From Turritopsis dohrnii (taxonomy: Eukaryota; Cnidaria; Hydrozoa; Anthoathecata; Oceaniidae), in the NCBI GenBank assembly GCA_027922465.2, contig BQMF02000271.1:527799-591798 (forward strand): a stretch of 64,000 nt of DNA, read 5' to 3'. The notes below the pieces were generated by a model. The model worked only from the letters and a program-made list of their open reading frames with translations, searched no databases and was not told where the DNA came from. Shown here one piece after another: positions 1 through 64,000 of this stretch; position 1 is the stretch's first letter, and every line of letters starts with the position of its first letter. Position numbers and translations under genes: made by a program.

Positions 1-288
1 TGTATACGCACTGTTAACTGGACTCCTTTAAGAATGTGGGTGTCGGGACAAATATTACACCCAGTAGATATGGCTCTAGAATTTGTTGATGAACTGTATG
101 GTGTGGAAGGTATAACCATTGATGAAGATGATCCTAACCAAAGGCCAATCTTTGAAACTATGCATCAGGATCTTATTGCTGACTATTTGCCAATACTTCA
201 TGATTCTGTCAACATGGCAGACTCATTTCTTGAAAATTTTGGAATCAATAGTTACTTGGCTGCATTAGATCTTGTTTGTCACTCTTGA
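1..288 (+). CDS. C-terminal end of an integrase-core-like protein (partial)
   Basis: The frame is open from the first base of the window to a TGA at 286-288, so this is the 3' end of a larger coding region. The residues around the first Met (WTPLRMWVSGQ) and the acidic stretch that follows resemble the C-terminal tail of the animal integrase-core-domain proteins (a DDE-integrase-derived family), in which a WTPxxLWVxG block precedes an acidic tail. No catalytic residue lies inside the window. It is followed by the SAM-HECT relic on the same strand. The family call rests on remembered motif similarity only; it could be an unrelated host exon. Confidence 0.35.
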   Translation, partial: CIRTVNWTPLRMWVSGQILHPVDMALEFVDELYGVEGITIDEDDPNQRPIFETMHQDLIADYLPILHDSVNMADSFLENFGINSYLAALDLVCHS

Positions 289-610
289 AGTCAACAAAAC
301 TAGTTATTTATATCTGCTTTATTCAGTAGACCTTTTCGGGAATTACGACACAACAGCCATCATCACTGCTTAATTTTGTTTCTCAATCATTTGATTAGTA
401 AAAAGATAAAAAAAACCCACATAATTGTCTAAATAAATGTTGTTATATATCTTTTTGACTATTAAAATGTTTCAAAACATTTGTACAAGTAGTCAACTGA
501 CAAGACTTCTTGGTGTATGATGAAAGAATTAAAAATCTTGTGTACTGAGTGTAATTATATTTCCAAAAATTCAGTGTATATATATTTTTTTTCTTCTAGA
601 TTTATATACA

Positions 611-3132
611 ATGAATAGAGATGGAAAATTAAAACAGCTTTTAGAGAAAGCAGGGCATCAGCATTTACTTCAAAAGTTTTTGTTGGAGAATGTTGCTGCA
701 GATACAATTAAATATTTGAATGACCATGATCTTATGAAATTAGGTGCCGAAACCATTGGAGACCGAGCAAGACTGCGAGAGGCTACTAAATCAATGTCAA
801 GTCCTTCCAGCAGCTTTGCCACTTCCAGAATTAATGCCATACATAGAGAACGAAATTTACTTTTTCAATCCCGAATTGCCCCCAAGAGACAAAAAAGAAA
901 ATCAAAGCCATCTTTACCATGGACTGGTTATTTTTTGTGCTGGGCTGATAGATTTGCTAGAAAGCCGCCTTCGTCTCAACAAAAAGTTTTATTAAGTAAA
1001 GCTAGTCTTGGTTTTAAGAAGATAAAGTTTGATCTTGAAGATGGAGAACAAACTGTGTTTGAGAAACTTATGAGTGGTGAAAAAGTGGGAGGTGGTCAAA
1101 CTTTGGGATACCCAGCTCTGAAGCTCTGAAGGACTCTGGTGAATTTGAATTAATAAGATGTTCAGCTAGTTGTAGATAATTGGAAGTTCTGGAGGGGAAA
1201 ATGCAGCTAGAGATATAAAGTCTTGGTGGTGGACAGGCCAAAATATATATACGACCTATTCAGACTTCCTTAAGCACTTTACCCATAAAATCTGAAGCAA
1301 AACTGTAAAATATGCAATGAAAGCATTCTTATCAAGGATTTGAGAAGACATTTACGCACTTGTGCTACAAAACACAACGACGATGAGGTTTTTGAGTATA
1401 GTGCTTTTGATTTAGACCCTGAAAGTGACAGTGATTGTGTTGTGGCAGGAGACTGTCCTATCACATCTTCAGGTTCCAGTACCTCCCACATTCCACTTTC
1501 TCCTGTCAATAGTAATTTTGACAATTCAGCTCCAGCATGTAGTTCTAATACTACTAATGTAGACAGAAATGTAGAGAGAAGCCACAATGTCATAGATGTT
1601 GATAGTGAAATAAACATTCCAAATGAAGTAAAAAGTAATGAGGCAGTAAGAAAGATTGATCCAAAAATGATTGCAATAAACTCATGTAAGAGCAGTGGAT
1701 TAACTGATCCTGTGCAGCTTTTAAAAGAATTACAAAACCAGTTAATTACTGGGCGCCCCTTGGAAGTTGACAATCCAAGTGGATGGCGAAACAACATTAC
1801 TAATGATTGATAGGAATAAATACTTAAAATCTGGAATGGACGAAATCAGGTAGTTAGTAAATGATGAAGCTATAGATAAGATGGTAACACTTGAGATTCA
1901 ATTTTATGGAGAGGTAGACCTTATTATAGTTAACTCCTTTTAGAATGTTGAAAGATTTTGTTTTGGAAATTAAATGCACAAATCTTTAATATAAATGTTT
2001 TCATCATTATGTTATTATCTGTGGTAGGTGGCTGATGATTTTGGCGGTCCTCGGAAAGAATTTTTTCGCATAATGATGAACCAAACGAAGGAAAAATATT
2101 TTGCCCAACTTGTTGAAGATTTGGCTCCCGATTATTGCTATGTTGGTGTATTATTTGGTAAGTCCGGTTTCTCCTTTAAATGAAAAACATCTAACAACAT
2201 TTAAATTTTCTTAACTTTCTTTGTAGACCTGATTAGGAAATTATTTTTGTTTTCTTAAAAAGTTACTTAGTTATTTTAGCTATTTCCCACTGTTACTGAA
2301 CATCATTTCTTTTTTCAGGTTATAGCATACTTCAAAATGGTCCATTTCCTCAATTCTTTGATGAAAGTACATTGGAGCTGATATTTAGTGCAAATGAAAT
2401 TGATATTAATCCTTGTTTGTTACAACTTAGAAAAGGCTTTAAAGTTATGAGGATTTATCAGGTAGAGTATCGGCCTCGACATTTTGTCAATATTATCTCG
2501 GATTTCAGTGTTAGATAATGTATGTTTCGTGATCCTAAATCCCATATGTTTTTAACGGTTTCATATACTGTTTCATATACATATAACTATATTGTATTTG
2601 TAGATGCTACAGTCATTTCCAGTTTTGCTTCACTTGTTCCGTCGTAACGATAGTGAAACATTGACTTTAAAAAGAATCATACATTTACTTAAACCTGTAT
2701 TTGCAGAGGAAGGCACAAACGTGAGAGTGCTACAAAACACTGTTTTTCCGGAATGCGTACGCTACTTAAGAGAAGCTGCCAGTAAGTAAGAAGTTTATTG
2801 GAGTGATATGAAATATAGTGATATGAAATTATCGTTGAATTTCTGACTCTTTTTTAGGTGGGAGGCGTGGTTCAATCAATTTAGGCTCTGTTTTAGCATT
2901 TTGCACATGCGCTGATGAAGAACCGCCACTGGGTTTTGTTTTGGCGCCTTCAATTTCTTTTGCTGAACCTTTTGAAAACTCTTCCTACGGATTCACTCCT
3001 CGGGCGAATACGTGTATCAATAGATTAATGCTGCCTCGTCCTACAATGGAACAGCCATTGCCACCAAGAGATAATTTGTTTCAGTGGTATGATTTGGCAT
3101 TTGCTAATACCTATTTTGGGTTGAAGCAATGA
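611..3132 (+). pseudogene. SAM-HECT E3 ubiquitin ligase-like gene (G2E3-like), decayed
   Basis: The first block, 611-1129, starts with a SAM-like domain (residues 5-60) and a conserved block ending near the phrase KKIKFDLEDGEQTVFEKL. A second block, about 1290-1780, begins with a Cys2-His-Cys finger (CKIC..LRRHLRTC) and runs through an acidic linker. The HECT domain follows in four exons with good GT-AG borders: 2028-2157, 2319-2461, 2604-2781 and 2858-3132. It contains FGGPRKEFFR and the active-site region ANTCINRL, whose Cys codon is 3013-3015, so the catalytic residue is kept. HECT ligases pass ubiquitin from an E2 to a substrate through this cysteine. Damage: GCTCTGAA is tandemly duplicated at 1115-1130 and breaks the frame; the frame shifts again near 1783; a TAG lies at 1851-1853 in the frame that continues the homology. 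The HECT exons alone look intact. Confidence 0.7.
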
Positions 3133-3748
3133 AATGTATAATAAGGCGTTGAGATTTACATCTTTTTATGACAAATGGTCTTTTTTATCTTTTTTTGTTG
3201 CGTTGCCATCACAGTCTAATAGACTTCTTTGGTTCCTTTCATTCTGTGAATAAAAATCTACCAGAATACACAAAGTCTGCCCCGTGTTTAGCCCTTTTGA
3301 AATTAATCGACTGAATCTTGTGGGATTTTTGTTATTCATCTTTATATTATTCACGTTATACATTCAGTTTTTATTCCTTGTAGAATGGTGAGGAAGAGAT
3401 ATTTTATGAAGAAAAAAATAGTTTGTTTTCCATCAGTTCTGCGGTCTAAGTTGAAGTTGGAAAGAGTTTGTAATTCATCAATAGCCCGCCGATTTTCGCC
3501 ATGTGGGTCGCTTGAAATTCATTCCAATTAAATTTGTATACACAGTCCGTATCGTGCCGACCAAATAAAACATGGCATTTATCGTGTAGTTTTTAATTGA
3601 TTGCAAATAAATAAATCTAAAAAAGTTTGAAAGTGAAACAGATTCCTCTGAAAAGAATGCGAGTCAAAAATTCCCGTTTCTCTACCATATAGATAGCGAA
3701 TCAATCGAACATCAATCAACATTTCATATTGTTCAGAGGGGTTTATTA
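3133..3748. other. no gene seen (3' flank of HECT relic)
   Basis: AT-rich sequence after the HECT stop codon. No coding pattern or repeat structure was recognised. Confidence 0.4.
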
Positions 3749-3880
3749 CATCGTAATTACATATCTACATCGTAATAACATATCTACATCGTAATAACAT
3801 ATTTACATTGTAATAACACATCTAAATCGTAACAGTTTATCTACATCGTAATAACATATGGGTACTACATCGTAATTGTT
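3749..3880 (+). repeat. 18-bp minisatellite
   Basis: About six imperfect copies of an 18-bp unit of the form ACATATCTACATCGTAAT run head to tail, with scattered substitutions (for example ATTTACATTG, ATCTAAATCG). No gene overlaps it. Confidence 0.8.
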
Positions 3881-4510
3881 TAGATACAACGCTGAAAGAT
3901 TTACTTACAAGTCTGTGTTGTTTAACCACTACAACATTTGGCTTTGGAGAAAGCAATATAACATAAACACCAAAACACTTGAAGTATTTAGTTGGCAGTG
4001 TGAAAACATCACTTAATCTTTTGTAGTACTTGCATTGAAGTCCTCAGACACTTCCCTTTTCTGAAGAGAACTGCAGCAAAATGTCACTTTTGGCAGCTAC
4101 GGCGTTCCATAAAAATGGCTTTGATATTTTCTATTTCTAAATCACTGAGACATCAAAACAGTATACAGTACATCATCATTCATGGAATTTGTCTATTTAA
4201 AAGAGTACAATGGTAGTCACATTTTATGATCAAATTGGACTGCTTAACAACAAAAAATGTAAACAATATATATAATATTTTATCCATTATATATTGTAAA
4301 ATATTCTCTGATTTGGAATTCAATTAGTCAACTCCATTGTAGTATTTAATACATGTGTCTGGGTGAAATTTTATACATTCTAAAGAAATAACTGAAGTTA
4401 AAATAGCTACAGTTTCCAAATTCTTTAATTGGATAAGATAATTAAAAGAAAACAACAATGAAGAGCAAAAGAAACAAATCAGTTAATTTGTTTTTGTGTA
4501 ATTGTTATTA
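3881..4510. other. no gene seen
   Basis: AT-rich spacer between the minisatellite and the first Helitron. Nothing recognised. Confidence 0.4.
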
Positions 4511-4516
4511 TCTTAT

Positions 4517-4668
4517 TATACTAATTCGCGATTGTGTGTCACACTTTTATTTTAGAGAGTGATATATTTGTTTTTTTTTCACGGTCAAATCCTTCTTATT
4601 TTTTCCCTTTTCGTCGTAAAACCACGCCAAAGCGAGAGTGATTTTTTTGATTTTTCGCGATTAGTATA
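4517..4668. repeat. 5'-subterminal inverted repeat of Helitron H1
   Basis: TATACTAATTCGCG at 4517-4530 is answered by the inverted CGCGATTAGTATA at 4656-4668, giving arms about 13 bp long and 125 bp apart. The same pair occurs at the 5' end of most related copies in the window, including the short ones at 44117 and 44679. Confidence 0.75.
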
Positions 4669-6739
4669 TGCTCCTCCGTTTTGTTATTTTTGGCTTGCGC
4701 AGTGGAAATCAGCCGAAAAACGTCTTTGGAGGAGTGCGAGCAATGCAATGTTAATCGTTCGAAATTTGTCAACGATCATTTCGTGAGCAAGAAACTTCGC
4801 GAAGAAGACGTGTTTCTTTTTGTATACGAATATTTTGATTTAAATTTGATTGTTTTAGGCAGCAAATCGACGAAAGAACTGATGAAGAAACACAGGTTTG
4901 TATGCACGAAGGTATTGTTATTATTATAAAACGTTTTATTATCGTTTGTTTACAATGAAAAATCATATTTAGATATACAGAAGAAGTGCAGTGAAGTTTT
5001 TAAAAATTAGCTGCAGAAAGATCGAACGAACAAAAGGTATTATTATAAAACTTTTATACAGAAGAAGTGCAGTGGAGTTTTGAAAAGTTGGCTGTGCAGA
5101 ACGATAAGACTTTTATTGTTTAATATTTTAGATTAATAAAAGAACAGGTTTTTAAATGTTTGTTTACGTTTTAGTTATCAAATATCGCTATACAGAAGAA
5201 AGTGAAGTGAAGAAATGCAGTTTGATGTTTATTTACACAGTAAGGAATGGTTTTAAGTTTTGAAAGATTAATTGATTTAGCTTTGAGTGGATGTCTCAGT
5301 TATTCTGTCGTTTAGTATGTGTATATGCTGCTGGATCAAAAGGAAGACGAGAGAAATTTGTTTTGGTAATAATGCGCGCTATTATTACATTAAAAATGGT
5401 CCTGCAGCTATGAATGTTTTTATTTCTCCATGACGCTGTGGAAGTGGGGAATGTGTTATGCTGTCTGATTGTATCTATTGTATCTAATTATATCGATGCT
5501 TGATGCTTTTGTCTGCCTGCCAAAAAGTACAAAATCTACTGGAAAATACAGAAAGTTTAGCAGTTTTTCCAAACGAAGAGAGCAGTTTTATTTTATGTAT
5601 TTCACTTAAAAAAAATGGTAGTGAAAGTGTTTTATAAATACCTATGTATGTTTGTGCTGGAAAGTAAATAAAGTATTAGTAATTTGTTTACAGGTATGAA
5701 TATAGAAGTAAAGAGTTGAGAAGTGTTTGAAAATGCCTACAGAAGATGATCAAAGCAGTTCAGTTTACTAACATGTGAATTGGAAGTGAAAGGTATCCCG
5801 TTTTGTTTGAAGTTCAGCTAAAGTTAAAATAGTATAAATCTATTTAGTTATAACACAGTTGGTATGCTGGATAAATAAGAATAAAGGGTTGTTTAACTGT
5901 TGTGAATTAGCCAGAGGAGATTTTAACTCAGATTAAAAATATGGTTGTTTTCAATTTTTTATAAACTCTTTAGATATATAAATTCTGTAGATGTGAATGG
6001 ATTATGTATTTAAGAAGTTCATTAGTTATTACTGTGCAATGAAATGTTTATGCATTATTTTGTGTTATGGTAATCGTTTACGTACCTGGGTATATAAGTT
6101 TGGCATGATTTTATGATTTTATTTGTGACTTTTTATCTTCTGGGTAAATTTTTGTTTTAAGGATAAATGCGTAGGTGAATTTCACTTTTTGTTGTTGTTG
6201 TTTATTTCAATATTCTTATAGCATGATTAGGTTTTCGGTATTACAATTCAAGTATTAATTTTTTAGGTAATAATAAAAAAATTATAAAGAAATGAAACTC
6301 ATGGTTTTAATCATGACGTTGATGGTTTTGGGAAGAATAGACTATATATCATTTCAAAAATTCATTAATGGTTGCTGTATGATGTAACTTCCACACGAAA
6401 GAAACACAGTTGGAAGGTATCAATTTGTTTTCAATTCACATTTTGTAATGTTATTCAATGTTTGGTTTCGTATGTCTGGGTAAACAGTTCTGTGTTATAT
6501 ATTGCCATTTTTTTTACATTAAAGTTACTTCTCTTCTGCGTATAAATATATTATTCTGAGCCATGTTGCTATTTGTTTCTGTTTTTAATTTTCTGAATGT
6601 AATAACAAATTAATGCCTGAAAAGAAACTTTTACACGAGTTAAATTCTGTGACACAACGCATACTGAACATGGGTGGCGAGTGACGCGTACGTACCACAG
6701 GAATGACAGATTTGACCTAATGTTTTCAAAGTTAAGTTC

Positions 6740-6767
6740 GGTAAAAAGTTTTTACCCGGGATACTAG
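6740..6767 (+). terminator. Helitron 3' hairpin and CTAG terminus
   Basis: Palindrome with 8-bp arms (6740-6747 and 6749-6756), then GGGATA and CTAG. In Helitrons this hairpin is the signal that ends rolling-circle strand transfer. The identical structure closes the copies ending at 30462, 47356, 49825 and 63322. It is a transposition terminator, not a transcription terminator. Confidence 0.85.
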
Positions 6768-8029
6768 TTTTACATAATGCTACTTGAATTATTTCTAAAA
6801 TTACAGTTACAGCATCCGACTTTTATTTTAGACAGTGATATATTTAACTAAATTTTACGTAGGATTTCCTATATTGTCCGTGTAAATATAATTATAATTA
6901 CATAAAATATATATAATTATGTTGAATAAATAAACAGATGTCCTGTGCGTATGTTGTGTTGTGAATTATGTATACGCAAGCGAACGAAATAAAGCACATA
7001 ATTATGTTAAATAATTTTGTTAAATATATAATGATTTTGCTTAGTATCGTGAATGGGAAATTTATGCTTTTAATAATTTGTCTGTTGGTTTTACTATTTC
7101 AGGTGTATAAGGCATTATCAAGAGTAATTGTTATCAATTTATGAATTGAGACGAATCACTATAGCCGTGGAATATCTGGTACACTTGAAACAATGGAACT
7201 GCTGAACCAAGACAGGAGTAACAAATGTGATGTGTTAGGCATTTCCAGCATATGTGGTCAGGAAACATTGATTCAAATCGGTTACCGTTCATTTGAAAGG
7301 AATATGTGACCAATTCAAGAATGTTTTATGTATACAAATTGAGTTTTGTTGATTGACATTTAAATTTGCAAGATAAAACTGGATGTTGTTCATTATATCT
7401 GGGTTAAGTTACCTGAACATTATGGCAAAGTTTAAAAGATGTCTGTTATATATTTTCTTTGGTTTTACTTCCTAGTGTTTCTTTATGCAATCGAAAAAGC
7501 TATTTTTTTTATAGTAGATCATTTTTATTCATGCCTTTTTGCCACTATGAATGTCGGAATTTTTTTGAATCTGTACTTATGCATAAAAGAACTGGAAATG
7601 ATTGATTCATAAAGCATTTTGTTTTCCTTCTCTTTTCCTTCTCCATCCCACATTCACAAAATCAAATCTTTAAATACACGTTATCAGACTATCAAACCCG
7701 TTTTGATTTTTTATATTGTGACATTACTTGATATTAAGTTTTCATAACTGAAAATTGCTATGGGCCAATTTCTGATAATTTTCATCAAATTACCACATCA
7801 AAACGAGGCAAGGGAGCACAGTTTGGTAGGTCTTTGAATTGCAATATAACTAAATTGTACATTACATTGATAGGATATATTTCGAGAAAACTAACAAAAA
7901 TTACTATTCTTTCAGTGGTGCTATTTTCTTTTTGCAGAGTGGTCTCCGTCCAGGATGTTTTAGGGTCTGAGTTAAGGGTTAGGGTTATTCTTTATCTCCA
8001 TGATGAAGAGCGAACGGAATTTGTTGAAT
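6768..8029. other. no gene seen; short TTAGGG run
   Basis: AT-rich sequence without a recognisable gene. Two tandem telomere-type units (TTAAGGGTTAGGGTTA) lie at 7972-7987; too short to call a telomere relic. Confidence 0.4.
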
Positions 8030-8105
8030 GAATATCCGGCTTTTACGCATTCCATATTTTCACTGGCGAACGGGTGATTCCACGCACCCACTCCACATTG
8101 ATATG
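8030..8105 (+). repeat. dispersed repeat shared with 43287-43362
   Basis: Around 75 bp (containing GAATGAATATCCGGCTTT and GGGTGATTCCACGCACCCAC) is nearly identical to 43287-43362, where it is part of a retroelement-related frame. The copy here sits in no open frame of useful length. Confidence 0.6.
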
Positions 8106-8386
8106 TTTTTAGCAACTGTTAAAAAAGACAACAAACATTTTCGAAGTTTTAAAACTCTTTCTCCCCTGCCTTATACATGATCCCATTGTCATGGAACGGA
8201 TCCCTCAAAAGAGTCGACATAATGTTTCCTAGCATTACGCACTTCAACAGTATTTCTCGAAAGTCGAGATCCTCTTATGCCACCCAGCGGTTCAAGTGAA
8301 CCATCAGAAGAAACTATATTATACGCCATTCGCCAACTTTTAGCCGCCCCAAGTAATCGTAGCTGTCTACAAAGCCTGCAGGACAA

Positions 8387-9541
8387 TCTATATCCTAATA
8401 CGCGCTGTGCATCCAGTTTTCAGTTTCGAGAGTGAATATTTCGGGTCGTTTTTCACGGTCAAAATCTTCTTAATCGTGGTCATATAGCGGCAGTTAGACC
8501 GCGCAAGACACATTCACGATTAGTATAAGGGGAAACCCTCACAGCGCATTTGATCGTTCAAATATTTTGATTGTTCGCAAGATCAAGAATCGATAGCGTT
8601 GACGTTCATTTTCCAGCAAGTTTTCATTTGCTATTTTGAAAAGGAGGTAATGAAACATACGAGAGTAAAAAATCTGATGACAACAAAGTTAGTGGCGAAA
8701 GTATTGCACGAAGATTTATTAATGTTTTTATGGTAAGTATGCTCTCTTGAACTTTTTTTGTTTGTTTTTTTTTTCTTATAATATAATAGGGTTTCTACAT
8801 CATTACTTCTCCTTTAGGGAAGACCAATAAAAACAATGAAATTTGAAGAAATGAGTTTTAAATCATGACGTTCTGGATTAGTGAAGAACAATATTCTTTA
8901 TTGATATCCAACCTTAGCTTCGTAAAAAGAAAATCACTTGAAGGTATTAATTTGTTTTGACACGTTCACGACATACGGGTTTAGCTTTTCAAAATAGCAA
9001 AATAGCTTCTGTTTACCTTGGATCATGGGTTCCATGAACAGTTACAGCCATTTTAATCTTTCTGTTGTTTTCATGTGCGCACAATTTATTTCTAGATTGT
9101 ATCATGAAAGGATTTAATATGAGTATTATATATGTCTTTCAGATCTTCAAGTAAAAAGATGTTTATGATGTGCAGTGTTGATAATGAACAGGTAAAATGC
9201 TTTATCTGGAATACCTACAGAGTTTTTAGTTAAAAGGGTGAGTAGTTTTTTCCATATTGACGTTACATTTTTTAACCACGGAGAACCATTGCATTGCATC
9301 GAATCGTACAAAGCACTTTTGAGAACATATCTCGAGAACTACATTTCGATGGTCCGCCCAACATTGGTGAACAGGGGGCTGTGATGTTTGATCCCAGACA
9401 TCTCGGTAACGGTTACTGTATTTTTCAGATCAGTTGGATGTACTTTCTCAACATCGTTCCGTGATTAAAATTTTTGTAGCCATTTTCTGAGACGTTATTA
9501 TTTTAAAATCAAAACACGTAGAATATTTTACACAAGATCAA
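8387..9541 (+). mobile_element. degraded Helitron with 5' terminus
   Basis: The start TCTATATCCTAATACGCG is preceded by A, and the next 130 bp match the 5' end of the Helitrons at 44117 and 51486, including GGTCAAAATCTTCTTAATCG and the inverted CACGATTAGTATA near 8514. About 9260-9541 matches the 3' module of the short Helitrons at 44117-45216 (CCATTGCATTGCATC, ATCTCGAGAAC, then ATTAAAATTTTTG). The expected CTAG is degenerated near 9541, just upstream of the piggyBac relic. Confidence 0.6.
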
Positions 9542-9664
9542 ATTACGTCAAATTATAAAATTACATCCAATTATCATCAATTACATGTGCAAATCACGGA
9601 TGCACAGTGCACATTTTTTATTCTTCCATTAAAACGATTTTTTTGCTCTGCGCTCCAGTGTTGA

Positions 9665-10945
9665 TTGCAAACTTGGAAAAATGTTTTATCTAGGTTGTGT
9701 CTGTTTAAGTGGGTCTTTAAAATCAGGGGAACCATCGCATTGCCACCTAAATTAGACTCGAAGTTATTTGTACCTTGGTTTCCAACCATCATGCCCAGAA
9801 ATCGCTTCTTTCAAATTTTATCCAATCTGCACCTTTCAGATAACTCTGAACAAGACAATGGTAAATTGTATAAGCTGGGTAACTTACTAGGCTTGTTGAA
9901 TGATACTTTTCGTCAAAGGTATGTTCCAGGGAAAAACTTATCGATAGATGAACAAATGATTGGGACACGTTGTCGTGTAAGCTTCATCCAATACATGCCT
10001 AAAAAGCCTGCTAAATTTGGGATCAAGCTTTGGGTGCTTTGTGAGGCTGCCACTGGGTATTGCTTACAATTCCAAGTTTATACCGGCAAAATTGATGAGA
10101 AAACAGTAGAACAAGGTTTAGCGCATAGAGTTGTCTTTGACTTGCTGGAACATTATCTTGACAAGGGTCATAATGTTTACTATGACAACTTCTACTCGAC
10201 CAAAAAGCTCTTTGAGGGTCTTGAACTTAGAGATACCTATGCATGTGGCACAGTTCGTAAGGACAGAGGGAAGTTTCCGAACAGATTCCTTGCAAAACTC
10301 AATCGCGGTGAGATGTTGTTCCTGCGGATTGCCAATTTGGTTGCAGTACATTGGTTTGATAAACGTGATGTTTATGCGATGTCAACCATACATGGTACTG
10401 AGAAAGAAGAGGTGCGAAGACGTGGTGATGAAAATGTTGTTCAGAAACCAAAAATGATTGTAGAATATAATAAGTACATGAATGGTGTCGATAAATGTGA
10501 CCAATACCTAGCCTCGTACCCCTTCAATCGTAAAACTTTGAAGTGGTGGAAAAAATGTTTTGTCAGGCTATTTGAATTATGTGTTATCAATGCTATGGTA
10601 TTGTTTTTTGACAAGAATCCAGATTAAGGAAGGCGTTACCAATCCCATAAGAAGTTTCGCATATCTCTGATTCACGAGCTTGTTCAGCCGCTGTTAGATG
10701 CAAATACTGAAGCATTTGTCAATGTTAGAACCCCCATAGATCAGATCAAGCCACGATTGACTGGTAAACACTTTCCTGTGAGCAAGTATCCCCATGAAAA
10801 GAAATGTTGTGTCAATTGTGGATATAAAAAGAATGCAAGAGGGAAACCAAGTTTCAAAAAAACTTGGAATTATTGCGAGCGATGCAAGAAATTTATTTGC
10901 AAAAAATGTTTTGAGGAGTACCACACCAAAGCCAAACTGAAGTGA
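9665..10945 (+). pseudogene. piggyBac-type transposase, 5' truncated, one nonsense codon
   Basis: DDD transposase of the piggyBac superfamily, which cuts and pastes DNA at TTAA. Numbered from the first Met, the catalytic aspartates are present: D95 in LSIDEQM, D174 in YYDNFYS, D276 and D279 in MNGVDKCDQ. The frame meets TAA at 10625-10627 but then stays open in the same frame to 10945, where the C-terminal Cys-rich zinc domain is found (CVNCGY, CERCKKFICKKC). The gene is therefore one stop codon from full length at its 3' side. At the 5' side the usual N-terminal 100-150 residues are missing. The element's right end appears to be GGTACCCAAAGAG directly before TTAA (11477-11480); no matching left end was found. 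Probably non-functional unless the stop is read through. Confidence 0.88.
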
Positions 10946-11458
10946 ACTTACAACTCCCAATTTTATTTATATTTTCATTAGTTATATACATTTCTTGTTA
11001 TATCATTTGTGTTTATATTTATAGGAAAGCACTTATAGTATTTGATATATGGTGAAATGCTGCAAAAACATAAATTTTTGTGAAAAAATGCCTAGATTTC
11101 AAACATCCATAGATTCTTTTCTATCAAAGCCTATGAAAAATCCTTTTGAGAAGAGTCTTAGAACATGTCATACTGATCTTTTATCAAGTTTCACATTGTT
11201 TGCATCATTTCTTTTTGAGTTATGGTGTCTAGAAGTCAAAAAAGAATATTTTTGGAAAATTTTGTTGTCGCTATTATGATTTTCTAAGAAATGCTGAGCT
11301 CCGCAGATTTCTTTTCAACTTTTGATATTAGGAGTTTTTGAAAGTATTTTTAATATGCTTTCCAAAAATGTATAGTTATATGGACTTTATTCTTTTTATT
11401 AAAGAGTTATTATCAAACCAAACACATAACATATTTTTTTCTTTATTTTCTAAAAAAG

Positions 11459-11480
11459 CTCCTGGTACCCAAAGAGTTAA
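11459..11480 (+). mobile_element. probable right terminus of the piggyBac element
   Basis: CTCCTGGTACCCAAAGAG followed by TTAA (11477-11480), the duplicated target of piggyBac elements, lies about 530 bp after the zinc-domain stop codon. The partner terminus is not visible upstream, consistent with 5' truncation. Confidence 0.5.
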
Positions 11481-11565
11481 AACCTCTAAGAAAATACCTG
11501 GGATTTTTATGGTCCCCGTTATGACTGCAACAATAATTCACTTTCTGTTTGTCATTTTGTAAATT

Positions 11566-11639
11566 AATTTTTCCACACCATTTTTGAGACGTCATTTTCA
11601 GAATTAAAATCCGTAAAAAAATTTTACACTGGTTACTAG
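11566..11639 (+). mobile_element. Helitron 3' end fragment
   Basis: The stretch containing TTTTTGAGACGTCATTTTC, GTAAAAAAATTTTAC and a terminal CTAG (11636-11639) followed by T matches the 3' end module of the short Helitron family and also the sequence at 9464-9541. The piggyBac relic thus lies between two related Helitron 3' modules. Confidence 0.6.
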
Positions 11640-11774
11640 TAAGATGCACTATTTGTCTGCCTCAAGAACTTTTGAAGAGCCACAGCTGCCTGAACAAAAC
11701 ATTGTGAAGTTTGTTCTGTCATCAAGGAGACTGATTAGTTTTCGGACTGTTTCTCAGAGAATCATTACCATATA
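11640..11774. other. no feature seen
   Basis: Short spacer before the GIY-YIG frame; may be part of the same retroelement but too decayed to tell. Confidence 0.3.
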
Positions 11775-12120
11775 AAAGCAAACAATTTAAATTGTAATTC
11801 TAAGAATGTTGTATATTTACTACAATGTAAAGGATGTAAGAAACAGTATGTGGGTAGCACCACTACTAAATTCAGATTGCGTTTCAACAACTATAAATCT
11901 TGTAGTAGAAAACATGAGCAAGGAAAAACTGTTCCACAGGAGGTACTTCATGCTCATTTTAAAACGGAGGGTCGTAACGTTATGGGAGACAGGGAGTTTA
12001 TTGTGATAGACCAGGGCAACACACTTGATTCTGTACGGCGGAAAGAGTCTTTGGCAATATAAATTGAATACTTTTAAGCCAAACGGACTAAATGAGCATG
12101 AAGTAACATTCGACTATGGT
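11775..12120 (+). pseudogene. GIY-YIG endonuclease fragment of a Penelope-type retroelement
   Basis: The frame reads VVYLLQCKGCKKQYVGST, a GIY-YIG nuclease core with its preceding Cys pair, followed by RFNNYKSC and a conserved FIVIDQ block. In Penelope-like retroelements this domain nicks target DNA after the reverse transcriptase. The frame stops at 12060-12062, but a one-base shift near 12050 restores homology (WQYKLNTF, then GLNEHEV) to about 12115, so the copy carries a frameshift. No reverse transcriptase is left upstream. The AT-rich tail to about 12760 with a GATATC palindrome may be the element's 3' untranslated region. Confidence 0.7.
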
Positions 12121-14510
12121 TAATTTATTTTTTCACGGTTTTATATGGTGTTATTTGCGACATATTTAAAATATTTTAATTAAAATAGCTTTTGTTTAGA
12201 CAAATTCATACTGTGGCCTCCACTTTCTCTAGTGTTGAAGCTCATTAAGGTATTGCATACATTACGGAGCGTGATTGCTCCGATGCATTATAGGGAACCT
12301 ATTTTGTCATTGGTCAGGTCCAGAGAGTTTACCTGGTAGACCATCTTATATTTAGTGCCTCTATGTGTATTTATTTGTTTTCAAGTGTGCTTGTGTAAGG
12401 TTCATTTCCTCTCTCCTGTTACGAAGAATCGGGGTAGGTCGGAGTGACCATTCTGTATTACATTGTTCTTTTGCTTAAACTTTTTTTGTTCTGTGTTTTT
12501 CTCCTTCTGTGTTTTCAAGTCTTTTTTAGAAAATATGAGCAATTCGTTCTTGAGTACCATTATTTTATACAATCCTTTCAGTCGTCACACTCGAGTCTTT
12601 TATATCATTTTAACTGCACGCACATTCTTAACTTAATTGATCACGATCTTTATTCAAACCTAACTTCTTGTAAATTTTAGTTTTTAATTTTTTTCTCTAT
12701 ATAAACGTTCAACATTTGTATCATTTTTAACTTGATAAAGATATCTAAGATATCGAAAATTTGTAAAAAGATGTGTTTTTAATTGTTCATATGTATATAT
12801 GACTATATAGCTAGAGAGTCGTCTAGAAAACTATCATTGTTATTAACACACTGAATATAATCAAACAGACTTTACTAATAAATATTTCGACCATGCACAG
12901 TCAAGGAAGTTAAGACTGAGAGATTCAAGCTATAATGATGTGAAGCTCAGTTCTCGTGTTTGGAGTTCACGAGTTGGAATGTGCCCCACTTGGCTGCGTT
13001 ATTTAAATTTTTTATCTAAAATAATGTTGCCAACAATATTATTCTTTTTTAATCCACGTAGGATATCGTCTGAATTCTCCTGGGAAGTGCATTTTTCAGC
13101 GATCTGGCTGTTCCTTGTTTCAAAAATTTTTCTTACCCTCACACCCAACCATGGTGGGCCTATCGCGCATCACTGTCCAAGCAACCTGGTAAACAATAGT
13201 TCTTCAACTCAATCTTAAAAGTAGAAGCGGTAGCAGCTAAAAATCCTGAAATAAAGCCTGGACCATGTGCTACTTTTAAACTCGTCCTCTTGCGTTTATA
13301 ACACAATAGATGAGTTATGTCTGATGATAACATTTTCCGTGTTAAATTTGTAAAATGGCTTAATTATTCTTTGAAGCAGAATAGTTCTTAGGGAGGAACA
13401 GTATTTGAAAAAGACGAAGTTGCATTCGATTCCAAAATAAAGAAAAAAGTAAAGCAACATAAACTTGAACTTATGAATTGCATTGCATGAAGCACATCCT
13501 TTTGATTCCAAAAAAGTAAGAGAATTTTATTTGTTCAAAATTACAATTTCCTATTTAATCATAGGTCAAATTACGAAACATCAGTATTTTAGGCCCTTAT
13601 CAGTGGATTGCATCAGTTGAAAAGGTTTTTGATTGTTCCAAAGCATGTAGTAGAGACACTTGTTCGACTATGTTCTGTATGCAATTTGAATGCTTCACAA
13701 AACAAAAATCAGCCTTTGAAACTGATATTTTAATACAGTTTTCTACAATGATTACAGGTACATCAACTTTTGTTGATCACCTCCAGTCTTATCTATAAAA
13801 TGTCATCAAAATTTCTTTGTTTATGCACCGAATTAAAATTTGACTTGATTGGATAAAAGGTTTACTTGTTTCAGTGTGACACACTTACGAAAAAATGATT
13901 TACCTGTGTGATATTGTTAGTTAGCAAGCACACAGTTTAAGTTAATTGCAACATTGTTATGAATAAACTACATGGTTCACACAGTCTTCTCATTATGAGG
14001 TGCGATCTTGCTCGCTATAGGGCTTCTAGAGTTAGCTTTTCATCGCACACATAGATAGTCATTGTTAGAACTTTTAAAACTTTTTAAAAAAGCCTTCATC
14101 ACTGAATATTTCTTTGTTCCGTTTGTCTCCATTTAATACGAGTCTAATAATGTTTAATAAAAATAATAATGAACTGCAAGTTTGTAAGGTGCAGGTGGTA
14201 TTGCATAATCAAGTTCTTTAAATGGATGAACTGCTTGAAGCATCAATGCTGGAGAAACCATGGGGCCTTTCAATGCAATCAACGATGAGAATAGTTGTAT
14301 TTTGTATGCCATTGCCGATGTTACGCCAACAATATTGGCTGTTCGTCTAGGTCACAAAGGCTCTAACTAGATATGTACCAACAGAAAGTCTAGTGCTATT
14401 TTAGTGCCACAGGTTCCATTGAGAATAATACTTTTTCAGGTTTACTTGCATTCTTAAAACACCAGGTTGGCAATGTAGTTGGTCTACAGCCAAAGAAAGG
14501 AGTAATCGAT
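12121..14510. other. no gene seen
   Basis: The first 600 bp are probably the 3' tail of the Penelope-type fragment; the rest is AT-rich with no coding pattern. The frame at 12940-13218 has no recognisable domain and I do not call it. Confidence 0.4.
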
Positions 14511-14801
14511 TGTGCAGCGATGGTGTAGTGGTTAGTACCTTTGAGTGCAACTGCTGCGACCCGTGTTCGAGTCCAGTCATGTGGTATCTCAATACACCAC
14601 TCCGATGCGCTTTAAAAGCAGCGTATCAGCCCATTAGGAGCCATCCACTGACTGCACACTGGCCTTCGGGCAAGTTAGAGCAATGCTATACGTATCTCTG
14701 GCGGTAAGTCAACTAACAGTTGCAAGTCGGCGGGCGGAAGAACCCACCATTACGGATGGAAGCCCAAGGACTAAAAACTCCTGTGACTTACTTACTTACT
14801 T
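14511..14801 (+). repeat. tRNA-derived SINE
   Basis: The head is tRNA-like: GCAGCGATGGTGTAGTGGTTAG contains an A box (14521-14536) and GTTCGAGTCC at 14564-14573 is a canonical B box, together forming an internal RNA polymerase III promoter. An unrelated body of about 200 bp follows and the copy ends in (CTTA)n/(ACTT)n at 14785-14801. Size and architecture are typical of a SINE; the partner LINE that would recognise this tail is not identified. Confidence 0.8.
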
Positions 14802-15655
14802 GGGAGTGGATACAGTCTTTTCATCTAAACCTTTTTGTCACCGTTAATGGCTCATGAAGTAAAATCCATTTGTAGTAGCCCACATTGTCTGGTGCATTCA
14901 GAAACAAAGATAGAAACCACCATGCCACAAATAAAGGAAAATGAATCACCAAAAATGAATCACGTACCGTGACTGATACAATTCCAGATGGTAAGTATAT
15001 AAATGCTAAATGTTAATACCGTAAGTCTGATACCAAAAACCCTTTTGTTTTTTACAGATTTGGTTTCGTTGGCATCAGTTTAACATGGTCTTCTCAATTG
15101 ATTACTTCCTATCCCATGATTTTCCTTACAATATTTGACTGATTGATTATTTCACAAATATTTCTTTTTGGGATTACTGAGATTCTATCAGCCAACACAG
15201 CATATCGAACGTAAATAGGGACACCAATTCAGCAGACAATGGTGAAAACGTTGTCATTTACATTACCTGTTACATCAATCTACCCACAGACAACATTCTT
15301 TAACATTTCTAATTTCATATGTCTTGCAGAAAATCAATTATTGAAAGCAGCTGAAGTTTTAATAGAATTGTCAGAACTTTGCTCCATGGAATGCAGTGAA
15401 GGTTTTTGTCTTTATAGAATAAACAAGCCTTCTCTCCACTGAAAATTTAGAACATACAAAATCCAATAAAATCATGACTTTCTTTAGATACAGGAATAGA
15501 TACTCAAACGTATAACTGAAAACATCAAACATCAACAAATAAAGAAGGTAAGTGAATATTTTGGAATAAATAGTTGCAAAATGAAACTTTGAATTTGGAA
15601 TTTTTCCAAATGCTATTTGCCATTTCTCAATATGTCTATTATAAAAACATCCCAT
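14802..15655. other. no gene seen
   Basis: AT-rich spacer; the short frames present have no recognised domain. Confidence 0.4.
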
Positions 15656-16155
15656 TCTGAAGATTCATCATCTACAGATGATAACAGCAGTGGTGAAGAA
15701 ATTCCATCTGAATATCATGCCTTTGTAGAAAAGCAAGGTACGATTATATTTCAACGATATCAAGCCAGCTACTATCTTAGCACATGTTTTTAAACGGTAT
15801 ATCATATCTTACTTTACATTAAGTGTGTGTGTGTGTGTGAAAAATTGTTTTAGCATTGTGTTCATTCATGTCAATGACGGGTGAACAGGAGCAGCACGTG
15901 CTCACAAAGGGAATTCTGGATTCAGCAGTTGATGAACAAGTTGATATAACAATTTTGGAAAACCATTGTGATCCTCAATGCTTCCGTGAATTGCAAAAAA
16001 ACATCAAAATGAAAAAAGAAAAGGGTAATTGGCACCGTGGAACCTGTCTGAAGAAGCTTTCCGGCCGAAGCATCATGTGTGACCGCTGTTTAAATCGGAG
16101 CCACTGGTTTAACAAAAAACCAAAAGGGGATTGGTTAGGCTATGGGTACATTTAA
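15656..16155 (+). CDS. possible exon pair with a PHD-finger-like end
   Basis: Two open pieces look like neighbouring exons. The first, about 15656-15737, is acidic and Ser-rich (SEDSSSTDDNSSGEE) and ends at a GTACG donor. The second follows a TTTTAG acceptor at about 15853 and runs to TAA at 16153-16155. Its end has the spacing of a PHD zinc finger (IMCDRCLNRSHW then KPKGDW), a fold that usually binds histone tails, but the closing cysteines are absent, so it is truncated or decayed. A further exon-like 35-bp piece rich in Arg codons lies at 16376-16410. Product unknown; transposon-linked PHD proteins are one possibility. Confidence 0.3.
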
Positions 16156-17500
16156 AACGAACCAACAGGTATAACATACTTTAACCGATTTTAATTTAAA
16201 CGGCATGTTTTCTCCTAGCTAATATATCCAACCTTGTTTTATGTAAAAATCACTCTGCAATGAACTTCAAAAATTTGATTCAATAAGTTCACACAGTCAG
16301 TCAAAACTTATATTGCAAACTCTGTGAATAAAACGTATTTATTTCTTTGTGAACAATTAAAGATGTATTATTTTAGAGCGTCGGAGACGGCAACAGCTTT
16401 ATAAAAAAGGTAATTGAAAATTGAAAGGTAAAACTCTTCTAACGATACTTACTGTCATTACAAGTCTACCATACTAAAATAATATAATTTACCGATAACA
16501 TTGACAATTAATTTGGTTTTGCAGCCACCGAATAGTCTCAAGCAAATGATAGGAGAGATTTATGGGACACCTTTCTTCATGAAAAGTACGATGATGGAGT
16601 GATCAAAATGCTTCTAACAACAAAAATCAAACGCTTGAAATGACAAAGTACTGAGCTAAAAACATTGTCGAAGATTACTGCGATCTAAAGAAGTGCGATC
16701 CAGATTTTTACAAAATGCATTTGGGAAATCAAAATCTTGACTCTGGAACGATCACCGTCTTTTTGAGGAAAAAATTCCCAAGAGAAGTAAAATTTTCCAG
16801 TCGAAATAGAAATAAAATATCATACATAACAACAAAGCTGATAACATTATTGAAGGAAAAGAATGCACAAATAAAACACATATATTTATATAATATTCTG
16901 CCGTCCATAAACAAGAAGATGACATTGGGCAGGTCTGTCCCTTATTTGAATTGACACTTTGTAATAATGTAGTAGAGTGGCAACTAATTACTGTAAAGCT
17001 GGAAATTGCTTTAAATGTTTATAAAACCCCACTCACTCAGACCTTGAGCATTGTAACAATTGCCTCACAAAGAGGGGTACCTAAATTACAAAAATATAAG
17101 GGGTTTCTTAAGGAAAAAAGAAAATACCATTATTTTCTTTTATTAAGTGGATATTTCAGGAAGGAATGAAGTTATTGAGTTCATTTTTTCTCCGAACTAT
17201 CATATATACCTTAGATTTTTAAAATATCAAAACATTTCATGGAAAAAACAATTCTGGGAGTTTTACATAATTAAAGATGGTGAATATTTATTCATACAAC
17301 CCTTAAATTAAACATTTTTGCCCAATTATTTCTGTTTTTTCTACCTTAGCCTGTGTTTTACTGCATCAGATCTTCGCAGCTTCACAGTAATAACATAAAA
17401 AGCTACTTTAAGTATGAACTCACTCCAGTCCCAACTTCAATATTCTTAGATAACTTTATGAGAAAGCCAAACAAAGCAGCACAAAGCCTCTCAATTAAAA
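16156..17500. other. no gene seen
   Basis: AT-rich sequence. The frames at 16715-16954 and 16951-17169 show no recognised domain. Confidence 0.4.
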
Positions 17501-17895
17501 TTTAATGATTATGTATATCAAATATGTTTAACAGCAGGAAGGAAACTTAGTGTTCTTAGCAGAATGGCAAAATACTTAAGCTGGGATAAATGCAGAATTC
17601 TTTTTAAAGCATTCTTTGAATCTCAATTCCGTTACTGTCCCCTTGTGTGGATGTTTCATAGTCAAAAACTAAACAATAAAATAAATAACCTACATGAAAG
17701 GGCTCTAAGGTTAGTTTATGATGATAATATATCAACATTTACTGACTTATTAGTAAAAGATGGTAGTGTCACTGTACACCATAGAAATATTCAGCAGGTA
17801 GCTATTGCCATGTTTTAGATTAAACAAGGCCTGTTTCCTGGTAATATGAATGATTTATTTCTTCAAGAAAGCAGGTCCAATACAGATTTGTATCC
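17501..17895 (+). pseudogene. LINE reverse transcriptase, C-terminal fragment
   Basis: The frame contains the end of a non-LTR retrotransposon reverse transcriptase: ESQFRYCPLVWMFHS, LNNKINNLHERALRLVY and a block ending HHRNIQQVAIAMF. This order is typical of CR1/L2-like and related LINEs. A TAG at 17816-17818 interrupts the frame, which continues for another 25 codons (LFPGNMNDLF) until it meets Helitron sequence on the opposite strand near 17896. The catalytic FADD region is not present. Confidence 0.75.
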
Positions 17896-17985
17896 CCTTA
17901 AGAAGATTTTGACCGTTAAAAACGACACGAAACAATCACTCTCTAAACTAAAAACTGGATGCACAGCACATATTAGGCTATAGAC
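17896..17985 (-). mobile_element. Helitron 5' end fragment, minus strand
   Basis: Read on the minus strand, it starts TCTATAGCCTAATATG at 17985 and continues GTGCTGTGCATCCAG and GGTCAAAATCTTCTTAA, matching the 5' end at 8387. It abuts the 3' end of another minus-strand Helitron with no spacer and has cut the LINE fragment. Confidence 0.65.
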
Positions 17986-18475
17986 CAGTATCCCGTGTAA
18001 AAAATTTTTACTGTTGCATTTCTCAAAACGACGCATCGCTCACACCCGTGTCGAACATTTATCATAATCGGCGCTGTGCATACCACTTCTAATTTAGGGA
18101 GTGAAATATTTAACTTTTTTTAAACGGTTTTTCCTACATATTTGACGTAAGGCTACCCAGAGGAGGCACTATTTTTTAATCTAACGTCATTATTAAAATG
18201 TCGTAAGATTTCAGTTCATCGTGAAAAGAGAAAGAGGTGATTACGAAACATAAATTGTAGATTTTGACACAGACACAAAAAAACCTCATGTCACGATGGA
18301 TGAAGTGGCTGCTGTATTTGTTGGTTAAGATGGCGCATAGCAAAGGGCAATAGGTGGGAATTTTGTTCTTACAGTCTTTAATGATAATGGGTGGTAAACA
18401 AAGCTGCCTTGGCGTGTAGTGAAAAATAAAAACGCCAAAGGAAATATGAATGATAAATTGAATTATACCTGCTAA
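17986..18475 (-). mobile_element. Helitron 3' half, minus strand (same family as 49826-51485)
   Basis: The reverse complement matches 50977-51485 almost throughout, including the hairpin region GTAAAAATTTTTTAC and CACGGGATACTGG (the terminal CTAG is changed to CTGG). The 5' half is missing: homology stops abruptly near 18475, where a plus-strand fragment of another Helitron family begins. It carries the Rep-gene-derived segment at 18293-18338. Confidence 0.75.
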
Positions 18476-18716
18476 CGGCGATAGGGTGACAAGAAATTTG
18501 GGTCTAATTTTTTGTGGGGACGGTATGATCGACGATATCTCTGTAATGGTTGGTCGTAGCAAAATTTTCCCATACATTTTTTTGATCAGTTTTTTGAGCC
18601 CTATAACATGGGCACACTTATTATTGCCGATTACTTAGTTTTATTTTTCGTGAAATCTGAAGATGACACAACGCATTCTGAACATGGGCGGCGAGCGACG
18701 CCGCCTTGGCGGCTAG
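18476..18716 (+). mobile_element. Helitron family B, 3' fragment
   Basis: Shares the phrases ATATCTCTGTAA, GTTGGTCGTAGC, CATACATTTTTTTGATCAG and the end GAACATGGGCGGCGAGCGAC, hairpin GCCGCC-TT-GGCGGC, CTAG (18713-18716), T. The 5' half is missing. The same 3' end closes the autonomous copy at 60884. Confidence 0.75.
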
Positions 18717-19059
18717 TGGACAATTATTTGCGTAACATCAAAGCAAATAAAGCGCAAGAGAAGCTTCTTGAAATAAACAGTTTACACCCTTCACTAAAGT
18801 TTACGATGGAAGAATAAAACGATAGATCTCTACTGTTCTTGGACATGCTTATAAAACGGACAAGACGATGATGTTCTTACAGTATCGCGAAAAGTTAACC
18901 GAACGATTGCGAAATTCCCTTACCAGATTGAACGCTCTATGCAAAGTTATATTAACTTTACAAAAGCTGAAAACTGTCCTACCATCACTAAAACCACCAG
19001 TGGAAAAAGCTCTTCAAAGTGGCGTAATAATTTTTGAAAAAAATGCTTTGAAAGTTTAA
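18717..19059 (+). pseudogene. retroelement reverse transcriptase fragment (Penelope/LINE-like)
   Basis: In one frame, the segment INSLHPSLKFTMEE, ended by TAA at 18815-18817, followed after the stop by LLFLDMLI, is the conserved finger region of reverse transcriptases that end in GIY-YIG or similar domains. In the frame at 18868-19059, LPSLKPPVEKALQSGVI is the linker that normally precedes the GIY-YIG motif. The middle of the domain is deleted between the two. It sits between two family B Helitrons. Confidence 0.5.
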
Positions 19060-19084
19060 GGATATAACATTCTGAGACACACCG

Positions 19085-19509
19085 TCTATATATCAATAGC
19101 CAATTCCCTGTCTGTCACGCAAAATGGTAGATTTAGTTGTGAGAGTGATTATTTTATTTTATTTTGCATGACCTCAGTGTGAAACCATTCTATTGAGACC
19201 CTAATCAAATGCAACGTTTAGGAAAAATTATCTTGGTAACCAATAGGGATAACTGATGTTTTTTGGGGTCTGAGATATTAGCCATGTGGTGACGAAAAAA
19301 TTTGCGCACAAAATTTTGGGGACGGGGCTATATGACGTCATAAGAACATTTGATTGATGGTATCAGAGGTACCAGAGGTTGTGACTTCGAATCTGCTTCT
19401 GGTTGAACACAAGTTGTACGAGCCGTTTATAAGGAAATTTGACGTTTATTGATACAGTGATACAGAGCAGGTGGACATGGGCGGCGAGCGACGCCGCCTT
19501 GGCGGCTAG
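19085..19509 (+). mobile_element. short non-autonomous Helitron, family B
   Basis: 425 bp. It starts TCTATATATCAATAGCC and ends GCCGCC-TT-GGCGGC with CTAG at 19506-19509, followed by T. The internal phrase GTCACGCAAAATGGTAGA recurs at 24738, 25584 and 40798. No coding capacity. Confidence 0.75.
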
Positions 19510-19779
19510 TTTAGTTAAGAATGATGGTGGGAAAGCTTTCAGTGGAGGAAAAAAGCTTACTACAATCAAACCATTTGCACAATGTGATGGTTCACACAAT
19601 AAGCCATAACATCCGTTATTCATTTGTTCAAGGGTTATGTCATCCGGAGCAGAAATTTAAATCAAAACCACCTTAACAAGTTTGGGATTGTCTCCACAAA
19701 GATACTGGCGAGGTTGTTACTGGTGACTGTGCATGCACAGCAGGGTAAGTAGTAGTAGTAGTAGTTTATTTATTTTTCA
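19510..19779. other. no gene seen; (GTA)n run
   Basis: Spacer ending in a (GTA)n microsatellite at about 19749-19766, next to the MITE. Confidence 0.4.
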
Positions 19780-19909
19780 TACTCTTCTGTGCTTAATTGT
19801 AGGGGGGGTCTATTAAGCAGGGGGGGCGGGTGTTGCGGAAAAATATCCATAAAATGGGGGGGTCAAAATGAAATGAACCAAGGGGGGATTCAGATATTTT
19901 ACACAAAAT

Positions 19910-19941
<32 letters not shown>

Positions 19942-20318
19942 GGAAATAAAGTGGGGGGGGGATGGGTTCAATTTTCAATTTGCTTACTTGGTATTTTGTT
20001 TTGGAACTGTCACTTTCTTAAGTACTTAGAAGTATATTTTCATGTTATTTTGTTCAGATATGGTACCTAGTACTTTATATTTTTAACCCTGTATATAAGA
20101 AAAAAGAAAAAGTTGTGTTTTGAATTTAAAATTTTAATCAAATTTTTGTGTTCTGGAGCCAAAAAAGCATAATATGGGGGGGTTATTAATAAAGTGTGGG
20201 GGTGGTTTAACTGACTAAATTTCATAAAATGGGGGGCTCATTATAAAATGATTTCGGGGGTGAAAAAATCGAAAAAATGGAAAATGACCCCCCCCCTACA
20301 ATTAAGCACAGAAGAGTA
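19780..20318. mobile_element. G-rich MITE with 30-bp terminal inverted repeats
   Basis: TACTCTTCTGTGCTTAATTG followed by TAGGGGGGG at the left end (19780-19808) is mirrored by CCCCCCCTACAATTAAGC and ACAGAAGAGTA at the right end (20288-20318). The 539-bp element has no coding capacity. The interior repeats a motif of the form AAAATGGGGGG many times and contains an uninterrupted run of 31 G (19910-19940). The superfamily was not identified. Confidence 0.75.
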
Positions 20319-20460
20319 CAAATCTGGTCCTGTGTTGATCTCTAATTGTTTAAACCATTAGAATTTCTTAGCAATTATCTAAAAGTGTTATCATTAAAAG
20401 CTGTACAGTGTTCCATCTTCTAAAATATTTCATTTTACAAATTATATATTTAGAGTTGCC

Positions 20461-21753
20461 AGCTACTGTAAACACGTAGGAGCAATGCTTTGGTATGTAG
20501 AAGAGCAAGTCAGACTAGGAAACAACAAAACATGCACATCAAAAAAACAGCAGTAGAGTATTCCTTCAAAAAAACAACAAGAATTGCATCAACTGGATTT
20601 ATTGAACAATATATCGGTCAAAAAACCAAAAGCAGTCGGTGTATTTTCACCAGTCTCCTCTTGTGCCCTGAAAAGAACCAGCCGGGCTAATCTTGACCCT
20701 CGGCCGTTGAAAGACAGGAAAGTTACTCCCTTGTCAGAAAAGGACATTGATCGTCTAGCGGACATTACAAATGGCAACAGTGGCATAGTCAACTGATGAG
20801 GACAGAGAGAACCCTGCTAGAAAATCTTGAATTTCCAGCAATTAATGTCACTGTAGAAACTTCAGAACACATAAATTTACCCAAGCCATTAAGCTATTTT
20901 TGTCATGTTACAGAATATGCAAAATTTTTGAAATGTATTTCACTATCATTGAAGCAGAGAGATGCTGTTCAAACTGCGACCGCCAAGCAGGCAGAGAGTG
21001 ACAAGTGGTGTGAATACCAGCGTGATCGAATTACTGCTTCAAAATTTAAAGTTTGTGTCAGAAAAGTGAGTGATGAGGGCACAGTTATTAATGCAGATAA
21101 AACAAAGTCAGTTATCTCCAATGTGTGTGGATATTATCCTAGAGTTGTCACAAAAGAAACACGTTGGGGAACAGCCAATGAACCCATAGCTAGACAAAAC
21201 TACATTAAAAAAAGTGAAACATCTCCATAAGAACTTTACGGTTGTTGAGCCTGGATTTCTTATGAATTTGGAATTCCCGTTTATTGGAGCAAGCCCAGAT
21301 GGTTTGATTAATTGTTCCTGTCATGAACCTGGGGTCTTGGAGATAAAATGCCCTTGGTCATCACGGGATCTGTCAATTGCAGAATATGCCAAGTTAAATG
21401 AATCTTGTTTGGAAATAAAGTCTGGTAGAGTTCAACTGAAACGCGACCACAGCTATTATTATCAAATTCAATGGCAGATGTTGTGCGCCAATAGAAAGTG
21501 GGGTCATATTTTCGTTTGTACAGCTGAAGACAATTATTTAGAAAAGCCTGAATACAACGAGACACTAATGAATGAAGCTATAGTGAAAGCTAAAATTGCA
21601 TTCAAAGAGTTGATTTTTCCTGAAAGCACTTCTCGTAAATTGAAATCTGACATTGACGATGAGAAATGTGTTAGAAAACTTTTGCACGATATTATTGATA
21701 TTGTTGACATGGAAATGTCACATCATCTAGATTTTAGTATTGAGTTTTCTTAG
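20461..21753 (+). pseudogene. SWIM-finger/YqaJ-type nuclease of an ISL2EU-like element
   Basis: A SWIM-like Cys-Cys-His end (CKHVGAMLWYVEEQ) begins at 20467. The same frame stays open to 20796 apart from TAG at 20554-20556, probably an altered Trp codon. The frame then shifts to 20796-21230 and again, in an A-run at about 21207-21213, to the frame ending at 21753. The YqaJ-like nuclease region has its expected pieces: YQRDRITASKF, RWGTANEPIARQNY, GASPDGLI, LEIKCPWS and YYYQIQWQMLC; the Asp of SPDG and the Glu and Lys of EIK are the metal and catalytic residues of this fold. YqaJ-type exonucleases of this kind accompany the DDE transposase of ISL2EU DNA transposons, and a DDE frame of that kind lies convergently at 22967-23925. 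Broken by at least one stop and two frameshifts. Confidence 0.75.
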
Positions 21754-22966
21754 ACCTTGAAGAATTACATTTTAATATTGAGTTTTCTCAGACATTTATG
21801 CTTTTTCTCGTGTTTTTCTTTAATTTGAGAAACGTTTCAGATAGCTGTATATTAAGATTTTACTGTTTTCTAGTTTATACTTCCATATCTTTGTCAATAA
21901 AACGTGCAAAATAAAAGGATAATGGTTCTTTTGACAAAATCCTTTCTTTTTGTAATATATTTGTATATATATTTAAGGTTTTTGTAAATAGTTTGTTAAC
22001 TTTTTTGTATGTTAATTATCAATAATCGATCATAGTGAAAAAAATGTTTGTTTAATGTTTCTAACCTACTCTGGTTTGGTTCCAATTTTCTATCTCATAA
22101 TCATAGGTTTGTAAAACTTAAGAAATAGAAAATGGAAATATAAATGCTTAAGGTGTGTTCTTTCCGGAAGTTTTGAAATGGAATACAGAATAAAAAATTA
22201 TGTTGCTGTGAAATGTGTTAGTTCTTTTGGCATTGAGTGAAAATCTGGAAAAACATATCTCCCACAAACCACTTCGGAGAAATGAAACATATTTGAAAAA
22301 GTGGCAGGAAACCTCGCTCATGATATTCAACTTTGATGAGGAGTAAACTTGTTTATTATCGAGGATCTAAAAACTCGCAGGAAACTTCCCAATCTAGTTT
22401 TTTAATAATGAGTAATCGTGTCATTTTGGCTAAGACAAGGAATATCAGTATGTTTGTTTTAAACTATATATTAGCAAAAATTAGTAAAAGATTTACAAGA
22501 TAACCATTGACAGCTGAAAAAAAGTGATTCCTCAACTTCCCTCAAAATAAATACTACTTTTGAACAAAAAGGTCCAACAGAAAGAGGTTTTCCCTGTGCT
22601 TTTCATTCAGACAACAAAAGAAAATTAGATAGAATAGAAAAAAGGGGGAAAAAAGCACTAAGTACACTCTTTTTTACGTATAAGCAAAATGTTTATTAGC
22701 ATACTAAGGCTCAATCCTCAAACATAAGCATAATACTAAGGGAATATCTCCAGCTTCCGAGATGGTGCCAATAACAATAGAAAATATTTTCAGTGGGTAT
22801 CATTCCATGTCTTTTTCTAAAAACTAAGCATGTTGCTAGTCATAGTTTGAGGTTCAAAAAAAATCTTAAGCATATAGAGCCTTGTCTGAAATTAAAAGTG
22901 TATCAATATTTTCCAAACCTTAGTAGTCTAGTTAAATTGTGCCTACAATATAATACATGACAACAT
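21754..22966. other. no gene seen between the convergent transposon genes
   Basis: AT-rich sequence separating the YqaJ-type gene from the minus-strand transposase. Probably internal spacer of the same element. Confidence 0.4.
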
Positions 22967-23925
22967 TTACAATTTTAATGGCATTAAAGGCGACCAAATA
23001 TTTGTTATGGCAGAAATTATTACAAATATGTCGTCCAACATGTCTTTCATAGTTAATGGAATGGCTCCTTGCAAGATACGAAAGTCTTTAATGCGTGCTA
23101 TAGCTCTCTCAACGTGTATACAGGCTTTAGCTATTGATGAAGTTCTTTTACAATTTATTTTGGCAAATCGAACTTTGTCCTTTAAAAAAGGTGGTATAAC
23201 AAGTTTTGCACCTTTTCCAACCAAAAGGTCACTAATATTAAATCCTTTATCTGCCATTAACACATCACCAGGGATTAATTTTTTCAAAATATCACAGGAC
23301 TCTGTTATGTGTCTGTCAGATATTGACCCCCCATATGTATTTGATAGGAAAGATATAATTCCACTTGGAGTTATGCATATCAGCTTTTTCCATGTATTTT
23401 TGGACTTATACGAGGAATAAGTCTGTGCTTGTGCTTTGGCAAGACTTGGTTTTTCTAGAGCTCCTTCAGTGCAATCAATGATGCCAATGGTGTTGGGATA
23501 GTTTGCAAAACATTTTGGATAACATTGTCAGTTTTGCTCTGGTGTTGGCCATACAATAAAACATGACAATTCTCTTGCCAAAAAGGGAATCAATGTACTC
23601 AAAGTACTGGAAACGGTACTTTGTGAAACCTTGAATCTAAAGGCTAGATCCCATTCTGTTAAGCCAAGTCGCAGACGAACCAAGGTTAAAAACAGTTCAT
23701 CTTTTGGTGAAAGTTTCCTTCTTCCACATTTTCTCTTATGTTATTTGGATTTAGTTTTTCCATACATAACTCTTGTTGCCTTGTCATTTGAACATATGTA
23801 TAACCAATCAAAAACATAGGCATTTTGAAGACCAGTGTATACATTCACAAGCGTTTTTTAGTAGGACTATCCATTTCCCTTTTCAATTTTTTGATTTCAG
23901 CCTGGTTTGGACTGAGAGTTAAAAC
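22967..23925 (-). pseudogene. DDE transposase, ISL2EU/DDE_Tnp_4-like
   Basis: On the minus strand the frame carries the three parts of a DDE_Tnp_4 nuclease: IIDCTEGALEKP (first Asp), GDVLMADKGFNI (second Asp) and KACIHVERAIARIK (Glu). A helix-turn-helix-like segment lies upstream (GLTEWDLAFRFKVSQSTVS), preceded by a coiled-coil start (NQAEIKKLKREM). Two nonsense codons interrupt it: TGA at complement 23528-23530 and TAA at complement 23741-23743; the last 180 codons are open to the TAA beside 22967. No THAP finger was seen at the 5' end. Together with the plus-strand YqaJ-type gene it forms a two-gene, tail-to-tail DNA transposon. Confidence 0.75.
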
Positions 23926-24549
23926 ATGCAGCAAGTAAAATTAAATCTTGGAACTTCTCATTTCAGTGCGGTGAAGCAAAATTCCACGAAAGCTATCGCT
24001 ACAAACAACGATGATCTCGTTCAAACCATTGTCAAAGAAGTTGTTAGTGATTTGGTTGACACTGTTTCTTCGGGTACTCCTTTAGATGGTGAAGTAGCCA
24101 CGAAAAATACAACGAACAGACGCGGGCAAAATCGGAGAGAGCAACACTCAGCCATTGAAAAAGCCCAGGTGATTCATGACTATGAAACAGGAATCTCACA
24201 AGATATACTTGCAGCTAAATTCATCATCAATCGCTCGTTAGTTTCCAAATGGTATAAAAACAAGGTCAAAATACTTGAATGCGCGGCTTCCGAATACAAG
24301 AAACATCTCAAGTTAAAACCCACCAAGAAATACAACGAATTGTACAAGGAACTCCTTGCCGAATTCAAAACTGCCCGATCGAAAGGACATCGCGTGAATT
24401 TTGGGTGGTTGTGGTCACGAGTAAGAAAAATCCAACGACTACTGAAAAACGACCCTAACGCAACCATACGCAAACATGTTAAAACCGCCTTTATCAAGAG
24501 AAATCACATCCGATGCGATTTTGAAGGGGTAGAAGTTGTTTTATGGTAG
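23926..24549 (+). CDS. pogo/CENP-B-like DNA-binding protein without a DDE domain
   Basis: An open frame of 207 codons. Residues about 75-190 match the N-terminal DNA-binding half of pogo/Tigger-type transposases: a psq-like helix-turn-helix (KAQVIHDYETGISQDILAAK, SLVSKWYKNK) and a CENP-B-type second helical domain (ELLAEFKTARSKG, GWLWSRVRKI, AFIKRNHIR). The frame stops just after this region, so there is no catalytic domain; it could bind DNA but not transpose. The first 70 residues are unlike the family. It starts 1 bp after the 5' limit of the minus-strand ISL2EU-like transposase, head to head, which suggests insertion or a shared promoter region. It has no internal stop, unlike its neighbours. 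Confidence 0.6.
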   Translation: MQQVKLNLGTSHFSAVKQNSTKAIATNNDDLVQTIVKEVVSDLVDTVSSGTPLDGEVATKNTTNRRGQNRREQHSAIEKAQVIHDYETGISQDILAAKFIINRSLVSKWYKNKVKILECAASEYKKHLKLKPTKKYNELYKELLAEFKTARSKGHRVNFGWLWSRVRKIQRLLKNDPNATIRKHVKTAFIKRNHIRCDFEGVEVVLW

Positions 24550-24737
24550 TTTATGTATATATCTAAATAGACTGATATCAGAAATAGCTCTTTATATTTG
24601 AACAATCAAACATTGACTGATTTATTTATTTTTCTCAATCTCAGCCTGGCAGTGTTCTTACGATGTTCTTAGATTTTGGCCAAATCTCAGCCTGAATGTT
24701 CTTATAAACGAGGTTCCAATAAAAAAAACCCGTAAAG

Positions 24738-25583
24738 TCCATATATTAATAGCCGATTCTCTGTTTGTTTGTTTGTGCGTTTGTTTGTTTGTTTGTTTGT
24801 AAGTCACGCAAAATGGTAGATTGAGTTGTGAGCGAAATTATTTATTTTTTTGTGTGCGACGTGAGTTCGAAGCAAATACATTGCAACCCCAATCGAACGT
24901 GACCTTTTTTGGCTGATGAACTAATAGGAATAACGTTTTGTTTTTATCGTTACTGTTAGATTTATATTCCACATTGACTTGGTTTTGAAAACAGTACATC
25001 AACTAAATACAAAGAAACTAACTGATTAAACATTTTGGACAAAAAGCAGCAGTGGCAGAACGTGGCAGCATATGTTCGGTTTCCCACTAACTCTTGCCTG
25101 ACTGTCTGAGACGGGTGAACTTTTTTTTTGAGCAATCAAAATGTTTAAAAACCGATATCAAAACAAAATGTTTTTTTTTTTTTTGCTTTTCTTTTAATAA
25201 ATTAATTTCTTCTTTTAATTGTTAAGCGTTCTGATCGAACGTTTTTTTATTCTATTTATTCATTTAGCACGTGCCTTTTTTCTCTCCTCCGTGTGAACTT
25301 TTTTTAGAAGAGAAACCATTTTCCCCCTGTTTGATAGCACCCATGTTAGAGCGCGTAACTTTTTTAAAACAAAAGCTAATAATAAGTTGAAGTTTTCTCT
25401 CTCTACGTTTTGAGTGTATTGTTACACTAATAAAAGATTGGCTTTACCAGAGGTTGTGACTTCTAATCTGCTTCTGGTTGAGCAAAAGTTGTACGAACCG
25501 TTTATAAGGAAATTTGACGTTTATTGTAGAGTGATACAGAGCAGGTGGATATGGGCGGCGAGCGACGCCGCCTTGGCGGCTAG
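24738..25583 (+). mobile_element. non-autonomous Helitron, family B (first of a tandem pair)
   Basis: Starts TCCATATATTAATAGCC (one change from the family start), contains a (GTTT)n run and GTCACGCAAAATGGTAGA, and ends in the GCCGCC-TT-GGCGGC hairpin with CTAG at 25580-25583. The next copy begins at the following base. Confidence 0.7.
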
Positions 25584-26069
25584 TCTAAATATTAATTCTC
25601 TGTTTGTTCGTTTGTCTGTCACACAAAATGGTAGGTGTGAACTGGGAATGAAATCGGGGAGTCAGCAATGTAAGATCACACAAAAATTATTTCTCTTCTT
25701 GTGCACAACGTTAGTGCGAAGCCATTGTATTGAGGCCCTAATCGATTGCGACGTTTAGGGAAAATTATCTCGAAAACCGATAGGGATAACTGACGTTTTT
25801 TGGGGACTGCGACACAGGTGATGGGGTGATGAAAACTTTGGGTCTAATTTTTTTGGAGGAGGGGTCTGTGACGTCATTAAAATCTTTGAATGAGTATATC
25901 TCTGTAACGGTTGATCGTAGCGGAATGATCCCATACATTTTTTTATCAGTTTTTCAAGCTCTACAAGATGGGAACACTTTCAGTTACCAAAACATTAATT
26001 TAATTTAATTTTCCGTGAAGTCAACACAGGCTGAACATGGGTGGCAAGCACCGTCACCTTGGAGGCTAG
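25584..26069 (+). mobile_element. non-autonomous Helitron, family B (second of a tandem pair)
   Basis: Starts TCTAAATATTAATTCTC directly after the preceding CTAG and ends CACCTTGGAGGCTAG (26066-26069), followed by T. The terminal hairpin has lost pairing at two positions. Contains the shared central module (GAAAACCGATAGGGATAACTG, ATATCTCTGTAACGGTTGAT). Confidence 0.75.
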
Positions 26070-27422
26070 TTATATATAAAATTACTAAATACTTAAAAGA
26101 ATAACTTTCTTTGTTTTAAAAAAGAAACACAAGGAACTCATCCTTATATTGCATTGCATATTTTAAAGTGATTTCATGACTTCAGACCAGCAAATCCTCA
26201 CAATTTCATCATATGATTCATATTCACAATTTGAAGGCACTCCTCACAATCTTCCGTTGAACCAGCAATTTCTCATGGTGTTATAGCATAAATGAATTCC
26301 ATGCTTATGTATGCTGTACACATTTGTTCCTCTTTCTTGTAACGTTCACAATTTTTACAAAATCAACAGGTTAGAATGGATAGGGCTATAGGATTAGGGT
26401 GGTTAGACATATAACAAGTGTGTAATTCTGCATCAGAATTATTACGAAAGTGCAATAGCACTTAATTAATCCTTGCATCCGGGCTCACAGCAAATCAGAG
26501 AAAATCGAAAGAATGGGAGTCTGTCATATTCATGTGCTAGGAACTGCAATGGAAACAAACCAATTCACTTTCTTAGAAAATGAGGGCTGTTCTTACTAGA
26601 AAATCTATTTTTACTGACATTTTTTATACAGGTGCATACGGAAGATAGAAATAGACGGGTTACCTAGCAACTGCCATTTGTATTTGATGTCATTTTGAAG
26701 TATTACTGTTGCTGGACGAGTGTTTTCTAACCTTAGACTTTTTATGAAATGGTTCGTGTATGATCCTGACTGTATGGTTGTGCACTTGACAGTACTATTG
26801 TGCAATACATGTCAGTATTCAATCAATGGGGGAAGGATATGTACAGCAATCTACCTGGTGATGATTATCATAATTATCATGATGAGAAAAAATAACAAAG
26901 ATATTCACATGCTATGAACAGTCAGGGAAAACAGCTTAATGTGGGATTTATACAGCAATTGCAGTGTAAATCCATTGTTTCTTGGATTCCCACCCAGTAA
27001 ACCGTTTTCAACCTCATTTTGTTTCTTGTGCAACTAGCGCGCTATTTTCGGAAACTATTTATCCGGCCCACATGTCAGATTAGCCGATCCGATGTGATCG
27101 TTGGCTGTTATCAACACATTTCTTATAATATATCTTTTCTTCTCTGTACTTTGTCATAGTATCTGGGTGCTAAAAATAAAAGCAATTTGACTAACAGTTC
27201 AATCTTGGATATCATATTTACCGGGTTGCAATAGACACCGTAATTGTGGTATAGACCCTGGGTTTAGCTGTTTTCCTTGACTTGTGTACAAAAGATAATT
27301 CCTCAATTCTCACTTTCTCTCAGCTATGTTTGTATACATGCACTCCAACCATATAGTAAGGAGTACCCCTTAATATTATTGATGATTCTGATGAAGAATT
27401 TCATGCTGACTAATCACATAAA
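26070..27422. other. no gene seen
   Basis: AT-rich sequence without recognised genes or repeats. Confidence 0.4.
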
Positions 27423-27629
27423 GACCCTACAATCGGGGACAAAAATAAACGAAACACCTTGTAATTTTAATGCATTTTTGCTTTCCTTTCGCCCCCTTCC
27501 CCCCCGGATCACAATGTTGACCTTAAAGTCAGCCGCGGACGGCACTAGTGATCTCAACATTGTGAAAGGGGGGAAAGGGGGTGCAAATTCGGAGGGTGTT
27601 TCATTATTTTTGTCCCCGATTGTAGGTCT
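27423..27629. mobile_element. foldback MITE, almost entirely self-complementary
   Basis: The left arm GACCCTACAATCGGGGAC, AAAAATAAACGAAACACC (27423-27458) pairs with GGTGTTTCATTATTTTTG, TCCCCGATTGTAGGTC at the right end. Further inward, GCCCCCTTCCCCCC and ACAATGTTGA pair with TCAACATTGT and GGGGGGAAAGGGGG. Only about 35 bp in the centre are unpaired, so a transcript would form one long imperfect hairpin. No coding capacity. Confidence 0.75.
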
Positions 27630-27647
27630 CAAAATCATCAGCAGGTT

Positions 27648-27664
27648 TAGGGTTAGGGTTAGAT
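27648..27664 (+). repeat. short interstitial TTAGGG run
   Basis: TTTAGGGTTAGGGTTAG, about two and a half telomere-type units, 19 bp after the foldback element. Confidence 0.6.
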
Positions 27665-27826
27665 TTACTAATCGACGTGCAATTGTGATTCATCAATAAT
27701 ATTAGGGGGTATGACAGTGCAATAGCGACACCCAACTAAAATTACAGTGCTGAGTTACGGAAAGGTCTGACCTTTGATTTGATGTTGTATATGTTTTGGG
27801 CCCTGGATTTCATGAGAAATCAATCA

Positions 27827-30462
27827 TCTTATTATACTAATTCGCGATTGTGTGTCACACTTTTATTTTAGAGAGTGATATATTTGTTTTTTTTTCACGG
27901 TCAAATCCTTCTTATTTTTTCCCTTTTCGTCGTAAAACCACGCCAAAGCGAGAGTGATTTTTTTGATTTTTCGCGATTAGTATATGCTCCTCCGTTTTGT
28001 TATTTTTGGCTTGCGCAGTGGAAATCAGCCGAAAAACGTCTTTGGAGGAGTGCGAGCAATGCAATGTTAATCGTTCGAAATTTGTCAACGATCATTTCGT
28101 GAGCAAGAAACTTCGCGAAGAAGACGTGTTTCTTTTTGTATACGAATATTTGAGTTGAATATATTTGATTGTTTTAGGCAGCAAATCGACGAAAGAACTG
28201 ATGAAGAAACACAGGTATTGTTATTATTATAAAACGTTTTATCATCGTGTTTATTGCTAAACTTTTACTCTTATTAATAAAAGAACACGGGTTAGTTGTT
28301 TGTTTACAATGAAAAATCATATTTAGATATACAGAAGAAGTGCAGTGAAGTTTTTAAAAATTAGCTGCAGAAAGATCGAACGAACAAAAGGTATTATTAT
28401 AAAACTGTTATTTTTGATTAATAGAAGAACAAGTTAGTATTTAAATGTATTTAAATGTTTGTTTACGTTTTAGTTATCAATTTATTGTTAAACTTTTATT
28501 GTTATTGTATTTTAGATTTTATTTTAGATTAATAAAAGAACAGGTATAACCACATGCTTAGGTGAGTTTTTAAACAGATGTTGTTTTTTATATATAGGTT
28601 TTTTCAGAGGAAAACGAAACAAAGAAGTCTATTTTTATTTTACGAGCTGTTTACGTATTTCTTTTTATAGTTATCAAATAGTTATGGGAGTGCAGCAGTA
28701 GAGTAGTGTAGATGAAGTTGAAGTTGTTTAAAAATGGCTGCAGAAGGATGCTGTTTATTTACATTGGTGAAGAAAATGGTTTTACTTCTTTTCGGAGAGA
28801 AATTGTTTGGAAAAGATATAAAGTAATATACGTAAGTACGTGAGTCAAACGGATTTAGTAAATACAGCGTTAAAAGAGAGTAAAAACAGAGTTAAAACGA
28901 TCAAATCATTAAGATGCATGTCCCTCGAGCAGTTAATGATTTGTTTTGGTAACGAAGTTGCTGTTCCTTATTTTATTTAATTCAAAATGGCTCCACAGTT
29001 ATGAAGTTACGAAGAAAGCATTTTTATGACTTTCACTGTATAAAAATGGTAGTGGAATTGCAGTAGTAAGCAAGGAGAAAGTGTATGTTTACAATAGGAA
29101 AGTATCCTGGAAAGTAAATCGAGTGTTATTAATTTGTTTACAGGTATGAAATATAGAAAGTAAAGAGTTTAGAAGTTGATAATGGCTACTACGGATCATG
29201 ATCAATATTGTTTACTAACATGATTATGATGATGTGAATTGGTATTGAGAGGTAAAGTTAAAATAGTATCTATTCAGTTAAACACAGTTAGTATTAGTGG
29301 ATACATAAAGGATAAGAGGAATGTTTACTGTTGTGTTTTGAATTTTCCAGCAGAGAGGAGCTTGGAAATAAAAAATGGCTCCACGAATGTTTTCATATGT
29401 TAAAAATTTTTCAGCTATACTAATTCTGTCATTACGTTTGTGTTTTTAATTATTATTTTTAAGGTTAATACATTTTCAAAGTTTCTTTTACTTTGTTTTG
29501 TTTTTCTTTAGATTTCGTCATAGCATGATTAGGTTTTTTGTATATGTTTTTTTTAATGTTTTGATCTGTTAAAATAGAAATGAAGCACATGATGGGTTAT
29601 AATGTCGAGAGGGTTACTTAAGATTTACTTACTTAATGACTGTGCAATGAAACTATCTTACAAAAAATAAGTGTTGTTGGCTGTATTTTTCTTAAGTTTA
29701 TATTTTATCCCGTTTATGCATATTTTGTGTTATGGTAATCGTTTACGTACTATGCCTAGGTATATAACTTTGAATTTATGATTTTATTTGTGACTTTTTA
29801 TCTTTTGTGTAAATTTTTCTTCTTAGTTATTGTTTTTAGGATAAATACGTACTTGAATTTCCTTTCTTTTCTTTTTTTCTTTTTTTTTTTTTTCGGTATT
29901 ACAAATGAAACATTATTCTTTTAGGCAATAATAAAAAAAGCATGAAGAAATGAAACTCATGGTTTTAATCATGATGTTGATGGTTTTGGGAAGAACTAAC
30001 TATATCATTTCAAAAATTCATTAATGGTTGCAGTCCAGAAGTAACTTTTGAACAAAAGAAAAAGTTGGAAGGTATCATTTTTGTAATGTTATTCAATGTT
30101 TGGCTTTGTATGTCTTAGTAAACGGTTCTGTGTTATATATTGCATATTTTTACATTAAAGTTACTTCTCTTCTGCGTATGAATATATATTCTGAGCCATG
30201 TTGCTATTTGTTTCTGTTTTAAATTTTCTGAATGTAAGAAATGAATTAAAAAATTAATGCCTGAAAAGAAACTTTTCCAAGAGTTAAATTCTGCGACACA
30301 ACGCATACTGAACATGGGTGGCGAGCGACGCCTCCTGGGATGTTTTTGAGTTGCGATTCTATGATTTATTTTTTCGTCACAGGGTACGTACACGGGAATG
30401 GTGGATTTGACCTAATGTTTTCGAAGTTAAGTTCGGTAAAAAGTTTTTACCCGGGATACTAG
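27827..30462 (+). mobile_element. complete non-autonomous Helitron (copy H2)
   Basis: Starts TCTTATTATACTAATTCGCG after an A and ends GGGATACTAG (CTAG 30459-30462) before a T, with the GGTAAAAA-G-TTTTTACC hairpin. The interior from about 28.2 kb belongs to the same subfamily as 47357-49825 and differs from H1, although the first 300 bp are nearly identical in all three. Before the end it keeps GAACATGGGTGGCGAGCGAC followed by GCCTCCTGGGA (30311-30340), a half-deleted older 3' terminus. Confidence 0.88.
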
Positions 30463-30503
30463 TAATAATTTATTTCTTGTAATCCTAATCAAGACAGCAG
30501 AAC

Positions 30504-30893
30504 TTGATACATAATTCCCTAGTTGAAGATGAAATCATTGACAAGCCGACATCACTCCAAAGGAATCTCAATGACTTCACAGAAGATGTCGGTGAATATA
30601 AGGATCGCCTCAATGATTTGCGGCAGGAACTCGAAAATGAAAGGTACAATAACATTTACAAGAATGGGGTAGCAGCTCTAGAAAAACTAAGGAAGGGTGA
30701 TGAGTCTACTGAGGAACTCTATCAGGCCAAAATCAGTGTGGAAAAGACGATATTAGCCCTTCCAGCACAAATTAGTAGCATGACAGAGGATGGACAAGAC
30801 CAATTTGAACAAGTTAAGCAGAAGTTGAGTAACGCTAACAATCAGATTTTATCCATAATGCAGTATCAGAGGCATTTTATTGTGTGTCTTTGA
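30504..30893 (+). CDS. coiled-coil protein segment, unknown
   Basis: An open frame of 129 codons starting 42 bp after the end of Helitron H2. Residues 20-120 are rich in Glu, Lys, Leu and Gln with heptad-like spacing (YKDRLNDLRQELENER, EELYQAKISVEKTI), which indicates a coiled coil. No family was recognised. It could be an exon of a host gene whose neighbours were displaced by the Helitron; an acceptor-like CAG at about 30498 precedes it. No clear donor was found before the TGA. Confidence 0.35.
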   Translation: MIHNSLVEDEIIDKPTSLQRNLNDFTEDVGEYKDRLNDLRQELENERYNNIYKNGVAALEKLRKGDESTEELYQAKISVEKTILALPAQISSMTEDGQDQFEQVKQKLSNANNQILSIMQYQRHFIVCL

Positions 30894-33800
30894 ATGTCTT
30901 TTATTCATAAGTTTTCTTGGAAAAACTCGTTTTCAGATCTCTGAAAGCTTGATTGAGGCAAGTGCAGATCCCGAACTTTATCAAATCAAATCAGATGTTC
31001 AATTTTTTTTTAGCTTTTTTACCCCCTGAAAATATCTTTAAGGAAATTTTTTATAGATTTGTTACTTTAAAGGTTGCCTCCGCAGTAAAATGACCATGAA
31101 ATAAATCGAAAGTATTATTGATCAAATAACATAATTTGGCTTTTACTTTTCGCAATTTATTTTGTTAAAAACGAAACTGAGAATTGCTTGTATTTTAAGA
31201 ATGCTGCTCTCTCTTTCCTCTGACGCCATTTTTACTGAAAATTTCTTGCCAAAAAGCAAACTTGATATTTGCATTTTGACGTCAGTAATGCGGACCAGAT
31301 GATTGTTAGTTTACACTTGTGAGTGGATACAGATATTATCCCCCGACGTCGATTGAGTAACAAAAGATTTTCAAATAAGCATGGTGAATAAAACTCATGT
31401 TTATCACCATATACGAATCGTAGAAAAATATTAACCATGGTCTGAGACACTATTATGAATAAGTGAGCGCAAAAACGACCCAAAATTTTACAGAGTGAAA
31501 GCATGAAAAAAGTGGATGCTCACGATTAGTATATAGATTTCCAAACTGCATACAAAATCTTTCAGTTAGATTGCATGCTTCACCTTGTTTGTGTGTTTTA
31601 CTTTTGTCCATTTACAAATACTTTGGTTTTGGCATCATTATTAAAATGTATATTAAGATTACTACATGTTCGTTAATCACCTGGATCAGTGCTTCTGTTG
31701 TGACCTGGAAAATGGATAAAACGGCTATTTAAAGCCAGATGAACGACCAATTCTTCAGTGAGATGTTCCGCAATGCTCCATTCAGTGAAAGAAAGAATTT
31801 GATGGGCAAGTTAAATAAATATCTGGAATATTTAAGGAGCTAGTGATAACCCCCAAGGAAATTTGTGATTCACCATATGTTGCTGGTTGTACTAAAGCTT
31901 ATTGTTAACATAATTTTTCTTTGCTGTTAGGGTGCTGTTAGGGTATTTGTGACAAAAACACTTTCTTATGTACATGAAAAGTTGCTCTGATATTAAGTGG
32001 ATGATTCTTAATTTAGATCTTCAAGATAGAGCAACTCGTTCCAAAGTTTTTCAGAAAATTTCTCAATAAGGGAAATAAATGGAAAATCATTGGTCACTTT
32101 TTATTGGTATTTTCTGCTATTACAAGTATTTTGATCCAATTATTCCAATAATGTCCAAAAAAACATAGGCGATATACTAGAACAATGGTATCGGCATCAC
32201 CTGGTAAAGCAACCTGGCTGCATTTGAGAAAATTATTGGTATTCCTTAAGAAGCCAGGTCTGGTATCTGATACTGAAGAAGAATATAGGTCTTTTAATGC
32301 TTTCAATTAAGTGGTACTTTCGTCTTGATGTCTTTTTTATGTCTTTAATTTATTTGTGCATTGGTATGTAGCCCTTAACATTTAAATAAAAATAAAGATG
32401 TTGTTGTGTTGCTTCAACAACAACCAATAAAATCAATCGCTCCTCAACGAACTTTGAATGTATATTTACAATCTGTTCCTTTTTGAAACACTTGACATCA
32501 TCAGTATTCACATAGGGTTGCAACATAAATTTAAACTTATTATGGATGACTTTAATTAGTTGCAATTTAAATTTCTGTTCTTTTGGATCATGTGGATGAG
32601 GCAGACATAGGAGAGGGTATACTATTACATTTACTATTCACTATGTTAGTACCTCATTTTGATGAGCATGAAAAAATTGTTTTGAAATAGTATTTGAAAA
32701 GATTTTAATATTGTAAAGAAAAAACCATACCATACCATACAGTTCATTCTTAAGGATGGAAAAACAGGGAAAGTATGAAAGTTTTATAGAATGTTGTTGT
32801 CAATAATATTTCATAGTAAATAAAATATTGTTGTTGCCACAAAAAATGGAATGAAGAAGAACCTTCTTCCATATAACAATAATCAGAATTTCTAGGGTCT
32901 ACATTTAAATCAGAAAGCTTTCAAGTTCTAAATTCCATAGAATTGAATATCAATAAGAAACAATCAAACTACTTGAAAGTTACCATGTAAATTCTGTTAA
33001 TAGAATATGTACGAGTAACAATGTAACAAAGAAATTCTATGGATCAGCTTCCCAAAATGAACATTTAAGCTAATGTCAATATTATCTAATGCTTTTATAA
33101 AAATATAGGTATGTATTTCATTTACTGTGGTTTTAGTTGCCGATGGACTAAAACACAGAACATGCATCAAAACAAAACCTGGAGTCTTGACCCATACAGC
33201 TGTCAGGTACATCTATTAGAAGTTGGATTTCTCAAAAAAAGACATTCCAGATTAAGTCAACATTGTCACCAAACTGTATACCTTACTATTATCAAAGATC
33301 ACTTCAACATTGAAAACTTCTCTATTTCATAAAAGTAGCGGAAAAAAAATTCCAAATGAAGTTCTCATTGTGATGATCTGTTTTTTTAGCCAACCACACT
33401 GGACTACTCGGTTTTTCAGCAAATACAAATGACTGCTCGGCATGACCTTGTTTATCCATTTTCATATTAGCTGCATTCTACACGTTTTTATAGTTCTATT
33501 GAGGCCAACAATTACTTATGTAGTACTGTTGAGCACTATCAAATTCATATTACTGCAAATTTTATTAATGGATAAATTCACCATCAACTATTAAACTAAT
33601 ACCTTAACCATCGAAAAAGTTATACTTCAAGAGAAATGTGTGTATTCATTTTCTCCAACTTCTTGCTTGTTTATCAACCTGAGCAAGGAGTTAGAAGAAA
33701 GACATCTAACATATTTAATAATTTTATGCCACGGTATGAATATTGTAAGAATATCAATCATCAGTGCTACTAGTATAAATTTGTTTCTAAAATTGTTGTT

Positions 33801-34212
33801 TTATTAACAAAGCTTAAAATGAGAGAAATCACAGCGCTTATCATGGGTGTAATAACAACTATTGTGTTTTCTTTATGTACAAATAAAAGAATAAAAGCCA
33901 CGAAGTTTGAAGCCACAAAACCCAATTTCTCCAGATGATATTTCATATTTATTCCGCGTCTGACCACTGTCATGAACTGACATCTCTTCTCAACTACTTC
34001 AAGAAGCTAACTCTTTAAAATTGCTTACTTGCTACATCTACTCATGATGACTATAAACAACCTTCTTCTCCAACCGCTTTTCTCCAAACCTTTTTTAAGG
34101 ACAAATCTGAGGCGGCCAAGAAATATTTCAGAGACAAGCTATAAAATCAGTTGGATATTTTCAAACCTGATCTGACATTACAAGTAGAATAACTCATAAG
34201 TGAAAACAACTA
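30894..34212. other. no gene seen
   Basis: AT-rich sequence. A stray CACGATTAGTATA at about 31520, the inverted arm of Helitron 5' ends, suggests a very old Helitron remnant. A short (CCATA)n run lies near 32725-32740. No other feature recognised. Confidence 0.4.
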
Positions 34213-34602
34213 TTGAAAGAAACTATTGATATTCAAAATCAAACTCTCCACCAAGTAGAAGTTGAACTAAATGTCGCCTTGCAGTACAACAGACAAAATC
34301 ATATTGAAATACATGGGATTAACAATAATGTGATTCTACAAGATTCAATCATTAAGCTTGACAAAAAAATTAGGGTCTCAATTATAGATGGTGACACTGG
34401 AGGCTGTCATAGGCTTCCACAGGTCAACAAATTGAGAGGCCCTATGTGTACCATTGTAAGGTTCTTAAATCCGAAGCATGCAGTCTTTTTTAAAGAAAAT
34501 AGTAGTATACTTAATGGAATAGATCGACATTCCTTGGGTTTTAGTCATAAAGACATCTATATTGTGAATAACTTGAGTAGTAAGCAGTATAAATCAATCT
34601 AG
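34213..34602 (+). pseudogene. LINE ORF1-like RNA-binding fragment
   Basis: The frame contains ALQYNRQNHIEIHGI and, later, GGCHRLPQ and CTIVRFLNPKHAVFF, the pattern of the RRM-like domain in ORF1 of L1-like and related LINEs (QYSRRNNIEIxGI ... CHRxG ... IVRF). ORF1 proteins bind element RNA. It stops at 34600-34602 and lies directly upstream of a BEL/Pao-like pol relic, to which it is not normally linked. Confidence 0.5.
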
Positions 34603-34632
34603 TTTAATGCCAAAAAACTAAAAAAAGCAAAG

Positions 34633-36330
34633 ATGATAGCCAGAAATCAAATCCACAATGGTACAGCCTTCATTGATATCTGCAAGTCATATGAAGCATC
34701 ACATGGAAGTTCAACATATCTACGAAGACCATCTCCATTCCTTGGAGGGGACGTTCATTTCATGCAGGGAATCAAATACCTCCGCTACCACCCAATACTT
34801 GTTTACCAACTACCATCCGGTTTAGCAATCTATGAATCGGTGTTCTCAAATGTTGATGGTGGACGAGGAATCATAGGCGGACCACATGCAGTTTTCTCCC
34901 AAATCAAAGAAAATTTCTTCAATCAGTCTGACACTATAGTATATTCCAGCTGTATGAAATGGCGATTCAAATTAACCCAGATGTTTCGTTGTTGTCATTT
35001 CCCACAAATACACTGAAAAGGTTTGACACAGTTGAAACGACAGGATCAGAGATCACGTACAGATGCATCAACTGCCCCCACTGTAAGAAGTGCAAGAATT
35101 CCTCCCATTGACAAGAAATTAGCATCAAAGAAGAATGCGAGCAGAGCCTTATCGAGTCTTCTGTCAAGGTCGATTTGTCATTAAGGAAGATAACTGCCAC
35201 CTGGCCATTCATCACAAATCCAATCAACAGACTGATTCCTAAAAAGAATGTCGCCCTCAAGGTCTACCAACAACAATTGAGGAAACTAGAAGGAAATCCT
35301 ACAGACAAAGCTGAAATCATCACATCTAAAGCAAAACTTCAGAAGCTCGGATTTGTTGAATATGTGGACAACCTTCCCGAAGACCACCAAGCATCTCTTG
35401 AAGCTAGCGCCATTCAAAAGTACATCCCGTGGTGTGTCGTATGGAAGCCCTCATCTGTCAGTACATCATGTCGTGTTGTCTATGATGCATCTATGCCAAC
35501 TGTGTCAGGATACAGCCTTAATGACATGATGGCGAAAGGCTCCAATAATCTTAACAAACTTCAGGAGATCATCATATGTTGAGGAACCCACAAAGTTGGC
35601 ATCTACACAAATGTAAGTAAGATGTACAATACGATACGACTCGCAAAAGAACACTGGTGCTATCAGAGAAATATCTGGCGGGAAGATATCGATTCAACAA
35701 AAATTCCACGTCAGAAGATTATCAAGACATTGATTTATGGCATTCGTCCGAGCGGCAATCAAGCTGAGACAGGAATACGCAAAATCGCGGCTATCTACAA
35801 AACGGAGTACCAAGACGTATACACCATGACACATACGTAGATGACATCTTTACTGGATCACCAACCATTGAACCATTGCTTACATCACGGCTGACAACCT
35901 TGAATTGGTAGTGAATTATGGTGACTTTCAACTCAAAGGAATCCCCTTCTGAAAACCTGACGGATGATGGGGAAAGCGTCTCAGTTGGAGGAATGAAATG
36001 GTACCCTCTTACTGATGGAGTATTACTTAACATCAACTAGCTTAACTTTTCCAAGAAACAAAGAGGAAAAAAAACTCATTTCAGCCATCAACGCCATCCC
36101 GGCCAAGCTGACTCGACGTCAAGGTCGCTGAAATATTTGATATCACCGGGAAGGTCGCCCCACTTGTTGCAGCGATGAAACTTGATCTTCACAAACTTAA
36201 CAACCAAGCGCTTCAATGGGACGACACCATTCCAGATGAGCTTCCCCCTATCTGGCTTAATCATTTTCAAATGATGGAAGAGATACGAAACCTTCGGTAC
36301 AAACATGCAGTTATCCCAGATGATATGAAA
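34633..36330 (+). pseudogene. BEL/Pao-type retrotransposon pol relic
   Basis: Scattered frames add up to a Pao-type pol region. 34633-35016 holds a segment with YHPILVYQLPSGLAIYES and GIIGGPHAVF, as found around the protease. 35175-35582 contains the start of the reverse transcriptase, including CRVVYDASMP and YSLNDMMAKG. A fragment near 35830 reads YVDDIFTG, the YVDD active-site loop. 36175-36330 contains MKLDLHKLNNQALQWDD, from the region after the reverse transcriptase in Pao elements. Several frameshifts and stops (for example TGA at 35580-35582) separate the pieces, so it is non-functional. No LTRs were found. Confidence 0.65.
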
Positions 36331-38136
36331 TTCTATTTAAGTTATTTTGGTAAATCCCTTGATGAAAACTTTTATTTTTATTTTTCTCAGGGAGAATTAT
36401 TTTTATTCAACACATATTTCGCCCTCAACAAGTGGAGATGTGCCCTTAGCTGAATAGTTCAAATGGCAACGTTTTTAGTGATCTTTATTGACTATTGTAA
36501 CTTCATTCAGATAATATTCCTATAAGGAGTGAATAGTGGAAAAGACAAATGAAAACATTTTAACGTTGGCTTGACAAGTTGCAAAAAGACTTGCTCTAAA
36601 GTTTGCATTTTGCACACTGTTCTTGTGGTAGTCAATGTTGATGATGGACAGTTGGAAAGCCTGTGGCAAGGTTCCAAATGGTAGTACTTCTGTCTGTTCG
36701 AGTCTCGTTGTCATATAACAGTTGAGCATAAAAGTGTTAGCATAAAGTGCTGGAACTGACGTAATTTTCCTTGCATAACCTTTCGCAGACCTATACTATG
36801 ATAGCATTAAGAACTATGTTGAAAGATCCTGAGAAATAAATGCTTATATTTGGTTTCATGCTACTACAAAAAACATATATATGAGAAAACATTAGGAAGA
36901 TTGTTTCTCAAAACATCCGATGTGAATTCTTTGATGACTTTCTAGTATCCCAGAGGTAAAATAATTTTCAAATTATTATGCTATGGTAACATAACACCAT
37001 AAATGATAACTTATGCATAATAGCTCTTAAATCTAGCTCTTATTCATTTTAAAACTATCATTATTCACACTTTACCGATAAAAGTACTGATTAATTTACT
37101 GACTAACAAGCACCATTGATATAATTAGTTTACCGCTAAAATTTTCATTTTACCAGTAAAAATATCGATACTAAATTATTTATCGGTACAATATCGGTAA
37201 AACAAAATGAACTTTTTTCCCATGGACGGTAACAATTTATGGCTGCGATACAGATTTGAGGAAATACCAGCAAGTATTTTGAACATTTTGATTAATCAGT
37301 TCAATTTGTTGACGATCAAATATCTTATTAGAAGATCTTTTGCATCAGCAGGGAAGTGAAATGTATGTGATCAGCTCTACCTGGCTTTTGATGTGGAATA
37401 TGTAAATTACAAAGATTCATTTCCAGAGTGGCCAGCCAAATTTAAGAATTAAATTCCAGGAGCAATGCTGGAAGAGAAACTACCTATATTTTATAATCTT
37501 CCAGCTAAACTGCGAATTTCTGATTGCCGACAACCTCAAAGTATGTTAAGTTACCATGCTTCAGGAGTAAATTTGACTCAACTTTCATTGAAAACTTTTA
37601 CATGCTAAGTGCCTAAAAGTTTAAAAATGTATCGATAACAAGTAAACTAATAAGTTTGTCATTTTTAAAACAGAAAGAAAACATCAACCTAATGATGTGG
37701 AACATTGACTTCTAGGTTTTTCATTAGGTGAAAGAGTTAGGTCAGCCTTTTTATGTTTTTTTATGTTTTTATGTGGAGATTAAAACTATAATATTAGTCA
37801 TAAAAGCAAAAAATAGCTTTGAAATAAATGTTAAAACAAAAACGCTGAAAGTATCAATAAATTGTCCCCAGAAACAACAAAGGTAACTCTATCCATAGTA
37901 CGTAAACATCAAATTTGTTTAAGTTCTTCATTAAGTTTAATGATAGTGTTTTCCAAAGTGGCCAAAGTTTCTTTGTTGAAGTGGGTGGTAACCCTGAAGG
38001 AGTTTGCTTTTGCAAGAAGAGATAGATCGGCCTCTTCCTCGGTGGCAATGGTTTAATTTTCGATATCCTTGTTCAGGCTATCAATACAAGATTCTAATGC
38101 CCTCTTCTTTTCACTTACACTTGCAACTTCTTCCCT
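36331..38136. other. no gene seen
   Basis: AT-rich; nothing recognised. Repeated short words of the type TACCGATAAA/TTACCAGTAAAA occur near 37070-37210 without clear periodicity. Confidence 0.4.
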
Positions 38137-40040
38137 TTACCATTTCCGTTTTCTATCTTTCAACTCTCTATCAGACATTTCTTTTTTCATTTGAAATGCT
38201 GAATTATAGTGTGAATATGCCAGCTTGCAGCTTTTCGTCATTGCATTGGTTATTGGGATTTGAGTGATTGACTTTCCAGTAGAGCTAACAAAATCAGAAA
38301 CCATCCTCTGACAAACATATGATTCCTCTTGAAGGTTTTCTACCAACAGGTCCTTATTAATAGAAAAGCCCCTTCCATAGAAGCTTGACCATGTGAAAGG
38401 GTGAACACAATTTGGAATATTTTCCAACAATCTTTGTACCTTCCACTCCCTGACATTATACCTACATAGAAGGAATCTATTCGATCTGTTTTATGGTCAA
38501 AGGTTAGAAAAATGTGCTTGAGTTCACTATTGGCACTTCTTACCAAAGAGTCATACTCTTTCTTTGCTCTATCTGAAGCCCCATATACTTTGAAGTTATC
38601 CCTGCACATATCTTTCTGGGCAATGATTTGGATAGGAAACAACGAAGAAGCATAACGAGCAATGCCGTACTTCAAAGGGCATTTGTCTTGGACTTTTTGC
38701 AAAAGAGCAACGATCATTGATTGACAATCTATCAAAAAGTAGCGCTTCTTTAGGGGTGGCAACCCTGCTTTTACAATCAGTGCTTTGGTACCTGTTGGTA
38801 GCTTGATGAGCTCACATGGTTTGACGTTATTGGTATTGACTAAATCAATTTTAATAAGCTTGTAACTTGTGTTAGCTTCTGCCAAAACTGAAGGCTTTAC
38901 AATCATTCTCATCATTGTCAGGACAATATCACTTAGAGCCTCCTGTAAAAGAGGCACCATTGGTCGATCCAGTGCATAGCTTCTACATATCTCTTTAACT
39001 GACAAGAAATATCTTTGAAAAACTGCACCTTGACAGGGAACAATTCATCAAGATAATTCTTTGTCAGAGTTTCGTAAGACTTGTTTAAGGGTCTTTTACT
39101 TTTACATAAACCTTCCCAATATTTGATGGACTTTAACTATGTTGGGCCAAATCAATATAGCCCTTTCTGCAACCATCTCATCTTCTATCCATCTTGTTGC
39201 ACTAAATCTAAAATAGAAGTTTTCAAAACAGTTTTTTTCCAGTTGTTCTGCTAAATGCCAGTCACTTGTGTGTTTCAGTGTTCAAAGCATTCTGTCAGTC
39301 TGTCATTCAGTTAATTTGTTTCAATCAGTCACAAAAAACCATTCAAATCCTGAAATAGGTAATGTATAATGAAAATAACACAAATTAATTGAACAAGTTA
39401 ATAAGCCGCTTATGACTTTATTTAAAGGTTAGATTGAAGCATTTAAACATGAGAAATATCATGTGAATGATATACTGCTGCACTGACAGCAAAGACGTCC
39501 TGAAGCAAAGAGTCAGTCAAGGTCTTACTTTAACGGAAATTTTTCACTTTCACATATTCTGGAGTATGTTTCTCTTCTTGCAGGCGAGTCATGAAACAAC
39601 TGCCAAATAGCCTTTAGAACTTTTCCGACGTCCCAGCCTGCAGCTTCCATACCATTTTGAAAAGCCCCGTGAAGCATGTGAAGGCTACATGAACCAATAT
39701 TGACAATAGTTGGATATTCTTTCTCTTTTCGGTCTTCATGGAGAAGCTGAAACCTTGTGTGAAACCTTTCCACTACTCCCTGGTTTATCTTGCATCTTCT
39801 TGGAAAAGAACATATCTTTACACTGAGTCTTCCTTAAATGGGAAACTTCTTAATGTTTTTTCCAACATCATGGCTTATCAAGGATGCAGCCCCATATTAG
39901 AGATATCAAAATCTTTGCATCAAAATTTACAACTAGCTTTCCATTTGTTATCACTTTTATCAATCCAATCTTTAAATCTTTCATCGACTAACCAGCTATC
40001 ATTGAAAATACTAACATGCATACTTGCAAATACATTTTGA
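38137..40040 (-). pseudogene. hAT-like transposase with BED-type finger, decayed
   Basis: On the minus strand the pieces follow the order of a hAT-like transposase. Near 40040-39840 the frame gives SWLVDERFKDWIDK and WKASCKFDAK, resembling a BED zinc-finger module with one Cys lost. 39773-39525 gives GSCSLHMLHGAFQNG and LFHDSPARRETYSRI, a block typical of this family. 39005-38340 is the central part (ALDRPMVPLLQEAL, YGIARYASSLFPIQI). 38400-38280 carries the C-terminal dimerisation core (TLSHGQASMEGAF with frameshift to GFSINKDLLVENLQ). The expected 250 or so residues between the finger and the second block are missing, and frameshifts occur near 38370 and 39000-39520. Confidence 0.6.
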
Positions 40041-40339
40041 AACAACCTTTTATTGAAACCCACACGCAAATAAGTAGACTAAATAAACTATGATATCAAT
40101 ATTAAAAAAAATTTAAGATGTAGTTGAAAAAAAATCCAGGAGTTTTCCAGGAGTATTTCTATTTTTGTTGATTTTCCAGGAAGTTCCATGAGTTTCCAGG
40201 AGTGCTGGCCACCCTGATTTCTCTTTAAAATTTCTTTGCCACCAGTTAGAGCTTGAAAAGCTGATAGATAAAATCATATGTCTGTGACAAACAGGTCAAG
40301 AGATACACGCAAGACAGATATCACGACTGGTTGCGGCAT

Positions 40340-40640
40340 CATTAATGTTTGCTTCCCATTACAACAAACTCTCGACTGCTCGATTATTGGTGGATAGGGG
40401 CAACGAACAAATATGTACAAACAGCACTTCATTTAGCTGCACACGATAATTCTTCCGATACAAACTTCGCACCCCATCTCATCAACAAACAAGATAACAT
40501 CAACTCCACATCTCTTCACTGGGCATCATGGTCTGGTTCTTTTGAAAGTGTCGAAATGCTCATTTGTCAAGGAGCATGACGTCATATTCAAAACAATTAT
40601 GGACAAACTGCATATGATGTGGCAGTGTGAGTCGTACGGT
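40340..40640 (+). pseudogene. ankyrin-repeat fragment
   Basis: The frame 40349-40579 holds two ankyrin repeats (QTALHLAAHDNSSDT and STSLHWASWSGSFESVEMLI). After the TGA at 40577-40579 a third begins (NNYGQTAYDVAV). Deletions in the first repeat and the stop show it is a relic. Ankyrin repeats are protein-binding modules; the parent gene is unknown. Confidence 0.6.
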
Positions 40641-40797
40641 GACAATAAGAAACGAATAAGGGAATTTCTTTTTCAACACTAAACGTAAGTTAGTATTTCA
40701 TTTAAACTTTTTTATCAAGAAAAGGTTCAATGGAAAAGACTATTTTAATGAAAAGTTATGTTGTAGGAACCATCCGTAATAACGATGTTTTATTGTA

Positions 40798-41067
40798 TCT
40801 ATATATTAATAGCCGATTCTGTCTGTCTGTCATGCAAAATGGTAGATTGAGTTTGCCAAATTTAGCCTAAATTTTTATGGGGACGGGACTGTGACGTCAT
40901 CAAAATCTTTGAACGATCTTATCTTTGTAACGGTTGGTTGTAGAATAATGATGTCATACATTTTCTTGATCAGTTTTTCGAGCTCTACAACATAGACACA
41001 CTTATCATTGCCAATTCCTTTATCTTATTTTTTTATCAACTCAACTCAGGCTGTACATGGGCGGCAA
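40798..41067 (+). mobile_element. 3'-truncated Helitron, family B
   Basis: Starts TCTATATATTAATAGCC after an A, contains TGCAAAATGGTAGATTGAG and the central module, and breaks off at GTACATGGGCGGC (41067), inside the phrase that normally leads into the terminal hairpin. Confidence 0.7.
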
Positions 41068-41403
41068 TTGTGAACTTTTAATATTAATATACTTTCAATA
41101 TAATATTTACTACGAATATTCAGTGATAAATTTCCTAAATAAGGTAAATACAAGAGCAACATCTATCAAGCAGAATATGAGGGTACTCATTGCTAAGAAT
41201 AATATCTTTCAACTTGGCAACTTCAACATGAAAAATTTTGAAGTCAGAAGAAATGCGAAAACACTAATGCATATTTATATTCATCAGCTGTAAAACTATT
41301 GTAATTAGAATACGATATGACACATTTCATGTTTTTGTTTTTATAGAGTAGCCCATCTGGAGGCTTAGAATATATATATACAAACATAATAAGTATTTTT
41401 CAA

Positions 41404-41414
41404 TGGTAGCAGAG
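41404..41414 (+). other. primer-binding site (initiator tRNA-Met type)
   Basis: TGGTAGCAGAG, one step from the common TGGTATCAGAG, two bases after a CA that would end the left LTR (41402), and just upstream of the gag start at 41417. Confidence 0.55.
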
Positions 41415-41416
41415 TG

Positions 41417-42965
41417 ATGGCTGAGAAGAAGTTGTACAGAGAAGAAAAGTTGATGCCTCCAGTATGGGACTCCAGTTATTAAAACTACAATGACTGGAGA
41501 TTCTGTGTTGAACTTTGGGATAGTGCATGTGATAGAGCAACAATTGCGAAAGCCGACAGGAGTTATTTGTTATTTGCAAAGCTGAAAGACATTAAGAGAG
41601 ATGGATTGGATGCTAAATTGATAACTGCAGCCCAATTGGGAAAAATTCATGTATTTGGAGACCAAGGAGTACATGAGATTTTGACAGTATTAGACGAACC
41701 ATTTAAAGAAGACCAGTTAGCACTGAAAAAGAAAGCATGGCATTCATTCATTAAAACCAAACGAAACCAGGAAGAGGAAGTTGACACGTATATCGATAAA
41801 TACGAGGAGAATGTTACTGATTTGAGAAAACTTGGTAGAGACTTAGATGACGAGACTTTAGCACTACAATTAATGGAGAATGCTTCCCTATCTGATGAAA
41901 AGCAAGCCAATATCTTTGATCTAGCGAAAAGATCAATGAGAAAGTATTTGGGTAGCAATAAGACCGGCAATGAAGCAATGTCAACGTCAATGTCAACAAT
42001 GAAGAAGCTATGTATATGTTTAGCTGTAGTCCACAAGGACGAAGAAGAGGAAGTAGTCGAGGCAGATCCTACGCGAGAAGTAGAGGAAATCACCGAGGTG
42101 GAAACAGCAACTTCCCTCCCTGCCAACGATCAAGCGCCCAACAACGAGCTAGATTCAATAGCAATGCGAGACCAAGAGGTGGAGCAAGGAAGAGAGAAAC
42201 TAATCCACTCGATGATGACGGGTACCCCATGACATGTAACATTTGCGGTTCAATTTTCCATTTTTCAGGCCGTAACGGTGCAGGTGGTCCTGAATCTTAC
42301 GAAAATCAACAACAAGTCAATGTTGCTGGAAACGAAAACCGGGAAGATGAGGAAGCAAACATTTGTGACAATCTGATAAAGCATGAAGAAGTATTTCATA
42401 TGAGAAGCAGTGAAGAAGCACTGCTAGACAGTTGTTGTTCTGCTAATGTGATGGGTAAACAGTGGAAAGACATTTTCATTGATGCTATGTCTGACAAGGA
42501 CAAAAGTGAAATAAGACATTTCAAAGGTGGCACTGTATTTCGTTTTGGTGGTGTGCCACCTGTAAGATCAACCGAGAAAATCGAATTCCCTTGCTACATA
42601 TTAGGGGAAAGAGCTACTATGATTGCTGATGTTGTTGATAGAGATATCCCACTCCTTATCTCGAAACCAGAAATGAAAGTCATGTGTTACAGACCACATC
42701 TACAGGACATTTTAAAGTCCCATTATGGAAAGATGAAGAAGTGAATGTTTGTATAGCTGAAATGGCTATGAACGAACAACGTAAAGTGCTGACCAAATTA
42801 CATAGACAATTCCGACATAATTCCGCTAAAGCAACTGAAGATCTGTTACGAAACGCAGGTCTTTTAACCAACGATGTAAGGAGAATCAACAAGGAAGTTG
42901 TTGCAGATTGTGACATTTGTAAACAATACAACAAAACATTTAAGGTATTTTTAGGATATTTTTAA
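41417..42965 (+). pseudogene. gag-protease-integrase polyprotein of an LTR retrotransposon
   Basis: The gag frame starts at ATG 41417 (MAEKKLYREEK), is interrupted by TAA at 41477-41479 and continues to 42232. A second frame, 42010-42744, holds an Arg/Gly-rich nucleocapsid tail, a zinc knuckle that has lost its last Cys (CNICGSIFHFSGRN) and a protease with the active-site triad altered to DSC (ALLDSCCSANV). A third frame, 42684-42965, carries the integrase HHCC domain (KLHRQFRHNSA, VADCDICKQYN). Two frameshifts, one stop and the damaged protease show that it is dead. Nothing of the integrase core or reverse transcriptase remains before the right-hand repeat at 43028. Confidence 0.75.
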
Positions 42966-43259
42966 GACTTCACACATAGGGTTGGGTTCACCCTATTTTA
43001 TTTTATCAAGAAACTCGTAGAGATTTGTTATGATACATTTCATGTTCTTGTTTTTATAGAGTAGCCCATCTGGATGCCAGTTACTTGATGATAGTTTCTT
43101 CCTACATGGAAGTTGCTATGGGCTAAGGGATGTATTTTAATAGGAAGATACCTAAAAAGTACATCGTATTGATAGGCTTTCTTACATAGATTTTTTCAAG
43201 AAATCTAACAAAAGTAACAATCTTAGGATTCGATATGGATGTGCATTTACGCACGGTAC

Positions 43260-43800
43260 GAATTCAACTCGCTCCTCAGAATTTGGTGAATGAATATCCG
43301 GCTTTCACGCATTGCATACTTTCACTGGCTAACGGGTGATTCCACGCACCCACTCCGCAAACCTTATATATTGAAAGTCCACAACGACGTTGAAACCGAA
43401 CCACCCCTTCAACCATTAGCAGGAGAAATCATTAATGGTCTCAACGGAGACAATGCCAGACCAGACATTAGAGCTAAAGGAGTTTGGAGACCAGCGCAAA
43501 GTGCTTTTTTTGACATTCGAGTTAGTAATACGAATATTGAGTCCTACAGACACTTGAAGACCGAAACTGTGTAACAGAAACAGGAACGTGAAAAGAAAAG
43601 GAACTATAACCAGAGGATTATGAATGTTGAGCATGGCACATTCACACCATTAGTATATTCAGTAACCGGTGTGATGGGCAAAGAATGCCAAACCTTTCAT
43701 AAACATCTGGCTGACAAAATTTCAAGAAAGACAGAACAGGCTTATAGTGATGTAATCAAAGTGATTAGGTGCAAATTATCGTGTGTTAGAGGAAGCTGAT
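43260..43800 (+). pseudogene. retroelement-associated conserved frame, decayed
   Basis: The frame at 43290-43574 (EPPLQPLAGEI, ARPDIRAKGVW, AFFDIRVSN) and its in-frame continuation after TAA at 43572-43574 (YNQRIMNVEHGTFTPLVYS, GVMGKECQTFHKHLADKI) match a conserved segment often found at the C-terminal side of reverse-transcriptase-containing sequences in invertebrates and fish; the FFDVRVFN core resembles a nuclease-like fold. I recognise the segment but cannot name its element family with confidence. Its upstream edge is the dispersed repeat also present at 8030. Confidence 0.5.
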
Positions 43801-44116
43801 CACATCAAAAATACCAAGCCATTGGCGAGGATCTGGCATTGATTTCAATCGATGCAAGATTATAAACTATACATATTTAAGTTGTATTTTAAAGAGTAAT
43901 ATCTTGAAGATTATTGTATTTTTTTATAAAAAAAAAAAAAGACTTTTAAAAAATTATATATTGATAATATAGATTTTTGGCATACAAGTAGCTAAAAATG
44001 TCCGTCAAGTTCTACACGGGCGTAATGATCTACAAAAGGGCAGAGCGTTTCAAGTATGGTCAGTATATAGTAGCAACTGACATGTCCTTTTGTTAATGAC
44101 CACATTATCAAATCTA
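43801..44116. other. no gene seen
   Basis: AT-rich flank of the Helitron array; includes an A-run near 43928-43940. Confidence 0.4.
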
Positions 44117-44678
44117 TCTACTTATACTAATTCGCAATCGTGTGTAACACATTTAACTTAGAGAGTGTTTTGTTTTTGCTTTTTTAATGGTCAAAATCTT
44201 CTTAATCGTGGTCATTTTTTCGTTAGACCATTGATAATTGACGATTAGTATAATAGCACGCGGCGTGACGTCAGTTATTTTTGTCGTATCACGGGGGAGC
44301 CATTGCATTGCATCCCCAATCGAACGCGGCGTTTTTGGGGAAATATCTCGAGAACCAATAGCGATAACTGACGTTTTTTAGGGTCGGCAACACGGATGAT
44401 GGGGTGACGCAACATTTGGGCCTAAATTTTATTTGGTACTGCGGCTATGACGTCATTAAAATCTTTGACCGACGATATCTCTGCAACGGTTGGTCGTAGC
44501 GAAACGATCCCATACATTTTTTTGATCAGTTTTCCAAGCTCTACAGCTTGGGTACACTTTCCTTTTCCAATTCCGTAATTAAAATTTTCGTCACGGGGTA
44601 CACACACGGGAACGCGTCGTATCTCTGCAGATTCTTTTCGAAATTAAAGTCGTAAAAAACTTTTACGCGAGATACTAG
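44117..44678 (+). mobile_element. array member 1: short non-autonomous Helitron
   Basis: 562 bp; TCTACTTATACTAATTCGC start preceded by A, hairpin GTAAAAAACTTTTAC, end GAGATACTAG (CTAG 44675-44678). The inverted arm CGATTAGTATA lies at 44242-44252. The body carries ATTGCATTGCATCCCCAATC and ATATCTCGAGAACCAATAG. The next member starts at the following base. Confidence 0.85.
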
Positions 44679-45216
44679 TCTACTTATACTAATCCGCAAT
44701 CGTGCATCCCACTTTTATTTTAGACAGTGTTGTGTTTTTTTAAAATTTACGGTCAAAATCTTCTTAATCGTGGTCATTTTTTCGTTAGACCATTGATAAT
44801 TGACGATTAGTATAATAGCACGCGGCGTGACGTCAGTTATTCTTATCTTATCACGGGGGAACCATTGCATTGCATCCCCAATCGAACGCGACGTTTTTGG
44901 GGAAATATCTCGAGAACCAATAGGGATAACTGACGTTTTTTGGGGTCCGCGAAACGGGTGATGGGGTGACGCAACATTTGGGCCTAAATTTTATTTGGTA
45001 CTGCGGCTATGACGTCATTAAAATCTTTGATCGACGATATCTCTGCAACGGTTGATCGTAGGGAAACGATCCCATACACTTTTTTGATCAGCTTTTCGAG
45101 CTCTACAACATGGCAACACTTTCCAGTCACGATTTTGTGATTTAATTTTTCGTCACCTATTTTCGATACATCCTTTTCGAAATTATAGCCGTAAAAAACT
45201 TTTACGCCAGTTACTA
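44679..45216 (+). mobile_element. array member 2: short non-autonomous Helitron
   Basis: 538 bp, same family as member 1 and collinear with it. Starts TCTACTTATACTAATCCGC. It ends GCCAGTTACTA at 45216: the terminal G of CTAG is absent and the next member's TC follows at once. Confidence 0.8.
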
Positions 45217-47356
45217 TCTTATTATACTAATTCGCATTTGTGCATCCCACTTTTATTTTAGAGAGTGATATATTTGTTTTTTTTTCACGGTCTAATCCTT
45301 CTTATTTTTTCCCTTTTCGTCGTAAAACCACGCCAAAGCGAGAGTGATTTTTTTGATTTTTCGCGATTAGTATATGCTCCTCCGTTTTGTTATTTTTGGC
45401 TTGCGCAGTGGAAATCAGCCGAAAAACGTCTTTGGAGGAGTGCGAGCAATGCAATGTTAATCGTTCGAAATTTGTCAACGATCATTTCGTGAGCAAGAAA
45501 CTTCGCGAAGAAGACGTGTTTCTTTTTGTATACGAATATTTTAATTTAAATTTGATTGTTTTATAGGTAGTTTCTGCGAAAAAACGTATTGTGAAGATTG
45601 AACTAACAAGTGTGGAAGCAAATCGACGAAAGAACTGAAAAAAATTTAAATTTCGGATCGTTTTCTTTTCGGGTTTATCAAGTAGAGTACATTATTGTTT
45701 ACAGTGCAGAATGTACAAGAATCTTTTACTTATTTACTAACTTTGCTTATTATAATACCTTTCCTTTTTTGTTTCTAGAACTTAAAAACGGATGCCTGCA
45801 GAAAGATCTTTACTCAGGTAAAATGTTTTTGTTTTTTTATCGTTTTCGTTGAGCTACCACTTCGTAGAGATTTAATTAAGAAGTGGACATAAATATACGA
45901 AAAACTGATTGTTTTCTTCGTTAGCATATCAGTACAGAAAGACGAAAAAGAAAGAAAAACTTTACGGGGCGAATAACTTGGATGTGGTGGAGCATCGTTG
46001 TTATTGTTAACAACAGCATGCTTAGCAAAGGTGATGTTACTTATTATTATTCTGTATTATTATATTGTTCTGTTATTTACAAAAACAAAAATGGTTCCAG
46101 AGTTGTGACCATGAGGCAAGCGTAAGCTGTTGCTGTTGAAAGGCTCTTTGGCTGTAGCTACATCATACATGATCTTTATAGATTTTATTCATTTAAGCGT
46201 ATTTTTACTTTTTAAATGTGATTATAGTGTCTTCTTCTGCATGGTTTATTCATTTAGATTTGTTCCTTTTTCACAAGAAAGAAAGTAAAAACAAATAAAC
46301 GTCATTTAGGAAAGTATCATCTTTATATTATGAGTTTGGGAATACTTGGGTATTTAGTTTGATCATGTTCTTCTTCGTCATCCAGCTAATAATTATTCAC
46401 TGTTGTTTCATGTGTAATGTATCTCTGTCTGACGTTCCGACTATTATCAGCATCATAATTTGAATTTGTTTTTGATAATGCTCCCCCAGTGGATGTATAT
46501 ACCTGTATTTGTTTATGCGACATTCTAATTCATGGAATTTTTCTTATTTTTTTATTTTTTCATGTTAATGCATTATTTTGTGTTATGGTAATCGTTTACG
46601 TACTATGCCTGGGTAATTAACTTTGGCATTATGATTTTATTTATTTGTGACTTCTGGGTGTAAATTTTTGTTCTTAGCTATTGTTTTTAGGATAAATGCG
46701 TACTTGAATTTAATTTTTTTTTTCTTTTTTTTTGTTGTTGTTTATTTCAATATTCTTATAGCATGATTAGGTTTTCGGTATTACAATTGAAATATTATGC
46801 TTTTAGGTAATAATAAAAAAAGCATAAAGAAATGAAACTCATGGTTTTAATCATGACGTTGATGGTTTTGGGAAGAACAGACTAAATATCATTTCAAAAA
46901 TTCATTAATGGTTGCAGTCCAGTAGTAACTTTGGAACAAAAGAAAAAGTTGGAAGGTATCAATTTGTTTTGAATTAACATTTTGTAATGTTTGGTTTCGT
47001 ATGTCTGGGTAAACAGATCTGTGTTATATATTGCCATTTTTTTTTTACTTTAAAGTTACTTTTCTTCTGCGTATAAATATATTATTCTGAGCCATGTTGC
47101 TATTTGTTTCTGTTTTTAATCTTCTGAATGTAAGAAATGAATTAAAACATTAATGCCTGTAGAAACTTTTACACGAGTTAAATTTCGCAACACAATGCAT
47201 ACTGAACATGGGTGGCGAGCAACACCGCCTGGGATGTTTTTGAGTTGCGATTCTATGATTTATTTTTTCGTCACGGGGTACGTACACGGGAATGGTGGAT
47301 TTGACCTAATGTTTTCGAAGTTAAGTTCGGTAAAAAGTTTTTACCCGGGATACTAG
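45217..47356 (+). mobile_element. array member 3: non-autonomous Helitron
   Basis: 2140 bp; starts TCTTATTATACTAATTCGC and ends CCCGGGATACTAG (47353-47356). After the shared 5' 300 bp the interior is that of the member starting at 63323 (exon-like GTAGTTTCTGCGAAAAAACG after TTATAG). Near the end it keeps GAACATGGGTGGCGAGC, ACCGCCTGGGA at 47205-47234. Confidence 0.85.
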
Positions 47357-49825
47357 TCTTATTATAATAATCCGCGATTGTGCATACCACTTTTATTTTA
47401 GAGAGTGATATATTTGTTTTTTTTTCACGGTCAAATCCTTCTTATTTTTTCCCTTTTCGTCGTAAAACCACGCCAAAGCGAGAGCGATTTTTTTGATTAG
47501 TATATGCTCCTCCGTTTTGTTATTTTGGTTTGCGCAGTGGAAATCAGCCGAAAAACGTCTTTGGAGGAGTGCGAGCAATGCAACGTCTTCGTTCGAAATT
47601 TGTCAACGATCATTTCGTGAGCAAGAAACTTCGCGAAGAAGACGGGTTTCTTTTTGTATACGAATATTTCAATTTAAATTTGATTGTTTTAGGCAGCAAA
47701 TCGACGAAAGAACTGACGAAGAAACACGAAGGTATTGTTATTATTATAAAACGTTTTGCTAAACTTTTACTCTTATTAATAAAACAACACGGGTAGCAAG
47801 TGAGTTAGTTATTTGTTTACAATGAAAAATCATATTTAGATATACAGAAGAAGTGCAGTGAAGTTTTTAAAAGATAAGCTGCAGAAAGATCGAACGATTA
47901 ATAAAAGAACAGGCAGCAGCATGTGTGTAAGTGATTAGTTAGCAGGTAGCACACATGCGTAGGTGAGTTTTTGAACAGATGTTTGTTTTTTTCAGATGAA
48001 AACCAAACGAAGAACGAGTGGAAGAAAGTCGTGCTGATTTTACGAATTTCTTTTTATAGTTATCAAATAGTTATGGGAGTGCAGCAGTACAGAAGTAGTG
48101 CAGATGAAGTTGAAGAAAGGATGATGTTTATTTACATTGGTGAAAATGGTTTTACTTTTTTTCGGTGGAAAATTGTTTGGAAAAGATATAAAGTAATATA
48201 CGTAAGTACATGAGTCAAACGGATTTAATAAATACAGCGTTAAAAGAGAATAAAAACAGAGTTAAAACGATCAGATCATAAAGATGCAGGTCCTACACGA
48301 GCAGTTACTGATTTGTTTTGGTAACGAACTGTTCCTTATTTTATTTATTTCAAAATGGCTCCACAGTTATGAAGTTACGAAGAAAGCATTTTTATGACTT
48401 TCACTGTATAAAAATGGTAGTGGAATTGCAGTAGTAAGCAAGGAGAAAGTGTATGTTCACAAAAGGAAAGTATCCTGGAAAGTAAATCGAGTGTTATTAA
48501 TTTGTTTACAGGTATGAAATATAAAAGTAAAGAGTTTAGAAGTTGATAATGGCTACTACAGATCATGATCAATATTGTTGTTTACTAACATGATTATGAT
48601 GATGTGAATTGGTATTGAGAGGTAAAGTTAAAATAGTATCTATTTAGTTAAACACAGTTAGTATTAGTGGATACATAAAGGATAAGAGGAATGTTTACTG
48701 TTGTGTTTTGAATTTTCCAGCAGAGAGGAGCTTTGAACTGGAAATAAAAAATGGCTCCACGAATGTTTTCATATGTTAAAAATTTTTCAGCTATACTAAT
48801 TCTGTCATTACGTTTGTGTTTTTAATTATTATTTTTAAGGTTAATACATTTTCAAAGTTTCTTTTACTTTGTTTTGTTTTTCTTTAGATTTCGTCATAGC
48901 ATGATTAGGTTTTTTGTATATGTTTTTTTAATGTTTTGATCTGTTAAAATAGAAATGAAGCACATGATGGGTTATAATGTCGAGAGGGTTACTTAAGATT
49001 TAATTACTTAATGACTGTGCAATGAAACTATCTTACAAAAAATAAGTGTTGTTGGCTGTATTTTTCTTAAGTTTATATTTTATCGCGTTTTTTGTGTTAT
49101 GGTAATCGTTTACGTACTATGCCTAGGTATATAACTTTGAATTTATGATTTTATTTGTGACTTTTTATCTTTTGTGTAAATTTTTCTTCTTAGTTATTGT
49201 TTTTAGGATAAATACGTACTTGAATTTCCTTTTTTTTTTTGTTTCTTTTTTTTTTTTTCTTTCGGTATTACAATTGAAACATTATTCTTTTAGGCAATAA
49301 TAAAAAAAGCATGAAGAAATGAAACTCATGGTTTTAATCATGATGTTGATGGTTTTGGGAAGAACTAACTATATCATTTCAAAAATTCATTAATGGTTGC
49401 AGTCCAGAAGTAACTTTTGAACAAAAGAAAAAGTTGGAAGGTATCATTTTTGTAATGTTATTCAATGTTTGGGTTTGTATGTCTTAGTAAATGGTTCTGT
49501 GTTATATATTGCATATTTTTACATTAAAGTTACTTCTCTTCTGCGTATGAATATATATTCTGAGCCATGTTGCTATTTGTTTCTGTTTTAAATTTTCTGA
49601 ATGTAAGAAATGAATTAAAAAATTAATGCCTGAAAAGAAACTTTTGCAAGAGTTACATTCTGCAACACAACGCATACTGAACATGGGTGGCGAGCGACGC
49701 CGCCTGGGATGAGTTGCGATTCTATGATTTATTTTTTCGTCACGGGGTACGTACACGGGAATGGTGGATTTGACCTAATGTTTTCGAAGTTAAGTTCGGT
49801 AAAAAGTTTTTACCCGGGATACTAG
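47357..49825 (+). mobile_element. array member 4: non-autonomous Helitron
   Basis: 2469 bp; starts TCTTATTATAATAATCCGCG, ends CCCGGGATACTAG (49822-49825). Interior of the H2 subfamily. It retains GCGAGCGACGCCGCCTGGGA at 49691-49710, the first half of the autonomous element's terminal hairpin without its second half. Confidence 0.88.
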
Positions 49826-51485
49826 TCTACTTATAATAATCCGCAATCGTGTGTAACACATTTAACTTGGTAAGTGTGAAAAAAGACTGGGGACGAAATG
49901 TTTCTATGGAAAATTCAATACGGCATCTTTAGAAAGTGAGTAACTGAGTGTACTGTGTGCACATCCACGATTAGTATATGCTCCTCCGTTTTGTTATTTT
50001 TGGTTTCGCACTGAAAATCTGCCGAAAAACGTCAATGGAGAAGCGCGAGCAATGCAATGTTTTTCGTTCGAAATTGGTTAACGATCATTTTGTAGCAGTA
50101 AAAACAAAAACAAAAAACTTCACGAACACGAAGATAGTATTTTTTTAAAACGAAGATCTTTAATTTTATTGTTTTAGTCGTTTTCGGAGAAAGATCGTAT
50201 CGTAAAGATTGAATTAACAAGTGTAAGTAAATTCACGGAAGAACTGAATCAAAAATCAAAGTTTTGAGACTGTTTTCGTCTTTTTCCATAATTCACTTTT
50301 GACTGTTTGGTAGGCTGGAACTATACTCATGATAATTTAATAACTTTTTCTATGTTTGCTTTCCTATGGATAAGAAATCAAGTTTGTGTTTTGTTTTATT
50401 TTGCTTTCTTTTTTTGTTTGTGTGTATGTGTAGCATTTTGTTTATTATGATATGGTTTTCATTGCTCATGGAAATCTTCTTTTTTTTATATATATAGTTT
50501 ACAATAATTACGAAAGAGTTTAACAAGTCTAAATGCTTGAGTGTTTTGGTAAAGAACAGACTATTAAAATAACGAATGGTATCGAATCTTAGTGGATAAA
50601 GAAGCAACATTAGCAGGTATAATTCCGCATATCATTTACATGGCGTTTTTATTCTTCTTCATAACATATCTTTTCTTTTTTGACTGTTTGGTAGGCTGAA
50701 GCTAAACTCATGATCTTTTAATAAATATTCCCTGTTGCTACTCATATGTTTGCTTCAAGTTTGCGTTCGTTCTTTTAGTTTGCTTTTGTTTGTGCGTATA
50801 TGTAGCTAAATATGTTTTTATGATAGGTTTATTATTAATAGAAATCTTCTTTTTTAGGTAAAATTAATTATGAAAGAATATATAAATTCGACATTGTAAT
50901 ATGAAGGGTGTTTGGTAAAGAACTGACTAATGAAATAACGAATGCTATCGAATCTTATTGGAGTAAAGAAGCAACGTTAGCAGGTATAATTCCGTTTATC
51001 ATTCATATTTCCTTTGGCGTTTTTATTTTTCACTACACGCCAAGGCAGCTTTGTTTACCACCCATTATCATTAAAGACTGTAAGAACAAAATTCCCACCT
51101 ATTGCCCTTTGCTATGCGCCATCTTAACCAACAAATACAGCAGCCACTTCATCCATCGTGACATGAGGTTTTTTTTGTGTCTGTGTCAAAATCTACATTT
51201 TATGTTTCGTAATCACCTCTTTCTCTTTTCACGATGAACTGAAATCTTACGACATTTTAATAATGACGTTAGATTAAAAAATAGTGCCGCCTCTGCGTAG
51301 CCTTACGTCAAATATGTAGGAACAACCGTTTAAAAAAAAGTTAAATATTTCACTCCCTAAGTTAGAAGTGGTATGCACAGCGCCGATTATGATAACTTTT
51401 TATTTCTATAAATGTTCGACACGGGTGTGAGCGATGCGTCGTTTTGAGAAATGCAACAGTAAAAAGTTTTTACACGGGATACTAG
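49826..51485 (+). mobile_element. array member 5: non-autonomous Helitron with duplicated exon-like unit and antisense Rep segment
   Basis: 1660 bp; starts TCTACTTATAATAATCCGC, ends CACGGGATACTAG (51482-51485). A unit of about 380 bp is tandemly duplicated (from about 50297 and about 50677); each copy contains an exon-like stretch that ends TTAGCAG before GTATAATTCC. In the second copy it is open and reads FGKELTNEITNAIESYWSK. About 51115-51160 is the reverse complement of a conserved segment of the Rep-helicase gene. The 3' third is also found inverted at 17986-18475. Confidence 0.82.
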
Positions 51486-51975
51486 TCTATATATACTAAT
51501 TCGCGTTGTGCATCCCACTTTTATTTTAGACAGTGTTTTGTTTTTGTTTATTTAATGGTCAAAATCTTCTTAATCGTGGTCATATAGCGGCAGTCCGACC
51601 ATTGAAGAAACCCTCAAAATGCCGATTTTTCCTCATTTGTTTTGACACGTGATCGCCGTTTCGCCGTTTTTATTGGTTGCTGAAATCGGAAAAACTATAG
51701 CGACGACATTCTTTGGAAAAGTAAACAAATTAAGTTTTTATTCATTGCGGTTACGCTCCAGAAACAATAAACAATAAGTATAGACAATTTACTTATCTAT
51801 TGATATTTATCAATCAAGTTTATTTATCAATTCAAGTTTATAATTTATCAAGTTTACCAGTTGTTAAAGTCAGTTTATCGAAAGCGAAAGAATTACGTAA
51901 CGAGGTAATAATATGTCTTTATTATTTTTAAAGATGGCAAACTCCACGAAGGTTTTTCCAACCCAACCGAAAAGA

Positions 51976-52005
51976 CTACCTACCTACCTGCCTACCTACC
52001 TATCT
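51976..52005 (+). repeat. (CTAC)n microsatellite
   Basis: About seven CTAC/CTGC/CTAT units in the leader of the autonomous Helitron. Confidence 0.7.
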
Positions 52006-52329
52006 AAGAACTTTTATATTTGCATTTATTCAGGTTCGTTTGCTCCTTGCTGTATAGTAGAGAGACAGAGTAGAAAGACAGAAAGTAGAAAGAAAGGTTT
52101 GTTAAAAACTTAGATGTACAACTGTAATTCCGTTACGTGTTACACGTCAATTTTTCGCTTTCTCCTATAGGTTGTTTAGCTATCTGTTTGGTGTTATTGC
52201 TCCTTCAGTGTCTGTTAGGTTGTAAAAAGAAAGGTTTGTTTTCGCTTCCACCAGGTTTTGTTCTGTGCATTGTTCACTGGGGGAATATATATTTCTTTTT
52301 CTTCTATCTATTGTTAGTGATTCTGTGCT

Positions 52330-55300
52330 GTGATGTTTAATATAAGAGGCACTAATATTATTCCTGGCTTCCAAGCAGTTTTTAGGAATGGTCAGTTTGT
52401 TTTGCAGCCACCTGATCAGCAACAAATGCGCTCTGTTATTCAGCGTAGGCATGCACACGAGGATGTAGGTGAAGCAAGGCGCAGACAGCTTCAGCCAAAT
52501 AATATCCAACCATTATCTGAAAATGAAAGACTTAGAATCAATGATGCTCAAAGGCGTGTTGAATATCGTCAAGATGAAGAGCCAGTTGAAGTATTTGTCA
52601 GACGGAATGAGAATGCACAACGTATGAGGGCTAGGCGTGATGTTCAACGGAATGCATTGTATCTTGCTGCTCGACAAGACCAATTGCCTGAGCTACACTA
52701 TCTTGGTGCCATGGACAAAGTCTGTCAGTTTTGTGGTGCCAAGATGTTCATTGATGAGACCAATTTTAAATGTTGTCACAATGGTAAAGTTCATTTAGGT
52801 AACATTTATTATCCTAATGATCTTAAAGAGCTTTTAGTAGGTGATTCTAATCAATCAAAGAACTTTCAAGAAAATATTCGAAAGTTCAATAGTTCGGTTG
52901 CTTTTGCTTCGATGGGTGCAAAATTGGTTGTGCCACAAGGTCGTGGTCCACCAGTTTTTCGTATTAATGGCCAGGTATGTCACCGAACAGGTAATTTGCA
53001 CCCGCCACCCGGTATTCCTCCTTCCTTTGGTCAATTATATATCTATGACGGTATGGATGCATTCAATGAGAGAATGGCAAGACCAGAAAATCAAGGATGT
53101 TATCCCGAAGTCATGCAAACTTTGCAAGACATTATTTTAAGGGAGAGTCCATATGCAGCTGCTTACAAACACATGGGTGAGGTAGAAGCGGAGGAAATTC
53201 AACTTGCAAATGAACAAAATCGTCGCCCATCTGAGGTAAATGGAAAATATGATGAAAATTAATAATTTAAAAATCTTTGAAGTGATACTTACAGATCTTT
53301 GCTATTGTTTTCCAGGTCAGAATGCATTTGAGAAGTGGTGGTGACCGGCGTCGATACAATCTGCCTCACCATGATGAAGTAGCTGCTGTTTTTGTTGGTG
53401 AAGATGGTGCACCACCATTGGCTCGAGACATCGTTGTTTACCCTCGAGATAGACCATTGCAGGATTTGCCTGTGAATTCGCCTAATCTCGATCCGATGGT
53501 GTATCCTGTATTTTTTCCAAGAGGAGAGTTGGGTTGGAGTTCCGACATCCCTCATGTAGCAGAATATGCAGCAGGCCAGCAACGTCGTACAACTATGCTG
53601 CAATATTATACTTATAGGTTTGCATTTAGAGATGCTTTTAGCCCCATATTAAAAGGTAAAAGATTACTTCAACAATATGCTGTAGATTGTTACTGCAAAG
53701 TTGAATCTGACCGTCTTAATTATATTCGTCAAAACCAGCGCAATTTCCGTGTTGAGCAATATCAAGGGCTCATTGATTATCTTGAAAATGTTGCAGAAAA
53801 TCGTGGCCTTCATGCAGGCAGACCGGTGATTCTTCCGTCTTCTTTTCAGGGTGGTCCTCGGGCCATGCAACAGAATTATCAAGATGCTATGGCTATGGTA
53901 ACTAAAATGGGAAAGCCAGATCTGTTTTGCACATTTACGTGCAATCCAAAATGGAAGGAGATCACGGAAAACTTAGATAATGAGCCTGCACATTATCGTC
54001 CGGACCTGATTACACGTGTTTTCAATTTGAAATTAAAAGCCCTTTTGGAAGATATAAATAAAAATGGTGTTTTGGGAAAAGCCATTTCTCATTTGTATGT
54101 TATTGAATTTCAGAAACGTTCTTTACCTCATGCTCATATTCTTATCCATTTAGCACAAGAGGACAAACTGCGTAATGCTGATGACATTGACAGCTTAATT
54201 TCTGCTGAAATACCAGATCCTGAACAGGAACCAGAACTTCATGATATCATCAAGTCATGTATGATTCATGGTCCCTGTGGGAATGCTAACCCTAATGCAG
54301 TTTGTGTGGGAGATGATGGCAACTGCACCAAGGATTTTCCAAAGCGATTTTGTGAAGCAACCCAAATGAATGCAAATGGGTATCCGCTCTATCGCAGACG
54401 TAACAATGGTCGTACAGTGAGGGTAAGAAATGTGGACTTAGATAATCAATGGGTAGTTCCATACTGTCCGTGGTTGTCCAAGAAGTATAATGCTCACATA
54501 AATTTGGAAGCATGTACCACGATCAGGAGCGTGAAATATCTTTTTAAATATGTTTACAAGGGACATGATCGTGCTAATGTGGAGATTAATGAACGTTTGG
54601 AACATGACGAAATAAAAACGTATCTGGACGCTCGATATGTCAGTGCACCTGAAGCGTTATGGAGAATTTTTGAATTTTCCATGCATGAAAAATCACATAC
54701 TATTAAGAGATTAGCTGTTCATTTACCTGATCGTCATCAAGTTTATTTTAGAGCTGGTGAAGAGGAGGCAGCTGCTGAAGGGGCATTGAATGATAGTCAC
54801 CTTACAGCATGGTTTAAGCTGAATGTAGAAGATCCTGATGCTCGGCAGTATCTTTACTCAAATATTCCGTATCATTATGTCTTTCATGGCAAAGAGAAAA
54901 AATGGAAGAAACGAAAAAAAACATTTAAGCCTATAGTCGCTCGGTTATACAATGCTCGACCATCAGAAGGAGAACGTTTTTTCCTACGAGTTTTGTTGTT
55001 GCATGTTGCAGGTGCTACGTCTTTCGAGTATTTGCGTACTTACGATGGAGTGGTTTACGACACATTCCGAGAAGCATGTATTGCCAGACATCTTCTGCAA
55101 GATGACGCAGAGTGGCACAATACATTGGAAGAGGCTTCAACATTTCAAATGCCCCGACAGCTTAGACAACTGTTTGTCACTATTTTGACTCACTGTGAGC
55201 CTTCCAATCCTCTGGAATTGTGGAATACATTCAAGGGGAATTTGTGCGAAGACTACCTTCGAACATTGGCTGTCGCTCAAGCAGAGCAAAGGGTTTTGGG

Positions 55301-56837
55301 TTATATTGATAATGTCCTGAGACAATTTGGTATGACTTTAACACAGTTTAATCTTCCTGAGTTGGTTCAGCAGGTTGCTCAGGAAGAAGATGATGTGAAT
55401 ATTTACATTGACAGGGCGGACCAGGTAAGGCCTCTGCTTAACGAACAGCAGTTAGTTGTGGCAGATGCGATTTTGTCTGCAGTTTCAAATGTGCGTAATG
55501 GTTTAGCACAAGTTGAAACTTTGTTTTATCTAGATGGACCAGCTGGCACAGGTAAGACTTTTACATACAATTATGTTATTGCAGCATGTAGAGCCAGAGG
55601 TTGGAAAGTTGCTACAGCTGCATATACAGGTATTGCAGCCACCTTACTGTCTGGTGGTTGTACATTGCATTCATTATTTCGTTTGCCTGTTCCTGTTTTA
55701 GAAAACAGTGTATGTAATATAACACCAGCATCGAAACATGCGGAATACCTTCGAAGTGTCGACCTGTTTCTGATTGATGAAGCGACTATGGTTTCTACGC
55801 ACATTTTCCATGCTGTAGACAGATTACTCAAGGATATTTGTGGAAGTGATGCACTTTTTGGTGGCAAGGTTCTTTTGTGGGGTGGAGATTTTCGTCAGTG
55901 TTTGCCGGTTGTGAAAAAGGCAAAGCCAACCGATGTTATTGAAGTTTGCTTGACCAGTTCTGTGTTATGGGCATCAGTGTCGAAATACTCTCTCACTGAA
56001 AATATGAGAGCCAGACCGGAAGAGCAAGAATTCTGTACTTGGCTGTTGCAACTTGGCAATGGTGAACTTCCAACGAAACAAAGCGAACCTGCTAAAGGTT
56101 CCATCGAAATTCCTGATTGTTGTGTTGTTCCTAAAGATACTTCGATTATATCTGTTATGTACGACGGACTGGAACCTCACGAATATGCCACCACAGCCAT
56201 TCTGACCCCGACAAATGACCAATCACTGATCATTAATAATGAGGTGTTGGACAGACTGCCTGGAGATGCAGTTTGCTATTACAGTGCTGATGAAGTGGCG
56301 TGTGACGATGAAGAAGAGCGGCAAAACTATCCGGTTGATTTTCTGAATAGTATTACACCATCCGGTATGCCTCCACATTGTTTGAAACTTAAAGCTGGGG
56401 CTATTATTATGCTTTTGAGGAATCTGAACATCAGGAAGGGTCTCTGCAATGGCACCCGCTTGATTGTTCGTGAATTGTCGCATAACTTTATTAAGGCTGA
56501 AGTTTTGACAGGGTCAGCAGTTGGGGAACTGATTTTTATACCTAGAGTACAATTGTCACCATCCGACACAGGTATGCCTTTTGTATTGAAGCGCAGACAA
56601 CTTCCAATTCGGTTGGCGTACTCTTTTACTATTAACAAAAGCCAAGGTCAAACGTTTGATAAAATTGGTTTGTTTTTGCAGAAACCGTGTTTTTCACATG
56701 GACAGTTGTATGTTGCCTGTTCAAGGGCAAAAGCATTTGGTAATGTTAAAATCAAAGTTGCCGGTACGGGTAAGCAAGGTTATATTAATGGAAAGATGTA
56801 TACTCAAAATGTTGTCTTTCCACAGGTGTTGCTGTGA
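52330..56837 (+). CDS. Helitron Rep-helicase transposase (two exons)
   Basis: Exon 1 (52330-53235, 302 codons) holds the N-terminal zinc-finger region typical of Helitron proteins: LGAMDKVCQFCGAKMF, then CCHNGKVHL. An 80-bp intron (53236-53315, GTAAAT to TTCCAG) joins it in frame to exon 2 (53316-56837), giving about 1475 residues. Numbered from the ATG at 53322, exon 2 contains the HUH nuclease motif LPHAHILIHL at about 268-277 and the two-tyrosine motif YLFKYVYKG near 408-416, which cut and join DNA strands. The PIF1-like helicase follows: GPAGTGKT (739), LIDEATMVS, WGGDFRQCLP, NMRA, SFTINKSQGQTFDK and YVACSRAKAFGN. No stop or frameshift was seen, and all key residues are present. No OTU or extra endonuclease domain is visible. 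The ATG at 52330 is the first in frame after stops in the leader; an upstream non-coding exon is possible. It would mobilise the related short copies in trans. Confidence 0.93.
53236..53315 (+). other. intron of the Rep-helicase gene
   Basis: Donor GAG|GTAAATGG, acceptor TTTTCCAG|GTCAGAATG. Removing it joins SE to VRMHLRSGG in the same frame and restores the usual Helitron collinearity before EVAAVFVG. Without splicing, exon 1 would stop at 53260-53262. Confidence 0.8.
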
Positions 56838-57352
56838 ATGTCTCGATTCACTTTAACATTTGAATTTGTTGTTGTGGCTTATTCTGTTATATAATAAGAT
56901 AGAGTAAACACTTACAGTGGTGGCTGCTGTTGACAGTTGTTTTGGCTTCTTCTGTAAGTTACGCCACTGTTGAGACATGTTGTGGCTTATTGTAGGAATA
57001 GCTTAAATACTTACAGTGGTGGCTGCTGTTGACAGTTGTTTTGGCTTCTTCTGTAAGTTACGCCACTGTTGAGACATGTTGTGGCTCATTAGTATACTGT
57101 AAACCATTGCTGTAGTCACTGCTGACAGTTGTTGTAGCACTGTAGTTTGGCAGCTTTGTACCTAATGAACAACCTGTAGATTTTGTTGTTTTTTTAGGTG
57201 GAGTACAAGTCCCATTGACTTACGTTCTCGCCGTGTACTCCGTTACCATGAATTGTGCATGAATTAAACTTTGTGGACAATTCATGAACTAAAAGTCAGG
57301 GCATGCTCCATTATCTCTCCATGATTGTAACTTTTGTTTTTTCTTCATTTAG
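56838..57352 (+). repeat. 3' flank of the transposase gene with a 99-bp tandem repeat
   Basis: About 56905-57003 and 57004-57100 are two nearly identical copies beginning ACACTTACAGTGGTGGCTGC and containing GGCTTCTTCTGTAAGTTACG; a decayed third copy follows to about 57150 (GTAGTCACTGCTGACAGTTG). An inverted pair GAATTGTGCATGAATT / GACAATTCATGAAC lies at 57250-57290. Confidence 0.75.
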
Positions 57353-59278
57353 TGAATTAATATAATAATGGTAACTCCCATGGATGTGTGCAACGGTAAA
57401 ACATTACTTTTTTAAACTTTCTGTAAGAGACATTAAAATACTAATCAAATTGATTTCATTTCAGAGGCAGAAGACAAATTTATTAGTGCAGGTGAAAATT
57501 ATTTTTAAATATCTGTAGTTTTTTCATTTCTACGGTTTTGTCTGGAATATATTTTTTTCTGTGAAAGTAGTCAAAATACTCAAAGCAAATTGATTTCATT
57601 TCAGAGCGAGAAAAAGAATTACTTGGTGAAGGTAAAAATTCTTTGTCAATAGCATTTTTTATCTGCTTTACATATCTCATCTTATATATTTTGGATTTGC
57701 ATGCTGCCATTATAATATCTTCTTTTCCTTTTTACAGATGGCAGTGAAAATATCGAATATAGTAAGGATTTTTATTGGAGTTTTCAATTAATTTTATCTT
57801 TTTTTTTCATCTGCTGAATCATGCTGTTTGAGTTACAGTGTATGACATTTTTGAATATATGCTACTTCCTGGACCATTTTTTCCTTAGATAATGGTTTAC
57901 GAACAGCTGATAGTAAGAATCAATAAAAATTTCAACGTTTCCTTTCTATATGTTATGACTTTTACAATCTACTTACTTATACTCCTTTCTCTATAATGTA
58001 TATTTGGACATTGTGTAATTATAACTTCGTGATTTCCTTCATTAGATACCAATAGCGTGCAGAGTATGGCAAAGAGTAAGGGTTTTAGTTGACATAACTT
58101 TGTAGTTTCAATTTCTTTTATCTTTCTTATGTATGACAGCTACTTTTTAAACCTTCTGTATTTAGATAATGCTTTACCAACAGCTGTTAGTAAAGTAAGA
58201 GTCAATACACATTAACATTTTCTTTCTATATGCTATTACTCACAATCTACTCCTTTGTTTATGTTTGGACCTATTCTATGCTGCAATAATAACTTGTCCT
58301 TTTCTTCATTAGATACCAATATCGCGCCGAATGTGGCAAAGGAGTAAGGGTTTGTATTAACATAACATTGTAGTTTTCAATTTCTTTTGTCTTTCTTTTA
58401 TATGACATCTACTTTTTAAACCTTCTTATTTAGATAAGGCTTTATCAGCAGCTGATAGTAAGAGTCAATACATGTCAATATATGTTTTCTTTCTATTTGT
58501 ATGACTTTCACAATCTATCTATTTATACTCCTTTGTCTATGATGTATGTTTGGACATTCTGTAATTATAACTTCATGATTTCCTTCATTAGATACCAATA
58601 ACATGCCGAATGTGGCAAAGAGTAAGGGTTTTAGTTGACATAACTTTGTAGTTTCCATTTCTTTTATCTTCCTTTTGTATGACAGCTACTTTTTAAACCT
58701 TTCTTTAGATAACGCTTTACCAACAGCTGATAGTAAGAGTCAATACACATTACATTTTCTTTTCATATGTTATGACTTTCACAATCTACTTATACATTTC
58801 TTTTAGCTGAACTACCATCATCATCCGCCAAACCTAATGGTAATATTATCTTACAATTCCAATGTTAACGTAACATGGGTGAAGAATTGTGTCTTAGGTA
58901 CATTTTTCAATTTTTTAGCTGCTGTTCTGGCAAATAAAAGGAAATGTAAGTTTCCCTTATATAGTATTTGATCAATTCTAATATAAGCCTTTTTGTTTCT
59001 TCACTAATAAAAATTATTTGCAACTATATATTGTAGATTCGTACAAAGACTTTCGGGAGTACCGGAAGACTCATCCCGGCCCCCGATCTAATGCGGCATT
59101 TAAAGCGTGGAAGAGATTTGGGGGTCGGGACCATCCCAAATTTATGTGGAAACATTCGAACAAAAAAACTCCACTACAAGGCACTACACTGGCAACTACA
59201 GTGCCAACTGCAGTGCCTGTAATTAACCAGTATAATTTTAACGCTTTTGCCCCATCAGTTTTCTATTCATTAAAGTGA
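57353..59278 (+). CDS. micro-exon gene carried by the autonomous Helitron, unknown function
   Basis: Fourteen exon candidates with AG/GT borders: 57353-57395 (ATG at 57368), 57465-57491, 57605-57631, 57738-57761, 57889-57912, 58046-58075, 58166-58189, 58313-58343, 58434-58457, 58592-58621, 58709-58732, 58807-58839, 58919-58945 and the last, 59037-59278, ending in TGA. Internal lengths are 27, 27, 24, 24, 30, 24, 31, 24, 30, 24, 33 and 27 nt; all but the 31-nt one are divisible by three. Every junction falls after the first base of a codon, so exons can be skipped or added without changing frame. Two sequences alternate: a 24-mer (NALPTAD-type) and a 30-mer (NTNSVQSMAK-type). The last exon encodes a basic tail of about 80 residues (DFREYRKTHPGPRSNAAFK, then WKRFGGRDHPKFMW) and is the best conserved-looking part. 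No domain was recognised. Introns are about 70-145 nt. Whether it is a Helitron gene or a captured host gene is open. Confidence 0.7.
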
Positions 59279-59368
59279 GTTCCTAGACCTTTGCGTGAGC
59301 ATTACAAAATTTTCATTTGACTTTCTTTACATAGACTCACTAAAATGAATAGAAAACTGATGAGGGTA
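59249..59368. repeat. inverted repeat across the stop codon of the micro-exon gene
   Basis: CCCCATCAGTTTTCTATTC, ATTAAAGTGAGT (59250-59280) is mirrored by GACTCACTAAAATGAATAG, AAAACTGATGAGGG (59335-59368). The arms are about 30 bp with few mismatches and a 55-nt loop. It could act in 3' processing of the transcript. Confidence 0.65.
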
Positions 59369-59889
59369 TTTTAGTTTATTTTAGTTTTGATGAGAATAAA
59401 GTTATTTTCTCCAAATTCATTTGCTCTATCATTACCTCTTTAATCACAATATCCTAACATTCTAGCTTTCACACTGTCAATTTACTAACCTAAGATTTGT
59501 GTTTAGTTATGTCTGTCACTCTATCAATTAGTGTTGCATTAGTGTCGAACAGAAATTTTAAAATTTTAAAAATATTCTTTCCCAGTCAGCACATTTATTA
59601 AAAAATATCTGCGTAGGAGTGCATTTCTAAAGAAATCTACACATTTTCACTGAGGATGCTCTCCATCACAGTGATTCTTTGATGATTTTGCACACTGGGT
59701 TACAGATATGATTAATTGAGTGTCATCTCATATGTATTTCTTCTTTCTTTTAAATGTTGGCATTTGTCATCGTAAATAAAGATTAACAGCTTAGTTTCCA
59801 ATCAGTTTATAAGGCTGCCTTAACATGATTATTTGTTCTCTGCATGCAGTAGATGATTATAGGTTTAGACACATTATAAAGATATTCAG
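59369..59889. other. no gene seen
   Basis: AT-rich spacer in the autonomous Helitron between the two spliced frames. Confidence 0.4.
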
Positions 59890-60050
59890 ATGTTTACAGT
59901 TAGTTTAGATGTGAAGGGAAACAATGGTGAGTCAAATTCAAACTCATCATTCAAGCTTATTTTGTTTCTACTCACAATTATTTTTTGATTACATTTACAG
60001 ATTGGCAGCAACAAATTATTGCAGACAACCTCCGTAATCATTGCTCATGA
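59890..60050 (+). CDS. small two-exon frame in the autonomous Helitron
   Basis: Exon candidate 59890-59926 (ATG at its first base, 12 codons plus one base, donor GTGAGT) and exon 60001-60050 (after TTTACAG, ending TGA 60048-60050) join in phase 1, the same phase as the micro-exon gene, into about 28 residues containing WQQQIIADNLRNH. The splice signals are good, but so short a frame could be chance. It may instead be alternative 3' exons of the micro-exon gene. Confidence 0.3.
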
Positions 60051-60867
60051 TATTTATTTCATCAAACAGTTTGTCTATGCGAAGTTCGAAATAATATCGT
60101 TATCGTTACCTCACCAACTTAGTTTACAGTTCGATGATGTATGAAATGGCTGTTTAAATGTCGTAGAAAATGGTTAATGCTTAATCAAAACGTTATTTAA
60201 TACACCTTTCTAATGAACATATTTTATTTTACTTTTGTATTGCAATAAGTAATAATTTATAAAATATATGCCTTTGCTAACTACAACAGACATGCATTCT
60301 TTATTAGCACCTGTAAAAACCTTTGGATGCAGGTCTTTTTGAACAGGGTTTTTGAAAAAGTTTTGGTGGGATGTGTGATACTAAGATATTATATATGTTA
60401 TCTTATGGTTATTAAATCTGAATTATTTATGGGAATTTCTGTTGCTGTTCTACGAAACCTGAATCTTTTGTATTATTGTACCACTCATTTTACCTCAGAC
60501 ATTGCCAGAACCTTATTTTCATGGACTTTTAATATATTCTTTTAGGTTAATATTATAATAAGATGGTTGCAGTGGAATGTCATGGTTTAAATCATGATGT
60601 TGGTTTTGTTGGTGAAGATTATTATATTCATTGAAAGAATTTGTTATTCTGATATTGCATTAGTGGAAAGAATCATCACTGGAAGGTATCAATTTCTTCA
60701 TCATTGTAGTTTTGTATATTTAAGAATAAGGTGTAGTTATAAAAAGCTACTTTGTATACCTAAGTATAAAGTTTGGTTCTTTCCAGAAATTCTTATTATA
60801 CTACTTTTACTTTGCTACTTTTATTTTTCGTGAACTGGACGCATACTGAACATGGGTGGCGAGCGAC
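60051..60867. other. 3' region of the autonomous Helitron, no gene seen
   Basis: Contains stretches distantly shared with the non-autonomous copies (GAAAGAATCATCACTGGAAG, GTATCAATTTCTTCATCATT) and the subterminal phrase CATACTGAACATGGGTGGCG that precedes the terminal hairpin. Confidence 0.6.
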
Positions 60868-60884
60868 GCCGCCTTGGCGGCTAG
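60868..60884 (+). terminator. 3' hairpin and CTAG of the autonomous Helitron
   Basis: GCCGCC (60868-60873), TT, GGCGGC (60876-60881), with CTAG at 60881-60884 overlapping the last stem base. The same end closes the family B copies at 18716, 19509 and 25583. It differs from the AT-rich GGTAAAAA hairpin used by the longer non-autonomous copies. Confidence 0.82.
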
Positions 60885-63322
60885 TCTTATTATAATAATC
60901 CGCGTTGTGCACCACTTTTATTTTAGAGAGTGATATATTTGTTTTTTTTTCACGGTCAAATCCTTCTTATTTTTTCCCTTTTCGTCGTAAAACCACGCCA
61001 AAGCGAGAGTGATTTTTTTGATTTTTCGCGATTAGTATATGCTCCTCCGTTTTGTTATTTTTGGCTTGCGCAGTGGAAATCAGCCGAAAAACGTCTTTGG
61101 AGGAGTGCGAGCAATGCAATGTTAATCGTTCGAAATTTGTCAACGATCATTTCGTGAGCAAGAAACTTCGCGAAGAAGACGTGTTTCTTTTTGTATACGA
61201 ATATTTTGATTTAAATTTGATTGTTTTAGGCAGCAAATCGACGAAAGAACTGATGAAGAAACACAGGTTTGTATGCACGAAGGTATTGTTATTATTATAA
61301 AACGTTTTATTATCGTTTGTTTACAATGAAAAATCATATTTAGATATACAGAAGAAGTGCAGTGAAGTTTTTAAAAATTAGCTGCAGAAAGATCGAACGA
61401 AACAAAAGGTATTATTATAAAACTTTTATACAGAAGAAGTGCAGTGAGTTTTTAAAAATTGGCTGTGCAGAACGATAAGACTTTTATTGTTTAATATTTT
61501 AGATTAATAAAAGAACAGGTTTTTAAATGTTTGTTTACGTTTTAGTTATCAAATATCGCTATACAGAAGAAAGTGCAGTGGAGAAATGCAGTTTCATGTT
61601 TATTTACACAGTAAGGAATGGTTTTAATTTGAATTTGATGAGTTTTGAAAGATTAATTGATTTAGCTTTGAGTGGATGTCTCAGTTATTCTGTCGTTTAG
61701 ATGTGTATATGCTGCTGGATGAAAAGGAAGCCGAGAGAAATTTGTTTTGGTAACGCGCGCTATTATTACATTAAAAATGGTCCTACAGCTATGAATGTTT
61801 TTATTTCTCATGACGCTGTGGAAGTGGGGAATGTGTTATGCTGTCTGATTGTATCTATTGTATCTAATTTATATCGATGCTTGATGCTTTTGTCTGCCTG
61901 CCAAAAAGTACAAAATCTACTGGAAAATACAGAAAGTTTAGCAGTTTTTCCAAACGAAGAGAGCAGTTTTATGTATTTCACTTAAAAAAATGGTAGCGAA
62001 AGTGTTTTTATAATACCTATGTATGTTTGTGCTGGAAAGTAAATAAAGTATTAGTAATTTGTTTACAGGTATGAATATAGAAGTAAAGAGTTTAGAAGTG
62101 TTTGAAAATGTCTACAGAAGATGATCAATGCTGTTTAGTTTACTAACATGTGAATTGGCAGTGAAAGGTATCCCATTTTGTTTGAAGTTCAGCTAAAGTT
62201 AAAATAGTATAAATCTATTTAGTTATAACACAGTTGGTATGCTGGATAAAGAGAATAAAGGGTTGTTTAACTGTTGTGAATTAGCCAGAGGAGATTTTAA
62301 CTCAGATTAAAAATGTGGTTGTTTTCAATTTTTTATAAACTCTTTAGATATATAAATTCTGTCATTACGTTTGTGTTTTTAATTATTATTCATAAGGTAG
62401 ATGTGAATGGATTATGTATTTAAGAAGTTCATTAGTTATTACTGTGCAATGAAATGTTTATGCATTATTTTGTGTTATGGTAATCGTTTACGTACCTGGG
62501 TATATAAGTTTGGCATGATTTTATGATTTTATTTGTGACTTTTTATCTTCTGGGTAAATTTTTGTTTTAAGGATAAATGCGTAGTTGAATTTCACTTTTT
62601 GTTGTTGTTGTTTATTTCAATATTCTTATAGCATGATTAGGTTTTCGGTATTACAGTATTACAATTACTATTACGCTGTTTTGTTGTTTTGAGTTATTGT
62701 TTTTAGGATAAATGCGTAGTTGAATTGCATTTTTTTGTTGTTGTTGTTGTTGTTGTTTATTTCAATATTCTTATAGCATGATTAGGTTTTCGGTATTACA
62801 ATTCAAGTATCAATTTTTTAGGTAATAATAAAAAAAAGCATAAAGAAATGAAACTCATGGTTTTAATCATGACGTTGATGGTTTTGGGAAGAACAGACTA
62901 TATATCATTTCAAAAATTCATTAATGGTTGCTGTATAATGTAACTTCCACACGAAAGAAACACAGTTGGAAGGTATCAATTTGTTTTCAATTCACATTTT
63001 GTAATGTTATTCAATGTTTGGTTTCGTATGTCTGGGTAAACAGTTCTGTGTTATATATTGCCATTTTTTTTACATTAAAGTTGCTTCTCTTCTGCGTATA
63101 AATATATTATTCTGAGCCATGTTGCTATTTGTTTCTGTTTTTAATCTTCTGAATGTAATAACAAATTAATGCCTGAAAAGAAACTTTTACACGAGTTAAA
63201 TTCTGTGACACAACGCATACTGAACATGGGTGGCGAGTGACGCGTACGTACCACAGAATGACAGATTTGACCTAATGTTTTCAAAGTTAAGTTCGGTAAA
63301 AAGTTTTTACCCGGGATACTAG
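60885..63322 (+). mobile_element. array member 7: non-autonomous Helitron, sister of H1
   Basis: 2438 bp; starts TCTTATTATAATAATCCGCG and ends CCCGGGATACTAG (63319-63322). Nearly identical to 4511-6767 throughout, apart from small indels and a local duplication in which GGATAAATGCGTAGTTGAAT to CGGTATTACA occurs twice (about 62570-62656 and 62706-62799). The subterminal phrase is shortened to GGTGGCGAGTGACGCGTACG. Confidence 0.88.
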
Positions 63323-64000
63323 TCTTATTATACTAATTCGCATTTGTGCATACCACTTTTATTTTAGAGAGTGATATATTTGTTTTTTTTTCACGGTCAA
63401 ATCCTTCTTATTTTTTCCCTTTTCGTCGTAAAACCACGCCAAAGCGAGAGTGATTTTTTTGATTTTTCGCGATTAGTATATGCTCCTCCGTTTTGTTTTT
63501 TTTGGCTTGCGCAGTGGAAATCAGCCGAAAAACGTCTTTGGAGGAGTGCGAGCAATGCAATGTTAATCGTTCGAAATTTGTCAACGATCATTTCGTGAGC
63601 AAGAAACTTCGCGAAGAAGACGTGTTTCTTTTTGTATACGAATATTTTAATTTAAATTTGATTGTTTTAGGTAGTTTCTGCGAAAAAACGTATTGTGAAG
63701 ATTGAACTAACAAGTGTGGAAGCAAATCGACGAAAGAACTGAAAAAAATTTAAGTTTCGGGATCGTTTTCTTTTCGGGTTTATCAAGTAGAGTACATTAT
63801 TGTTTACAGTGCAGAATGTACAAGAATCTTTTACTTATTTACTAACTTTACTTATTATAATACCTTTCCTTTTTTGTTTCTAGAACTTAAAAACGGATGC
63901 CTGCAGAAAGATCTTTACTCAGGTAAAATGCTTTTGTTTTTTTATCGTTTTCGTTGAGCTACCACTTCGTAGAGATTTAATTAAGAAGTGGACATAAATA
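63323..64000 (+). mobile_element. array member 8: non-autonomous Helitron, runs off the window
   Basis: Starts TCTTATTATACTAATTCGC immediately after the CTAG of member 7; the interior (GTAGTTTCTGCGAAAAAACG, CGGGTTTATCAAGTAGAG) is that of member 3. Its 3' end lies beyond the window. Confidence 0.85.

Follow-up and report, generated by a model that had tools for sequence, protein, structure and literature searches.

A predicted chain of micro-exons as candidate second gene of a Helitron lineage in Turritopsis dohrnii

We analysed a predicted gene of 14 exons (positions 57353–59278, GT–AG borders, 199 amino acids) in a stretch of 64,000 nucleotides of the genome of the hydrozoan Turritopsis dohrnii, hereafter the window. 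With a probability that we put at about 0.58, it is the second gene of a Helitron lineage, made of mostly frame-neutral micro-exons and a conserved last exon, and encodes a protein predicted to be nuclear, to bind DNA and to serve the element. This element-serving reading is supported by frame-neutral exon chains in four distant relatives, by the frame kept among close copies, by selection on the last exon and by the constant place of the gene behind the helicase. Micro-exon genes of such design are discussed mostly as sources of secreted proteins in parasitic flatworms; here one lies in a hydrozoan transposon and adds an orphan accessory gene to the Helitrons, of which, to our knowledge, few second genes are known. 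The open literature contained no description of a Helitron-borne micro-exon gene, including the accessible parts of two papers that mention both subjects (PMC8293314, PMC6642603); most subscription papers were outside the scope of this search.

A predicted 14-exon gene in an autonomous Helitron

The host element is an autonomous Helitron of 9,399 bp (51486..60884, plus strand). Its class follows from Rep (Helitron_like_N, PF14214, 5.6e-58) and a PIF1-type helicase (PF05970, 3e-53) encoded in one gene, and from its termini, a 5' TC and a 3' CTAG (CTRR) with a short 3' hairpin read by eye. The element starts with TCTATATATACTAATTCGC and ends with ...GCCGCCTTGGCGGCTAG. It lies head to tail between other Helitrons: its TC start abuts the CTAG of the preceding copy, and the 5' terminus of the next Helitron, at 60885, stands directly behind the CTAG (GCCGCCTTGGCGGCTAG) at 60884. 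The 3' end was placed at 60884 from this junction and from a similar one in a distant relative, L080.

The Rep-helicase gene has a first coding exon (52333..53235, plus strand), recognised from its sequence and open frame, with the ATG at 52333, and a main exon (53316..56837, plus strand), in which Pif1_2B (1.4e-20) was matched in addition to the two families above; the splice join 53235/53316 is predicted, by eye, to be in frame. A protein search with Rep gave a first match of 65% identity and a second, from a pseudoscorpion entry, of 55%; the named relatives near the top were mostly hydrozoan (Hydractinia, Clytia and Hydra, 55–63% identical).

Within the Helitron, the predicted exon chain comes after the helicase stop (56837) and before the 3' end. 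Ahead of it lies a non-coding tandem repeat (56905..57090, plus strand) with 1.9 copies of a 99-bp unit, found by a tandem-repeat search; a 93-bp array occupies the corresponding place in two distant relatives, with 4.0 copies in L079 and 3.1 in L082. Immediately upstream of the gene, a conserved non-coding stretch (57150..57363, plus strand) runs into the leader of exon 1. It is 93% identical in L079, 92% in L080 and 86% in L082 (217–221 aligned columns), whereas the difference from L079 and L080 is about 20–53% over most of the gene body; in L081 just two pieces, of 34 and 30 bp, match the stretch. Two short inverted repeats were seen by eye at 57199–57300, GGAGTAC..GTACTCC and CATGAATTGT..ACAATTCATG, and may belong to a promoter or a structured element. 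An Rfam scan of the window gave no match.

All 14 exon candidates with AG/GT borders that had been proposed from the sequence alone were found on the plus strand. Exon 1 (57353..57395), which measures 43 nt by a splice-matrix scan trained on the window's other splice sites, consists of a 15-nt leader and 28 coding nt that begin with the ATG at 57368. Exons 2 (57465..57491) and 3 (57605..57631), both of 27 nt, are duplicates of each other, and are followed by exon 4 (57738..57761, 24 nt). Two types then alternate. Type A comprises exons 5 (57889..57912), 9 (58434..58457) and 11 (58709..58732), of 24 nt each, and exon 7 (58166..58194), which measures 29 nt with its downstream donor or 24 nt with an upstream donor (to 58189). 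Type B comprises exons 6 (58046..58075) and 10 (58592..58621), of 30 nt each, and exon 8 (58313..58343), of 31 nt. Exons 12 (58807..58839, 33 nt) and 13 (58919..58945, 27 nt) complete the chain, and exon 14 (59037..59278) encodes a conserved basic C-terminal domain, a variable linker, a conserved FNAFAPSVF tail and the stop. Introns are 69–134 nt long. Exons 5, 7, 9 and 11, and likewise exons 6, 8 and 10, are copies within a 268-bp tandem repeat of 3.3 copies.

As first drawn, 11 of the 12 internal exons are indeed divisible by three (27, 27, 24, 24, 30, 24, 31, 24, 30, 24, 33 and 27 nt for exons 2–13). The claim that they join into one frame fails in that drawing, where exon 7 of 24 nt and exon 8 of 31 nt shift the frame and a stop follows exon 8; it holds if the donor of exon 7 lies 5 nt downstream or if exon 8 is skipped. 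Relative to its sister exons, exon 7 carries a 5-nt insertion at the donor. With 29 and 31 nt (60 nt together), the frame is open to the end and gives 199 amino acids; the border between exons 7 and 8 is then in phase 0, an exception to the supposed phase 1 of every border. Skipping of exon 8 in silico also leaves an open frame, of 187 amino acids. The picture of a string of tiny symmetric exons stands for most of the chain, and not as one of twelve independent pieces, since the repeat copies and duplicates make the independent exons fewer than they appear. At the level of DNA, the prediction of a string of micro-exons, most of them symmetric, in an autonomous Helitron is thus supported, with the 29/31-nt pair as the exception.

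In both genes the distance from a TTAG acceptor to the ATG is exactly 15 nt (for the Rep-helicase gene, an acceptor-like TTAG at 52314–52317); the positions directly after the acceptors are 52318 and 57353. A leader intron is possible at these two positions, as is spliced-leader trans-splicing, which occurs in hydrozoans.

Frame, drift and selection among close copies

We searched the genome (436 Mb, 891 contigs) with the DNA of the window gene and obtained 63 pieces at 40 loci, 83–100% identical (the best 40 of 247 candidates). The window region and 39 other copies were aligned as 40 rows. Exon 11 aside, 36 of the 40 rows had no complete loss of any exon; the other four miss whole exons besides exon 11. 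The copies were not randomly broken out of phase: the frame over exons 1–13 was kept in 33 of these 36 rows, and lost in L018, L019 and L024. The odd lengths were kept as well, 29 nt for exon 7 in 40 of 40 aligned rows and 31 nt for exon 8 in 39 of 40. Exon 11 is missing in 23 of the 40 rows, among them L045, which ends ahead of this exon, and exon 12 has 30 instead of 33 nt in 21; both changes are frame-neutral. Across copies, micro-exon coding blocks measure 18–43 nt, exon 1 included. After splicing in silico, 25 of the 40 rows have an open frame as far as the conserved end, and in 18 of these all sites are intact; not counted were L012 and L030, whose last exons were listed with those of identical copies, and L045, which has no last exon. 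In L025, a 5'-terminal Helitron fragment lies inside exon 10. Exon content, therefore, varies between element copies at the DNA level, by gain and loss without a break of frame.

Substitutions in the micro-exons gave a different picture from lengths. Columns varying in at least two copies made up 44 of 331 in micro-exons, equal to introns (148 of 1,140), without codon-position bias, so that the micro-exon amino acids are without measurable selection; constraint on them, which we had considered, was not seen. In contrast, indels of up to 45 nt lying wholly inside one compartment numbered 4 in 410 micro-exon columns and 54 in 1,421 intron columns. The sole micro-exon indel common to several copies is of 3 nt; the other three occur in one copy each, and two of them (1 and 4 nt) break the frame. 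Splice GT/AG together with donor positions +3 to +5 varied less than introns (4 of 84 versus 148 of 1,140 columns, p=0.025); for the splice dinucleotides alone the difference was not significant (p=0.076). Among close copies, then, the arm encoded by the micro-exons changes in sequence at about the rate of introns, but most copies preserve frame and exon lengths, the pattern expected if modularity itself is useful.

A dN/dS-type comparison of the last exon, suggested along with the original prediction, gave an excess of silent over replacement changes. Over its conserved parts (48 codons, uncorrected), pN/pS was 0.00–0.34 between closer subfamilies and 0.29 pooled over all pairs; against the two most distant lineages it was 0.41–0.93, and between those two 0.31. 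Intact last exons numbered 35 of 44 distinct ones. Judged from these sequence comparisons, the last exon is under purifying selection. It is very improbable, then, that the chain is a product of chance or a relic, a series of exon-like pieces with no translated product: such pieces would drift as the micro-exon amino acids do, at the intron rate, but selection on the last exon, the frame kept in most copies and the multiples of three in the chains of distant lineages (below) all argue against it.

Silent sites of the last exon and of the helicase were compared in 15 copies, each against the window. In L036, 7.0 of 32 silent sites had changed in the last exon and 3.0 of 203 in the helicase (p=4.2e-5); in L079 the figures were 12.2 of 33 and 4.0 of 45 (p=0.004). 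Seven of the other 13 copies had such a silent excess in the last exon at p<0.05, without correction for multiple tests, and L028 and L035 did not; in three close copies of the remainder the last exon is free of silent changes, and L032 has no intact one. In several copies, then, this gene outpaces the replication gene, be it by divergence or by exchange. Positive selection was set aside as the cause of the fast change of the last exon, because its silent sites are also more diverged than those of the helicase. For the same reason, these sequences agree better with gene modules having been exchanged among elements, or with an old divergence combined with a homogenised helicase.

Distant relatives and the place behind the helicase

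A protein search with the last exon (best 150 of 653 candidates, down to 44% identity) led to four distant relatives in the same genome, L079, L080, L081 and L082, with last exons 45–54% identical. Each is predicted to have a chain of micro-exons ahead of the last exon. Drawn by eye with the frame in mind, the internal exons (eight in L079, eight in L080, nine in L081 and seven in L082; 18–36 nt) are all multiples of three. One micro-exon of L082 contains a stop, and this copy looks decayed. The middle exons differ between lineages in number and sequence.

The four loci were also scanned blind to frame, using a splice matrix built from the window's own sites only. Multiples of three made up 19 of 20 exons at the strict setting, 25 of 29 at the middle and 28 of 32 at the loose setting (binomial p of 1.2e-8, 6e-9 and 3.3e-10, values that are optimistic since some exons are homologous between lineages). 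At the strict setting L079 contributed 5 of 5 and L080 7 of 8. At every setting, each chain scored higher than any of 100 shuffled versions of its sequence, although L081 was barely ahead at the loosest (112.2 versus 108.2), where shuffles reached equal exon numbers (7–9). With the same matrix, multiples of three amounted to 9 of 12 in the window, on whose sites it was trained, 6 of 7 in L061, 3 of 3 in L065, 4 of 6 in L067 and 9 of 11 in L069. A scan with a generic splice consensus had been weak (5 of 8 in the window and 3 of 3 each in L079 and L080) and was replaced by this matrix.

We analysed the place of the gene relative to the helicase, using the last 150 amino acids of the helicase as query; the best 150 of 1,659 candidates fell into two groups. 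Among the matches listed, a last-exon match followed at least 125 of the 150 scored helicase matches, 1.4–2.9 kb downstream. In the first group it lay on the same strand less than 4 kb downstream in at least 60 of 76 (1.57–2.47 kb) and in the second it lay downstream in at least 65 of 74 (1.43–2.94 kb), again among the matches listed; the second group was searched with the last exon of L081 (best 150 of 755 candidates), with one place added from the search with the window's last exon. As a control, last-exon matches upstream or on the opposite strand were found for 0 of 76 and 1 of 74. Helicase matches with no listed last exon downstream numbered 16 of 76 and 9 of 74. In the reverse direction, a listed helicase lay within 4 kb upstream of 67 of the 150 listed last-exon matches, and some of the other 83 have no helicase. 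Among the close copies, coding sequence for at least 100 amino acids of helicase stood just upstream in 24 of the 30 loci L009–L038. A last-exon match behind most scored helicases indicates that this Helitron lineage regularly carries the gene as its second one, so that the cargo of the original prediction is not supported.

Captured fragments in Helitrons are single copies, while the extra gene described here is under selection and stands behind most scored helicases of its lineage. Helitrons with captured gene fragments, as in maize and Pleurotus, do resemble the present one in carrying non-Rep exons. It is unlikely that the gene is a host micro-exon gene captured and multiplied by the Helitron as a source of protein variants for the host, a reading close to that of the original prediction. 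Helitrons do capture genes (accessible text of PMC4289320), the exon architecture recalls the micro-exon genes (MEGs) of schistosomes as portrayed in the available part of PMC10526429, and 83 of the 150 listed last-exon matches lack a listed helicase within 4 kb upstream. Against it stand the matches behind 125 of 150 scored helicases, among those listed, which include deeply split sublineages, as well as the lack of a hydrophobic N-terminus and the lack of a similar protein in protein searches (both described below).

The constant place behind the helicase would also suit a helper in transposition, with a role like that of the RPA gene of plant Helitrons: the basic domain of the product may hold the displaced single strand, or the ends of the element, for the Rep-helicase. 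In the accessible text of PMC4683698, the second gene of plant Helitrons (Mothra and a sister family) is an RPA-like single-strand binder that, as here, lies beside Rep-helicase and is kept after loss of the helicase, and a rice Mothra mother element is described with RPA and without RepHel. Helicase-less gene copies in tandem were found here too: G000:C28 176959–185713 holds three, with a period of 3,383 bp, and G000:C11 1465896–1473939 holds three with a period of 3,902 bp. In this second array a helicase precedes the first copy, and the next copy, L080, is without helicase, its gene standing a short way behind a Helitron junction. The window gene differs from the plant RPA genes in its micro-exon architecture and in having no match to RPA or any other relevant Pfam family, and in a plain single-strand binder one would not expect an arm that drifts freely. 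By analogy, we tentatively regard a helper in transposition as a possible role.

Copies of the gene in tandem were also noted at G000:C257 196298–233441, with a period of about 9.2 kb.

The predicted protein, its possible roles and neighbouring elements

The predicted proteins of the window, L079, L080 and L081 have 153–199 amino acids. Their N-terminal arm, encoded by the micro-exons, is 80–119 amino acids long, acidic to neutral (pI 4.1–6.3) and prone to disorder (77–85% disorder-promoting residues), and the C-terminal part, encoded by the last exon, is basic (pI 10.4–10.7). Eight aligned last exons share the invariant residues SYxxFxxYRxxHPGPRSxxAFxxWxRxGGRDHPxFxW, followed by a free linker and a FAPSVF tail, which is present in L082 and absent in L081. 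A single-sequence structure model of the window's last exon placed three helices within residues 2–38 at low confidence (mean pLDDT 59.5), and a fold comparison of this model with PDB gave no match. DNA binding by the basic domain is predicted from its charge and this low-confidence model.

Searches for relatives of the protein found none outside this genome. No match at E≤10 was obtained with the spliced protein, and none at E≤1 with an aligned set of five spliced proteins, for which the 7,990 candidates sharing most words were scored; neither the last exon nor the five spliced proteins matched any Pfam family at E≤1, RPA and OB-fold included; and the last-exon alignment had no relative in viral contigs or prokaryotic genome contigs. 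A profile search of PDB sequences gave three matches to tyrosyl-DNA phosphodiesterase 2, rejected as chance-level (E 0.78–0.82).

The expectation of a secreted, MEG-like product was not borne out by the four predicted proteins, which have no hydrophobic N-terminus by simple hydropathy (maximum 9-residue hydropathy in the first 30 residues ≤0.60), nor by the Pfam search. Since the signal peptide of MEGs is missing here, we do not class the window gene as a MEG. In the accessible parts of PMC10526429 and PMC8293314, schistosome MEGs have, like the window gene, many short symmetric exons per gene, mostly multiples of three with few exceptions; introns of MEGs reach about 5 kb (same part of PMC10526429), against the 69–134 nt found here. 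Unlike MEGs, the window gene is transposon-borne and multiplied, and no similar protein was found for it. Its many copies in one genome are natural replicates, with which the purpose of symmetric micro-exons becomes testable.

Returning to the reading of an element-serving second gene, we propose that the protein would serve the transposon itself, its basic C-terminal domain binding the element's own DNA, for example the adjacent tandem repeats and the conserved stretch. The arm may tune partners or specificity, and exon skipping, if real, may vary the arm and would add protein variety. The protein might help in transposition or in lifting silencing, like VANC of Arabidopsis; by analogy, these would be the two best sub-readings. 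Also conceivable, though doubtful, is an exon-shuffling transposon lineage in which each copy encodes a fixed basic DNA-binding domain with an arm put together from frame-neutral, exchangeable micro-exons; duplication, loss, exchange between copies and splicing would all diversify the arm, so as to outpace host silencing.

VANC belongs to VANDAL elements, which are MULEs, another transposon class than Helitrons. An anti-silencing factor of the VANC type would putatively bind the repeats beside the gene and keep the Helitron unsilenced, protein and repeats changing together; we consider this a speculative reading, drawn by analogy. As far as the accessible text of PMC5735166 goes, VANC is, like the present gene, a transposon accessory gene with conserved and variable parts in an element with non-coding tandem repeats. 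Its variable parts and exon–intron structure are tied to tandem repeats, and its target repeats likewise go with tandem duplication; the available parts of PMC5735166 and PMC10398659 describe VANC proteins and their targets in terms similar to those that fit the window gene, which combines a conserved domain with a variable region containing tandem duplicates, in an element whose non-coding tandem repeats vary in number. The silent divergence of the last exon, above that of the helicase in several copies, points the same way. By eye, however, lineages with about 50% identity between their last exons have similar-looking repeat units, and the helicase-less L080 has no match to the repeat core. 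Moreover, binding and anti-silencing are shown for VANC, whereas here they are putative; and the accessible part of PMC5735166 mentions no micro-exon chain, which the window gene is predicted to have.

At the 3' end of the gene, a 31-bp inverted repeat (90%; 59250–59280 and 59335–59365) lies with one arm over the last exon's end and with the other in the flank downstream; by eye it is not evident in L079. Elsewhere in the window, an open frame at 41483–42229 has a weak match to a copia-type gag (PF14223, 25.4 bits, under the curated cut-off). Helitrons characteristically insert between A and T and make no target-site duplication. Sixteen distinct Helitron 5' junctions, viewed on their 5' side only, were preceded by A in ten cases and directly by a neighbour's CTAG in six, and two of the ten (45217 of the window and L080) possibly mark the ends of neighbours. 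Ten 5' termini lie in the window, at 4511, 27827, 44117, 44679, 45217, 47357, 49826, 51486, 60885 and 63323; six of them are head to tail (CTAG|TC), and the spacing suggests that several of these Helitrons are short non-autonomous copies.
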